A program made the translations under genes and the position numbers. DNA of 64,000 nt from Romanomermis culicivorax (lineage: Eukaryota; Nematoda; Enoplea; Mermithida; Mermithidae). The notes under the pieces were generated by a model. That model worked only from the letters and a program-made list of their open reading frames with translations, was not told the DNA's origin and made no database searches. How positions within the stretch are numbered: position 1 is the first letter of the stretch; every line of letters starts with the position of its first letter. Location: NCBI GenBank assembly GCA_963922205.1, contig CAWUHX010000213.1, positions 558,001 through 622,000 of the forward strand, read 5' to 3'. Positions 1 through 64,000 of the stretch are shown piece by piece.

Positions 1-300
1 TGCCTGTAATGCTTAGGAGCCAAATATGCTTCGCCATACAATTATTTAAGCAACTTTACAATTTTCAACAATTCTTTGTTGTAAAAAAATTTGTTGGATT
101 AACTGAACTTTGTTGAGTAAAAATGCTTGCCCTCAACTTTTCCACGTTGAAACAGCTCAACTTTTGTTGTATTGATCCTACGCAAATATTGCATGTCTTG
201 AACATAACAAAGTTATGTAGTCACTTGTGTAGTGTAACACCCAAAAGATATTGGGTCGGTTTGCCTCTAATTTCTATGATACTTTTACTCGTCTAATCTA
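1..300. other. Intergenic, with a short R-H fragment
   Basis: No gene seen. About 45-165 holds a few units of the CAACTTTACAATTTTC-type repeat that forms the fold-back array starting near 305. The rest is unassigned AT-rich sequence. Confidence 0.5.
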
Positions 301-304
301 ATCA

Positions 305-990
305 GTCCAGGAGCCCAACTTTTAACAACTAAACTTTTTTCGACAAGTTTTTAGATATTTTCTACAATTTTCAACAACTCTTTTTGAAATTTTGACATTT
401 TTCAACAATCTCTTTGCCAACTTTACAATTTTCGGCGACTTTCTGGCAATTTTCGACAATATTTCCTTATAACTTTACCAGGTTCAATAACTTTACAACT
501 TTCAACATATTTTTGAACAACTTTAGGTTTTGGAACAACACTACAATTTCCAACAAATTTTTCGACACTTTTACATTTTTAAACTACTTTTCGGAAAAAC
601 TTACATTTTTCATACACTTTCCCCAGAACTTTACAATTGTCAACAATATTTTCGGAATTTTTACAATTTGCGATATTTTTTTGCAACTTTACAGTTTCAA
701 TTTCAATAAATTTTCTCGCAATTTCCTACAACTTCTCCGAGAACTTTACACTTTTTGACGATATTTTCGACAACTTTACAATTTTCAGTAAATAGACACC
801 AAAAATACCAAAGATGAACAAACAAAAATTTTTGAAAATCGGGGAAAAATTGTCGAAAAACGTAAAAAGTTGTAAAGTTGCCAAAAAAGTTTTTGGAAAA
901 AGTTGCCAGAAAACGCCAGAAAATTTGCAGGAAGTTGTCGAAAATTGCCGAAAAATCTCTCAAAATTTTGCGAAAAATGTTAACAATTGA
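305..990. repeat. R-H fold-back array, copy 1
   Basis: About 25-30-bp units built on ACAACTTTACAATTTTC run in one direction from 305 to about 790. The same units then appear in reverse complement (GTTGTAAAGTTGCC) from about 840 to 990. The centre (780-835) is an A-rich linker that resembles the centre of copy 2 near 17560-17640. The two arms could pair as a long imperfect hairpin. Phe/Asn-rich open frames here are products of the repeat. Confidence 0.75.
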
Positions 991-1641
991 AAATCAAGAA
1001 TGAGATTACTATTGGTAATTGGTTTTTGTCAAAGCCCCCTAGCTTGAAAAATTGCCTGTCGCAGAACTGTAACTTTTGTGCAGGAGCCTAAGCCTAAGCC
1101 TGAGCATTGACAAATCTGAAAACGTGAAATGAAAAGTGAAACTTTAAAAATTCCAAAAATTGTTTATCCTGCCAAAAAATTTTCAATTTAAATTTTGAAT
1201 TTTACTATTCTCAATTTCTGTCAATTGTAGAATTTGTGATTTCAGAAAAATAGACCATTTTTCAGAATATCATAAATTCACTAAATATTGACTAGACTTG
1301 TATGATAGTCATGACCTCATGCATTCAGAATATAAAAATATGTCAGCCATACACCAATCTGACCTTGGAGCTCAATATACTATGACTTACTATTCAAAAA
1401 TGGACATTGTACCCCGTATAAACTGTGTTGTAGCATGCTTCTGCTGATTTGGGTACTTTTCATCATTTTTGGCAAAATTGAATGTTGCCTGCAGGTTTGT
1501 ATGGGACCAATTTTTGTGGACCATTCCTAGTAGTTACTGTAGCTGGATTTGGTGAGTGTGTTTTTGATTTTTTTGGATTCGAAAGCATATTCAATTATCC
1601 TAAAAATTTATATTCTTCATAATTTCAATAACACTTACAAT
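991..1641. other. Intergenic, no gene seen
   Basis: AT-rich sequence. The only recognisable item is a very short relic of the telomere-type repeat (CCTAAG units) near 1083-1107. Confidence 0.5.
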
Positions 1642-2287
1642 TTAATCATCATCAACAGGATGGTTAAATTTACACAAATAGCGTTTGAAAGAGCAATGGA
1701 AAAGTTTTTCAGTCGAAAATGCGCTTTCTTTCATTTCAATATCAACAACTTGATCTTTTTTGTTTGATACGATGAATTCTGTTCCATTATTGTGCTCAGC
1801 TGCCGGTAAGTATATATCCTCATCTCTTTTCTCATTACCCCAACAAAAGATCAAACGATAATATTTAGGCCGAGATGTGTCATTAAGACGGACCCAAAAT
1901 TCGTATGTTTCGTAGTAGCTGAAAAATAATAATTATAATATCTATACAACTATTATCTTTGAATACTCACTCTTTAGATGGAACTATTCCATATGGTAAC
2001 TTTGTTTGAACCTGTTCTGTTCTATTAACACATAGTGGATCGATACATAGCTCTAAATCTATGGCTATTGAACGAGAAATTATTGTAGAATTCAATCTAA
2101 TGTTAGACTTTGTTTACAGTTACTTACCACACACCCTGTTAGGAAAATGGTCCAGGAACACGGATACATTTTTGGCACCACCCATTACTTTGCCGCTTAT
2201 GTGATAGATTTCACCGGTTTCCAGCAGTTTGACACTTCCCAACAATTGAGCAAACATCAAACCAAACAAGTGTATCAAACAGTTCAT
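1642..2287 (-). CDS. Secreted galectin-like protein, 3 exons
   Basis: Exons 2287-2128, 2064-1971 and 1918-1642 join through GT-AG introns of phase 1 and phase 2 into an uninterrupted 176-codon frame. Seen: a hydrophobic N-terminus (residues 3-17) that fits a signal peptide; four N-glycosylation sequons (near residues 40 and 67 and in NDTS and NNGT); six or more Cys; and a WGNEKR stretch in the last exon. The motif order (GEIYHISGKV..GAK..V, then WG.E.R, then a Phe/His-rich end) resembles a galectin carbohydrate-binding fold, but the canonical H.NPR is absent, so the family call is inference. An ACAG acceptor lies two bases before the ATG, suggesting trans-splicing or a 5'UTR intron. A paralogue lies at 53969-54393. 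Confidence 0.65.
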
Positions 2288-2289
2288 AT

Positions 2290-2470
2290 CTGTAATAGTA
2301 TCATGGGTTAGAAAATGTTTCAATTACATGTCAATCTTAGTATTCAGAAATATGGAAAAATAATTTGAGAAATATTCAACAGCAACAACTGGTAGGGCCA
2401 TTAAACCTGAATCACATTAGTGTACTTGAGTTATTGGAAAACTTTCATCTAAATTGTACATATTGCTGCG
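2290..2470. other. Upstream flank of the galectin-like gene
   Basis: No feature assigned. It probably contains the promoter or an outron of the gene to its left. Confidence 0.3.
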
Positions 2471-2571
2471 TTTGAGGTGAAATTCTTGGATGCTAGCAAG
2501 ACAAACCACTGCAAAAACATTAGTCAAGAATGTTTTCATTAATCCCATGGACGAAAGTTAGAGGTTTGAAG
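2471..2571 (+). pseudogene. 18S rRNA fragment
   Basis: About 100 bp closely follows the universally conserved SSU rRNA segment: GAGGTGAAATTCTTGGAT, then CAAGAATGTTTTCATTAAT, then ACGAAAGTTAGAGGTT. Several substitutions and the lack of flanking rRNA show it is a captured fragment. It runs directly into an R-I element at 2576. Confidence 0.85.
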
Positions 2572-2575
2572 CTGA

Positions 2576-3020
2576 CTTTCTAGAAATAAAAATTATATGG
2601 AATTTTTGGAGTGAAAATAACTTTGGAAAGTAGGGTGTAGCCAGGAATTGAACTGGTAACCCAATTTGAAAAATAGGATGTAGCCAGGATTCAAACTGGT
2701 AAACAAGGTTTGACTCCTGGCTACACCCTATTTTTCAAATTTGTTCTTACTCCAAAAATTCCATATAATTTATATTTCAAAAAAGTGAGCAACTTTATTT
2801 GTCGGCAGTTTGAAGCAGCAGGAATGCTGCTACTTGCCAAAGGTTGTGGGTTCATGACCACCAAGCATTTGAGTTGCATGCTAAAAATGGGAGCCAAGGG
2901 AAGCACCTTAATCTGGGTTCACATTGTAGTGTGGTGATCTAGTGTTGAGGATGTCAGCCGGTAATGCTGGTAACCCAGGTTCGGTTATCTAGTTCCTGGA
3001 TACACCCTATTCTTCAAAGC
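2576..3020. repeat. R-I element, copy 1 (tRNA-like inverted ends)
   Basis: Member of a dispersed family with copies near 19650, 21175 and 41155. It has the ends AATTATATGGAATTTTTGGA and GGGTGTAGCCAGGA in both orientations. The plus-oriented half (about 2915-2990) contains A-box-like (TGATCTAGTG) and B-box-like (GGTTCG) sequences, which suggests a tRNA-Glu/Asp-like ancestor. This copy is rearranged, with extra tandem GTAGCCAGG pieces. Confidence 0.65.
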
Positions 3021-3061
3021 TCGAAGCTGATCAGGTTGTAGAATTCAAAGTAGATTGCATC

Positions 3062-3110
3062 TAACACACATATCCTATGATATATTTTTAACACAATGAT
3101 TGCACTACAT
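3062..3110 (+). mobile_element. LTR-C copy a, left part (split by LTR-B)
   Basis: Weak similarity to the 5' part of LTR-C (ACACATATC, then TTGCACTACAT). It is placed here because the sequence resuming after the LTR-B insertion at 4526 continues LTR-C. The left border is uncertain. Confidence 0.4.
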
Positions 3111-4525
3111 TGTCACATGCCGATCAATTTTGCCCAACGTCACATGATTCACATCATGCAGGTACTTTATGTTTTTCCCCACTTTTTGTTTTACAGTTAC
3201 ATACTCTTATTTTTGTGTTTCATTCATTATATTTTACATGCATTCTTGTGTGCATTTTTGTGTTTCATTTCTGTTTCATATTTGCGTTTTCATTTTCATT
3301 ACGTTTTGTTATTTTTCCATTGCGCATGTAGACTACAGTATGTAACCCATTTGTTAGAATTTCCGCCAAGATAAGCTCTACAAGGGCATGGCCATAATTG
3401 GAGCATTACATGCACCTCTTGTCAGTAAAAACTAGCGATGTTTTGCAATGCAAAATGACTAGTTTGGAAATTCTCAATAAAAAACGTTCATATGTTTTAG
3501 CATGGAGAGTGAAACTGGCCCCAATGCTGAACGTATTCGAACTGGAAAATGTCTATGTGACCATAGGCATCTTCTGCAGCGATTTCCACTGCAGAAGTTA
3601 GCTTGGGCATTGTTAGCTCCGCCCAAGGCATACTGTAGGTCTGCGAGGCCCTTTAAAAGGGCCTGTTTCATTAGTTTTGTACTCATTTTTGGGCCTACAT
3701 TGTTTTCTTCTGCACAAAGCGTCTTGCATCCATTGACTATATTTTATATTAATTTCCATACATTGCGTCGGCCGCCTATGTTTTCGAATAAATTTGTATA
3801 AGACCTCGTGTCCATTGCTGTGTTACTGTACCCCTGCATAGGAGTTACCGGTCGCCCTCCCACCTAGTACCTGCCTGTCACTCCATTAGTGGACCGCTTG
3901 CATTGCCCACCGACCCATTTTGCAGTACACCCTGCACTGAAGCCAAACCATACTGTTGTCACCCCTGTTTCCTGTTGTCCAAGGATCCGTGAACCTGTGA
4001 ACACGTCGCCCCACGCCGAGTTTTAGTTGAGAGAAGGACCAGGTAAGTCTTGTCAGGGAATTATTGTTGTTGAGGGTATATTTGTGGGAACCCTTTCCTA
4101 AGCTGGTTTTCCCTTGAGAATCCCCTCAGTTTGAGTAGCCCTTGTACCCATTGGACTAGGGCCAAAAGGGGATTTGGGTTTACAATCGGGTCCCCTACAG
4201 TAGGCCATTCCACAGATGGCCTTGTCCTTCATTCTCACTGAATGGGACTAGGGATTGCCACCCCTGACCGGGCAGCGTTGTCCATTACCCTACAGCAGAA
4301 CCCAAAGACAGCGCCATAGTACCCTATAGACCCTCCTATAGCCAGTACTAGCTGGGCCAGGTTCCCCAAATGAATACCAAAGGAGCCACCTGAGGGGCTC
4401 ACACCATGTCAATCACAGTGACATGGCCGCATTTTTATCAATATGGTATGGGTTTTTACCATCAATGTGATTGGTCACCAAATCTACTTAATGTGACATG
4501 GCTCCAGTTTTCCTTCAATGGGACA
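3111..4525 (+). mobile_element. Solo LTR, family B, copy 1
   Basis: A 1415-bp unit starting TGTCAC and ending GGGACA, with the 4-bp target duplication acat at 3107-3110 and 4526-4529. Two relatives (13248-14568 and 49144-50349) have different perfect 4-bp duplications, which fixes the ends. An AATAAA sits near 3788. There is no internal gag-pol, so this is a solo LTR left by recombination. Open frames inside it are not conserved between copies. Confidence 0.85.
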
Positions 4526-4821
4526 ACATGATGTGCAGGTACATTTACCACTAATGTTCTAGAACCTTCCACAACATTCTGTAATATTCTGTTCATGTAC
4601 AATCCACAACGTTCTAGAGTATTCTATCATTTTCCATGATGGTATACAAGCTGTGTTATATTGCATAGTCATTCATTTATTTATTGTACTATTCAATACA
4701 TTACTATTGTATGTTGTGTTAGTTAGCCTTATTAAACTCTGCTATTGCCAAGCTAGTATTCACAAATTATCCTTAGCCTGATCTATTTTCAACTCTGTAC
4801 AGTCTTAATTCAAGACAAAAT
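4526..4821 (+). mobile_element. LTR-C copy a, right part
   Basis: Matches LTR-C copies b and c from GATGTGCAGGTAC onward: the heat-shock-like TTC/GAA array, the TGTACTATT and TTAGCCTTATTAAAC blocks, and the terminal ATTCAAGACA. The LTR-B at 3111-4525 sits inside it with an acat duplication, so LTR-B inserted into an older LTR-C. Confidence 0.65.
4557..4569 (+). promoter_or_regulatory. Heat-shock element in LTR-C copy a
   Basis: TTCtaGAAccTTC is a perfect three-box inverted array of the type bound by HSF. Further TTC boxes follow within 60 bp. Function is inferred from the motif only. Confidence 0.5.
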
Positions 4822-4904
4822 ATATGTGGAATATTGTCTTGTATTGTGAATAGAATGTAAGTACAACACCCCACAAACTGTACAATTTAGGGAAAATAAA
4901 CTAC

Positions 4905-5060
4905 TGTAGTGAATATATTCATTTAATATACAGCTAAATATGCAAATATATTTTTCATCATTGCAATGAACGTATTAATTTAATATACAGCAATATATGC
5001 AAATCTAATGTTTGGGCATTTTAGCGAACATAATTTTATATACAGCAAAAATGCAAATAT
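4905..5060 (+). repeat. Short tandem array
   Basis: Three diverged units of about 60-70 bp, each with TTTAATATACAGC followed by ATGCAAAT. Confidence 0.6.
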
Positions 5061-5751
5061 GACGTTCCCATAATTTTTTTGAACAACTAGTGAAATAACC
5101 GTTTTGCTTATAGCAGCACTTTTGGATGGAATGCCTAACTAGAAAAAGAAGTATGCAAAAAAATTTTCAATCTTAATTCACATGGCAAAGTTCAGCAGAA
5201 AAGGAAAACATGGTGTGAAAAATTCAGAATTCTTTATGATTTTTTGACCAGAATTTACTAGTTGATACTTGAGGAAATATACAATGATACTGGATGGTGC
5301 TGGCATGCTCCCAGATTAAGTATTTGAAGACTAATAGCCAGATCAGGTTGGGCATGCACTTGGAGCCATAACCAAACTGGCAAATGTTTGGGCAATCGTG
5401 CATTAAGGAGTTGATAATCATCATGCAAATTATGGCATTGTTAAAAAAATATCAAAGTCACAACTGTTCTCCTCCCAGCAAGCAGCACAGTGGCTCTAAC
5501 GTGTATTAGTATACAGCAGAATACCTATGCTAAAAAATTGCTTTACTCATCTACCAACTCGCAAATGCCCTTTGCTTCCACTAGCAGCTCTATGTCAAAA
5601 ATTTGTGGTATATTCTTTGAAATTTTCCAAAACTGTTGTCCAAAGTTGTCAAAAAATTTAAAGTATAATAAATATTGCTTAGAATATTAGGTTGCTACAG
5701 TAAACTTAAACTTTAAACCCATGTTTGAATTTTCAAATAGCATAATGCATC
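5061..5751. other. Intergenic; R-H end fragment at 5600-5740
   Basis: 5600-5740 resembles the end of R-H copy 2 near 17760-17920 (GTTGTCAAAAA, then TTAGAATATTAGGTT, then CCCATGTTTGAATTT). No supported gene; the two short open frames here have no splice or similarity support. Confidence 0.5.
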
Positions 5752-6169
5752 TGATACATATCTTACAGTATGATCACTTAATATAATGTGCAAGTATGAT
5801 GTGATGCATACCTCACAGTATGATCACATGACATAACGTGCAGGTACGGTTTATGTATTGTGTTGTACCAGAAAGTTCTAGAACCTTCCACGATATTCTA
5901 TAATATTCTTTTATATTCTACAAGATTCTAGAACATTCCGTGATCTTCTGTGATACTATATAAGGTGTGTTGTTTTGTACATTGAGTCATTTTATTTATT
6001 GTACTATTTAGTACTTGGATATTATTTAGTGCTTAGATATATTTGTCTCGTGTTAGTTAGCCTTATTAAACTTAACTTTTTACCAGCTATTATTCCAGTT
6101 GGATATTTACCAATTATCCTAAGGCTAATCTATTTGCAACTTAGTCCAGTCATTATTCAAGACACAACA
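5752..6169 (+). mobile_element. Solo LTR, family C, copy b
   Basis: A 418-bp unit from TGATACATATC to GACACAACA, with near-matching 5-bp flanks gcatc (5747-5751) and gtatc (6170-6174). It contains about 46-bp subrepeats around GATCAC, a heat-shock-element array, a TATA box, and then an R/U5-like part with TTAGCCTTATTAAAC. It aligns over its length with the copy at 11989-12427, whose 5-bp duplication is perfect. Confidence 0.8.
5871..5965 (+). promoter_or_regulatory. HSE array and TATA box of LTR-C copy b
   Basis: 5871-5888 reads GAAagTTCtaGAAccTTC, a perfect four-box HSF site. 5926-5938 reads TTCtaGAAcaTTC, a second three-box site. Several isolated ATTC boxes lie between them. CTATATAAGG follows at 5956-5965. 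This is the layout of a heat-inducible core promoter. Activity is inference. Confidence 0.65.
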
Positions 6170-6174
6170 GTATC

Positions 6175-6600
6175 AAAGCAGACTTTTAGACCCTAAACAT
6201 TAAGTGGTGTAAAGCTCATGATTTTAGTACACATGGCTGTGAAACACACATAGATTTGTAATGTAAACAAATGTTTGTGAGTGCATGTTGTTTCCTCCAG
6301 CATAAGTAGTCATGGCTGTCACATGAAGCCTCTGTATGTATTAAAGTGATGAGTAAGAACTTTTTGAGCATTCTGTTCGGTGAAAAAAGATTTCTGATGG
6401 AAAAAGGACATGTGCAGTTTACACTCAATTATGTTACACTCTGTTGTTTACAATCAGCAAATGTTTTATTGAATTTTCCGGGTCTTGTCTTTCTTAATGT
6501 ATGCTCTAACATACGGGGCTATACTCTGCTGTTACAACAATTTTTTTTTTCATTTAAAGGTCATACAATCTAGGTAAATCTATGAGCCCTATGCTAACCC
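6175..6600. other. Intergenic, nothing assigned
   Basis: AT-rich sequence. Short open frames on both strands lack splice or similarity support. Confidence 0.4.
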
Positions 6601-7215
6601 GAATAATAGTTTGTTGTCCATAGCGAACAAACGGCAGTCCCTATTTTTCAAATGGGATTTTAATGGAAAGATTTGTGGGATTGAATTTTACAGTTTACTG
6701 TAGTAGGATGGAAAACTGTATTTTTTGAATGGTATTTTTGTGGAAAGATTTTTGCATCACCATTTCATAAATTTGCTGTAGGAGGTAATTAATTTGCCAC
6801 TAAACTGTAGTTTATATTTTTTTAATGCTTTTTTCCTGGAATAATTTGTGAGTCAAAATTTTGCAGTCTACTGTAAGATAGAGTTACAGATTGATCAAAC
6901 TGTAGTTTGTATTCTTCAAATGTGATTTTTTCAAAAAGAATTGTGGAACAGATTTCCACAGTTTACTGTAGGATTGAATTTCTTTCTGACTTAACTGCTG
7001 TCAGTATTTTTCAATTGCTATTTTCCAACAAAGATTTGAAGGGCCCGATTTTATCCATTACTGTAGGATGGAATCAATTAGCAGCTGAGATTTCATGGTA
7101 TTATTTTCCAAATTCTATTTTGTTGTAAAAATATTTCTGACAATATTTTACTCTTCACTCTTAAATGGATTTATTCACCAAACTGCAGTAAAAGTCTAGA
7201 GTTTACTGGTATTAG
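6600..7215 (+). repeat. Degenerate tandem array, about 95-bp unit
   Basis: Roughly six units, each with a TTTACTGTAG core, an ATGGAA or TTGAATTT stretch and a TTTTTGGAAAGATT stretch. The CTACAGTA word is frequent across the window. Confidence 0.6.
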
Positions 7216-7489
7216 GACGTCTGGTGGCCACCCATCTCATAACGTGTGTAATGCAAAAAGTACCTACAATAATAGGGTAAAATGTGCGATGAGGCGTAAA
7301 TGGTATAATGTGCCTGCTGAATGATAGCCTAAGCTGGAAGTCGGAATTTGGAAGTGCAGTCAGCCAATGTCAGCGACAAAAATCCTGGGATTTTTTCACT
7401 TCTGAATTGAGTTTTCTGTAAATTGCCTATTGATTCCATAGAGTCGCTGATGCTCACTGATCACTTTTAAATAGGGCTTGAGCCTAAAG

Positions 7490-7610
7490 GGTCACTTATA
7501 CTTGTTATTCTGACAGAATGGAATAGATCGCCAACAGCTAGGAACCTTCAGTCAGAAAATCCACTTTCGATTGGGAAACATAACTGCAGTTTTGTAGAAA
7601 ATGACTGATA
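7490..7610 (+). pseudogene. Fragment related to the 54-kb galectin-like paralogue
   Basis: About 120 bp aligns with 53985-54095 read on the minus strand. It begins GGGTCACTTATACTTG and ends AACTGCAGTTTTGTAGAAAA. In the 54-kb locus the matching codons are the C-terminal part of the open frame. Here only a short frame ending VEND remains, so this is a dispersed or dead copy. Confidence 0.5.
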
Positions 7611-7714
7611 GTAACCTTCAAGCAAACTGACTGAGATGAAAATTTCCCTTCATTCAGTAACTTTGTGTCAATTGCATTCTGTTCCGTTTCACCAAAAAAG
7701 GCAAGTACACCCTT

Positions 7715-8065
7715 GACCCTTGAGCCTAAGCCTAAGACTAAGCCTGAGCCTGTGCCTGAGCAAAAGCTCCAGCCTAAGCCTAAGCCTAAGCCTAAGCCTA
7801 AGCCTGAGCCTGAGCCTGAGCCTGAGCCTGTGCCTGAGCCTGAGCCTGAGCCTAAGCCAAAGCCTAAGCCTAAGCCTAAGCCTAAGCCTAAGCGTAAGCC
7901 TGAGCCTGAGCCTGAGTCTGAGCCTGAGCCTGAGCCTGAGCCTAAGCCAAAGCGAAAGCCTAAGCCAAAGCAAAAGCCTAAGCCTAAGCCTAAGCCTAAG
8001 CATCAGCCTGGGCCCCAGCCTAAGCCTGAGGCTAAGACTAATCCCGAGCCTAAGCCTCAGCCATG
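7715..8065 (-). repeat. Interstitial telomere-type array, degenerate
   Basis: About 57 hexamers of CCTAAG/CCTGAG on the plus strand, so TTAGGC/CTCAGGC on the minus strand. TTAGGC is the standard nematode telomere repeat. It is more diverged than the arrays at 15890 and 18594. The Lys-Pro-Glu-Pro frames read through it are not genes. Confidence 0.9.
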
Positions 8066-8890
8066 TTCATACTGTTGCCTTACGCATCATAACCAGTTCC
8101 TAAGAATAAGCCAGGTTTTTACTATTGCCTAAAGTTACCAGTCATAACCACTTACTGTAGGTACCTTTTGCATTACACACATTATTGGATGAATGGCCAC
8201 CAGGCACGCTAATATCGAGCTTACTGTAGGAAGAAAACTTTTTTCAAATACCGGAAAAAGTACATTCAAAATTTTCATTTTTAAATATTTGAATTTTCAT
8301 ACTTTATTTGTTTATTTAAAATTTTAATTATTTCTTCTCTAATTTCACCACAGTTTATTTTAAAACTGATTTTATTCAAAGCCAAATGTTCATATTTTTA
8401 ATGACATATAAAAAAAATCATTGAATAATGTGACTGAGTCAAAGCTTGAAAACTTTGAATAAAAACTGCAGAAAAAAATTAAATTGATCATAAAAACAAA
8501 AAGACCCCCAAAAAACTTTTTAAAAACAACTTTATCATTTTAGGACCAAACTTCTCAAAAATTGCTTCCTGCTGTGTTTCTGTGCTCCATGGCAATGCAT
8601 GACAATTGGAGTTATATTCACTAATTTTGGATCAAATTTTGAAAGCACAAAAATAGTATTGTCTAGCAATGAAATCCCCACAAGATTTTAGTCTTAAATA
8701 ATAAAATATTTGCCATATTTGATCCATTTCACTCCATGGATGACATAGTCCTGCAACTGCTTTTACTATATACATTCCGTCAACTAGCTTACCAGTTGAC
8801 TGCTCAACTTGATAACTTGAAATAATTTTGAATAAAAATTCTTCCTGTCAAATTTTCGGCGCTACAGAATGAAAATTTTATGCACCTTAA
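8066..8890. other. Intergenic, AT-rich
   Basis: No gene or clear repeat. TTACTGTAG words occur at both edges. Confidence 0.4.
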
Positions 8891-8891
8891 C

Positions 8892-9029
8892 CTTTCCTGC
8901 CAATCAGCTCATCTAAAGCAAAAGCTTTCAATACAGCTTCAAATTTCGTGATTTCTGTTGGATCTAGATCAAAATTGGGAATGAAAAAAGAAATCACACA
9001 GCTGCATTCTATAACCCACTTGATGATGT
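8892..9029 (-). CDS. Possible exon sharing a DLDPT motif
   Basis: A minus-strand frame of about 46 codons ends at a donor (AAAG/GTTAAG, donor at 8891). It contains DLDPTEITKFEAVLKAF, close in DNA and protein to DLDPTGIKILK in the 127-aa gene at 55342-55867 (both carry GATCTAGATCC). The 5' limit and remaining exons were not found. It could equally be a broken copy. Confidence 0.35.
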
Positions 9030-9740
9030 AATATTAATGTAGTTGATCAATTCTCGAGATATCAAGTCAGTAGAAACCAATGATATATTCATGTTGATGG
9101 ACACCTAAAGAAATAATCATCCTTCCAATTCCTGATGATTCTGTTTCTCTTGGACAACTCTTCATTTCCTAACAAATACTCATACATATTTCCAAAAAAG
9201 CAGGGACTAATGGAATATTGGTACTTGGTCATCTTCATAAAGACTAGTTTCAAACAGGTTCATTCCATGTTTTTCGATTTGATTCACGATGAAAAAAGTG
9301 ATCACTTAATATTTCCGCCTTACGTTTTGATGCCAGATGCTGTTCAGATATAATGTGTTGTACTGTACTTTCAGTTTTCATCCCTTTTTTAATCTTCACT
9401 TTACATTCTTGCCCACTTTACAACCATGGGCATGTGTTGTAGTGTGTTTCCGCCAATTTTTCAAGATTTTCTGATTGTTTGTCAATTTCATAAAAACGCC
9501 TGCAAGTACAACATGTCGACCATACTCGACCTGGCCCAGCATGACGGTTACTGTAGAAGATGAATTTTGTGAATTAGTTGGTGAAAAAATGATTGATTAT
9601 TCTCATGTGCCTCACCTTTTATATTATAACTAGTACTTCGCCTGTGCATTATTCGCCTTGCCTTTATGTTAGTAAGACGTCAGACTTTGGAAGGGGCGAT
9701 TTTATAGGTAAGTTTTATAAACAAATGTTTAGTTAGGAAA
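9030..9740. other. Unassigned
   Basis: Contains a 72-codon plus-strand frame at 9135-9353 without splice or similarity support. No repeat recognised. Confidence 0.3.
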
Positions 9741-10046
9741 GTGTCGCCTTGTCTGACTAGTTTTAGTCAGGCATTTCTTGGGAAGGTAGGATCTCCTGTA
9801 CTGGACTTCTCCCCTCTGAGGGAGGAGTCATTCCAAAGTTTAGGGCAGGTGCAGGGAAGCACTGGGGTTATGGTTAATCCCTGGCTATCTCTCCTGCACC
9901 TCAATTCCTCTTACTGGTTTCGCCTCCTTCCTCTGACCCCACGGATCAAGGAGGCAAGAAATCAGTCAGAGCCGCCCAAAGATCAATCAAAAATTTTTCA
10001 AATACAACACATGTTTCCATCATGCTATTGCATCACTGAACAGTGA
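9741..10046 (+). other. Unexplained 101-codon open frame
   Basis: A locally GC-richer stretch, open for 101 codons. No motif, signal peptide or splice context is recognised, and composition unlike the flanks hints at a transposon or LTR piece. I cannot call it a gene. Confidence 0.25.
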
Positions 10047-11171
10047 TTCCTTATATTCCTATTATAAGAAAGTAGTTAGTCATTTTTCCCACAAGCTCTG
10101 CAAACTTTTTTTCTATTTTAAATCATGAAATCTTTGATTTCCCGATTTAGAATATTGTTTGTTATTTTCTTTTGAGTTGTTTTTTCATCATAGTATATTT
10201 TTTCCAAAAGGTGTACATGCCCTGGGCCAACAGTGGTAGGTCCTAATTGTTAAGGTCTGAACTTTTTGGAAAACTCCTGCATAAACCATTTTTGGTTTAA
10301 AAATAATTTCTTATTCTCGCTGGATCATCAAGCAAGAGTCTCAAACCCTAAGCACAAAATAACAAATAACTAAAATAACAAAACTATAACTAAAATAATT
10401 GAACTATAACCTGAATAACTGAACTACAACTAGCATAACTGAGCTATAACTAAAATAACTGAACTGAAAATACACATTATTTGCTTCAAAAAAATATTAC
10501 CCATATGAATCTGTTGGGGCCTGTGAGACCCTTTCTGCAATGACACATCTGCTTTGCACCAGACACTGTTTTTTTGCATTCATCAGATTCCTCGTGGTTA
10601 TTTACCCCAGAATACTGTCAGCCCGATGCCAAAGGCCCGTCTGAAGTATGAGATATTGCAGATACCCAATCAGATGAATCATACATGCTGCCCATACCGA
10701 CTAATATTTCCTGCACTGTATGAGGTATCAAATGCTAGAAAACATTCTAGAAAAAAATGGCTGGAACAATTCCGACATGGTAAAAAGCATTACGCATGTG
10801 AATAAACACATTTTCACTTGTTTCTGACGTTTTTTCAAAACTGACAGCAAAAAACTGACCCAGGGGGACAAAAACAAATTGAATCGAATTTTGATTACAG
10901 TAAACTTGCTTCATTTTAGTTCCAAAAAATCCAATTTTTCTTGCCCATCTAATGCAAAAAACCATTTGTATTTATCTTCAATAGGTAAAAAGTTAGGGGG
11001 AATTGATTGAGACATGCGCTTTTGACATGGGGTCTATATGGATTCATATGGGTTAAATAAAAAGGTGATATGACTTATATATTATATAATATCTGATTTT
11101 AGTACAAAAATTACCATAAATGGAATAACACAACTGAACAGCAACATTCTAAAGAATAATGATTCAAACTT
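10047..11171. other. Intergenic with small minisatellite
   Basis: 10366-10470 is a short array of about 20-30-bp units based on CTATAACTAAAATAACTGAA. The rest is unassigned; a frame at 10554-10805 has no support. Confidence 0.5.
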
Positions 11172-11979
11172 TCAGCGATGTCTATGCAAGAATTTCTTTC
11201 CATGGCTTCCAGTTTCCTCTGTAAAAAAATATTTCAGTACTTGACATTTTCATGAACCTGAGCAATACTACGATAAAGGCCATGTTATCATTGGACATTT
11301 AAAACAAACCTTTCAACCACTTACCTGCTTTAATTGCTTTATCACATGTTAATGCATCAGGCTCTGAAACTTTAAATATCATAAAATCATCTTGCTACAC
11401 TATATAATGAAACATTCTACTTTGCACATCAAGTTCCACAAAAGGATTTGCAACTCGGAATTTTTCAGTCTCTTGTTCAAGATCTTTCAAAAATGTTATT
11501 TCCTGCTCTTTTGTCGGCATTGTTTCTTTTACACCTGTGAATCGAGCATAACAGTTATTGGTAAAATTATAGAATTTAAAGTGTAAACCTTTTTTGTGGC
11601 AGCACAAGTATACTATATCATTGTAATTATATTTGGCCCACTCCAAATGGTATGCTTCCAATTTATCTGGAGAACATGGAAAAATCACATTTTTATAGTT
11701 GAGCCCAATCAGTTACCTTTTTCATCAACATATTTCAAAACTTTTTCGTATAAAGTTCGAACTGTCGGATTTTCTTTCACTATGAATAGAAGAATATAAT
11801 ATGCATTTTTTGTGAATTACAGACTAGAATGCTCACATTCCTTCAATTGTAAGTCACAGCGTTCTCGGAAACTTTTTTCTAGTGCTGAAAAAGGGAACAT
11901 AGAAAATTCATTACGTTGTTATATGATGCAGTATTCTACTTTGAACTTCAACTTTCAAGCCATTTTTATTTCCAGACAT
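11172..11979 (-). CDS. Unknown 160-aa protein, 6 exons
   Basis: Exons 11979-11940, 11884-11837, 11779-11717, 11666-11421, 11363-11325 and 11218-11172 join into one frame. All five introns are phase 1 with GT-AG ends (donors GTAGAA, GTGAGC, GTAACT, GTAGAA, GTAAGT), which is strong evidence for a real gene although no domain is recognised. There is no signal peptide or membrane segment. The protein is charged, Lys/Glu-rich, probably helical in residues 12-50 and 95-120, and ends in a basic GKKFLHRHR tail. The first about 20 nt of introns 1 and 4 match and both follow VQ codons, so exon 1 may derive from a duplicated end of exon 4. The ATG lies ten bases from a sense-oriented LTR-C, its likely promoter. 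Confidence 0.65.
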
Positions 11980-11988
11980 CTTAATTTC

Positions 11989-12427
11989 TGTTGTATATTG
12001 AATAATGACAGTACTAAGTTAAAAATAGATTAACCTTAGGATAATTGGTAAATATCCAACTGGAATGATAGCTGGTAAATAGCTAGGTTTAATAAGACCT
12101 TACTAACACAACATAAAATATCCAAGTACTAAATGGTACAATAAATAAAACGAATGAATGTACAAAACAACGCAGCTTATAGAGTATGACAGAAAATCCT
12201 GAAATGTTCTACAACCTTGTGGAATATGAAAGAATATTATAGAATATTGTGGAACGTTCTAGAACTTTCCATTACAATGCAGTACATGACATGTACCTGC
12301 ACATCATGTGATGTGATCATAGTGCAAGGTATGCATCACTTGTACTTGCGCAACACATTACATGATCATTCTGTAATGTATGAATCACTCATACTTGCAC
12401 TTCATGTAACGTGTAAGACATGTATCA
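11989..12427 (-). mobile_element. Solo LTR, family C, copy c
   Basis: A 439-bp LTR with TG...CA ends. Its 5-bp duplication is perfect: atttc on the plus strand at 11984-11988 and 12428-12432. It is oriented like the gene it abuts. On the minus strand the order is GATCAC subrepeats, heat-shock array, TATA box, TTATTAAACCTAGC block, then the ACAACA end and the gene's ATG. Confidence 0.88.
12176..12270 (-). promoter_or_regulatory. HSE array and TATA box facing the 160-aa gene
   Basis: 12253-12270 read in antisense gives GAAagTTCtaGAAcgTTC, a perfect four-box heat-shock element. CTATAAG lies about 70 bp downstream (12182-12176) on the minus strand, and the gene's ATG about 200 bp beyond. The order and spacing fit a functional promoter supplied by the LTR. 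Use by the host gene is inferred. Confidence 0.6.
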
Positions 12428-12432
12428 ATTTC

Positions 12433-12779
12433 TCTTTTATGATCTCCTGAAAATTTCTTTTGATGCTATTCAGTTTTTCATTAGTAATGTATATATATAA
12501 AGCTTATCATGCTGCTCAGCCTTTCACTATGAATATATAGACGTAAAATAGTACACCTTTTTTCCTTTAGTGGACCGCTCACATGCTCTCAAGTCGCCAT
12601 TACATTCTTCTTCTAAACTCAGATCTCCAAGTTGTTAAGCTTAATGAAGTCATTAGATTAGATGATTTAATTTGATATGTTGCTTCATCAGAGCCAAATC
12701 CCATAGCAATCAGTGAAAGATTAGGATACCAGAATGAATTTCATAACCTAGCTTATTACTGAAATGAGCATCAGGGCCA
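12433..12779. other. Intergenic, nothing assigned
   Basis: No gene, array or known repeat recognised. Confidence 0.35.
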
Positions 12780-13215
12780 AAAACCTTTGTGTTGCTTGCA
12801 TTAGGGTTTGATCCCTGAACTTGGAGATTGTGTGTCGATAGCCGTAATCACTGGGCCATCAAGGCCAATATTTGTATGGTTAAATTATGTATTTAACCCA
12901 GTGAGCCATTAGGTCCCTTAATGATTTTTGTCAAAAAGATTCTATTCAATTCCTCATGAAAGCAAGGACCCCAAGAGAAAAATTAGGGAGACAGTGGAAA
13001 TGGGACTAGCACGTTGTAGCAATCTAAGAACAAAAAGCATTGAAATAGGCCACATATGGAATAGAACCTTCTTGAGTAAGTTCTTTAGGGGGCTCAATGG
13101 CCCACCAGCTTGAATGGATGATCTAACCTGGCACACAATGGCCCCAATAGCCCAGTGGTTACAGCCCTCGACTCACAGTTTCAAATTTCAGGGATCAAAC
13201 CCCAGTGCAAGCAAG
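12780..13215. repeat. R-L fold-back element with tRNA-like arms
   Basis: A minus-oriented tRNA-like arm (about 12785-12870) and a plus-oriented one (about 13145-13215) flank a 250-bp centre. Each arm has an A-box-like AGCCCAGTGGTTA or GGCCCAGTGATTA and a B-box-like GGGATCAAACCC. The centre (TTCTATTC..CACATATGG) recurs near 34590-34650. The right arm ends about 30 bp before LTR-B copy 2. Confidence 0.6.
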
Positions 13216-13247
13216 GATTCATTGAAAATTATTCTAATCATCAAAGC

Positions 13248-14568
13248 TATCACCTGCTGATCAATTTTGCCCAGTGTCACGTGATTTACATCATGATGTT
13301 TTTCGCCACTTTTTGTTTAACATTTACTTACTCCTATTTTTCGTTTCGTTCATTATATTTTTACATGCATTCTTGTGTGCATTTTTGTGTTTTATTTCTG
13401 TTTCATTTTTGTGTTTTCATTTCCATTACATTTTGTTATTTTTCTGTTGCACACGTAGACTAAGGTATGTAACCTGTTAGTTAGAATTTCCACCAAGATA
13501 AGCTCTACAAGTGCATGGCCATAATTGGAGCATTATGTGCACCTCTTATCAGTAAAAACTAGGGAGGTTTTGCAATGCAAAACAACTAGTTTGGAAGTTC
13601 TCATTACAAGACGTTCATATGTTTAGCATGGAGAGTGAAATTTGTCCCAATGCTTAACATGTTGGAACTGGGAAATATCTATGTGACCATAGGCATGTTC
13701 TGCCGCAAGTTCAGCTGCAGAAGTTAGCTTGGGTGTTGTTTTTAGCTCTTGCATCTTGCATCGGTCAACTTTCTTATATTGATTTACATACATTGCATCC
13801 ACCGCATATATTTTTGAATAAATTTGCATACAACTTTGTGTTCATCACTGTGTTCACCACCTGCATTCCTGCATAGGAGTTATGCATTGCCCATCTCACC
13901 TAGTACCTGCCTGCTGCTCCTTTAGTGAATCACTTGCGTCGCCGGCCGACCCATTTTACAGTACACCCCATTCCGAACCTGAACCCGATCACCCTCACCC
14001 TGTTCCCATCATCCCAGGATCAGTGAACCCATGAACTTGTCGCCCCCTGCCAAGTCGTAGTTGAGAAATGGACTAGGTAAGTCTCCTCAGGGGATTATTG
14101 TTGTTGAGGGTGTATTTGTGGGAACCCTTTCCTAAGCCCGTTTTCCCTTGAGACTCCCCTTGGTTAGAGTAGCCCTCATACCTCTGGGGTTAGGGCCAAA
14201 AAGGGGATTTAGGTTTACAATTGGGTACCCTACAGTAGGCCATTCCACAAATTGCCTTGTCCTTCATTCTCACTGAATGGGACTAGGGATTGCCACCCCT
14301 GACCTCACGGCATTGTCCATTATTCTACAGCAGAACCCAAGGACAGTGCTGAGGTACCCTATAGGACCTCCTATAGGCAGTACCAGCTGGTTTAGGTACC
14401 CGAACTGAATACCAACCCACCAACACTAGCCACCCAATGGGGTCACAGCATGTCACTCACAGTGACATGGCTCCATTTTTATAAATATGGCATGGGTTTT
14501 TCCCATCAATGGGATTGGCCACGAATTTGTTTAATGTGACATGGCTCCCAAATTCAGTTAATGTGACA
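13248..14568 (+). mobile_element. Solo LTR, family B, copy 2
   Basis: 1321 bp, starting TATCAC and ending GTGACA, with the 4-bp duplication aagc at 13244-13247 and 14569-14572. It is collinear with 3111-4525. Confidence 0.85.
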
Positions 14569-14756
14569 AAGCCTTAAGAAGGTAGAAGGTACACTACCGG
14601 AACATCGCTCACCATTGTGTTATTGTATGTTATATTGTGTTATAATAACAAAGGTGTTTCACATTTTTATGCGATTGTAAGGCCAATAATAGCCAATGAT
14701 GAATTCTTATTATAACCAATCGCAAACAAGATTTTGAAAAAATGAATACTTTTTAT
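14569..14756 (+). repeat. R-D unit, single copy
   Basis: Starts with AAGAAGGTAG..ACTACCGGAAC, followed by GTGTTATTGTATGTTATA and AAGGCCAATAATAGC. The same unit occurs as inverted pairs at 34020-34810 and 46560-47330. The start resembles a hammerhead ribozyme core. Confidence 0.6.
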
Positions 14757-15053
14757 TTAACTGTAGACTCCAATATTGCACCTAATTTGGAAAATTTGTG
14801 CACTTTGTTGTTGAAAAGGTGAAAATTCAATAAAAAAATATATGATGGGAGTCTGAGCAGGTGGAGCTAGCGGCCGAGTATACATTAGTAAAACATGCCA
14901 GAGAATGAAAAAGATCATGTAAACTACAGTATCTAGCTTTGAATGGTCCACTACTCTTTTGTCAATGCACACCTGCAGGCAACTTTGAACAGTTGCCAAA
15001 TTATTTTGAAATCCACCTGAATTGATGGCATCTAATCTGTAGACTTTTTGCAT
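14757..15053 (-). other. Possible exon region
   Basis: A 98-codon minus-strand frame. It contains a TCTACAG acceptor near 15045 and a Cys-bearing segment (ATVQSCLQVCIDKR) that could be the next exon of the gene at 15246-15540. The phase does not match directly, so the link is unproven. Confidence 0.3.
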
Positions 15054-15245
15054 CTCAAAATTCAGTCCCTATTTGTATATTCCAATATTTTTAAGCCTAG
15101 AGTCACCTGCTGGAAATTTTAGCAAAATTTGTTTCAACTACCTGACATTTTTATTTCTAAGCACTTACTTATTCAGGCTTCTATGTTCGTACAGTAACCC
15201 ATTGACTTTCAATGGACATAGACTGGTTTTCACAGTACACCTTAC

Positions 15246-15540
15246 CTAATCCAACATCCATACCAATGTTTATCTGGTTTTCACAAAATTCACAATCAGC
15301 TAAGGACAACAGCTTCATACCATTTTCCGGGACAACTCCCAAAACGTTGTCAGATTCCTCGATCCGATGAACACTTCGGGCATTGTTCTCCAAAGTGGGA
15401 ATGTCACTTTCAATAGCGTATTTTTCTGGTGTTTCCAATGAATAGGATAGAGTGATTGAAATCAAAAGGGCTAAATAATACTGAACCATATTGTAGAACA
15501 TTTTCCAATGATAATAACTTTCATTCCATAAACTGGCCAT
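15246..15540 (-). CDS. First exon of a possible secreted or membrane protein
   Basis: The frame starts at 15540 (MASLW), one base after a CCCTAG acceptor, and ends at a G/GTAAGG donor (15245) in phase 1, giving 98 codons. A hydrophobic stretch after residue 17 (YYLALLISITLSYS) fits a signal peptide or anchor, especially if translation begins at the Met at 15501. The mature part is acidic and ends with a CEFC pair. The following exon was not placed. No family recognised. Confidence 0.5.
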
Positions 15541-15559
15541 GCTAGGGTAGTGAAAGGTG

Positions 15560-16420
15560 TTCAATCAAACATTATCCAACATTTTCTGTAATGCTATAAT
15601 TTTCTACTGTCAATAACGTGGAATATATGCTTTGCAGCTTCAGGCAGCAAAATAATTCGATGGATCAAATCTAAAATACACTTGAAATTGTGCAAAGTGT
15701 CTTAAATAAGAAAAAAAATGTAAAATGGTAAAAGACTAAGGGTGATACGATTGTTCACCTATGTCTATGGACATGACCCGACAATTGAGTACCGGACAAT
15801 TGAGTGCCGGCAATTGAGCGCCGACAACTGAGCGCTGAGACAACTGAGCACCGACAACTGATGCCAACAACTGAGCGCTGACTATTTAATGGCTTAGGCT
15901 TAGGCTTAGGCTTAGGCTTAGGCTTAGGCTTAGGCTTAGGCTTAGGCTTAGGCTTAGGCTTAATGCATTCAATAGTCAGCCCTCAGTTGTCGGGGCTCAA
16001 ATGTCTGGGGCTCAGTTGTCGGCGTTCAATTGTCCGGCGCTCAGTTGTCGGTTAACCATCTATGGAAAATGAAAAATTGGGAATTATCATCGTTTTGTAA
16101 GAAAGCGCCCATATTGTTTGAACTAGAATTATATTTCACAGTTTTCTATGCTGGTCAAATAAATAATTTTGTTTATAGCCGGTACAGGATTCGAGTGCAA
16201 ATATGGAAAGTGAAGCCGTAAACAAATTTTTGCTTATGGATATACAAAAGTGGGAATTCTGCATTATTTTGTATTTTTTCTCAGACTGCAGACAACGCAA
16301 AAGCGTAAAGGTTGGAAACAAATTTATGGTCTGAAAACGCTGTGTTTGAACAACCTAAAGAAGAATTACATTGGAGAGAAATTTGTCTCGAATATTAGTT
16401 TTTGATAGTGATATGATTAA
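15560..16420 (+). repeat. R-G fold-back element, copy 1
   Basis: Shares its unique left flank (15560-15770) with 18255-18480. Then come about six copies of a 13-15-bp unit (GACAACTGAGCGCC type), a (TTAGGC)n core at 15890-15962, the same units inverted (CTCAGTTGTCGG type, 15977-16050), and a right flank (CCATCTATGGAAAATGAAAAATTG) also shared. Copy 2 is at 18255-19650. Confidence 0.85.
15890..15962 (+). repeat. Perfect (TTAGGC)n core of R-G copy 1
   Basis: About 12 uninterrupted TTAGGC hexamers on the plus strand, flanked on both sides by inverted 14-bp-unit arrays. Confidence 0.95.
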
Positions 16421-16589
16421 AAAAAAAAAGATGAAGTGTCAACGATGCACAAAATCATGATGTAAATAGGTCTCTCGAAGATATGATAATTAAACGGAAA
16501 AATTTTCAAAGCCATGCAATCGAAGATTTGAGCTATGCAAAAAAAAATTGGTGTAAAAAACGGGTGATGAACCGCCTGATAAAGAAAAC

Positions 16590-17925
16590 AGGTTTTTTTC
16601 ACAACTTTCCAAAAACTTTACAATTTTTGGTGACATTCTGTAAACTTTCGACAATTTGTTTAGACAACTTTACAGATTTGAACATCTTTGTCGACAAGTT
16701 CATTTAAGCAACTTTACAATCTCCAACAATTTTTCGATGTTCAACAACTTTACAAGTTTAAACAACCTTTGCCGAAATTTCGACAATTTCCAACATTTTA
16801 ACAATTCTGAGCAACTTCAATTTTGTACAACTCAACATTTTTCAACAACTTTACAGTTTTTAACAACTTTACAATTTTAAACAGCATTACATTTTTAACA
16901 ACTTTACAATTCTAGCAACTTTACAATTTTCATCAGCTCCACAATTTTGAAGAACTTTACAAGTGTCAACAAGTTCTTCAACAAGTTTACAACTTTCGAC
17001 AATTTTTTTGGACAACTTTACGTTTCATTGCAAGTTTTCCGACAATTCTAGAATTTTCAACAACCTCTTTAAAACAACTTCACATTTTAAACAAATGTTT
17101 AGAAGAATTTACATTTATCAGAAACTTATCCCACAATTGCACAATTTTCAACTACTTTACAATTTTCAATAATTTTACGACTTTCAATAACCTTTACATT
17201 CTTCAACAAGTTGACAGATTTTAACAACTTTTTTGATGACTTTACAAGTTTAAACAACTTTGGGAACAACTTTAGTTTGACAACTTTACAATTTCTGACC
17301 ATTTTTTTGACAAGTTTACAGAAAACCTTTTCCTACAACTTTAAAATTTTCAACAATATTCGAAATTGGAAATTTTTGACATTTTTCTGCAACTTTACAC
17401 TTAACAATTTCAATAATTTTTCCGGAAATTTTCGACAGCTTCTCCGATAACTTTTAACTTTTAAACAATATTTTCGGAAACTTTACAATTTTCAGCATTT
17501 TTTTGTGACAATTTTCGACTATTTTTTTGACAAGTTTAAAATTTTCAACAGATGTTTTTAAGCAGGAAACCAAAACCAAAACTAAAACTAAAAATACAAA
17601 CATAAACAAGGAAAAGTTTTTGGAAATTGTGAACAAAAAAAAGTCGAAAAATGCAAAAAGTTGTAAAGTTGCCAGACAACAAAAAATTTGCAAAAAGTTG
17701 TTAAAAATTGCCGAAAGATCTCAAAATTTTGCGAAAAAAAGTTAAAAATTGTGAAATGGTCAAAATAAGGTTGCCAAAATTGCTAAAAAATGTTCTGAAA
17801 AAGTTGTCAAAATTTTCAAAAATGTTGTCAAAATTGTCAAAAATGTAAAATATAATCGATATTGGTTAGAATGTTTGGTTCCTAGAGTAATCTTAAACAT
17901 TATAGCAATGTTTGAATTTACACTT
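16590..17925. repeat. R-H fold-back array, copy 2
   Basis: Units of ACAACTTTACAATTTTC run forward from 16590 to about 17560. After an A-rich linker (17560-17640) they appear inverted (GTTGTAAAGTTGCCA) to 17840. A unique tail (17842-17925) matches 5640-5740. It is longer than copy 1 but has the same arm-linker-arm plan. Confidence 0.75.
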
Positions 17926-17999
17926 ATATTCACACTTATAAAATGTAAACGTGAATTAGTGTAAAGTTGAGTTTAGTTTAGTCTACTTTGAAGAAAAAA

Positions 18000-18260
18000 A
18001 TTGTTCAACGACTTTTTTTACAATTTTACAATTATCAACATTTTCTATTGAAATTTCGACAATTTTCATCAACTACATTAACAACTTTACAATTTGTGGC
18101 AACTTTTTGGCAATTTTTCGGACAACTTTACAATCTTTGACAAAATTTCGACAACTTTACATTTCAAACAACTTTTTAGAAAAATTTGTATTTTTCAGAA
18201 ACGTTTTCTACAACTTTACAATTTTTTCGGCTATTTTCTGGCAATTTTTAGACAACTTTA
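18000..18260 (+). repeat. R-H forward arm, partial copy
   Basis: About ten forward ACTTTACAATTTT units with no inverted partner. It ends abruptly at the left border of R-G copy 2. Confidence 0.65.
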
Positions 18261-18593
18261 CAAATTCAATCAAACATTATCTAACATTTTCTATAATGCT
18301 ATAAGTTTCTATTGTCGATAATATGAAATATATGCTTTGCAGCTTCAGGTAGCAAAATAATTCGATGGATCAAATCTAAAATACACTTGAAATTGTGCAA
18401 AGTGTGTTAAATAAGAAAAAAATGTAAAATGGTAAAAGACTAAGGGTGATACGATTGTTCACCTATGTCTATGGACATGACCCGAAAATTGAGTGCCGGA
18501 CAATTGAGTGCCGACAATTGAGCGCCGACAACTGAGCGCCGAGACAACTGAGCACCGACAACTGACGCCAACAACTGAGCCCTGGCTATTTAA

Positions 18594-18700
18594 TGGCTTA
18601 GGCTTAGGCTTAGGCTTAGGCTTAGGCTTAGGCTTAGGCTTAGGCTTAAGCTTAGGCTTAGGCTTAGGCTTAGGCTTAGGCTTAGGCTTAGGCTTAGGCT
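18594..18700 (+). repeat. (TTAGGC)n core of R-G copy 2
   Basis: About 17 hexamers with a single TTAAGC variant. Confidence 0.95.
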
Positions 18701-18889
18701 TAACGAAAACACACAATTATAATGCATTAAATAGTCAGCCCTCAGTTGTCGGGGCTCAAATGTCTGGGGCTCAGTTGTCACGGGGCTCAGTTGTCGGCGT
18801 TTAATTGTCCGGCGCTTGTCACGTAATGGGTAAACGGGTTGCCATCGCATTGCCATCCTAACCATCGCCAAACACTGTTCGAAAAATAA

Positions 18890-18960
18890 TGCTCGACTGG
18901 GATTGGAACCCGGGTCTCTGTGACTATAGTGCAGCGTTCTTCCGATTGAACTACCGAGCC
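18890..18960 (-). tRNA. tRNA-like sequence, copy 1 (probable pseudogene)
   Basis: Read in antisense it folds as a cloverleaf. The acceptor GGCTCGG pairs with TCGAGCA except at the outer position. D-stem GTTC/GAAC is perfect. The anticodon stem CTGCA/CACAG has two mismatches. The loop CTATAGT would give anticodon AUA. The T-arm CCGGG/CCCAG has one mismatch. A-box (TAGTTCAATCGG) and B-box (GGTTCCAATCC) are good. The anticodon-stem mismatches and the second identical copy suggest a tRNA-derived repeat and not a working gene. Confidence 0.5.
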
Positions 18961-19081
18961 AGTGTTGGGATTGTTACGAAGGGGTGATGTACGGCCGTGC
19001 GACGCATGACACGCTTAGTTGTCGGTTAACCGTCTATGGAAAATGAAAAATTGAGAATCACCAAACACTGTTCGAAAAATA

Positions 19082-19152
19082 ATGCTCGACTGGGATTGGA
19101 ACCCGGGTCTCTGTGACTATAGTGCAGCGTTCTTCCGATTGAACTACCGAGC
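19082..19152 (-). tRNA. tRNA-like sequence, copy 2 (probable pseudogene)
   Basis: Identical in sequence to 18890-18960, within the second unit of the 192-bp tandem duplication. Confidence 0.5.
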
Positions 19153-19650
19153 CAGTGTTGGGATTGTTACAAAGGGGTGATGTACGGCCGTGCGACACAT
19201 GACACGCTCAGTTGTCGGTTAACCATCTATGGAAAATGAAAAATTGAGAATTTTCACTGTTTTATAAGAAAGTGACTATTGTTTGAACTAGAAGTATATT
19301 TCACAGTTTTGTATGCTGATCAAATATATCATTTTGTTTGTATTATAGCCGCATATGGATTGAAGAGCTAATATGGAAAGTGAAGTCATAAACTAATTTT
19401 CACATATAGATATATTGAAATATGGGAATTCTACAATATTTTCGAAGTATTCGCAGCTGGCAGACAACATAAACGCCTAAAGATTGGAAATAAATTAATG
19501 GTCTAAATACTCTGTTTGAACAACAAAAGTTGAATTGTACACCTAAAGAAGAATTATGTTTGAGAGAACATCGTCTCGAATATGGATTAGTTTTTGATGC
19601 TGATATGACCAAGAAAAAAGACAATGTGTGTGAAATAATCGAAATGAAAA

Positions 19651-20010
19651 TTATATGGAATTTTTTGGAGTGGAAATAAATTTGAAAAAAAGGTGTAGCC
19701 AGGAGTCGTACCTTGGTTACCAGCATTCGGGGCTCATGTCCTCACCATATTAGACCACAACACCATGAGGTGAACCGAGATTAAGGTGCTCCCCTTGGCC
19801 ACAATTTTAGCATACAACTTTAATGCTTAGTGGTCATGAACCAACAACCTTTGGCAAGTAGCTGCCTTGGACTGCTGACCAACGAAGTTGCTGACTTTTT
19901 AGAAATGAAAATTAAATAGAATTTCTGGAGTGAAAATAAATTTGAAAAATATGGTGTGGCCTGGAGCCTTACCTGCGTTACCAGCATTCTGGACTGATGT
20001 CCTCAACACT
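19651..20010. repeat. R-I element, copy 2
   Basis: Starts with AAAATTATATGGAATTTTTT, then GGTGTAGCCAGGAGTCG in antisense orientation. A second, shortened start lies at about 19900. Carries the GGTTACCAGCATTC and CCACAACACCATGAGGTGAACC blocks shared with the copies at 21175 and 41155. Confidence 0.65.
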
Positions 20011-20109
20011 GTCAAAATGGGACTTGGTGTAAATAAATAAAGACATTGAAAGGACCTAATTAGCTACATCTAATCAGGCTGAAACCTTAGTTAGAAATAG
20101 TGTTGTAAC

Positions 20110-20236
20110 ATTAGTCCTTGAATAAACGCCGAAGCGTTTATTCAAGGGCGGCGTTTATTTTTTTTTCACACATAAGGTGCGGCGTTTATTCGAGGGCGGC
20201 CTTTATTCAAGGGCGGCGTTTATTCGAATAAATACG
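20110..20236 (+). repeat. GC-rich GAATAAACGCC palindromic repeat
   Basis: Four to five copies of an about 23-bp unit (GGGCGGCGTTTATTC). The first two are head to head around AACGCCGAAGCGTT. Ends in AATAAATACGGTA. It looks like the end of a DNA transposon or MITE, but I cannot assign it. Confidence 0.6.
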
Positions 20237-20762
20237 GTATGCTGGTTTGGGACCGTGACTTGTGCATGAAACATCAAGTCTACGGGTTCAGTGGAAGATG
20301 CACAATGGCAGCATGTGCACATCGTGACAGTATGCAACAGTTTGGTCAATTCCAATCTCAACAAATGATCAGCTGATTTTGTTCCAAAGAACTGCAGATG
20401 ATCAGATAACTCTCTGAGCCCAGGTAAGTTCCAAATGGCAAGCCGAAAATCGAGTTGTAAATGTAGACTTGCATGCAGGGTGGTTATCCAGAAATCTGCA
20501 TCCTAACCTGCATTCGCTCCACTGCGAGAAATATCATAAATGTCCAGGCGAGGGATGTTGTATTTAGGCAATAACACTCCACAAATAATAACAATCAATA
20601 AAAATATATTATAAAGACCAGTCTGGCCGCCGATTTTCTTTCTTTGTAAAATAAACAAAAACAATGACCAAAAACAAGAAAGCATTGCGAAGCAATATCT
20701 GTCATCATTTTGACTGGTCGAAAAAATTCATTTATTTTACAGTTTTTTCTGGCAAATTTTCT
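20237..20762. other. Intergenic, nothing assigned
   Basis: No gene or repeat recognised. Confidence 0.35.
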
Positions 20763-20965
20763 GGCTTGAGCTTAGACTCATGCTCAGGTTTAGGCTTTTG
20801 TTTATGCTTAGGCTTAGGCTTAGGCTTAGGTTTAGGCTTATGTTTATGCTTAGGCTTAGGCTTAGGCTTAGGCTTAGGCTTAGGCTTAGGCTTAGGCTTA
20901 GGCTTAGGGTTAGGCTTAGGCTTAGGCTTAGGCTTAGGCTTAGGCCTGGGCTTGGGCTTGGACTC
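20763..20965 (+). repeat. Interstitial telomere-type array
   Basis: About 33 hexamers, mostly TTAGGC on the plus strand. Degenerate edges (CTTGAGC, TTTATGC, GGGCTTGG) surround a clean centre. It has no flanking inverted 14-bp units, unlike the R-G cores. Confidence 0.9.
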
Positions 20966-21174
20966 ACATTTAGGAAAAAGTAGACTACAACTTTTCGATA
21001 AATCAAATTGAAGGTATGAAATTTTGCCACCATTCAAATTGATGAGACATCTTACTCCCTAATGCTTTGTCCAAAAACATAGAGGCATGGGCCTTCTATG
21101 CGCATCGTCTAGGCAAATCCGTATCAACACAAATTGCTTCGACTTTGGCAAATTTGCACAACCATGAGATAGAG
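20966..21174. other. Unassigned spacer
   Basis: No feature recognised. Confidence 0.3.
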
Positions 21175-21490
21175 TATGTCAATCCCCGACACCACTAGAC
21201 CACAACCCCACAAGGTGGACCCAGATTGAGATCCATATAATTTTCATTTCTAAAAAGTCAGCAACTTCAGGGGTCAGCAGTTCAAATCAGCAGGTATGCC
21301 GCCACTTGCCAAAAGTTGTATAGGCTCATGACCACCAAGCATTGGAGTTGTATGGCAAAAAGTCATAGCCTGGGGGAGCAGCTTAATCTGGGTTCACCTC
21401 GTGGTGTGGTTGTCTAGTGGCGAGGACATCAGCCCGGATTGCTGGTAACCCAAGTTCGACTCCTGATTACACCCTATTTTTCAAAAACAA
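21175..21490. repeat. R-I element, copy 3
   Basis: The plus-oriented tRNA-like half is well preserved at 21388-21478: A-box-like TGTCTAGTGGCGAGG, stem TCAGC/GCTGG, B-box-like AGTTCGACTCC, then the terminal ATTACACCCTATTTTTCAAA. A fragment of the opposite half begins the element. Confidence 0.65.
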
Positions 21491-21639
21491 TCGAAGTCAG
21501 AGTTGACATACAAGATCACAACCTCTGTAGGTCTCTGGAAGATGTAAGAATTTTGATGGAAAAATTTGGAAAGCCATGTGATAGGAGATTTGAGCAATGC
21601 AAAAAATCGACTCGTTAGCCTTTACAATATGAAGAAATC

Positions 21640-22350
21640 AAAAATTGAATCTGCTTTCAATTTTATTTTTAAATTATTTTCTATTCTTCTTTGTTATTTT
21701 CTCATTTTTCTTAATTTTTTTATCAAGTGTATGACTTTTCTCTTTTTTGGCATTTTTTCATTTAATTTTGGTTTTTATTTGTTTTAATTTCTTTTCATCA
21801 ATTTTTGTCACTCTTTATTTAATTTTTTCATTTTTTTTATTTTAAAATTTTTTCTCTAAAATTTCTTCATAAATTTTTCACTTCATTCTTTTTTCCTCAT
21901 TTTTCTTCATTTTCTTGTCATTTTGCATTTCATTATTTTTCATTTTACGTTATCATTTGTTTATCATTCCCAGTCATTTGATTACTAAATTTTGTTCTTC
22001 TTTTTTGATTTTTTTTCATTTGTTTGATTTTTTTCGTAAGATTTTTTCGTCAATCAAATTCGATCTATTATTTTTTTGATTTTTAATCATTTTCTCTTTT
22101 AATTTTTTCATGTCTTTATTTGATTTTATAGTTTTTCCTTCATTGTTCCAATTGCCATTTTTATTATTTTTTGTTGAATTAAAATTTGAAATTTCCATAT
22201 AGATTGTACATTTTCTAGTTTTTTTTTTTTTTTAATTTCATTTTCTCTTTTTCGTAATTCTTTATAATTGATCTTTTTGTTTCGTAGTTTTACGTTTCAT
22301 GATATTCTTCTTTGCTAATTTTTCCTTTTGGTTTTTTTATTCATTTTTTC
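21640..22350 (+). repeat. Strand-biased T-rich tract
   Basis: About 700 bp, overwhelmingly pyrimidine on the plus strand, built from TTTTTCATTTT-like words. No gene. Confidence 0.7.
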
Positions 22351-22452
22351 TGTTTTATATTAAAAACATGGTGTTACACTTTCGAGGAATTTATGAGCTA
22401 CAGTAAATTACGATGTTTTGCTCAGCATAGTTTGTTCATAATGTACTTGCTT

Positions 22453-23359
22453 TGTAATGTACCTGCTAAAGCAGTACTGTAAATATGTAGCATACTGTAT
22501 GTGATAGACATTTATTAGATATTATTTCATTTTCACATTTTATCGTCTCAAGGGTGTCTGGGATTCACACCCAAACATTCCTGTAAAATTACGTGAAGTT
22601 CTTTATTTTGATCCGTTCACACCCTGGTAGCCCAATTAAGATGCCCCAATTAATTTGCACAAACGGCAGCTGGTCCCCTAGAACCTACACTAAACTACAC
22701 ATTCCACGGCTACTGTAATCCCCTGTAAGAATCGTAAACAACACCTGCACACAGTAAAATATGTAAAAGCCCTGCCAGACAGTAGTCTCAAGTGTAACGG
22801 TAGCGACGGCCCCACCAAAACATGTGTATACAGAGAAACCGATACAGGGAGCATGCACAGAAGCACAGAGGTGGGGCTAAGCCCACCGTAGGAAGCAAGC
22901 AAAGCACGAAAAGCATACAGTACCAGGAAAGCATTAGAGTAAGTAAGCATAAAAAGCAAAGCAGGAAGCGACGATTGGCGGAAGAAGATGGACAGAAGCA
23001 CGACCTCCTGCGATGCCCAGGGAGTGGCCAAAAACGTCGTATAAAAAGAGAAGCAAAGCGTGATTTTTTATTATTATTTTTTTTGGATTATTGAATTTGT
23101 CATTTTTTTTAAACCGTGCTCGCCCCCGTTTTTTTATATTTGCAATCAGCCATTTTTTCAAAAGCATTTAAACTGAGGCCCATTCGTTATTGTAAATTGA
23201 GACCGCGCTTTGGTATTGTTGTCGACGTCTCAAAGCAGCCGTCGATTAGTATCATATTGCCCTCGCATTGTTGAATCGCCGTCTCCCCCGCGCCCCCTGT
23301 CGTTGCCGTAACGCCCATTGGTTAAAGTAAAGTGCTTCACACAAAATCTGGTCGTTACA
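22453..23359 (-). mobile_element. Solo LTR, family A, copy 1
   Basis: A 907-bp unit. The plus strand begins TGTAATG and ends CGTTACA, with the perfect 4-bp duplication gctt at 22449-22452 and 23360-23363. It is collinear, in inverse orientation, with 50756-51643. Short open frames inside are not conserved. Confidence 0.85.
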
Positions 23360-23799
23360 GCTTCCAAATCTTCAGAAAATTTGCACTCGAAAAGAACAAA
23401 CTATACTACAGCATGATAGTTCTACTTTTGTACTTATGTAGTATTCTTTACATTGACAGGTGCTATATATTTTCCGGAATGTGTCTAGTTTTGCTGCTCT
23501 CATAAATACATGAAGATTGCAATTTTTGTTCTAATCATAAGATGACTAACAGCTGGTTTAATGGTGAATGAATGAATGAAGAAAATTTATTACCTGTCAG
23601 GCGAAATAAAACACAAGAAAAGAAAAAAAGTTTAAAACGCAAGAATAAACAATTAACATGAAATGAGAAAACGAAGAAAAGTTCCGAAAACTCAATGGAC
23701 GGCTACTTCAAAATGACAAATACAATATCGCAGCGAAAATATACGCTACAGTAAACAAGTTAATAACGGTAATAGGAAGCACAGGTTACATATTATGTA

Positions 23800-26494
23800 A
23801 CAGGCTAATGCGCTCCACTGAGATAATCAGAAAAATCAATCTTAGAGATTTTCGTTTTGAATGTGTGTAAATTGGAAGAACTAAGAACTTCAGCTGAAAG
23901 TTCATTCCATATATTAATGTACCTATTGGAAAAATCCAATAATCTAATATTTGTTTTAGCTTTACCTGTTTTGAGTTTGTAGTTTGTAGACTCAAAATTA
24001 CTGCTAATAAAGAAGTCCGATTTTTTGCAGACAGGATTGGCCTTTAATAATTTGAAACATCATGCATAAGGCGGCACGTAGTCGGCGTATTTCTAAGCTA
24101 TCAAGGCATAGCTTAGTTAAATGCTCATCATATGAAAGGATAGACCCAAAACCACATATTCTCTTTGTGAATCTTCTCTGAACTTTTTCAATGAGATTTA
24201 TGTCAGAGGCATAGTAAGGGTTCCAAACAGTTGAACAATATTCTAGCAGGGGTCTAACATAAACAGTGAACAGGCGTAAAGGTTAGAAGTATCATGGGAA
24301 GTAAAGGTTCTAGTTATCAAAGAACTTAAGCTAAAGGCTTTCTTGGTAATTGATGCTATGTGATCTCTAAGACTCAAGTTTTCGGATATAAGTACGCTCA
24401 GACAATCCAAAATTGTAGGGGACTTTTGGATTTGCATGGCCCATATAGAGAATAGAACTTTTTTCAGCCGAAATTTCGAGTTGCCATGTTTTAGACCAAT
24501 TGAAAATCTGATCAAGATCATCTTGAAGAGTTTTACATTGTGTGGAGGTGTTAAAAATTTTCACATCATCTGCGAAAAGATAGACATGGGATTTTAATGT
24601 ATCAGGGAGGTCGTTTATAAACAAGAGGAAAAGAGTTGGACCAGGAACACTCCCTTTACGGACACCACTGCTCACGTCTGATTTTAGGGAAAATTTGTTG
24701 TTAATGCAGACTTTTTGAGTGTGATTTGAAAGGAAGGCGATGATCCAATTCGCAAGAAAACCACAGATGCCATAGTTTTTCAACTTTAGAGCAAGCTTAC
24801 TATGGGAGACAGAGTCAAAAGCTTTCTTAATTAAAATCAATGTAAATCAAATCAATGGAAGATCCTGAATCAATAAGTTTGGTCCATGAATTTTTGCATT
24901 TGAGCAACTGTGTTTCACATGACTTTTTTGGCAAAAACCCAAACTGAAAGGGAGATAATAGAGAGCTTCTCTTAAGGTAATCTAAAATAGAAGAGTTAAT
25001 AATGCTTTCCATGACTTTACAAGCAATACAACAAAGAGAAATTGGTCGGTAATTGGAAATCGATGAGGAATCACCTTTTTTTTTTGTATACTGGGATTAC
25101 ATTTGCAGTTTTCTATATAGATGGTAATGCGCCAGATCTAAAAGAAACCTCAAAGATATGAGAAAGTGGGTCCGCCAAACAATTGGATAGTTTTTTCATA
25201 AAATAGGCACATAACCCATTAGGACCCAAGGCAAGGGACGGATTCAGCTCAACAGAAAATGATGAATTGGAGATTTCAGACATAGTTCTTTTGGGGAAAA
25301 GAGGCACAGAATCATTATCATTGATAAAGACTGATGTGAAATAATTATTGAAAAGTTCGGCCTTTTGATCTTCATCGGAAATAATTGCATTACCTATACA
25401 AATTGGGGGAATAGCTCTATTTGATTTGATTTTGGAATTTACAAAATTATAGAAACTTCTGAGATCTGATTTGTCAATAAGTTTCTTTTTAATGTCGATT
25501 TGATGTGATTTGATTTGATTTTTCAAAAATTTACAATGACTGTTGAAAAGAAACTTGTCACCGGCTGATTTAGTTTTCCTATAGTTTTTCCAAAGTTTTA
25601 ATTTTTTAGGGAGTAGCTTCTGGAGGTATTTGGGATATTTTTTTGCCTTACTTATTTTAGACGTGGGTACGTGTTGTGTTATAATGGGCTTCAAAATGTC
25701 AATAAAACTACAGTACATGTCATCTGCATTTCTACATGTAGAGAAAAAAACATGTAGAGAAATGTAGAGCTCAGAAATAGTATCATAGTTTGCCTTGCGA
25801 AAGTTCAAACGGAGGGATTTTGGATTCAGGGGCCTTGTCTTGAGAATTATTTTGAACTTTACACTCGAATGGTCACTAGTAGAAAAAGGAGGACGACATG
25901 AACGTCAGAGACACATCTATCACCAAAAATTAGATCAAGGATATTCTTATCATGGGTGGGTTGCAAAACCAGTTGCTGCAGACTTGTACTAGAAAGACAC
26001 TCAAATAAAGATGTGTAGGTGACTTCATAGGGATACGTAGAATTGATCCAGTCGAGTTTGGGTAAATTGAAATCTCCAGTTATGAGGATAGGATAATTAA
26101 CATATGAGGACTATTCTATAAAAGAACAGAGCTTGTTGCAGTAATCTAGGTTATACTCAGGTGGCCTGTAAACAAGAACAAGGCGATAAAGGAGACCAGG
26201 GAGGGCAAGATCAAGGATTAGTGTTTCAGGAGTATCAATAGAAGCTGGGACTTTAGAGATGACAGCAGGTATTGATTTTTTGATAAAAATTGCAACCCTT
26301 CCACCCCTTTTGTTGGGTCTATCCTTGCGGAAGATATTATATGACCTTAAATTACATAAAATACCATCAGAAATACCATCATTTAACCATGTGTCAGTAC
26401 AAAAGATTAGGTCATATTGCTGTGTTTCAAGCATCATGTTGAGTTCTTCCAATTTAGACACTAAACTTCTAGCATTAAATAAAATACACTGCAA
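23800..26494 (-). pseudogene. LINE ORF2: endonuclease and reverse transcriptase, frameshifted
   Basis: AP-type endonuclease segment at 26494-26111 (FNARSL, DTWLN, GGRVAIF). Linker at 25808-25113. Reverse transcriptase at about 25110-24250 with NYRPISL, FGFLPKKSCETQLL, DLIYIDFN/KAFDSVSH, GVRKGSVPGP and the FADD catalytic box near 24576-24565. A thumb and C-terminal part follow (VRPLLEYCSTVWNP near 24250; NRYINIWNELS near 23900). At least four frameshifts divide it, so it is inactive. Confidence 0.88.
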
Positions 26495-26516
26495 AAAATT
26501 ACTATCAATGGGTCAT

Positions 26517-27509
26517 TTACCTAAAATAAATTAGTGCTGTTATTACACAATAATGACTTACACAATTATGACGAAAATCAATATATAAAACCATTTCGCC
26601 TGCTTGTTTATGATTGTTTAATTCAGCAACTAATTTGCATTGACATTGGCACTGTAAAAAGGATAAGTCAGGACGTGAATGAAGAAAAATAAAAGGTTTT
26701 AAAGTAGGATCATTACGTGTTTGTGGTTTAACAACTTTATTGATTAATTTTATAAAAGAACGTTGCATTTTAGATGAAGAGCAACATATTTTGAGAAATC
26801 GAGGATGGTTAGAGATTTTGGAACCATCCTGAAACACTTTAACTATGTCATTTTCTGTAAATTGATTTTCATTATCATTTTCAATCAACAGGGTTCCGAA
26901 ATCGGTTACAATTGGTTGGACTTTTTCAAGGTCATCTTGATTGTCCTCAGCTAATCTTTTTTTTTCTTTTTTTTTTGATTCACGCTCAATAGCATCCTGA
27001 ACTAGCATTTCTACATTTAGGTTCTCCAAATTATGAGTAATCGTAGGATGATGTATTTTTGAGGGTTGATTTAGCCCATTTTTTGATTCGATAATTGAAA
27101 CCCGGTGTTGTAAATCAACAATTTGTTGAGTCATGTTTCTGAAACTAGGAGCACATTTTTGACAAATAAATGGGAGAATTGCGCCAGATTGAGATTTTGG
27201 TTGACTGCTAAAAAAATAAATTATTGTTTTTGGTAGGTTTAAACATTTGGAATGGGCCCATAAGTTTCACATATCACATTGTATAGCAGTAACATGATCC
27301 TCAGTAACTAATTGATGGCAAATAATGCAAGGGTAGTCATCCCAAGGTAAATTATTCAGAGATGTCAAATTTATCGAGAGAGACAGAGTAATTACATTTG
27401 ATGATAGCCTATTGTTGTTGTCATTTACTTTGGTTTTCACAGTGTTTATTTGAGCTTTTGAATTTCGTTTCGAAGTAACAGACTGATGAAATCCGGTAAT
27501 CACATCCAA
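26517..27509 (-). pseudogene. LINE ORF1 with PHD-like zinc finger
   Basis: One frame runs from 27509 to 26517 with a single internal stop near 27267. Its N-terminal third carries CIICHQLV, then AIQCDM, then WAHSKC and FICQKC, which is a C4HC3 (PHD-like) arrangement. The stop replaces the fourth zinc ligand of that series. A heptad-like stretch follows (MTQQIVDLQHRVSIIESKNG, a probable coiled coil), then a basic KKKEKKR segment. PHD-like fingers are known in ORF1 of some CR1-group LINEs. The ORF ends just upstream of ORF2. Confidence 0.75.
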
Positions 27510-27559
27510 TATTCAAGTGTTTGATAAGATAAAAGCAGTGGTACCTTAATATTTTAGGG

Positions 27560-28920
27560 TAAAAACTACTTAGCCAAGTTGGCAAAACAGCCGCCTGGCT
27601 GTTTAGCCATAAATACAAGTTTTGGATAAACAGCCGCGCAGCTGTTTAGCCACTGCCATGGGCATCCAATTTGGGTGGGGCATGAGTTAAACCCAAAATT
27701 TTGGGGAGGGTGTCCGGAATTTTTCAAAATTTTGGGGGGGGGAGTCGAAAAAAAACAGAAAAATTTCGAAGATTTTCGCAAAAAAGACCAAAAAAGCTAC
27801 TTTTTTGCAATTTTTACAAGTTAGGGGAGGGGGTTGGGTATATGTAGGCTTGAATAAGTTGGGGGTCGGGGTTCCGACATTTGGGTATGGTTCGACCAAG
27901 TCATACCTGTAGTTGGGGGAGAGGTTGGGGGCCGACCCCCACCCTCAACTTGGTCAACCCTATACCCAACTCCCTACCAAACATGGGAAAAATTGGAAAA
28001 AAAGAGGAAAAAAGTGGCTTTTCTGGGAAAATTTTCGAAATTTTTTCAACTATATCGAGGTTTTTCAATTACCCTCCCCAAAATTTTGGGGTTTATCCTC
28101 CCCCCAACTGGTCGGACCTCTTACAGATACGGACCAAAGTGGATGGCAGTCCCCTTCACGACCCCCGATACCTGGAAGAGGTCTGACCAGTTGGCAGGGG
28201 GGTAAATCCGAAATTTGGGGGGATGGGTCAAAAAAAGTTGAAATTTTTCCCAAAAAAGTAAAAAAAAGCATTTTTTTACCAATTTTTTTAACTTTTTTCC
28301 AAACTGGGGAGGGGTTTGAGGGTTGGTATATGTTTGGCCAAGTTGAGGAGGTCCCTCCCCCCAATTACAAGCTTATGTCAAAGATTCTTGTAGAAAAAAA
28401 ACTGTGGCGGATGTGTACAAGCATACCTGAAAGAGGTCCATTGGGTTGGGAAGGAGGGTAAACCCAAAACTTTGGGGTGGGGGTTCCGAACCATACCTGT
28501 AAGAGTTCCGGCCAGTTTGGAGGGGGGGGGGGGTAAATCCAAAATTTGGGGGAGGAAGTCGAAAAAAGTCGAAATTTTTCTTAGAAAAGGCCAAAAAACA
28601 TACACTTTTTTGCAAATTTTTTTAATTTTTTCCCAACTGGGGGAGGTGGGGGGATTGGGTATATGGTCGACCAAGTTGGGGGGTCCCCCCACAACTCCCA
28701 CTCCCATACTGGTATGGTCCCAACATTTCCAGAATTTGTGGGAGGAGGGTCGAAAAAACTCCAAAAATTTCGAAAAAATTTGCAAAATTTTCCCCAAAAA
28801 AACCACTTTTTCCCTAATTTTTCCGAGTTTGGAGGGGGTTGGGTAAAGGGTTTACCAAGTTGGGGTTGGGGGTCCCCCCCCAACCTCCCCCGCCCCCAAT
28901 TACAGGTATGCCAAAAACAG
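27560..28920 (+). repeat. G/C-run tandem array
   Basis: Five or six diverged units of very roughly 200-300 bp. Each has CCAAAATTTTGGGG, a GTCGAAAAAA or AAATTTTTC stretch, CCAAGTTGGGG and long G or C runs, ending with AATTACAGGTATG-like words. The first unit contains the hairpins AACAGCCGCCTGGCTGTTT and AACAGCCGCGCAGCTGTTT (27588 and 27630). A stray piece lies at 52975-53050. Many overlapping open frames here are repeat artefacts. Confidence 0.75.
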
Positions 28921-28989
28921 GCACAAGCGCGAAATACATGAACTGCAACGCTTGTGTAGGAGGTACAGTAAATATCTGCTCCCATTTCG

Positions 28990-29340
28990 AATTGCCGGCT
29001 AAAATTCCATGATTTTTGTACTTAGTTTTCATATCAATATACCGCCTCTTCAAAATGCACATCAATCCTGTTTCCAGACATCGGTTAAGAAAAAAATATT
29101 GAGAAACAGAAAGTAAAAAAGAAATGAAAAAGAGACACAATAGATAAACAATATAAAAAATAGCAAAAGCAAGCAGAGAACATAGATAAACAGGAAAAAA
29201 GAAAAAAATGAATAGTAGGAAAGGAAAAACCAATAGAAAATGAACAGAAAAAAAACGAAAAAATACAAACAACAGATGATGGAAAAATTAGAGAAGGAAA
29301 GAGAAAAAACCAATGAAAAGAGAGAGTAAAGAGTTCAAAC
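28990..29340 (+). repeat. Purine-rich tract
   Basis: A/G-rich plus strand (GAAAAA, AGAAAC words), the mirror of the T-rich tract at 21640. Not coding. Confidence 0.6.
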
Positions 29341-29581
29341 TAGGAAAAACAACCTTTTGCCAAATACAACCTTCAGTCACTAATCAGTAACTGGGATCTG
29401 TAACTCTTGTAATCAAAAAGCAATGAGCACCCCAGATGCTTCCTTAAGGCTAACACAATATACAAAGGACTCACTATAACACTATCCAAGAAAGGCTGGG
29501 TCCAACATTCTATACTTGGTCCCAATCATTGGTGCCCTTTTCTGTTAAATGTGACAGATTAATGATACTAAAATTATATTA

Positions 29582-29948
29582 TTATGCAAATCGTTGATGG
29601 CTGTTGGTGTTCCGTTTGTTGGACGCAAAAAACACAAAACATTGTTTGATGGCAGATGCAATGCGCACACCACACAGAAAAGTATAACGACTGAATAATC
29701 TTTGTTTTTCTGGTCGAATTGTGGCTTCACCCAATTCACCAATTTTGCATAGATGTGGAATGACTGCTACAGTAAGTACATCTTCAACATGTGAATGAGA
29801 CTCATCTAGCCAATCAACACTGAAAATCTGACCACTCTCACTTTTCATGTATGTTTGGGATTTTGATGGATCACATGACCAGTTTGATTGGTTCTGGTAA
29901 TCTGTCACAGATGCACTTGATGAATATGTCTCAGTTGTTATATGGCCC
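29582..29948 (-). CDS. Terminal exon of an unknown protein
   Basis: A minus-strand frame of 121 codons opens behind a CTACTAG acceptor (exon start 29948, first base completing a codon) and ends at a stop at 29582. Balanced composition (SGQIFSVDWLDESHSHVEDV, then LCKIGELGEATIRPEKQRL) looks coding and is free of repeats. No family recognised. Upstream exons were not found. Confidence 0.45.
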
Positions 29949-29989
29949 CTAGTAGAGGTACACAAAACATAGACACATTATAAGTATGG

Positions 29990-30280
29990 TGGAAGTGGAA
30001 CTTGGTGCATTAAAGCTCCGAGCATACTTTCTACAATGATGTGAAATTTTGCACATTGGAGCATTGACTCTACTTTCTACACCCGCTGTATCACCCCACT
30101 TTTTATACAAATTTAGATCAAATTTCATGCTCAGCCATGCTTTTTATACCCTTTGTACTGCACCACATGTTATAAGTGGCAACTCTTATAGCCTATACTT
30201 CAAATGTGTCCACGTCATGTGTACCCCCTCACAACTACTATCATCAAAATATGGACACATTTTCACCTGAAAAAAAAAAA
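29990..30280 (+). repeat. R-M units
   Basis: Diverged about 60-bp units with CATACTTTCTACA, then TGATGTG, then TTTGCACATT. More units lie at 32040-33010 and 52540-52880. Confidence 0.6.
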
Positions 30281-30647
30281 AAAAATTTTCACCTGAAAAA
30301 AAATATTGAACAATTATCCAAACGGATGAATCAATAACTTTTTGAAAAATTGAATATACGCCATTCATTGATGCGTGTCTAATGTTTTCAGATGTGTGAC
30401 TCAATTAATCATTCTTTGTCAATCCTCCAAAGAATTTTTTTGCTACGACATATATGAATAATTAATTTCGTATTGTCTGTTGTTGCTGAGCAAAACCCAT
30501 TGCGAAATAAGTTAATTAAAATTAGGTGTGTGCGAGATACATGTCACGCGAACATGTCACTCATTGAAGAAATTGCATACTTTTTTATTAAGACTATCTT
30601 GTAAATAATTATATCGGGTCGAAAGATGATTTATTTCAATAACAGTA

Positions 30648-33600
30648 ATGGTAGCGATAGTGCAACATTTATATTTGAAACATCATTTATTTATAATTTT
30701 AAATATTTTTGCAATTTTCTTGAATTTACTTTGTTCGCATTGTTTACTTCTATCTTGTAAAGCATTCCCTAATGCTATTAGATTGCTGGCTTTGAATGTC
30801 AGTATGGCTTATTCCATTATTAGTATTTATCTATTGTACAAAAGTGTACAGAAACTGTTAATTATTGAATTTAATTTACAATTATTTTCCAATTTTACAT
30901 GTATACTCGAAACTTGCCCATTTATAACTTGTTATCAAGTATTACACATTCTATTATTTTTGATAGGTGAGTTGAGTGTAAAGTGAGAAAATGTGCTGTG
31001 ATAATCTAGAAGTTAGGTCCATACAGGGAGAACACAAAACATAGCAAAGTTATAAGTATAGGCTCCAAATGTTGAGGCTCTTCCCGCTACTCTGGGCTTC
31101 AGTAAAAGTTAGGCTGGGTCTGGGACTTGAACCCAGGACCGTGCGGCTACCGTCCGCACGCTCTAACCAACTGAGCCAACCGAGCAGCGGGAAAGGCGCT
31201 CTCTTTTTGCAACAGTTTGTAGTTGAGGTGGCTGCTTTGGCCACTCTCAACATCCCTCCCCCATCAAGTTTGACGGACCATCAAGGGCCACCAGTGTTGA
31301 GGCAACCATTTCCCGCTGCTCGGGGCTTCAGTAAAAGTTAGGCTCGGTCAGGGACTTGAACCCAGGACCCTGCGGCTACCGTCCATATGCTCTAACCAAC
31401 TGAGCCAACTGAGCAGCGGGAAAGGCGCTCTCTTTTTGCAACAATTCGTAGTTGAGGTGGCTGCTTTGGCCACTCTCAACACAAAGGTGTTGCTTATAGT
31501 GTCAACGTTGATACAGGCGATGTAGAAGTATGGTTGTCTCCTAAATGTGAAGAATTACACATCGCTGTAAAAGTATGGTCGTGACTGAAATTTCAAAAGT
31601 TGATAAATGGTTACTAGAGAATGAGGACTTTAGAGTATGTGTATTTATATCCTCTTTGAAACATCAAAGTTTAAGTTTCAAAATTGTTACTTTTTTCAAA
31701 ACATCAAATTCTTAGGTTTAATTTTTTCAAAGGTTGATCTCTGCTAGGGATAAAATGTCAATTGTAATAACCATTCGCAAGTACACATTGATTTTAAAGT
31801 GACTCTATTTATACTCTTCCAAAAACATAAAATTTTTAGGTTCAAATTTTCACTCTTTTCCAAACATCAGGTTTTTGGATTCAAAATTCCTGCTCTTTTT
31901 GATAGGCAATTTTTTTGCTAGCTTTTGACAACTTCGGCGGCGGACTCGCCAAATTGAGCGAGGAAAAAGTTTACTGTATTCTATACAACAAAGTAAAATT
32001 TTGCATTCTAAACACAATTGGTCAACTTTGGTTGATGCCACATTATGTTCTGCAGTGATGTGAACACTGAAGCCTCTGCTATACTTTCTAAACACCCTGT
32101 ATTGCTTGTCATATACTCAGGCCCACGTGACCAACATCATAAAATAACACTTAGTGATGGGTTCAAACCCTCGACCTTCTGCATACAGGGTTCAAGCGCT
32201 ATGAACTGCATTAATCATAATCCATGGATAGTTCAGAAATTTTTGTTGTAATGGTGGCAGTGAGTGCGGGGTATGCCCAATAATGAGCAGCCCGATGCAC
32301 AAATAACACACGCTTCTAAATGTTATGATAGATTCAGATAGGATTTTGAGCTTGCCTATACTTATAACACCCAATTTCCCTACACAGTATAGAAGGCTTT
32401 CGCCAACTGTACTGTACCCTCTACAGTACTGTGAAATTTTGATGTTGAAGCCATGACGATGCTTTCTATGGCAATGTGGAACTTCCCTCCTTAAGGCCAA
32501 AACCAACTATCGACAATGAAGTGGAACTTTCCTCTGGGAAATATGGTCATGGCTTTAGTACACAATGTGGCAGTTTTGCCCAATAGAGTGCTGACAGTCC
32601 ATTCTACACACCTTGTACAACTTCAAATACTATAAAAGGTTCAGATGGAACTTCAAGCATACATGCACATAGGGGTGATAGGGGGGGGTAAACCTCCATA
32701 CCTGAGACTCTGGCCACACCCCCTGGCTAAAAAACGTCAAATACCCCTACCTGAACTTTTTCCAACACAGTTTTTTTCATGGTTTTCGTGCATATTTTGT
32801 ATGAAAACAGGCCACCCCCCTGGAAAAATCTTGCTGTTCATGTCTGCTCTCCTGCACTTTCTACATACCCTATTTCACTCCACGCAGTATGAGCGGCTTA
32901 CGACAATGTAGAATTGCACATATTGATGCCATGGCCATACTTTCTACAGTGATGTCAAAATTTGCATGTTGAAGCTACAACCATACTTTCTCATCATCTT
33001 GTATCTCCCCCACACAGTATAAGCAGCCTTTGTTGGCACCTTACTCCTAACTTGGGTATATTTTGTGTACCTGTCAGGCTCACATAACTACTCTCATCCT
33101 GGGTGCATCTGGGATGAATCGTCTAAAACATGTCTGAGAGGCATACAGGACATGCCCATGGTATGTCTGTTGAGTTTATCATAAGACAAGCCTGCCACTT
33201 TGGGGGTCATGGTCTGACTTATTGTGTTACAATGAATTACAGAGTTCTCACCCCTTCAACTGGCTCCTTCAGTGTTATAAACCTCATTGTCTCGTAACTT
33301 GTGAACAGTAATACCATATGAAATACATGGGGCACCTTAGGTTTATTAACAAAATACAGATTCTAGACAGTGATTTCCAATGTTGTGACTGTAGAGCCAT
33401 CCCATAACCCAGAATCACAATGCTCAATCACGCAATCAAAATACTATAGCAGCAGTCAATTTCATAACATAATTGTGGAAGTAAAATCAAACTCAAGAAC
33501 ATCCAAATACTGATGACAGCATCACAACACAAAAAATTGTGTCTTGATACTGTGTGACAACTAGGAAAAACACATTCTGCAAAAAATACAAAAAAATTTC

Positions 33601-36600
33601 TTTTTATACTGATTTCCTACTCTACGCAACAACTTTCTCATAAACAAAGAAACTTGAAAACAAATTATCATAAACCTAACAAAAGTCACATATATAAAAA
33701 GATAGCAGGGGGTGAAAAAAGTGTATAAAACTACCTACATCAAGTTATAGTAAGAAATAGATACATCCACCGTGGGTCCAAGATGCTGTTATGTCAGACA
33801 TGCATGGCAAGACCTTTCCAGGCGGGAGGGTCCTTGGACTTTTTATCCAGGGGGTAGGGGGTGGGCAAGCAAAACAACAAAAAGGAAAATCTGAAAGCTA
33901 GTTTTTCATTCAAAATATGCACAAAAATACCACAAAAAGCTGTCTTGAAATTTAGGGGCTTTCGCCCCCTTTGTCCCCCTATCTGCATCTATGGTTATGG
34001 TCGATAGTTACCTTCATTTGGTAGCATAGCAACCATGATTTGCTTTAATCTGTTAACAATTTTTGAAATATTGTTTGTGATTGGTTAGACTAGGAATTCA
34101 TTATCAGCTATTATTGGCCTTACAATTGCATAAAAATGTGTAACACCTTTAGTGGAATAACACAATATAACACACTTGATGAGTGATGTTGCGGTAGTAT
34201 ACCCACTACCTTCTCCAGGCTATGACAATTAGAACAATTCTTAATAAATTCTTGCTATGGAGTCCACGACAGATGAATGTTACAGTATATGTCCCTAGTT
34301 CTGATCCATTAAGCACATAGGCCTGGAAATGCACATTGTGTAACCGCAAAGTCTGCATCAACACTGGGTTTTTCGAATCCAAGAGCACACTCCAGATGTC
34401 ATCACTACACAGCATCCAGGGCCTGCAGCCTGCATGCTAGCACACCGCACTAAGATATATGGGTCATGGAAACTTATTGGTATGCACGCTGGCTTTTACC
34501 ACTGGGGCTTGACCCTTGAACTTTGAGATTGTGAGTTGAGGGCTGTAACGACCTAGTTAGATACTCCGTGCTGGTGAGCCATTGTGTCCCCTAAAGAACT
34601 TCCTCAAGGAGGTTCTATTCCACATGTGGCCTATGTCAATGTTTTTGTTCCTACATAGCTGTAGGAACAAAATTATTCTAATCGTCAGCCTGAAGAAGGT
34701 AGTTGGTGCACTACTAAAACGTCGCTCACTACTGCATTATTGTGTTATTCTAATAAATTTCTTTCACTTTTTTATGTAATTGTAAGGCCAATAATAGCTT
34801 ACAATGAATTCTTCAATCTGGAGTCAGATGTTTCACAGCATTACTACTTTTTATCCTTGTGTCATGGACCAGAATGGGATTTGGCTGAACGGGTACCGTA
34901 ATAGAAAATATATTCCTCTGTTCTTTAAAATAATTTACTCACCACAGTTTTTGCTATTCGCTCCTAAAAATAGACTAAAATTCAACTTTTGCATTTCAGC
35001 CATTGACCGATTGTGCATCACTTTGACCAAACGATCTTTGATTCAAAATTTATCTTCAAAATCAACGCTTTGCCAGCTGTTTGCAGTGTGGTTGTCAGTC
35101 TCAATTTTATGCATCATAGTGACCTTCTTCAACACATCAAACAGTCAACATACCTTTCAATATTGTGAAGTAATGGCGATTGAAATTATCTGGCCTTTTT
35201 TGATTATTGGAACATTGATGCAAGTCATCACTGGTGCAATTCACACCATGCTACATAGACGCAATAGGAAGCAGCTCGTAGACCTCGAACAATTGAGGTA
35301 TGCTCAAAACTTGTACGAAACCCATAAAACGTGGTCAGCGATGACGGCAATTATGGCTATCAAGTGGTTATCAGCTGCTAGCCAGTTGCATTCGATATTG
35401 GGTTTGGTGTCTGGCGGCTTGACCATTTGCACAATCTACGCAGAATGGAATGGATCAAACAGTGCACTCTATATCTATGGATTCCTACCCGTGATTTTTA
35501 CTATTGATTGTACATTGCACCCCATACTGTGTGTCAGGTAAGTCTGTATTTTGAGCAAATGTAGTTTTTGGCATTAACAAATTTATGAAATAAGTGCAAA
35601 AATCTACAGAATATTGGTACATGATCACTAGATACTGTAAACTGATAGTGGAAACTTGAAGAAGCCATGTTTCTACTATACTGACTGAATTGACATTTTT
35701 TATTCATAGCTGGCAACTGTGATGTTGCTACTATTGAATCATATATAGACTAATTACAGTTTGCAGTATCTCTGTTTAAGATACCTATATTGTAAAAACA
35801 AGTATGAAAAAACACCCAATCTATACATATATATAATACACAAAAATTAAAAATATATACATAAAAAAATATATATATAATACAGAAGAATAAAAAATAT
35901 ATATATATAATATCTAAAAATTATATGTATAAAACACAACAACAAATTATATACACAATGTTATATATAACAGGCAGCAACAAAATATTATATAATACAC
36001 AAAAAATATAAAAATACAGTATACAACACAAAAAATATAAAAATACAGTATACAACACAAAAAAATATATATTAAATATACATGCAACAAAAAATATATG
36101 AAAATTACAACAAAAAGTATGTATAATACACAACAACAAAGTATATATAATATGCAACAGAAAAAAAAATATATATGTAATCAGGCCCATAACTAGGAAT
36201 TTTTTTCAGGGGGGAATCACCAAAATATTTTGACTTACTCAAAACTTGGCGAATGGAGGTTGTGCAGCGACCGACTAGTGGGCTGAGGGGTCCAGGGTGC
36301 TGGTGGGGTCTGGGGCGAAGCCCCAGAAAAAATCAATTTTTAGCACTGTTAGTGCTCGAAAAATTTCTTAAAACGCTATATTTAAAATACATAATTGAGA
36401 AAACTCAATCTATCCAGAATTAATGAAGTGCTATGCGTCTATCACCAGTTTTGGCAAACAAATCAACAACCATATCACAATCTGTAGAAGCGGTAGTTGA
36501 TGCTAGTGTTACAACTGAATTAATATTTAAATAAATTTTAACTCATTAGAACGATGATACAATTTTATTCTAACTAACCTCTTGATTCTGAAGGTTTTTG

Positions 36601-37504
36601 AGAATCATTCCCAGCTCTGGATTCACATAAAGAAGCTGAATTTGATGCTACACATTGACGTTTGTTGTTTAAATTTGAAGATGTAAAATAGCTAGTGATA
36701 CGCTTCATATTGTATTAGATTCAAAAGTTGAAACAACCCCGGAAAAATTTTCATAAACTTCAACCCCTAAACTTATAAAATACGTACAGCAAGAAAAAGC
36801 GTAATATTATGTAGGAAACAGCGAACTGAAAGTCAATCAATATTCAACAAATGCATTAGACTGTTAGACATGCAAATTTTATTATAAAATATAATATTTG
36901 TACCTTTAATCCTTCATTTTTATGATTCAATAAAGGAATAGAAAAAAATTCACAAGTGCCAAGAGTAGTCACTTGTTCACATACATGGGCTGGATCAGAT
37001 AGGCTATAAAAATTTTTCGGATTTCATTTCAGGGGGGGGAATTCCCCCTATTCCCCCCTAGTTACGGGCCTGTATGTAATACACAACAAGAAATTATAAT
37101 GCACAAAAAATATGTATAATAAACAACATATTTTTTTCATTTACGGATTTTATAATTTTACACTTTGCAGGTACAGTCGAACTTTGCAACGAAGTCTAAC
37201 AAAAATGTTTCCAGATAAAGGCAAGGTGTTCCACACACTCATTCGCAGAGTATTGCTCGGATCCACAAAAATCGAAAATGACGCCAACAACAACAACTTA
37301 CCGGTCATTGTGGTTTCGATGAATAATTATGCACCCAAAGTTACACGAATTGGTGAAGTTTGCGAAAGAGTGATCATCAAACATAACATCAGCCCGGAGA
37401 AGCAACAGGAAATATTGATCAATGCATGGAACATGGTGGCTTCCATGAAAGAGAAAAATGTCGAAGAAGTTCCAAAAGATGATGACAGAAAAACGGATTC
37501 ATAA
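30648..37504 (+). CDS. Divergent rhodopsin-like GPCR, 3 exons
   Basis: Exons 30648-30966, 35000-35537 and 37171-37504 join in phase 1 (ATA G/GTGAGT to TTTCAG/CC) and phase 2 (GTC AG/GTAAGT to TTTGCAG/G), giving 396 residues. Seven hydrophobic segments: TM1 about 13-35, TM2 45-66, TM3 ending across the first junction at IDRL (Asp109-Arg110, the DRY position), TM4 after Leu-Cys-Gln, TM5 with WPF, TM6 MTAIMAIKWLSAASQ, TM7 with HPILC at 280-284 in place of NPxxY. A 110-residue cytoplasmic tail, Lys/Glu-rich, forms exon 3. The junction restoring AIDR is strong support. An ACAG acceptor lies two bases before the ATG. It is most like nematode chemosensory-type receptors; ligand unknown. Confidence 0.8.
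31075..31480 (-). repeat. Two tandem tRNA-derived SINE units
   Basis: Two copies of a unit 229 bp apart, in GPCR intron 1. In antisense each has an A-box-like GGCTCAGTTGGTTAGAGC, an anticodon-like hairpin (TGCGG..CCGCA in copy 1) and a B-box GGGTTCAAGTCCC. The acceptor stem does not pair, so they are tRNA-derived, not tRNA genes. A shared tail follows each (AAGGCGCTCTCTTTTTGCAA in plus sense). Confidence 0.75.
31490..34019 (+). repeat. GPCR intron 1: R-M units and two MITEs
   Basis: R-M units occur at 32040-32130, 32450-32640 and 32870-33010. R-E MITEs lie at 32661-32856 (plus) and 33796-33990 (minus). R-E ends resemble CAGACATGCACA, with G- and C-run subterminal blocks (CCCCCTGGAAAA near one end). 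The remainder (33010-33790) is unassigned. Confidence 0.55.
34020..34810. repeat. R-D inverted pair around R-L piece
   Basis: R-D units lie at 34020-34215 (minus) and 34688-34810 (plus). They carry AAGAAGGTAG..ACTAC and, at the outer ends, AATAATAGC..ATTCTT blocks. Between them 34440-34680 holds an R-L-like tRNA-derived arm and the TTCTATTCCACATGTGGCC centre. Penelope-type retroelements can carry terminal repeats in such arrangements; that link is a guess. Confidence 0.55.
35815..36181 (+). repeat. AT-rich microsatellite in GPCR intron 2 (left part)
   Basis: Irregular ATATATAATACACAAAAA units, resuming at 37081-37135 after the hAT insertion. The Tyr/Ile-rich antisense frame is not a gene. 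Confidence 0.85.
36182..37072 (-). mobile_element. hAT transposon, 891 bp, with truncated transposase gene
   Basis: Terminal inverted repeats CAGGCCCATAACTAGG and CCTAGTTACGGGCCTG, flanked by the perfect 8-bp duplication tatgtaat (36174-36181, 37073-37080). The 8-bp duplication defines hAT. It is inserted in the microsatellite of GPCR intron 2. Confidence 0.93.
36470..36706 (-). pseudogene. hAT transposase N-terminus, truncated
   Basis: In antisense an ATG near 36706 opens MKRITSYFTSS, like the starts of hAT/ZMYM-type transposases, followed by a donor (AGAG/GTTAGT) near 36575. A second segment behind TTAATTCAG (about 36525) encodes a short tail ending at a stop. The DDE catalytic part and BED finger are missing, so the element is non-autonomous. 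Confidence 0.55.
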
Positions 37505-37604
37505 AAGTTCAATTTGAGATATTATTTCAAGATTTATCATATCACGTGAATATGAAGTCAACAGCACTTGGAGGATTTGATGACCACATAATGTCAGCCA
37601 GATG

Positions 37605-38050
37605 TTGTATGGCAACATACAACATTCCACCCATAGGATTGATGTTGTAGCCAATGCACGGGTCCTGAACCCGGCCATTTTTGTTGAGCTCTGGTCAGGA
37701 TGATTACGCCTACCCTGACATTGGCCAATGGTGGGGCAAATACGGCACCACCCAGTAAGCCTTTCAACACTGGTGACCATACCAGGTGGCCCCCAGTGTC
37801 TCCAAGGGGGGAGGGATGTTGTATGGTAACATACAACATTCCACCCATAGGATTGATGTTGTAGCCAATGCACGGGTCCTGAACCCGGCCATTTTTGTTG
37901 AGCTCTGGTCAGGATGATTATGCCTACCCTGACATTGGCCAATGGTGGGGCAAATACGGCACCACCCAGTAAGCCCTTCAACACTGGTGACCATACCAGG
38001 TGGCCCCCCAGTGTCTCCAAGGGGGGAGGGATGTTGTAGGGAGGGATGTT
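37605..38050 (+). repeat. About 205-bp satellite, left block
   Basis: Two and a bit units, each starting GATGTTGTATGGCAACATAC and containing CCTGAACCCGGCCATTTTTG and ACATTGGCCAATGGTGGGG. The block resumes at 38514-38860 after an LTR-A fragment. Very diverged units occur at 42060-42400 and 42628-42700. Confidence 0.85.
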
Positions 38051-38513
38051 GCACACCCCGGTAGCCCAATTAAGATGCCCCAATTAATTTGCACAAACGG
38101 CAGCTGGTCCCCTAGAACCTACACTAAACTACACATTCCAGGGCTACCCTAATCCCCCCCCTAAAAGTTGTAAACAGCACCTGCGCACAGTAAAATAAGT
38201 AAAAGCCCTGCCAGACAGTAGTCTCAAGTGCAACAGTAGCGATGGCCCCACAAAACATGTGTATTCAGGGAAACAGATACAGGAAGCATGAACAGAAGCA
38301 CAGAGGTAAGGCTAAGTCCACTGTAAGAAGCAAGCAAGACACGAAAAGCATGCCGTACTAGGAAAGCGTTAAAGGGCGTGACTAAATAAGCAGGAATAGT
38401 AAAGCAGCAAGCAGAGATTGGCAGAAGAAGATGGAGAGAAGCACGAACTCCCGCGACCCCCAGGGAGTGGCCAAAAACGTCGTATTTAAATAGAAGCAGA
38501 GCGTGATTTTTTT
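38051..38513 (-). mobile_element. LTR-A internal fragment inside the satellite
   Basis: Matches 22618-23066 of LTR-A copy 1 closely (GGTAGCCCAATTAAGATGCC to AGCGTGATTTTT), in the same plus-strand direction. Both LTR ends are missing. Satellite sequence abuts both sides. Confidence 0.8.
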
Positions 38514-38860
38514 AGCCAATCCACGGGTCCCGAACCCCGCCATTTTTGTTGAGGCGTGGTCCCTATGGTTACACCTACCCCCACATTGGCCAATGGTGGG
38601 GCAAATATGGCACCACCCAGTAAGCCCTTCAACACTGGTGACAGTACCAGGGGGCCCCCAGTGTCTCCAAGGGGGAGGGATGTTGTATGGCAACATACAA
38701 CATTCCACCTGTAGGATTGATGTTGTAGCCAATCCATGGGTCCCGAACCCGGCCATTTTTGTTGAGCCCTGGTCAGGTTAGTTACACCTACACAGGCATT
38801 GGCCAATGGTGGGACAGCTATGGCGCCAACCAGGAAGCCCTTCAACACAGATTCCCGTGA
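38514..38860 (+). repeat. About 205-bp satellite, right block
   Basis: Continues the units of 37605-38050. Confidence 0.8.
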
Positions 38861-38990
38861 TTAATGCCCTGAGAACAGGTTACTTGTGTTTGTTATGGTT
38901 GCAGTCCAAGATCCGCTGCTGGTGTTGAGAACTAGTGACAGTAACAACCTCAAATACACTCCGCTACAAATTTAGAGCACTTTTCCTGTT

Positions 38991-39056
38991 ACCCAGTTGG
39001 CTGAGTTGGTCGAAGCATGTGGACAGAAGCCAAAAGGTCCTGGGTTCATGTCTCTT
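38991..39056 (+). repeat. tRNA-like sequence
   Basis: GTTGGCTGAGTTGGTCGAAGC, then GGTCCTGGGTTCATGTCTC: A-box- and B-box-like, resembling the SINE at 31075-31480. Cloverleaf pairing is poor, so it is a relic. Confidence 0.5.
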
Positions 39057-39059
39057 AAG

Positions 39060-40180
39060 GCCTTGTCATACTTTGCCGCGAGGTACCACACAGCGCCAGT
39101 TGTCCTATTCATACTAACAAGTGGCACAGTGCAGTGCCGTGCAGTGGCTTGTCATACTTCATTTTGCTCTTCTCAAAAAATGTTTATTGCTCGTCTCGAC
39201 AAATGGGAAATAAGAAAAATGCGAAAAAGATAAAAAAAATACGAAAAAATCGAAAAATAAAAAGTGCAAAAGAAAAATAAAAATCAATGATTCCTGCCTG
39301 GTGCAGATAGAAGCTTGCAAATAAGCCAACTCTAATGATTTTGGGCTCTTGCTTCAATTTGCTTGTCATTCGAACGATTAATAGCTGTTGAAGTGCTGAG
39401 AAATATCAATTTATATAAATTGATTTTGAAAAATTTAATATATATACACGATTATTCATTCACATATGTGCTATATACAGGATCCAAATCGGGTCTGGGT
39501 CCAGTCGGACCTGCTGTTTAGGACCCAGATTCAAAGTGGATCCATTCTTTCCCTAATATTTGGGAAATTGGGACGTTCAGGGAATAGGGACTAATGCATT
39601 TTTTGGGAAAATAGGAAATTTATTCATTATTCGGGGAAATGGGACCTATGAGGAATATGGACTTTTGGACAATCAGTATATTTGCGGAAAAGAGACCTTG
39701 GGTGATCAAAGACACAACCAAAATATGGGAGTACACTTGCTGTAGGAATATGTTCACACCTACTTTGCATATTCATAATTTTTACACATTAATGTCTTCA
39801 TTGAAAATTAAGTAATCAATTTGGTAAAATAATTTGACAAGTGTCAGAAATCACCATTCAAGTGAAAAGTATGCATCAACTACATGTATAGGTTTCACAG
39901 TATGCAACAATATGTTACAATAACAGTATGCTGCAACTTTTCAACACATAACTTGTTTGAAAATTTGGGTTCAGTTGAAACTTGATAGTGGCACTGCGTG
40001 GCACTGCAAAATTTACAAAAACCTATCCATACTTTAGGGGTGGTACCACATGGTGACGGCGGTCACCACTTTTTAGTATGGATAGAACAACCCGCACCAT
40101 GTGGTGAAGTATGACAGGGCTTTTACTGTACCTAGCTTTTGCTGTAGCCCCGAGTGACGGGGATTGGCTGTCTCAACACT
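39060..40180. other. Intergenic, no gene seen
   Basis: Includes an A-rich patch at 39195-39290. Open frames at 39184 and 39560 lack support. Confidence 0.4.
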
Positions 40181-41150
40181 GAAAGCACATCAAAACCATG
40201 TTACCATGTGATGGTCACTCTGATGACCAAAGACATTTCTTGAACTAAGGCTTGATTAAGTAGATCATGTGTAGTCATCCAAATGGTCATTGGTCAGCGA
40301 TGTGACTTTCTACTCCAAAACCTTTCTAATAGTTGCCAAAGGGCATTGGTGACCATCTGATGTTCTTCAGAATCATGTGGTTGATGAGAGTGACCAGTGA
40401 GCATGAGCTAAAGTTTCTTGTCTGCATGTCCTATGTTTTAGATATGGTTGCAGTTTCAGATCCAGAGTGGGAACCATGTTACTGGTCATTCAGATGATTG
40501 ATGTCATTGCTTGAACTGATTTGATGTACCGAATGCACTGGTCATCCAAAATTCATACTGCTCCCTTATGTAACTTTTAACTAAATGCATTTTAACAGTC
40601 ACTAAAAGGCTTAAATTACTGGTCACTCAGATGACCAATGTCAATTTGTGAACTAAGGCTCGATGGACTGAATGAGGTAGTCATCCAAATGACCAGAATG
40701 ACAACTAGATGCTGCTTTCAACTTTTGCTGAAAAATCACTGTAATAACAAGTAAGATGCTTTTTGATGATTTAACATCATTGAGAGTCATGTGGTTGATG
40801 AGAGTGACCATTGAACCGAAGAAAAAGATGTTTTGTCTGCTCTATCGTTGCAGTCCCAGATCTGGGGGAACCATTTCAGACCCATCTTACCATGTCATAG
40901 TCATTTGGATGATTAATGGAATTTCTCACAAAGTAAGGCTTCATGGAGTAGATGAGAGGGGAAGGACCACTGGTCACCAATGTGACTTTTCACTCGAAAA
41001 TCATTTTAATAGTCATAAAAAGGATTTTGTGACAACATGACATTATCTAGAGTCATGTCGCTGATGAGACTGACCACTGAACCTAAGCAAAAAACTTTTT
41101 GTCTGTGCTAAGTTCCAGATACAGTTGCAGTTTAAAATTCACATCAAAAC
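40180..41150 (+). repeat. R-J diverged satellite
   Basis: Three or so units with GAGTCATGTGGTTGATGAGA, GTGACCA(N)TGA and GTCATCCAAATGACCA words. Further weak units lie near 38870-38940 and 42420-42860. Confidence 0.6.
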
Positions 41151-41154
41151 CATG

Positions 41155-41530
41155 TTTTAAAAAAATAGGGTGTAGCCAGGAGTCGATCCAAGGTTACCAG
41201 CATTGCGAGCTGATGTCCTCACCACCAGACCACTACACCACTAGGTGAACCCAGATTAAGCTGCCCCCTTGGCTATGATTTTCTAGCATACAACTTCAAT
41301 GCTAGGTTGTCATGAACCTATGACCTTTGGCACGTGGCAGCGTACCTGCCGCTTTGAACTGCTGACTCATGAATGCCAGAAAATCGTAGCCAAAGGCAGC
41401 ACCTCAATCTGGGTTCACCTAGTGGTGTGGTTTCCTAGTTGTGAGGACATCAGCCCAGAATGCTGGTAACCCATTTTCGACTCCTGGCTACACCCTATTT
41501 TTCAAAATTTATTTTCACCCAAAAAATTCC
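41155..41530. repeat. R-I element, copy 4, with inverted tRNA-like ends
   Basis: The cleanest fold-back copy. AAATAGGGTGTAGCCAGGAG (41165, antisense half) and CTCCTGGCTACACCCTATTT (41492, sense half) are inverted repeats extending about 110 bp inward. They include the tRNA-like GGTGTGGTTTCCTAGTTGTG..TTTTCGACTCC, around a 120-bp centre. Confidence 0.75.
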
Positions 41531-41567
41531 TTATAATTTTGATTTCCTAAAGACCATGTTACCATAT

Positions 41568-41892
41568 TGATGTGTTTGGTCCTGCACATCAAGCTGGTGC
41601 ACGTGCACATCTTTTTGGGCATGCAAATTTTGCCCAGATATTTTTCTGTTATTTTTCGCCCGTTGCCGGCTATGTAAATTTTATGTGAGCGTCTTTTTCC
41701 TGTATAAATAGTTGGGCCTTTGGCCAGTTATTCATTTGTCCCATTCCCCTTTCTTTTCGTCTTACCTTACCCTGATATCATTTAGGAATAAATTATGGTA
41801 ATTGGCCAGCGTAATGTAAGGGATACTTCAACAACAACTACATTGTATGTGTGAGCCCCCAGTAGAGGATAAACCTACTGACCGACACAACA
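41568..41892 (+). mobile_element. Solo LTR, family D
   Basis: 325 bp from TGATGTGTTTGG to GACACAACA (inverted termini TGATGTGT/ACACAACA, 7 of 8), flanked by the perfect 5-bp duplication catat (41563-41567, 41893-41897). TATA-like TGTATAAATAG lies near 41701 and AATAAA near 41792. A textbook solo LTR. Confidence 0.92.
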
Positions 41893-41899
41893 CATATTA

Positions 41900-42871
41900 T
41901 GATGATCACTCTGATTAATGTAGTGGTGCATCCGGCTGTCATTATAAAGGATGTGCTGCACTCACCAGCATGACTAAAACCCCAATTTCTGAATCATTGT
42001 GAAACTTGGCTAGTGCAGTGCATATGCCTTGTATGCAAAAAATCAAAGGTTCAAAGCCCTCACTCAGTGTTATTTTTCTGATGCCCTTGCCATGTGGACT
42101 TGGGCATACAGCATTGGTGACTGTACCAGGGCACACTGTTAGTCCAAGGGATGGGTTCCAAAGCCCTAGTCAGGATGGTCACACTTGCCACAACATTGGC
42201 CAGTTGTGAGAAAGCTCCAGCAGCACCCAGGGTGCCCTTCAACACTGTTGACTTTACCAGGGGCCTGCTAAGTGACAGGTTCTGAACTTGACTATTTTCG
42301 CTGTGTCCTGGTCCGAATGGTCACACATACCCTGACATTGGCCAGTAGTTGGACAACTCCTGCGCCACACAGGAATCCGTTCAGCAAAATCAGTAATGTA
42401 TTTTCTTAAACTAAAATATGATAGAGTGAATAATTTGTAGTCATCCAGATGACCAATGATCAATAAATTAATTTTATCATGAAAAGTATGAGTGACAATT
42501 GGTCAGTTGGAGTCACTATTTTCTCGAAGAAGCTACAAATTACAGCTATATAGAGAAAGTTCATATTCAATAATGGAAAACTGAATTAAATTAGCATAAG
42601 GTTTAGTGTGACATTATGGAAATTTTAGGTTCCGAATCCAACAACATTGGCCAGTGATGGGACAGCTACCAGGAAGCACTTCAACAAGATGAACAATGTA
42701 TTCTCTTGAACTATAAGCTCGATAGAGTGAATAGTGTACAGTCATCCATGTGGTCTGAATGACTCATGGTAGCTAAATTAATCTTATCATGATCACAAAG
42801 TTCCTATTTAACAAAACACAACTTACGACTATATTAAAAACATTCATATAATGTAATAATAGAAAACTGTA
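41900..42871 (+). repeat. Diverged 205-bp satellite and R-J remains
   Basis: 42060-42400 and 42628-42700 show degraded satellite units (ACATTGGCCAGT, CCTTCAACACTG). 42420-42860 shows R-J words (GTCATCCAGATGACCAATGA). No gene. Confidence 0.5.
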
Positions 42872-43207
42872 TCAAATTTCCATGACGTTCCATGTGACAC
42901 TTTCAACACATGTGGCGACCCATACTGTGATTGCACTGCACCATCCTCGGCAATGCTTTTTGTCTCTGAAACCATTCTTTTTCCAAGGGAAGCAAAATGA
43001 TGGGTTCATGCAACGGTTGTTCGATAGAATCAGTTCGTCCTTGGTCCATCCATATTGGGGTTTATCACAATCTGTGGGATTCAAAAGTTCATAATAATAT
43101 GATTGAGGTTAAAATTTTCTTCCCACTTTTACCAACAGGGACTTTACGACTTTCAGGTTTGACAAATTTTGTAATCACTTTCTGGCGTCCTGTGGTCGAC
43201 TGATTTT
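42872..43207 (-). CDS. Cys-rich C-terminal end, 2 exons, unknown
   Basis: Exons 43207-43133 and 43071-42872 join in phase 1 (GTT G/GTAAAA to CCCACAG/AT) into one frame of about 90 codons, ending at a stop at 42872. The second exon holds six Cys (DCDKPQYGW, NNRCMNPSFCFPW, HCRGWC, ATC). The spacing suggests a disulphide-rich extracellular module. An acceptor (ATGTTCAG) begins the first exon, so more exons lie upstream. No family recognised. Confidence 0.5.
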
Positions 43208-43837
43208 CTGAACATAAAAGCTTATAAAGTCAGAGAATTGTGGCTTAGGTGGATGCTGATGGTAGATTTCTTCATTTAAAATATAGGATTTTTCTGCAGA
43301 TGCAGATTTTTTATATATTATCAGTGTCAAAATCTAGTGGGTTTTGATGCCTAAAAAGTGGATTTCACCATGATCTGCTCTTCCTAACATATCGAAAAAG
43401 CAGATATTTTTTGTGTTGATCCCACAAGCCAAAATTAGTCTAGTCTGTAGGTTGGAAAAAATGGTTAAAAAAGTAGTAATTTTTGTCTAGAAAACCATGA
43501 AAAATGTGTGCATGGTGCAAATGAGAAAATTGACATTTTAAACTACTTTTTGTTTAAAAATTGACATTTTCTATTATTTGTCCAACCAAATGTATGGGGG
43601 TCCCCAATGAATACCACATGGCTAGCCATAGGATTGAAAAATCTTGGAAAGGGTTTGCTCAATGACTATCCATATGGTTGATAATTTCTTGGGGGGGGTT
43701 AATACAGCACTTACCCCGTTACATGTATGATGATGACAGGTAGGGCACGAAACCCCATTGCATCAGGCAAAATAAAAGGATAATGAATAAAATATGTGCA
43801 CAACTATTCATCAACCAAATTCAGCTACAGTAATTTA
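43208..43837. other. Intergenic or intronic, nothing assigned
   Basis: AT-rich. Probably holds introns or the spacer between the two minus-strand gene ends. Confidence 0.3.
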
Positions 43838-44446
43838 TTATGAATGGTCGACTATATCCAATCCAGTCATAACCCGCGGCAGTTGCCAAAATGATGGAGT
43901 GTCCAAATCGGCAGAAACCACTACAATTTCATCCCTGACAATAGTCAAAAAATTCTACATCCACAAAAAAATTCATGTTTCAGTTGAAAAAATATGTAAT
44001 CTGCATCTGTATTTCAGGCATCAATATTTACAGGAATACATTGAAAAAATGTAAAATCCATCTCTTACACACTAATTTGCTGTCTACAATGAAAATTTTT
44101 AGTCACACAAGTAGGATGACCAAATCACACTCCAGTATTCTAGAATTTTTCACACTTGTCTGGAATGGAATCGATGTCATATGTAGAAAATAATCGCCTT
44201 GTGCAATGGTTTTCCACTGTTAACAGTTGCCTATATTTGGTAGTTTTACCATTTTGTGCTTTTTGATGCTTCTGTTGGTTTTCAATATTTTCACTCAACT
44301 CTCGCACACCATTCAAAAAATAAGTTTCACCACTTATAACAAATTGTAATGTTAGGAGAGGTGATGTAAAATTTGAAATAGAGGAAGTAGTCTTGTCCCA
44401 AGAGTGAGGGCTAGAAGGTGCTATGGGAATGATAGGCCCTGGGTTA
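43838..44446 (-). CDS. Unknown protein, last two exons
   Basis: Exon 44446-44156 starts behind CTTCCTACAG, holds about 97 codons without a Met at its start (NPGPIIPIAPSSPHSW, then GETYFLNGVRELSENI), and ends at AA/GTGTGA. It joins in phase 2 to 43934-43838 behind TATTGTCAG (DEIVVVSADLDTPSFW to a stop). The junction codon gives Lys. Composition is plainly protein-like and free of repeats. No signal peptide or transmembrane segment is visible. Upstream exons and family are unknown. Confidence 0.5.
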
Positions 44447-44521
44447 CTGTAGGAAGGAAACGCTACTTATTAAACTTCACCTTGGATGTCGCAGAGCCTA
44501 TCACATAGAGTGACTGCCACA

Positions 44522-44708
44522 CATGCACATAGGGGTGTAGGGGGATAGACCCCCATACATGAGATCATGGCCATCCCTCCTGCCAAAAAAATCATCAGAA
44601 ACAGGCTTTGAGAACTTTGTTTTGTTTTTTGCTCACCCGACCCCCCTACCCCCTGGAAAAGTCCATGGACCCTTCCCCCCTGGAAAATTCTTGCTGTGCA
44701 TGTCTGGT
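44522..44708 (+). mobile_element. R-E MITE, about 190 bp
   Basis: Ends CACACATGCACA and, inverted, CAGACATGCACA, with C-run subterminal blocks. Related copies: 32661, 33796, 45995 and 54939. Confidence 0.65.
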
Positions 44709-45994
44709 GACTGCTCGTGGATCATGACAGAGAGTTGGGCAAGAGATGTCAGCAATCCTACTCCCAGAAAGGGACTTGCGCAGAGCTGGAGCCTTAGGGA
44801 AACCCCATTGAAGACTCCATTGACAATGGAGTAAGCAACAGTTATTAGCAGCTTACGGAGGAGACTCACCAAAAACAATATTCAGGTTTGATCTTTCGAA
44901 GGCTTCAGATGATTCTCCACAGTATCAAAAAACAAGTTTGGTAGAGCAAACTGGGTATTTATGCTAGCAGGAGTAGGAGAATCAGTCGCTCTAGAGTAAG
45001 GTAGGAGGAGGTGAGTATACAGTAATAATCGACACTTCTAGCACAAGAGGAAGAATGTCGAGTTCAAGGCCAAAAATAGATTTTCCTGGCCTTTCTTGGT
45101 GGAGAAGAGGCTAGCATGCATGCATTCCTATAGAGATGCAGGAAGGAGGCCTCTGGAGGGATGCTGACTCTGTTCACTAGAGTCATTTGTCAAGTACATA
45201 AATAGTTACAAAAAAGATGCAAACATGAAGGTGGACAAATACAATAATAAACAAGCATATTGTATGAGATTAACATATATGGTTAGATCACATGAGCAGC
45301 TGTCCATGACAAAATGAACATCTTGCACTCAGAAAATAGTGATCATTTTCCTTTTTTTCTAAAAAATGGTTTGATTTGATTTTCCATTTTATGTTGTATT
45401 CTAAAATAGTCCTGGACTGATGAGTTAAGCCAGGATTGGGATTCCAGGGTTCGTCCTTAATGTACGTATTTCCCGTGCCCACACTTACTCGATTAACTTA
45501 ATTAATTGTACTTAAACCCCACAATAATAACCTTACCAATCAAGGAAGAGGTGCTTCCTTAATTGTCTCCTTAACTTAATGAATACAAGAAAGGAGATCC
45601 CTTTCTTCAATTTTACTTACGCAATGAAAAAGAACACTTACTTACAAACGCGACAGGCGAGAAAAGAAAAACAATTTCACTCCCATGCACAGAAGAGAAA
45701 AAAGATTATAGACGTGCATGCAGGGGAGGCAGCAAGTACGAAAAAATGACTAATGGGCACGTTAAAAAAACACAAAGAACAATGCACAATGAGAGAGCCA
45801 GCTCATGCGTACCAACATGCGCTACAGTAAGAGGACTGTTGATGGTCTGCGTTGCTCACTCCACTTGGTACCTGCAGGGCCTCATGCGCGATTTGACAAA
45901 ATGACAAAAATCGGCGGAAACACACTACAACATTTATATATGGTATGATTCCATGTCAACTGTGGGAAAATATCAGAAATGGTCCATACCACTA
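44709..45994. other. Intergenic, no gene seen
   Basis: Small open frames on both strands lack support. No array recognised. Confidence 0.4.
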
Positions 45995-46245
45995 CACGGA
46001 CATGGGAGGTAGGGGGTAAAGCCTTTACTTGAGACCCTGGTCGACCTCTGGAACAAAAAATCATCAAACGCCTCCTGAACTTTTTCCAAGGCAGCTTTTT
46101 CGATATTTTTGTGCATACTTTGTAGGAAAAACAGGTTTGTAGAACATTTTTTTTGTTGTTTTTTTTTGACTCATCAACTACCCTACATCCTGGATAAAAT
46201 ATCTGAGGAACCTCTGTCCTGGAAAATCTTGCAGTGTATGTTTGG
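45995..46245 (+). mobile_element. R-E MITE, diverged
   Basis: GGACATGGGAGGTAGGGGG to CCTGGAAAATCTTGCAGTG. Same plan as 44522-44708. Confidence 0.5.
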
Positions 46246-46559
46246 TCTGCACACAACCACCTCAGATTTTTTCAAAATTTTTGGAGCTGTACATTAGGCA
46301 TATGCTAGGCTGTTATTCAAAATTTCAGGGTGATTTGTCAAGTATTGAAGGAGCGAGGGCACTTTTGAAGATGGTTTGAACAACTGCATGTGTGAAAATC
46401 TAGTCAACTTTGTCGAAATGTTGTGTGATAACCAATTTAATATATGTTTTGAAATTTTTTGTGGGAGCACAACTTTCAGCTCATAAAACAGCTACACTAT
46501 ACAAAGTGGGCAGAAAATTCTAGACTTTGGATTATTTGGATTGAAAAAGTCATGCAGAA

Positions 46560-47330
46560 CTTGCTGTGAAGAGCTCATTTTTGCTGTATGCTTTTTGGCC
46601 TGTATAACTGCATAAAAATGGTGAAATGCTCTATTATAACACACAGTATAACACACGATATAACACAACAATACAACATATGTAACAGAACAATATGGAT
46701 AAGTGACGTTTTGGCAGTAAAGGCGGTCCATCTATACTTTTTTCGCTAAAAAACACATACAAGCAATTTGCTCTCCAAGTATTGGATCAATTCCAGTATA
46801 TAATACATGGCAAGGTAGATATTGAAATTTCTGATTGAAAGATAAGCAACACGTTCAACAAGTATCTAATGTGCACTTTAAATCCAGCTTTGATGCAAGA
46901 AAAGTAAGAAACGCAAAATGCTTACAAAATAACTGATTTCTGCAACACTATGCAATTTTTTTTGCAAAGTATACTTCACTGGATAGAACTCATCAAGATC
47001 TTTCTTGCGCACAGAGAAAAAGAGGGATTAGCTCGATTTTGATCATTGCAATAACTGGTGACAGATTTTTGAGAAAAAAGTATAGATGGGCCTTAATCCT
47101 ATTACCTTCCTCAGGCTTTCTACAACTTTTACCAAATTTCAACTGTTCAAGTCCCACTCCAGTCAAAATTTGGTAAAAGTTGTAGAAAGCCTGAGGCTGG
47201 TAGTAGCATTACAGCCAAAGTGTCACTTATCCATGTTCTGTTGCATATGTCGTATTTTGTGTTATATCGTGTGTTATAATAAAGCATTTCACGTATTACA
47301 TGGTTGTAAGCAGGCAGAAAAATAGACCTA
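46560..47330. repeat. R-D inverted pair
   Basis: Left arm (46590-46735) is TGCATAAAAATGGTGAAATGC, then ATAACACACGATATAACACA, then ATGGATAAGTGAC. The right arm (47210-47320) is its inverted counterpart (GTCACTTATCCATGTTCTG, then GTGTTATATCGTGTGTTATA, then AAAGCATTTCA). The 470-bp interior contains a second inverted repeat around CTTTCTACAACTTTTACCAA (47113 and 47170). Confidence 0.65.
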
Positions 47331-48096
47331 TTACAATCAGTTGCAACAAACATTCCAACAATTGTTGCTGCGAGGATCAACGTTTAGCTTCATATAGCTC
47401 AAAGATAAAAGTAACTAACAACTTGATTTTTTAAAAGGATGTTAAGGGCCAAAGTAGCATGATACTTAAGCAGTATCATAAGTTTTGAGCAGGTACATCA
47501 AAAATTATTAGTGCAAAAGATTGTGATAAAACAATGTCAATTATGCTATTTTTCGAAGCCAAAATTTCCTATTGGGTCAGTTTTCGACCATTACATTTTT
47601 ACTACCATTAGAACATGCACATTTTTCATTTCAGAAATGCAGTTGAAGCAAAACAGTTTTTTTTTCCATTTAGGGTTTTTATTTGCCTCAAAAGACCCAT
47701 GTTTTACTATGCGTGAGCGAATTTGGGATGATGTCCAGTGATTTAACTAGCAAGCTATTGCATAGATAACAGATGCACACATTTTAATATTTGTGCTTCA
47801 AATTATCAATTTAATATTAAAACACAAATAGTAATTGAGTTAAAGAATATTGCAATGTATTTCTTGTGCAAAGTTACAGTTTTTTGTGTAACTGTTTTTT
47901 TGGTTTTTTATCCTTGCTGCTATTTTCGGTGGTTTTCCTTGATGAATTTCGCAGTTTTTCATTGACAAGATGCCATGCTTATATATGATCCCTCATTTTT
48001 TGACTGAGTTGAGAATCTTCAACTGTTTAACCCAAGCCATCATTGGATACCAATTACAACCACCAGGATTAAAATTTGCAAATTATACAAACTTAC
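47331..48096. other. Unresolved; possible short exons
   Basis: 47640-47720 shows a CATTTCAG acceptor and a 25-codon plus-strand frame, too little to call. Otherwise nothing. Confidence 0.25.
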
Positions 48097-48186
48097 CAGT
48101 TTCATCTTCATATTCCTCTGTAGCTTGTTCCACATTATGAGTGCTGGATTTTCTGGAGGACTGCTTCGTTGTCGTTAACACAACAA
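48097..48186 (-). CDS. Possible internal exon
   Basis: 29 open codons (LTTTKQSSRKSSTHNVEQAT, EEYEDET) end at a strong donor ACTG/GTAAGT (48096). A weak ATTAAG acceptor starts it. Its upstream side is a palindromic minisatellite, the same arrangement as TM2D2. The partner exon was not found. Confidence 0.35.
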
Positions 48187-48209
48187 CTTAATAAATAGGA
48201 TTTAATAAT

Positions 48210-48780
48210 AAAAGCCTCAAATATTAATCTAAGGACAAAAACATTAAATGTGAATTCAACATGAAAAACATTAAATGTGAATATAATGTCAAAAACATTA
48301 ATTGTGAATTTAATGTGAAAATCATTAAAAGTGAGAAACATCTTATGTTGATACAATTTCAATCACTTTAAAAGTGGATTTAAACTCAAAAACATAAAAT
48401 GGAATTTTAGTTGCAGAGTTATTGAATTTGAATTTAACATCAAAAGCATCAAATGTGAATTCAATGTCAAAGAAGATTAGAAATTAATTTTATATCAAAA
48501 CTATCAAGTGTAGATTCAATGTCTAGCACATTGAATGTCAAAATATAACAAACATCAAATGTTAATTAAATACAATAAACATAAAAATGTGAAATAAATA
48601 AAACATGAAATTAATGTTGAAAACATCGAACATGAATTTAATGTCTAAATATTATATACGAATTGAATGAGAAAAAACAACATTCAATAATTTTATGCAA
48701 AAAAATATAAAATACGGAGAACAACATTAAATTTAATCTTGAAAATATCAAGTGATGAAATTCAATGTGAAAAATGATTA
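48210..48780 (+). repeat. 27-bp palindromic minisatellite
   Basis: About 20 diverged units of AACATTAAATGTGAATTTAA type. Each contains near-inverted ACATTAAA and TTTAATGT words. Confidence 0.75.
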
Positions 48781-49143
48781 CCTTGCAATTGTAGACATAA
48801 AAGCAGGAATGTAATCAAATGTATTTTGTGCATATATGAAAAAAATGCTTTGCTCTAAGCTCTAAACAGGAATAGTTCTGAAAGCATTGTTTACCGACAA
48901 TGGAAAAACTACCTATGGAAAAAATGTTGCATCACCAAGTAAGAATATAAATATGCATGTCCAACTGCTTCTATACAGTTTCAGTCTGATGTAAGACATT
49001 GAAAGTAAATTTCATACATTCCATAGTTTTCTTTTCTACAAACCAGAAATTGCAGAATTGACAAAATGTCAAAAAAAAAAAATTTCACAGAAAAGTGGCT
49101 AGAACCAAGATTTGAAGGATAAGTGATTCACGTAGCATACTAG
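48781..49143. other. Intergenic, nothing assigned
   Basis: AT-rich sequence without recognised features. Confidence 0.35.
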
Positions 49144-50349
49144 TGTTACGTGCCACTCAATTTCCCAACATCACGTGATTCTCATCATGCTGATATTTTA
49201 ATTTTGTTTTTCACTTTTTTGTTTTTGATCATTCACTTTATTTCATTCCTTTTATTGTTCAGCACATGCATTTTTATGTTTCGTTTTATTGTATTTTCGT
49301 TTATTTTTTTTGTCTTTTGCATGCAGGCTACAGTATGCCCTTTAGCTGAAAACTTCCGCCAAAACGTGCTCCATGGGCACATGGCTATTTTAGGTGCATT
49401 CCATGCACCTCCTATCAGCTAAATTAGCGTCATTTTTGTTACACAAAAACAACTAGCTGAGAAGTTTTTGCTGAAGACGTTTGTATGCTTAGCATAGGCA
49501 TTTCAAGTCAGCCTCAAAGCTAAATGCATGTGAATCAAACCATCTTCTGCATTGTGTCTAGCTGCAGAAGTTAACTCAGGCATCGAGAACTTCACCCAGG
49601 CCAGTTTTTCACTCATTTTTGGGTTCATCCCATTTTCATATGTTTTAGCTCTCACGTCTGCCACCTTTACTTTACTTAATTTGCATACTTTTTTCTACAT
49701 CGCGTCTGCTGCCTAACTTACATCAATTCACTAGTCCCTTTGCGCCAGGTCTTTGCCCATGCTGTATTTGGAATAAAAAGAGTTCCCCCCACCTCCACCA
49801 TTTTATTCAATTGAGGAATTGAGTACCCCACCCATTCCTCAACCAAATCGCCAACCAGGGACCCCAAAACCCTTCATCGAAACGTTAATAGAAGCAGGAC
49901 AAGGTGAGTCTTCTCACTAAGTTATCATTCTTATGGGTATATTTTGGGGAACCCTTTCTAAGTCGGTTTTCCCCTGAGTTTTCCCCAGATAAGTAGGGCT
50001 CTTTCCTACCCGGTTCGGGCTAAAAAGAGATCTTTTGGTTCACAGTCAGGTCCCAGAGTTGGGTCATTTTATGGATGACCTTGTCCCTGTTCATATTGAG
50101 CAGGACCCTGGGATTGTCACTCCTAACCTGGCAGCATTGTCCATTATTCTACAGCAGTACCCTCAGAGCAACACCAGAGTACCTATGGGATTCTCCTATA
50201 GCCAGTACTAGCCAGGTTAGGTTCCCAAGTGAAAAGTTACCACAACAAACAGGGTCACAGCCTGTCAGTCACTGGGGTATGATCATGTTTCATCAAAATG
50301 GTATGGTTTCTTCCATAAATGTGACCCCCACTTTTCACCCAATGTGACA
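49144..50349 (+). mobile_element. Solo LTR, family B, copy 3
   Basis: 1206 bp, TGTTAC to GTGACA, with the 4-bp duplication ctag at 49140-49143 and 50350-50353. It is more diverged than copies 1 and 2 but collinear, including the TGGGGAACCCTTTCTAAG block. Confidence 0.85.
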
Positions 50350-50359
50350 CTAGCATCAT

Positions 50360-50600
50360 GTGATGCCATCATCACACATCCAACTCACATTCCCCGACCT
50401 GGATTTTTGTAATGAGCGCTGCTGCACTTGCAACAAGCAATGTAAGGCCGCACAGTCTGTGGTAGAGCAGCTATCACCCAGTATGCAGGAACAGCTACAT
50501 GGCCACCATACCAGGGAACACCTTGTTTGCCTCATCAGGGGAAAGGATGTTGTGAATTATACCCCCCCCCCACAAGAAGAATTGAGACTTTGATAAATCT
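50360..50600 (+). repeat. R-F unit
   Basis: About 110-bp unit (TGCTGCACTTGCAACA, then AAGGCCGCACAGTCTGTGG). Diverged copies at 52120-52250 and 52335-52450. The Cys-rich open frames are not conserved between copies. Confidence 0.55.
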
Positions 50601-50755
50601 TGTGGGTTATGGGAAGTTACAGGTCACTGTAGCTAGACAACCTGCTATCAGACAGAATGCAGGTTCTGTGTTTTTATTTCTCTTTTCTTCCAGAACTGAC
50701 GACAAAAGATGACAAATTGAAAAAGATCGCAGCAAAGAAAATCGGTCGACATAGG

Positions 50756-51643
50756 TGTAACGACCAGTTTTGAGAAGCACTTTAGTTTATCCAATTATGG
50801 ACGGTGGTTACAATAGGCGGCGCGGGATACCGTGGGACGATTCGGATAACAATCGACGGCTGCTTTGAGTCATTGGCAATAACAATGGGAACAACGCTGT
50901 CTCAGCTTGCAAATAATTAACAGCCTCGGTTTAACTGCTTTCATATAAAAATGGTGCTTGCAAATAAGACGAAAGATTGCGGAAAAACGAGAATTGAGAA
51001 TTACGAATAATCATAAAATCACACTTTGCTTCTCTTTAAGTGCGACGTTTTTGGCCACTCCCTGGGCGTCGTGGGAGGTCTTGCTTCTGTCCATCTTCTT
51101 CTGCCAATTGCCGCTCCCTGCTTTACTATTCTTGCTAATTTAGTCACGCCCTTCAATGCTTTTCTAGTACGGCATGCTTTTTGTGTCTTGCTTGTTTCCT
51201 AAGGTGGGCTTAGCCACACCTCAGTGCTTCTGTGCATGCTTCTGTGTCTGTTTCCTCTGTGTACACATGTTTTGTGGGACCGTCGCTACTGTTGCACTTG
51301 AGACTACTGTCTGGCGGGGCTTCTACTTTTTACTGTGTGCAGGTGTTGTTTACGATTTTTATGAGGAATTAGGGTAGTTCTGGAATGTGTAGTTTAGTGT
51401 AGGTTCTAGGGGACCAGCTGCCATTTGTGCAAATTAATTGGGCGTTTTAATTGGGTCAATAGCAGCTACAGGGGTGTGGAAGGATCAAAATAAAGTACTT
51501 CACGTAATTTTACAGGAATGTTTGGGTGTGAATCCCAGACACCCTTGAGACAATAAATTATGAAAATGAAATAATATTTAATAAATGACTATCACATACA
51601 GTATGCTATATATTTACAGTACTGCGTTAGCAGGTACGTTACA
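50756..51643 (+). mobile_element. Solo LTR, family A, copy 3
   Basis: 888 bp. TGTAACG and CGTTACA are perfect inverted termini, flanked by the 4-bp duplication tagg (50752-50755, 51644-51647). ATATAAAA lies near 50943 and AATAAA near 51490. Inverse in orientation to 22453-23359. Confidence 0.9.
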
Positions 51644-51647
51644 TAGG

Positions 51648-52540
51648 TAAGAAGCAAATTAAGAAAAAATAATTCCTTGAAGATGAGAGAATTTCTAAAT
51701 GTTCCAGCTTTTAACAAGTCGAAAATCCAGACAATGAAGCAATGAAGAAGTTGGACCACACGACATAAGTAAATTAGATTATCATGCAAATTTATTCATG
51801 AGCAGAAAATAAGAATGACTTTCTACATACAAAACAAACATTTATATACACAGGGAAGTACATAAAAAAATTATGATGTTGGTGTGTCACGTGATATGAA
51901 AAACAACCATCGTTGATGAAGATGAGGCAGGTTTGTTTGTGGATTTGTCTTAAGGGAGATTAGATGACAAAGGTTTGCCTGGTGTCTGTGAGAATTGTCA
52001 ACAAGGTGTGTTTACTGTAGTTTGTCCATAGTACGTTACTTATTGATTTGTTTTTCTCAGGGCTCTTACATGATACATCAAGGGCATGATCATGCATTTT
52101 CCTCTGAACCTGTAGACTTGTTGCATATCCAAGTTACAAGGTCAGACCCCGAAGTCTGTGACAGGCACTGCTGCACTTGCAACAGGGGATGCACGGCTGT
52201 CTAGTCAGTGGTAGCACCGCTGGCCATACAAGGGAGCCCCTTGCCTGCCTTATTAACAGCAGGAGGGATGTCACACTTCCCTAAGAGAATGTGATCTACA
52301 AAGGGTGAAATTGTGCATTTCCCTCCAAAGCTGTAGACCTTATGTTGCACATCCAAGTCACATGATTTTGGTGACAGGTACTGCTAAAGTTTCATTATAC
52401 AATGCAAGGCTGCACAGTCAGAAGGTAATGGATCAGCTACTACCCAGTGTGTGAGAATCATTACAATAGATAAGAATGTTGATGTTAGAAGTTTTTGGTG
52501 TTTTGGTCACTTGGTGTTTTTTCTCTTCCTTCGTCATTTC
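51648..52540. other. Intergenic with two R-F units
   Basis: R-F pieces at 52080-52250 and 52320-52450; otherwise unassigned. Confidence 0.4.
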
Positions 52541-52880
52541 CTAGTCATTTTTGGCTGCATTAAAGCTTCAGGCATACTTTCTACATTGATGTGGAACTTT
52601 GCATGTCAATGCTCTGAGCATACTTTCTATATCCAGATCCAAAAGCTCCCGCATGCTTCCTGCATCAACATGGAAAATTTACACTTTAAAGCTTAAGGCA
52701 TACTTCCTACATTGATGTGGAATTTTACATGTCAAGCTCTGGGTGTACTTTCTACCAGCCTTGTAACAGGCAGCATGTTATATGAATTGGGATTATACCA
52801 CACTGTTGACTATACTTTCTAAACCCCCTCTATCACTCCACTCAGTTAAGGTAGTGTGCTTTGATGCCTATGTTTTGTAC
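52540..52880 (+). repeat. R-M units
   Basis: Four or five units with CATACTTTCTACATTGATGT, as at 29990-30280 and 32040-33010. Confidence 0.6.
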
Positions 52881-53058
52881 ATGAGCATCTTTGGTGTACC
52901 TTGTAACCTGCATTGACATTACTGACATTGTTTTTGAGACCACTCTCGGTCAGGTAATGAGGTTTATACTTCATACCTGTAATTGCGTGGGACCCCCCTC
53001 CAACTTGGCCAACACTCCAAACATGGAAAAATCGGAAAAAATTGACAAAAAGTGCATG

Positions 53059-53307
53059 TCAGAAAATGAGATTACAAGCACTGGCAATAGTTATCAATTT
53101 TTCAAAAGGATCAACATCTGTTTCCTCCATCAAAATATCCCTAAATTTCATACAACACTGTCGTAGAATTTGTACATTGCTATGACTGTAATCGAGTAGT
53201 TCCTTGTTAAAGTTAAACTGACTCAAACCTCTCACAGGTATGTTATACTTGTATTCGTCAATTGCTTCATGAGAACATAATGATTCTTCATTGTCAAGGG
53301 GGAACAT
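53059..53307 (-). pseudogene. Protein-primed family B DNA polymerase fragment (Polinton-like)
   Basis: 82 codons of one frame match the exonuclease-III-to-TIAS region of protein-primed family B DNA polymerases found in Polinton/Maverick elements (ILRQCCMKFRDI, then VDPFEKLITIAS). The usual Tyr..Asp exonuclease motif reads YSHSN, with Asn where Asp is expected. There are no polymerase A/B/C motifs and no neighbouring integrase or capsid genes, so this is an isolated relic. Confidence 0.75.
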
Positions 53308-53319
53308 ACATGTAATTAG

Positions 53320-53930
53320 GGTCGAAGTGCTATGGAAATCCCCCAGATAATGTCTGCCATATGGCTAGCCATTGGGCAACCACCCTCCTCCCAGCCATTG
53401 GGCAACCACCCTCCCCCTACCCAGGGTTTCGGAGTCTTATAAAAAAGTGTAAGGTATAATATAATGTCAAGTATAAAAATGTATAAGATTGTCCAAGATC
53501 TTATGAATATTTGTAATAGACCGTATAAACTACCTTACAGAATTTTGCCATGACCATCCCATACCATATACTTTATTATAATGATCTTATGCCATGCCTT
53601 ATAGAATTTTATGACATGATGTTATCCTATACCTTACTCAATTTTACAATGTTCTTTTCACCCTAGTAAATAAATTGATAAATTTTATTTCACACAGGTA
53701 TAACAACAAATTCTATGTAATCAACAATGAATAGACTGATTAGATCATATTGCACGAAATCTTCGCGTAAAGACAAATAGTGAACATCAACAACAAAAAG
53801 TGAAGCATTTAACAATAAAACAGAATTAACAGATTTTACAATGAATAAAATGAGGAATAGATCGAAAATTGCACAACTCACCCGTAAGTATTAATAATAA
53901 ATCATTAATAGCGAAAGTAAAGCATTAAGG
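53320..53930. other. Intergenic, repeat-like
   Basis: CTTATACCATACCTTA-like words at 53440-53640 recur at 58260-58860. No gene. Confidence 0.4.
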
Positions 53931-53968
53931 GTCACTTATACTTGTCTTTTTTGATGGTCCGTTGGAAG

Positions 53969-54393
53969 CTACCCTTGGTCATTTTCTACAAAATCACAGT
54001 TATCCTTTCCAATCAAAAGTTGATTTTCAGGCTGTTGGTGATAAATTCCATTGCCATTGCAGTCCATTGAAAAAGGCAAGCATAAATGACCCTTTATGAT
54101 AAAACAGACTGTTACTTTGAAACAGTAGCGACGATTGCATAGAAGTTGACAGTACACTCTGCTTTTGTAATTGAATGCGACGTCGTTTTTCTTTGTGAGT
54201 GTCTTTTTTTTATCCAAAAGCTGTCCAGCATTGTGCTCAGCTGAAGTTTACAAATGTTTCAACTTGTACAACTGTTTTGGTAAACAAGAGTATAATTACC
54301 TCATCGTATATCTGTTCGGTAAACTTGACACTCAGTTTCCTTTGTTTGCAGATGGCATACTTATAAAACGAAGTATCGTCAACGAAAATTTGT
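53969..54393 (-). CDS. Galectin-like paralogue, partial
   Basis: Exon 54393-54300 (behind TTTTTTCAG, QIFVDDTSFYKYAICKQR) and exon 54235-53969 (HNAGQLLDKKK, then LLCNRRYCFKV to the stop). The last part aligns with AEHNNGTEF..LFHCSFKRYLCKF of the gene at 1642-2287, and the 94-nt exon begins in the same phase 2. If the alternative acceptor at 54240 is used the frame breaks, so the splice is uncertain. This copy has an extra intron and a longer C-terminus. A signal-peptide exon was not found. It may be a gene or a decaying copy. Confidence 0.45.
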
Positions 54394-54409
54394 CTGAAAA
54401 AAAAGTATG

Positions 54410-54938
54410 ATTATACAGGTTGAATGGCTGATGCATGCTTGAAAAAACGTTTCCATGAGAATTGTGCAGTGTTCAAATTTGTTACATGGTCCATACTTTG
54501 GTGTGGTGCGCAGCATAATGTTTTAAGAAAACACTGACTCAATTAATTTTGAAGATAGGGAGGAAACAACTCAGCTTTGAACTTTGTCATCATTCTGAAT
54601 CTACCATATTACCTTAAATAAGCGCCCAAGATGCTACTGTTTCAGATTAGCCCTGTGGGAAGAGCAGAAATTTTCAAATCTGTATTCTATGTACATATCA
54701 ATTCCAGACGTTATTGTGCTTTGCATGCTAATAAATTTTACAATTCAGTTTCATTGTTGTCTTGTTTTCAGATGCATTGCATACCTTTTTTCTTCCTTGC
54801 TTGAAACAAGTTTTTTTGAAAGATCAAGTGATCCTCAAACCTGGTAAGTCAGAAGACCTCCTAACCTGCTAAACCAGCATATTAAGCAATCTTCTGATTA
54901 ATTAATGCAGATTTTCAGTAACATGTGTACATTAGAAC
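54410..54938. other. Intergenic, nothing assigned
   Basis: Contains TACCTTAAATAAGCGCCC near 54610, a transposon-end-like word. Confidence 0.35.
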
Positions 54939-55341
54939 CACACATGGGCCATGGGGGTATGTACCCCCTGTAGAAAGTTCCCTAGCCCCAGCAGAATTTT
55001 TTGAAACTTAGGGCATTAAATTCATGCCAAAAGTGGTAAAAATCGGAAAATTTTCTGGCCCTTCATGCCATACTTATTCCAATATTATTTACTATTTCCT
55101 TTCAGACCAAAAATGATGTGTACATAATCACATAAGATCGTTTTTCTTGAAATAAAGTCATCACTTTTGTTCGAAATTTAAAAAATGTTTTCATGCCTGA
55201 AAAGTATTGACATCAAAAGATGTGGTACATCAAAAAATGTGGCTTGCAGAACATTTTTTTGCTCACCCCCCTCCTCTATCCCCCAGGCAAAAAAGTCCAT
55301 GGACCCTCCCCCTGGAAAATTCTTGCCATGCATGTCTGTTG
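54939..55341 (-). mobile_element. R-E MITE, long copy
   Basis: From ACACATGGGCCATGGGGG to CCCTGGAAAATTCTTGCCA then CATGCATGTCTG. It abuts the stop codon of the 127-aa gene. Confidence 0.5.
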
Positions 55342-55867
55342 TCAACCCATATATATCCTGAAATGTAGATTCATCAACCTCTGTCTCTTTTTACCATAGA
55401 GCAATATAAACATTATTTGATCATAAAACTTGCCTTCGTCCTCCATTAGCATTTGCTTGAGCTCTAAACGCATCAATAACATCTGCTGCCACATTGTGAA
55501 ACATCGAACGACTGATTTGTGCTCCATTTTCAGCATTCCAGATGCATTCTTGGTGCCGCGTGTAAAATGCATCAATCAAATCTAAAAATGCATAAAAGTG
55601 AATTTATTAATAAAACATGGATTATAGTGCACCAAAAATGTACTTACACTTGAGAATTTTGATGCCAGTAGGATCTAGATCTTCCAGCGGTTTTCGAGTT
55701 TGATGGGTGGAATTCGCATATGTGCGTAAAATTCGATACTTGTATTTAGCCAGCAAGTCCCCATACATTTGGCAAACAATGGTTTTTATTAATTCTGCAC
55801 CATTATAACCTTGTTTTATAAATGTCATTGACAATTGATGATAAATTGACACCCTCGCTGGACACAT
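55342..55867 (-). CDS. Unknown 127-aa protein, 3 exons
   Basis: Exons 55867-55648, 55581-55434 and 55357-55342 join in phase 1 (AAG T/GTAAGT to TTTTTAG/AT) and phase 2 (CGAAG/GCAAGT to TTTCAG/G). The second intron has a GC donor of the standard AG/GCAAGT form. There is no signal peptide. The protein is mostly helical in character (ELIKTIVCQMYGDLLAKYKY, then FHNVAADVIDAFRAQANANG). The DLDPT motif recurs in a possible exon at 8892-9029. A TTCAG lies 13 bases before the ATG. The final exon encodes only five residues, and its stop abuts a MITE that may have cut off the original C-terminus. Confidence 0.6.
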
Positions 55868-55869
55868 TT

Positions 55870-57540
55870 AACCATTCAAGCTGAATTATGAGATTGTGGG
55901 TAAAACGTGCTCTTAATTTCTAGATCTTCCTTAGGCTTAACTTAGGGTACAGCAGTTTTGCCAGACTTGAATTCACTGAAAAATTGGACACATTTCATGC
56001 AGGGAAAAGATATTTGAAATATTTATTTTCCAACGCTATAGAATATCAGAACCTGAATTTTCTTCTGGTGCTAAGAGCCAGAAATAATTATCAATATACA
56101 AGTCAAAGTAATATACCTATCGCGCATTTTTGAGCTTCAAATCATTTGAAAATTTTTCGATAAATAATTATGATTGGTACTGCCTGCAGATATATGAGAT
56201 TGAAAATTAAGGAAAAACGCTTCGTGCTGGGTTTCAATTCATTTATGATTTTTCACATTATTCTAGTGTGCGGTTATAAGAGATCATTCTAATTAGTGCT
56301 TATAGGTTCTATCTAATTATCAACATGTTATGGATAAATGTTTGATCCTGTGTTGTTTGTTGACAAATTTGATGAGAACTAACATTTTCTCGGTCCCTTT
56401 CCCAAAATTTTTTTGCATCTTCATAAAAATTTCGACTTTTATGAGATTAAAACATTTAGAGTGTAGAAATTTTTTCCCATTAGAAAATCAAAATTCTTGG
56501 TCGCTTGCCTAGTTTTTGAATTCTAGTTTCTCCAACTGAAAATTTATTAAATTCACTGAGAAATCGAACCTTCTGTCTGGAAATAAAAAGTAAAAAGATT
56601 CATTTTCCAGCGTTCTAGAATATTAAAATCCAGAAAAAATTTTCGGCACTGAGCGCCGAACTAACTACTCTAGTCCAGTCAAACTAATCTTTTTGTTCTG
56701 TCTCCAAAACTCGGAAAATTGGGTTTTAAATGCCTAAAACTGACATAGATCGAATGAAATACAAAAAACTAGTTTGTGATCATTTCTCCAATAAATTTAA
56801 GCAAATTTACTGATTTTAGTGAGCAACCAAAAATGTATCTGTGCAATCAAAATTTTTCCTCAAGTTGCACATTGCAACCACGTTTTTTTCTCAAATGGGG
56901 TGTTTTGAGGAAAAAGATTCTGAAATGAGAAAAAAAATTTTGGGTATGGTTCTCATTGAGGGAAAATTTTTGAGGAATTCAAAACTGAAAAGATGCATTT
57001 GGATGGACTTAAGAGTCAAAATCTTCCGGCCCCTTGCGCCAGTCCTGGGTATAATCTTGACTATTTTCTATCAGGCCGGCCTTTAGCATATCTACTTGGA
57101 CTTACTGATTAATGCTCAACAGTTTCCATCAATCAAGTTAGCTAGCTTGTTTCCTTTTCTAATTGTTACAGTTCATTATGTCGCCTAAATGTGAGATTTT
57201 TCATCAATTCTCTCAATTTTTCTCTCGATGCTTGGAATTTTTTAAACATTTGCAAACTGAACTTTTGCGTTTATTGAAGATGGAAATTGAAGACATCATT
57301 CTACTCTGCGATTTTAGAACTTCTGTTCATGAATATCTGTTGAAGAGATTTATTTTCCAGCATTTTAGGATATAAAACCCAAAAATTTTTCTGGCGCATT
57401 GCGCCGGAAAGGGGAATTAATTACAATTCATCAGTTTGATTTTAATTTATTTCTCAACGTTGTGAAGGTTCATTTTCCAGCGTTTTAGAAAGTGAAAATC
57501 CAAAAATTTTTCCGGCGCTCAGCGCCGGACCAAGAACTTA
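55870..57540 (+). repeat. Dispersed 65-bp unit ending in a GC hairpin
   Basis: Five units near 56030, 56590, 56985, 57345 and 57465. Each has TTTATTTTCCAGCGTTTTAG, then AAAATCC(A)GAAAAATTTT, then a GC-rich palindrome, best at 57510-57525 (CCGGCGCTCAGCGCCGG). The spaces between them look unique. Confidence 0.7.
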
Positions 57541-58940
57541 AGAAAATTAGATGATTCTAATCGGAATCACAGAACTGTTGATAGCAGATAAATTCATGAG
57601 AAATTTATCGTTAACTTGCTTTATCTGCTCCTACAGAACACCAATATGTTCTTGATGAGCTCATTTTGACTAACATAACCAGAATTTTCTCCATTTTTTC
57701 CTCATTTTTGCAGGTTTCTGACTACCTACAACAAAATGCCTGGGTATGCTCCTAAAATGCATAAAAAAGCATCCGTAGCTAAATTATAAGCATTTTTAAA
57801 AATGTGGAAAATTTTTGGAAAATGAGGAAAAAAATTTTGGGTCTGGTTCTCATGTGGAAAAAAATCTTCGAGGAAAAAAACGGTGTGTATATACATAAAA
57901 AAACAAAAAAAACCAAGAATTTTCGAAAGTCTCACTACAGTAAACGCAGTATAACATCATAACTGCTACTAGAGGAGCAGAATAAACATGCGCATCAGTC
58001 ATTGATGCAACTTAAAAAATTCGAATTGGTCCAATTCAGAAAAATGATGATTTTTTGTATCTAAAGTAACTTCAAACTTGTTAATGACAACTCAAAATTT
58101 TCAACTCGAATCTACTTAAAAATCAGTAATTATTCAACTAATTCAATTATTTTGAGTTACCCCAACACACTTGTCGTACTTGAATGGACCCATGAACTTT
58201 TTTTACAGTGCATGATACTGTTAATGAAACGTGTAACGTTACTCTTTTGAACAACATTATAGCATTGTAATGTATAACATTACCGGTATAACATTTTATG
58301 TTATACAGGAAATCATAAGATCTATATTGACCTTATGATAACGTACGAGGATCCTATGCTATACAGGTAATCATAAGATCTATGTTGATCTTATGACCAT
58401 CTTATCATATACCACGTACCGTATTATGTCTTACCACAAAAAATATCCTGAAATTTACTGATAACAAGCAGAGAATTAAAAAATGTGCTACAGCCTTTTC
58501 CATAATGATGTCTTTCATTAATTGGATACTTGTTTTTTGTGTGTAGAAAACTACCTGAAGCAGTAGTGCATAAGATCTATATAGACGTCACTTTTTCATA
58601 CAATAATTTTTTTCTATCATTAACAGTTTTAGCAGTATTTATCAACCTTTACAAAGCCCATCCTGTAAAATAATGCACACAAAATTTTTATCAAGAAAAA
58701 AATTATCGGTCCATATAAACCATATGTGCTACCATCGTCCACATAAGATCGGTGTATCCTTATATAAGCTAATATAAGCTTATATAAGCTTATGTTATAC
58801 CTAATGCACTACGAGACCTTATACACTACCCTATACTTGCTTATAAGTACTCGAAATCCTGGGACTGGTCTAGCATTACTACTAAAGACCTATGGTAAAT
58901 GATTAGCCAATATATAAGATTTTCATGCACAGTCAACTTT
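57541..58940. other. Intergenic downstream of TM2D2
   Basis: 58260-58860 has repeated CATAAGATCTAT and CTTATATAAGC words, some palindromic. No gene. Confidence 0.45.
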
Positions 58941-59020
58941 ACACTTTACATTACATCAAAAAATGCCATCATCGTTTAGTTTACACAAAGCAAGATTGCA
59001 TTCGAGTGTAAACTGAAAAA

Positions 59021-62000
59021 TCAATAATTCGGCATCCAATTCGACCCATCTTCGGGCGTAGTATGACCGCTGATCAATAGAATAATGTCCACGATCCACC
59101 AAACGCCCAAGCCGCCCAATGTGATCAATTTTCCCGTCGCTATGCCTGATTGACCCAAACAAAATCGATCTACGCCGAAAATGCCCAAAAATATGGAGTA
59201 AAGTAGCGTGGTCAAAAAATAGTGACCGGTGTACCTGGGGTAGAAAGATCACTTTACACTAAAGTGTGTAAATTAAATCAAATTTTTGTTACTTTACATG
59301 TGCATAATTGTGGATAAATTCTAGTAGCTTTACACTAAATTGTGTGAATCAAATTTTTGCTACTTTACATCAAATATTTAAAACCTTACGCTCGCATAAT
59401 CGAGAAAAAATCTGTCAGTTTACACTACACTAGAAAAAAATGAAGTGCTTCTTACTTTAAATACGGATAACAGGGTTGAGAAATCTGAATCACTTTACAC
59501 TAAATTTGTACATCAAATTTTTCATACTCTACAAACGGAAAACCGTGCAAAAAAATCCAAGTCAGTTTACACTACACTATGTAAGTCAAATTTGTCTTAG
59601 TTTTCACATATATACTTGTTGAAAGAAATCCGGGTCACTTTACACTGTAGTGTGTGAATCAAGGTTTCCATACCTTGCACATGAATAACTGTGAAGCCCG
59701 AGTCATTTTACACTATACTATGTCAATTGAATATTTCCTTACTACTTTACACATGAATAACTGCGAAAAAATCACAGTGACTTTACACATATAAACATGG
59801 AAAAGAAATCATTGTCACTTTACACTACATTGTACAAATAACTTTTTTCACTTTACACACATCATATATATGAAAACGAATCCTGATCACTTTACACTCG
59901 AGTGTTTGAGTCGAGGCTTTTCCACTTTGCATATGAAAAACAGTGGAATCCAAGTCATTTGTACACTACACTCTGTGCACTGAATTTTTCTTACTTTTAA
60001 ACAATTGGTCACCATGAAAAAAAGCATGTCATTTTACACAACATCATGGAAATCAAATATTTCTTACCTTACACTCGAATAATCGTTGAAAAAGCCACTT
60101 TACACTAAACTATGTGAATCGAAAATAAAATGTTACTTACTTTACACATGAATAACCGTAAAAAGAAATCTGAGTACTTTAACACTAAACTGCGCGAATC
60201 ACACTTTTCCTCTTTTACGAATATGAAGACTTTCTAGTCAATTCTAAATTCATCTGTGTAAATTAGATTTTTCACTCTGACACTCGGATATCAGTGCAGA
60301 AACTCCAACTCATTTTACACTATACAATGTGCGTAAATTGATTCTTCCTTCACAAGGAGATCCTTGAAAAAAGCGAGTCACTCTACACTACATGGTGTAT
60401 ATTAATTATTAACGACTTACATTCAGATGATCGTGAAAAAATCAGTTACTTGTGTAAATCATATTTTTCATACTTGAAAAATTGATAACTGTAAAAAATC
60501 CGATTCACTTTAAACTAAATCGTTTAAATCAAGTATTTCTCGCTTTACACAATGTTAACAGAGAAAAAGTCTAAGCCACTTTACACTACATTAACCAAGT
60601 TTTGCTTGCTTCACAAATGAATAACCGACGGAAAATTCAAGTCACTTTACACTACACAAGTTATTGTATATGAAATTTTTATTGCTTCACACACAGGTAG
60701 CCATGAAAAGAATTCAGAGTCATTTTAAACTAAACTGCGATTCACTTTACACTAGACTTTAAAAATCACATTACCTTTACTTCAAAACGGGGAACTGAGG
60801 AAAAAAATTTAACTTGCTTTACACTACACCGCATGAATCGAAAATTTTCAATTTACACATGGATAACTGTGGAGAAAATTAGAGTAACTTTACATTATAC
60901 TGCATCAATAAAATTGTCACCACTGCACACACAGATAACGGCGAAAAGAAATCCGAAGTACTTTACACTGTAATATGTAAATCAATTTTTCTCACTTCAC
61001 ACATCTATAACTTAAAGTTCCGCTTTACACCACATCCTGTACAGCAAATACATCACTTTACACTGCATCGTGTACACTGAATATACCACTTTACACTACA
61101 TAGTTTACATCAAATATTCCATGTTGTACTAAATAGTTTACTGCATTGAATATTTCTTACTTTACATTCATATAATCGTGAAAGAACCTGAGTCACTTTA
61201 CACCACATTTTTACTTTACACACAGATAACCGTGGAAAAATACGAATCACTCTACACTACACACTGTGTAATACGATGTTTACAGATGTATATACCTTCG
61301 AAAGTCCGAGTCACTTCACACAACACTGTGTAAATCAAATTTTTGTTACTTTTCACATAGACGACCGTGACAAGTAGCCGTGATCACTTTACACTAGTAT
61401 GTGTAAATTCACATTTTTCTTTCTTCGCAAGCAAGTACGCGTAAGACGAATCTCACTTTAAACTACACTGTGTAAATCAAAATTTTTGTACTTTACCCAC
61501 TTCACTGTGTAAAACGAAGTGCATTACACTGTGTGAAAACTTTACACTACACTGTGTAAAAACTTTACACTACACTGTGTAAAACTTTACACTACACTGT
61601 GTAAAAACTTTACACTACACTGTGTAAATCAAAATTTTTGTATTTTACTCACTTCACTGTGTAAAACGAAGTTTTCTGAGTTTACACATGTATATGCCTA
61701 GAAATTCCGAGACACTTTACAATACACTGTGTAAAAACTTTACACTACACTGTGTAAAAACTTTACACTACACTGTGTAAATCAAAATTTTTGTACTTTA
61801 CTCACTTCACTGTGTAAAACGAAGTTTTCTGAGTTTACACATGTATATGCCTAGAAAATTCCGAGACACTTTACAATACACTGTGTAAAAACTTTACACT
61901 ACACTGTGTAAAAACTTTACACTACACTGTGTAAATCAAATTTTTGTACTTTACTCACTTCACTGTGTAAAACGAAGTTTTCTGAGTTTACACATGTATA

Positions 62001-62793
62001 TGCCTAGAAACTCCGAGTCACTTTACAATACACTGTATAAATCGAGTTTTTCTAACTTTACACGCAGATAACCGTGGAAAAATACGATGCGCTTTACACT
62101 ACACTGTCGATCAAAATTTCTTACCTTACAAGCGGAAAACAGGAAAAATCATTTAATATTGTAATACTTACACATGGATAACAGTGAAAAATAAGGTTCA
62201 CTTTACACTACATGGCGGGATTCAAATTTTCCTTACTTTACACATGGATAAGCCTGAAAAAAGTCAAATCACTTTACACTGTGAATCGGAATTTATTACT
62301 TTTTATGCGCAGGAAAGCGTGAAAAGAAACCTGAATCACATTACACTACACTGCGAAAAAAGAAGTTTTCTCAGTTTACGTTGAAAAAATACGACTTACT
62401 TTACACTACAGTGTGTAAATCAAAATTTATTTACTTTACGCATGGATAATGGTGAAAAATCTAGTTCACTTTACACTACACCGCATGATTCAAATTTTTC
62501 TTACTTTACACACGGATAACCGTGCCTCAAAAACGTCCTAGGCCCTTGGCATTCGATGCAATCTAGCGCTTTACACTTCAAAGCCGTTTTCTCCACTAGT
62601 TCCCATCGAGAACCGCCAAACTTTAAATTTACACCACGAAAATCTTCGCCATTTACACAACATGATCAAAATCTTTTTTTACCTTTACACAACCGTAACC
62701 CAATTCTTCTTTAGCGCTCTTGTTGCCTTGTAAATCCAAGGGCGGTTCGCATTCGATAAATTCCTCCGGTCTAGGAAAATTGCGCACTTTACA
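59021..62793 (-). CDS. TM2D2: TM2 domain-containing protein 2, last 3 exons
   Basis: Exons 62793-62683, 62620-62505 and 59234-59021 join in phase 0 (AAG/GTAAAA to AAATTTAAAG) and phase 2 (AA/GTAAGA to CTACCCCAG/G). They give about 146 residues to the stop. The order of features is diagnostic: Cys-rich ectodomain ([34 protein letters not shown]), then [20 protein letters not shown], the DRF motif between the two membrane helices (VDRFCLG), [20 protein letters not shown], and the terminal DGSNW. TM2D proteins are conserved animal membrane proteins; in Drosophila all three influence Notch signalling. The signal-peptide exon was not found and should lie at higher coordinates, perhaps outside the window. 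The 3270-bp second intron is a tandem array related to the preceding exon end. Confidence 0.95.
59240..62500 (-). repeat. TM2D2 intron satellite, about 69-bp unit
   Basis: About 45-50 diverged units fill the intron. In gene sense each unit reads roughly GGTTATCCATGTGTAAAGTA, then AGAAAAATTTGATT, then TACACAGTGTAGTGTAAAGT, then GACTCGGATTTTTTC. It holds two GTGTAAAG words, and TTTACAC..GTGTAAA can pair. Units at 61545-62030 are homogenised into a 22-bp subrepeat and a roughly 190-bp higher-order repeat. Confidence 0.9.
62621..62682 (-). repeat. 62-bp TM2D2 intron resembling one satellite unit
   Basis: The short intron starts GTAAAAAAAGATTTTGATC, contains TTGTGTAAATGG, GATTTTCGTGG and TGTAAATTTAAAG: the order of words in the satellite unit. 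Confidence 0.6.
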
Positions 62794-62799
62794 CTAAAA

Positions 62800-63340
62800 A
62801 ATACAACGTGTAATTGAGGTGTAAACTTACAAAAAGTTACAGTAAACCAGGGGCGTGGCTAGCGTAGTCGATTGGTTGCACGAATCTGTACAAAAATCGA
62901 TGTCCGAGCATCCAAATATGCATGGTGTAAAGATGCAAAAGGTTATGAAAAAGTCGCGCTGCATAAATTTACTGTAAAAACGTGTAAAGGAAGTTGTAAA
63001 GTACAGTAAACCACATTTTTAGAGAAATAATGTCTTATTCGGAAGCTTTCGAGACTTCCTCGATCGTAGGTCATCAGAAAGATCGTTAATTTGAAAGAAT
63101 CACTTTACACCATACGTAGTGTAAAGCGAGATTTTTAAACACTAATCGCCAAAAAATTCGAATTTTTCGAGAGAGGGGCTTCTCATGGACTGTTTTCGAG
63201 ATCACAAACCGAGCTCCTCGCAGTTTACACAGAAAATTGAATAAATCAGATTTTTTCAACACAAAACCAGTTTACAATAAAAAAAGTGTAAATATGAGTT
63301 TTCGAACAGTAATGGCCAAAAAATCCAAATTTTTTGGGTT
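62800..63340 (-). other. Upstream TM2D2 intron or 5' flank
   Basis: Mostly unique, with scattered GTGTAAA words. No signal-peptide exon could be assigned. Confidence 0.4.
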
Positions 63341-63349
63341 TTTCTTTTC

Positions 63350-64000
63350 GGCAAGGATCAATAACCTCAGAAAATTAGTTTACATTACCTAGACAATCAT
63401 AAACATACATGTAACCTCAGGAGATAAGTTTACACTACTCAGATCATAAAAAACATCGTTAACCATGGAAAATTAGTTTACATCAGCTATATAATTACAA
63501 ATATAAATAACCTCAGAATATTAGTTTACACTACCTAGACTAACAACACACTATTAACCTATGGAAGTCAGTTAACACTACTCAAACCATAGAAAACATC
63601 ATTAACCTCAGAAAGTTAGTTTACACTACCTAGATAATCAGTCAAAAACATCGATAATCTTAGTTTACACTACCTAAATCGTCCAAAACATCATCAGCTT
63701 AGAAAATTAGTCGACACTACGTAAATCACTAAATGTATCACTAAGCTCAGAAAATTAGTTAACACTACTTGCATAATCAGTTTACACTACACAGAACATA
63801 AAAAATATCAACGCTAGGAAATTACTTTACACTACGCTTATCTATCTCAGAAAAAAGTTCACACTACCTAGAAATCCAGAACATCAACAACCTTAATTCA
63901 CACAAGCTGGGCCATCAGAAAGAAAATTAGTTTACGCTGTTTAGATAATCTGGAACATAAAGAACGTTAGTTTACACTAAAAAAATCATGAAATATATCA
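63350..64000 (-). repeat. Second TTTACAC array, about 50-60-bp unit
   Basis: About 11-13 units in plus sense of CTCAGAAAATTAGTTTACAC, then TACCTAGATAATCA, then AAACATCATTAAC. It shares TTTACACTAC with the 69-bp satellite but has a different body. It runs off the window. Confidence 0.8.

Follow-up and report, generated by a model that had tools for sequence, protein, structure and literature searches.

How does an intron come to be filled with a satellite whose repeat unit reads like the very exon-intron junction at which that intron begins? The question is raised by a TM2D2-like gene on the minus strand of Romanomermis culicivorax contig C213, in a stretch of 64,000 nucleotides (C213:558001-622000, hereafter the window) taken from an assembly of 359 Mb in 595 contigs.

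Results

The TM2D2 gene and its two copies

The predicted TM2D2 protein is 52-72% identical to the best 120 of 773 homologs, and the crustacean Lepeophtheirus is among the nearest named matches. On the minus strand, exon 2 (62683-62770; PEEFIEC...GYGCVK, located by tblastn) is followed by a 62-nt intron 2 (62621-62682), whose donor flank, GGTTACGGTTGTGTAAAG and then GTAAAA, is similar to the satellite unit described below, and by exon 3 (62505-62620, minus strand, 116 nt), which by translation and homology ends in ...HGYPCV plus AA, in phase 2. Exon 4 (59021-59234, minus strand, tblastn) carries the stop codon and the TM2 domain (PF05154 match). Between exons 3 and 4 lies intron 3 (59235-62504, minus strand, GT...AG), with a donor GTAAG that starts at 62504 and an acceptor CCCCAG that ends at 59235; its removal joins ..PCVK to YTGHYF.. 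as in the homologs, and both the exon end at 62505 and the intron length of 3270 nt stand as they were originally predicted. We did not find exon 1 upstream, using tblastn and motif searches of 62.7-90.4 kb (extended coordinates, which run on past the end of the window) and of the second gene copy.

That second copy of the gene, a paralog or a haplotype (copy B, the one in the window being copy A), lies at C195:11.6-15.2 kb. Its collinearity with the window begins at 58870 and extends to the start of contig C195, the three longest alignments having 84-91% identity. Intron 3 is carried by both copies. A segment upstream of exon 2 (62970-62800, CATGCATATTTGGATGCTCGG...) is nearly identical in A and B, and no coding exon was recognised in it.

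A diverged satellite fills intron 3

A profile of the repeat was seeded with one interior stretch (60230-60090) and trained on two segments, 62380-59260 in the window copy and 12660-14920 in copy B, the junction unit and the repeat near it in copy B being kept out; the 73 training matches gave a 90-column consensus containing CACGGTTATCCGTGTGTAAAGTAAGAAAAATTTGA. The profile matches delimit a satellite at 59246-62527 (minus strand) that covers 3016 of the 3270 nt of intron 3 (92%), and its units lie head to tail at regular spacing, with 40 positions, the true junction counted, aligning to the last exon base. An intron filled by a satellite had been predicted and is what we found; the repeating unit also stood, although not at exactly the 69 bp proposed for it, as the median spacing is 71 nt. 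Tandem Repeats Finder picks up only pieces of the array because the units are too diverged, among them a higher-order 153-bp repeat (61455-62041, minus strand, 3.8 copies, 91% matches) at which the alignment of copies A and B breaks. Over most of their length the A and B arrays are collinear, which argues that most of the array is older than the A/B split.

The interior consensus is the exon 3 junction

With the junction excluded from training, the interior consensus, CACGGTTATCCGTGTGTAAA followed across the splice boundary by GTAAGAAAAATTTGA, equals the true junction at 62524-62490 in 35 of 35 nt, 20 of them coding, and the profile scores this junction at 28.1 bits (E 2.6e-9). The coding part, CACGGTTATCCGTGTGTAAA at 62505-62524 (minus strand), agrees with the interior consensus at 20/20 positions and would represent the coding part of the founding unit; the profile match extends to 62527, the exonic side of the alignment petering out at AGGCAC. 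The intronic part at 62490-62504 (minus strand), consisting of the true donor GTAAG plus AAAAATTTGA, agrees at 15/15. It had been proposed that the first satellite unit is the exon end joined to the intron start, and that consensus units keep the coding-side bases as well as GTAAG; the interior consensus bears out both proposals. Among the individual units (33 interior units that span the junction part, of 48 profile matches), the mean match is 0.74 for the coding side against the exon and 0.69 for the intronic side against the intron. That the coding side matches the exon about as well as the intronic side matches the intron indicates that the coding bases belonged to the amplified unit. The identity of units to the junction follows no decay gradient with distance (Spearman 0.17, P 0.35), and so the exon end is not pointed to as the growth point.

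Could a match of this kind arise by chance, from a donor consensus in AT-rich sequence at a locus where the TGTAAA motif is common? GTGTAAA/TTTACAC occurs 14-33 times per kb in the introns of TM2D2 and in the upstream array, 5.6 times in the 3′ flank and 7.4 times in the exons, against 0.30 per kb in 104 kb from 16 other loci and none in the NUDT2 intron, exon 2 or 5′ side; the enrichment over background is 46-109-fold in the TM2D2 introns and about 19-109-fold in TM2D2 non-coding DNA (58500-66780). The profile was weighed on exon sequence only, in a set of 37 exon pieces drawn from TM2D2 and NUDT2 and from a further ten loci, with 1-2 bases trimmed off exons 2 and 4 of TM2D2. Its best match was to the final 23 bases of TM2D2 exon 3, with the donor register kept, at 10.0 bits, followed by a runner-up piece at 3.3 bits; the maximum over 100 dinucleotide-shuffled sets was 8.6, so that the margin over shuffles on the coding bases alone, 1.4 bits, is modest. 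With the protein fixed, the probability that all 20 coding bases would match through synonymous codon choice is 0.0027. The small margin, the density of the motif and the similar GGTTACGGTTGTGTAAAG at the end of exon 2 are what chance has in its favor; against them stand the match of 35/35 in register, 20 of it coding, the synonymous null and the first place among 37 exon pieces, and we give chance almost no credence.

The flank of the intron 2 junction resembles unit 1 (score 38; null 17.9, sd 3.0; reached by 0/1000 shuffles). Its intronic part alone is weak, being reached by 33/1000 shuffles, and on this ground TM2D2 intron 2 was rejected as a complete unit; with the profile the flank scores only 1.8 bits.

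The exon end has exchanged with the array

Across the junction, over 62542-62463, copies A and B show no difference. In copy B, 260 bp starting 17 nt before the end of exon 3 are tandemly repeated, with agreement at 248/259 nt and at 15/17 exon bases. When copy B is compared with itself at an offset of 260, two exon blocks upstream agree at 3/10 and 5/10; agreement is then 8/10 at TATCCGTGTG and 7-10/10, mostly 9 or 10, in the blocks that follow, through the donor and for 240 bases beyond it. The junction block of A matches the first copy in B at 0.972 and the next block of A matches the third in B at 0.912, from which it follows that A is one 260-bp copy short. We dropped the idea that the extra repeat in B is younger than the A/B split, since its two 260-bp copies differ by 4.2%, more than the 2.8% between the A and B junction blocks; it may instead be older than the split and have been lost in A. 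Whatever the age of this repeat, the exon end has exchanged with the array as a unit. A tandem duplication that crosses the splice boundary is indicated both by the interior consensus that equals the junction and by the 260-bp repeat of copy B.

Direction of copying and distribution in the genome

The coding part of the unit encodes HGYPCVK. In the best 120 of 773 homologs the G is kept in 102, the P in 119, the C in 120, V or I in 118 and K or R in 116, and three homologs (P0001 and two more) read LRDGYPCI[KR]. Because this peptide is conserved in homologs, the coding bases were probably exonic first and the satellite copied from them, making exon to intron the most likely direction of copying.

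A genome-wide pattern scan (359 Mb) with GTTATCCNTGTGTAAAGTAAGAAAAATTTGA, allowing up to three mismatches, returned five sites, three in copy B and two in the window copy, and no near-consensus unit outside the two TM2D2 copies (reversed control, 0); a scan of this kind detects near-consensus copies only, and since most interior units differ by more, diverged relatives could escape it. The presence of the same satellite at many loci unrelated to TM2D2 would have counted against the original prediction; at the near-consensus level all five sites belong to TM2D2. Nor did the scan return near-identical copies at many unrelated genes, as would be expected of introners.

The reverse order of events, in which a satellite arrived in the intron first and its end then replaced the exon end through conversion or a shift of the donor, would equally yield a consensus that equals the exon end, and the exon end of copy B does sit within a longer repeat. 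Such a satellite, however, would need to have carried by chance the peptide that the best 120 of 773 homologs conserve, and it has left near-consensus copies (up to three mismatches) nowhere else; we consider this order very unlikely. A dispersed, introner-like family with splice sites, tandemly multiplied at this locus, is a further alternative, and would account both for TTTAGTGTAAAGTG, which introns 1 and 3 have in common shortly before the acceptor (62785-62798 and 59250-59263; 0/1000 shuffles reach the score), and for the likeness of the intron 2 and intron 3 donor flanks. That likeness is partly coding, though, with the intronic part alone weak, while other genes are without near-consensus copies at up to three mismatches and the TGTAAA motif occurs at 0.30 per kb at the 16 other loci, so that a family of this kind appears highly improbable. 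The reading we prefer remains that the satellite was copied from the exon 3 junction.

We also compared the introns of TM2D2 and its neighbor with 18 other loci, which were selected by Pfam proteasome or mitochondrial-carrier exons for having exons far apart. In a self-match test that scores TM2D2 intron 3 and the NUDT2 intron as 100% covered each, 0/31 inter-exon gaps of at least 300 nt at these loci are arrays, the gaps being ones that may contain unseen exons. Within this sample the array trait is therefore local to TM2D2, NUDT2 and their duplicate. The TM2D1/TM2D3-like loci had just one small array, of 181 bp.

Donor sites and splicing

The units were expected to leave dozens of decoy donors in the intron. 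Many are indeed present, but the figure is a little generous, as GT is kept in 21/33 units and GTAAG in 6/33. The true donor (AAA, then GTAAGA) scores 1.85, and 18/362 intronic GTs score equally or better, on a generic matrix. Reading past exon 3 gives K and then UAA (AAG UAA), a stop that is formed by the donor itself, and any inner donor is for this reason predicted to end the protein immediately. The reading frame thus requires the outermost donor to make TM2D2, as had been predicted, and strongly suggests that this donor is the one chosen. Exon definition of exon 3, which is 116 nt long and follows the 62-nt intron 2, could commit the outermost donor once it has been transcribed.

It is conceivable that the array is functional and not merely tolerated, with unit copies serving as micro-exons or as recursive donor-acceptor steps. 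An AG stands directly before the coding-like bases in 6/33 units, giving an arrangement of AG, 15 nt and donor, and the first 42 intron nt are the same in A and B, while the long alignments differ by at least 9%. The GT, however, is missing in 12/33 units and that AG in 27/33 (AG counted by eye), and a functional array of this kind seems unlikely.

The intron of the neighboring NUDT2 gene

A NUDT2-like gene, whose closest matches are in Meloidogyne nematodes, adjoins TM2D2 upstream on the minus strand (extended coordinates 69721-66882; L008 5721-2882). Its 2381-nt intron (69493-67113 extended, minus strand; L008 5493-3113) is also an array, one that went unremarked in the original prediction. 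In copy B the NUDT2 intron is about 4.7 kb (C195 about 2535-7241, L005), with the same exons.

A profile trained on 69350-67150 gives an alignment of 41 bits that spans the junction of NUDT2 exon 1 with the intron. Once copy B is included, 36 NUDT2 units yield the consensus TTTGATAAATGTTTACGAGAAAATTTGGATTTTAAA followed at the splice boundary by GTGACTC, with which the end of exon 1, TTACGTGAAAATTTAGATTTTAAA, agrees at 22/24 positions; the start of exon 2, GTTGATAAACGTTT, agrees with the unit consensus at 12/14 (counted from the output; E 0.04 in the gene scan). On exon sequence only, NUDT2 scores below the best shuffle (3.5 versus 6.1 bits, and 4.0 versus 8.4 with the copy B profile), the 4.0 bits being the top of the 37 pieces, and local alignments of the NUDT2 exon ends to the intron are at or near the shuffled maximum. 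The case is carried by the register, the 41 bits over the junction and the 22/24 consensus identity, and from these there is a fair case, weaker than that for TM2D2, that the NUDT2 units derive from the gene's own exon 1 end. More tentatively, the unit may also include the start of exon 2. If both parts hold, the NUDT2 unit is what would be expected had the whole intron been duplicated in tandem along with its flanks.

Other features of the region

A third, different array with units of about 48 bp (TAGTGTAAACTAATTTTC, minus strand) occupies 63360-64000 and continues to about 66780 in L008. In this array (63.4-66.8 kb) GTGTAAA/TTTACAC lies on the coding strand in 58 cases and on the other in 0. 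A relationship to the intron 3 array was considered and found to be weak, as 17/500 shuffles reach the consensus similarity and only 11 bases are common.

Interstitial tracts of TTAGGC, which we take to be the nematode-type telomere repeat, are present at 7723-8062, 15891-15962, 18595-18702 and 20770-20959 of the window and at 416-3553 of L010. Counted as 12-mers, there are 39 + 13 in the window and, toward the contig end, 3 in L009 and 62 in L010; none were detected in the 30 kb of copy B or in the other loci scanned. A subtelomeric cause for the arrays is only a guess, because the 30 kb of copy B are without TTAGGC. Elsewhere in the window, inspection of the ORF list by eye points to a LINE-type element with reverse-transcriptase-like frames at 24007-27266 (minus strand), and there are tandem duplications at 18864-19251 (193-bp unit, 97%), which by eye resembles tRNA-derived sequence, and at 37601-38038 (214-bp unit, 98% between copies).

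Discussion

TM2D2 intron 3 very probably grew from its own 5′ splice junction by tandem duplication. Growth by duplication of a piece across the 5′ splice site had been proposed at the outset and is the best explanation we have, given an interior consensus that equals the junction and an exonic peptide that is conserved. An ancestral short intron, of perhaps 55-60 nt like the 62-nt intron 2, would have been tandemly duplicated together with the last ~20 coding bases of exon 3, and unequal exchange among the copies would have produced ~40 units of ~71 bp, reaching the native polypyrimidine tract. The intronic copies would drift, while the exon copy would be held by selection on the peptide G-Y-P-C-V-K, and it is this selection that would explain why the exon end still equals the consensus of the units. 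The exon end may accordingly be pictured as a living master copy at the edge of the array, still able to join in exchange.

Splice junctions in this region may seed satellites more generally. On this broader proposal TM2D2 (donor side) and NUDT2 (whole intron flanked by ~24 nt from exon 1 and 14 nt from exon 2, initially an in-frame micro-exon) would independently have grown short introns to kilobases; the exon end held by the protein would be a permanent master unit that still exchanges, selection on the protein would partly fix the sequence of the satellite, and some local property of the duplicated stretch would drive the process. A local property is invoked because 0/31 long gaps at the 18 other loci are arrays. 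We put this broader proposal forward tentatively, as very nearly an even call.

Several known systems bear a likeness to the TM2D2 array. The human 6-16 minisatellite, reportedly described with Turri as first author, is said to lie at an exon-intron boundary, to have a unit of ~12 bp and to be partly used in alternative splicing. As in 6-16, the tandem units of TM2D2 carry donors, the real donor and the extra ones being copies of each other; unlike 6-16, the TM2D2 unit is 71 bp and forms ~40 decayed copies over 3.3 kb, whose inner donors are predicted to stop the protein at once. With ordinary intronic satellites and minisatellites the TM2D2 array shares a degenerate tandem structure, higher-order repeats and a copy-number difference between gene copies, but its unit, unlike theirs, contains the true donor as well as protein-coding bases from the adjoining exon. 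That the 6-16 minisatellite is a source of splice donors is conveyed by a title cited in PMC2572611, listing Cuin and Porter.

For intron gain, PMC4974935 describes a duplication in potato that spans an intron-exon boundary; among the examples it cites are fission-yeast genes in which 24-bp exonic repeats lie within an intron, and Arabidopsis TOUCH3, in which a whole intron and its exon flanks are duplicated. As at TM2D2, the duplications in that text cross or create splice signals, but there introns are created or multiplied in few copies, in contrast to one intron with ~40 copies. Introners, repeated intron sequences able to carry splice sites, have copepods among their carriers according to PMC9860276. 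Introners spread to new sites across many genes, whereas the TM2D2 repeat stands in tandem in one intron, and the scan at up to three mismatches found no near-consensus copies elsewhere. A donor-supplying minisatellite (6-16) and tandem duplications over splice boundaries in intron gain are already known. In a literature search that most subscription papers fell outside, we found no report of a kilobase intron whose own junction supplied the tens of decayed copies that make it up, nor of two neighboring genes with such introns, and the scale of the TM2D2 array and the neighbor case look new.

The TM2D2 array would offer a direct route by which an intron is lengthened from its splice junction, the source of which is still readable as selection on the protein preserves it. 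It would also be a natural test of how the spliceosome chooses the outermost among many similar donors, where the other choices are predicted to end the protein at once, and in this regard the arrays of copies A and B differ in content yet must yield the same mRNA. If the NUDT2 case is true, growth seeded by a splice junction would be repeatable and not the freak of one intron.
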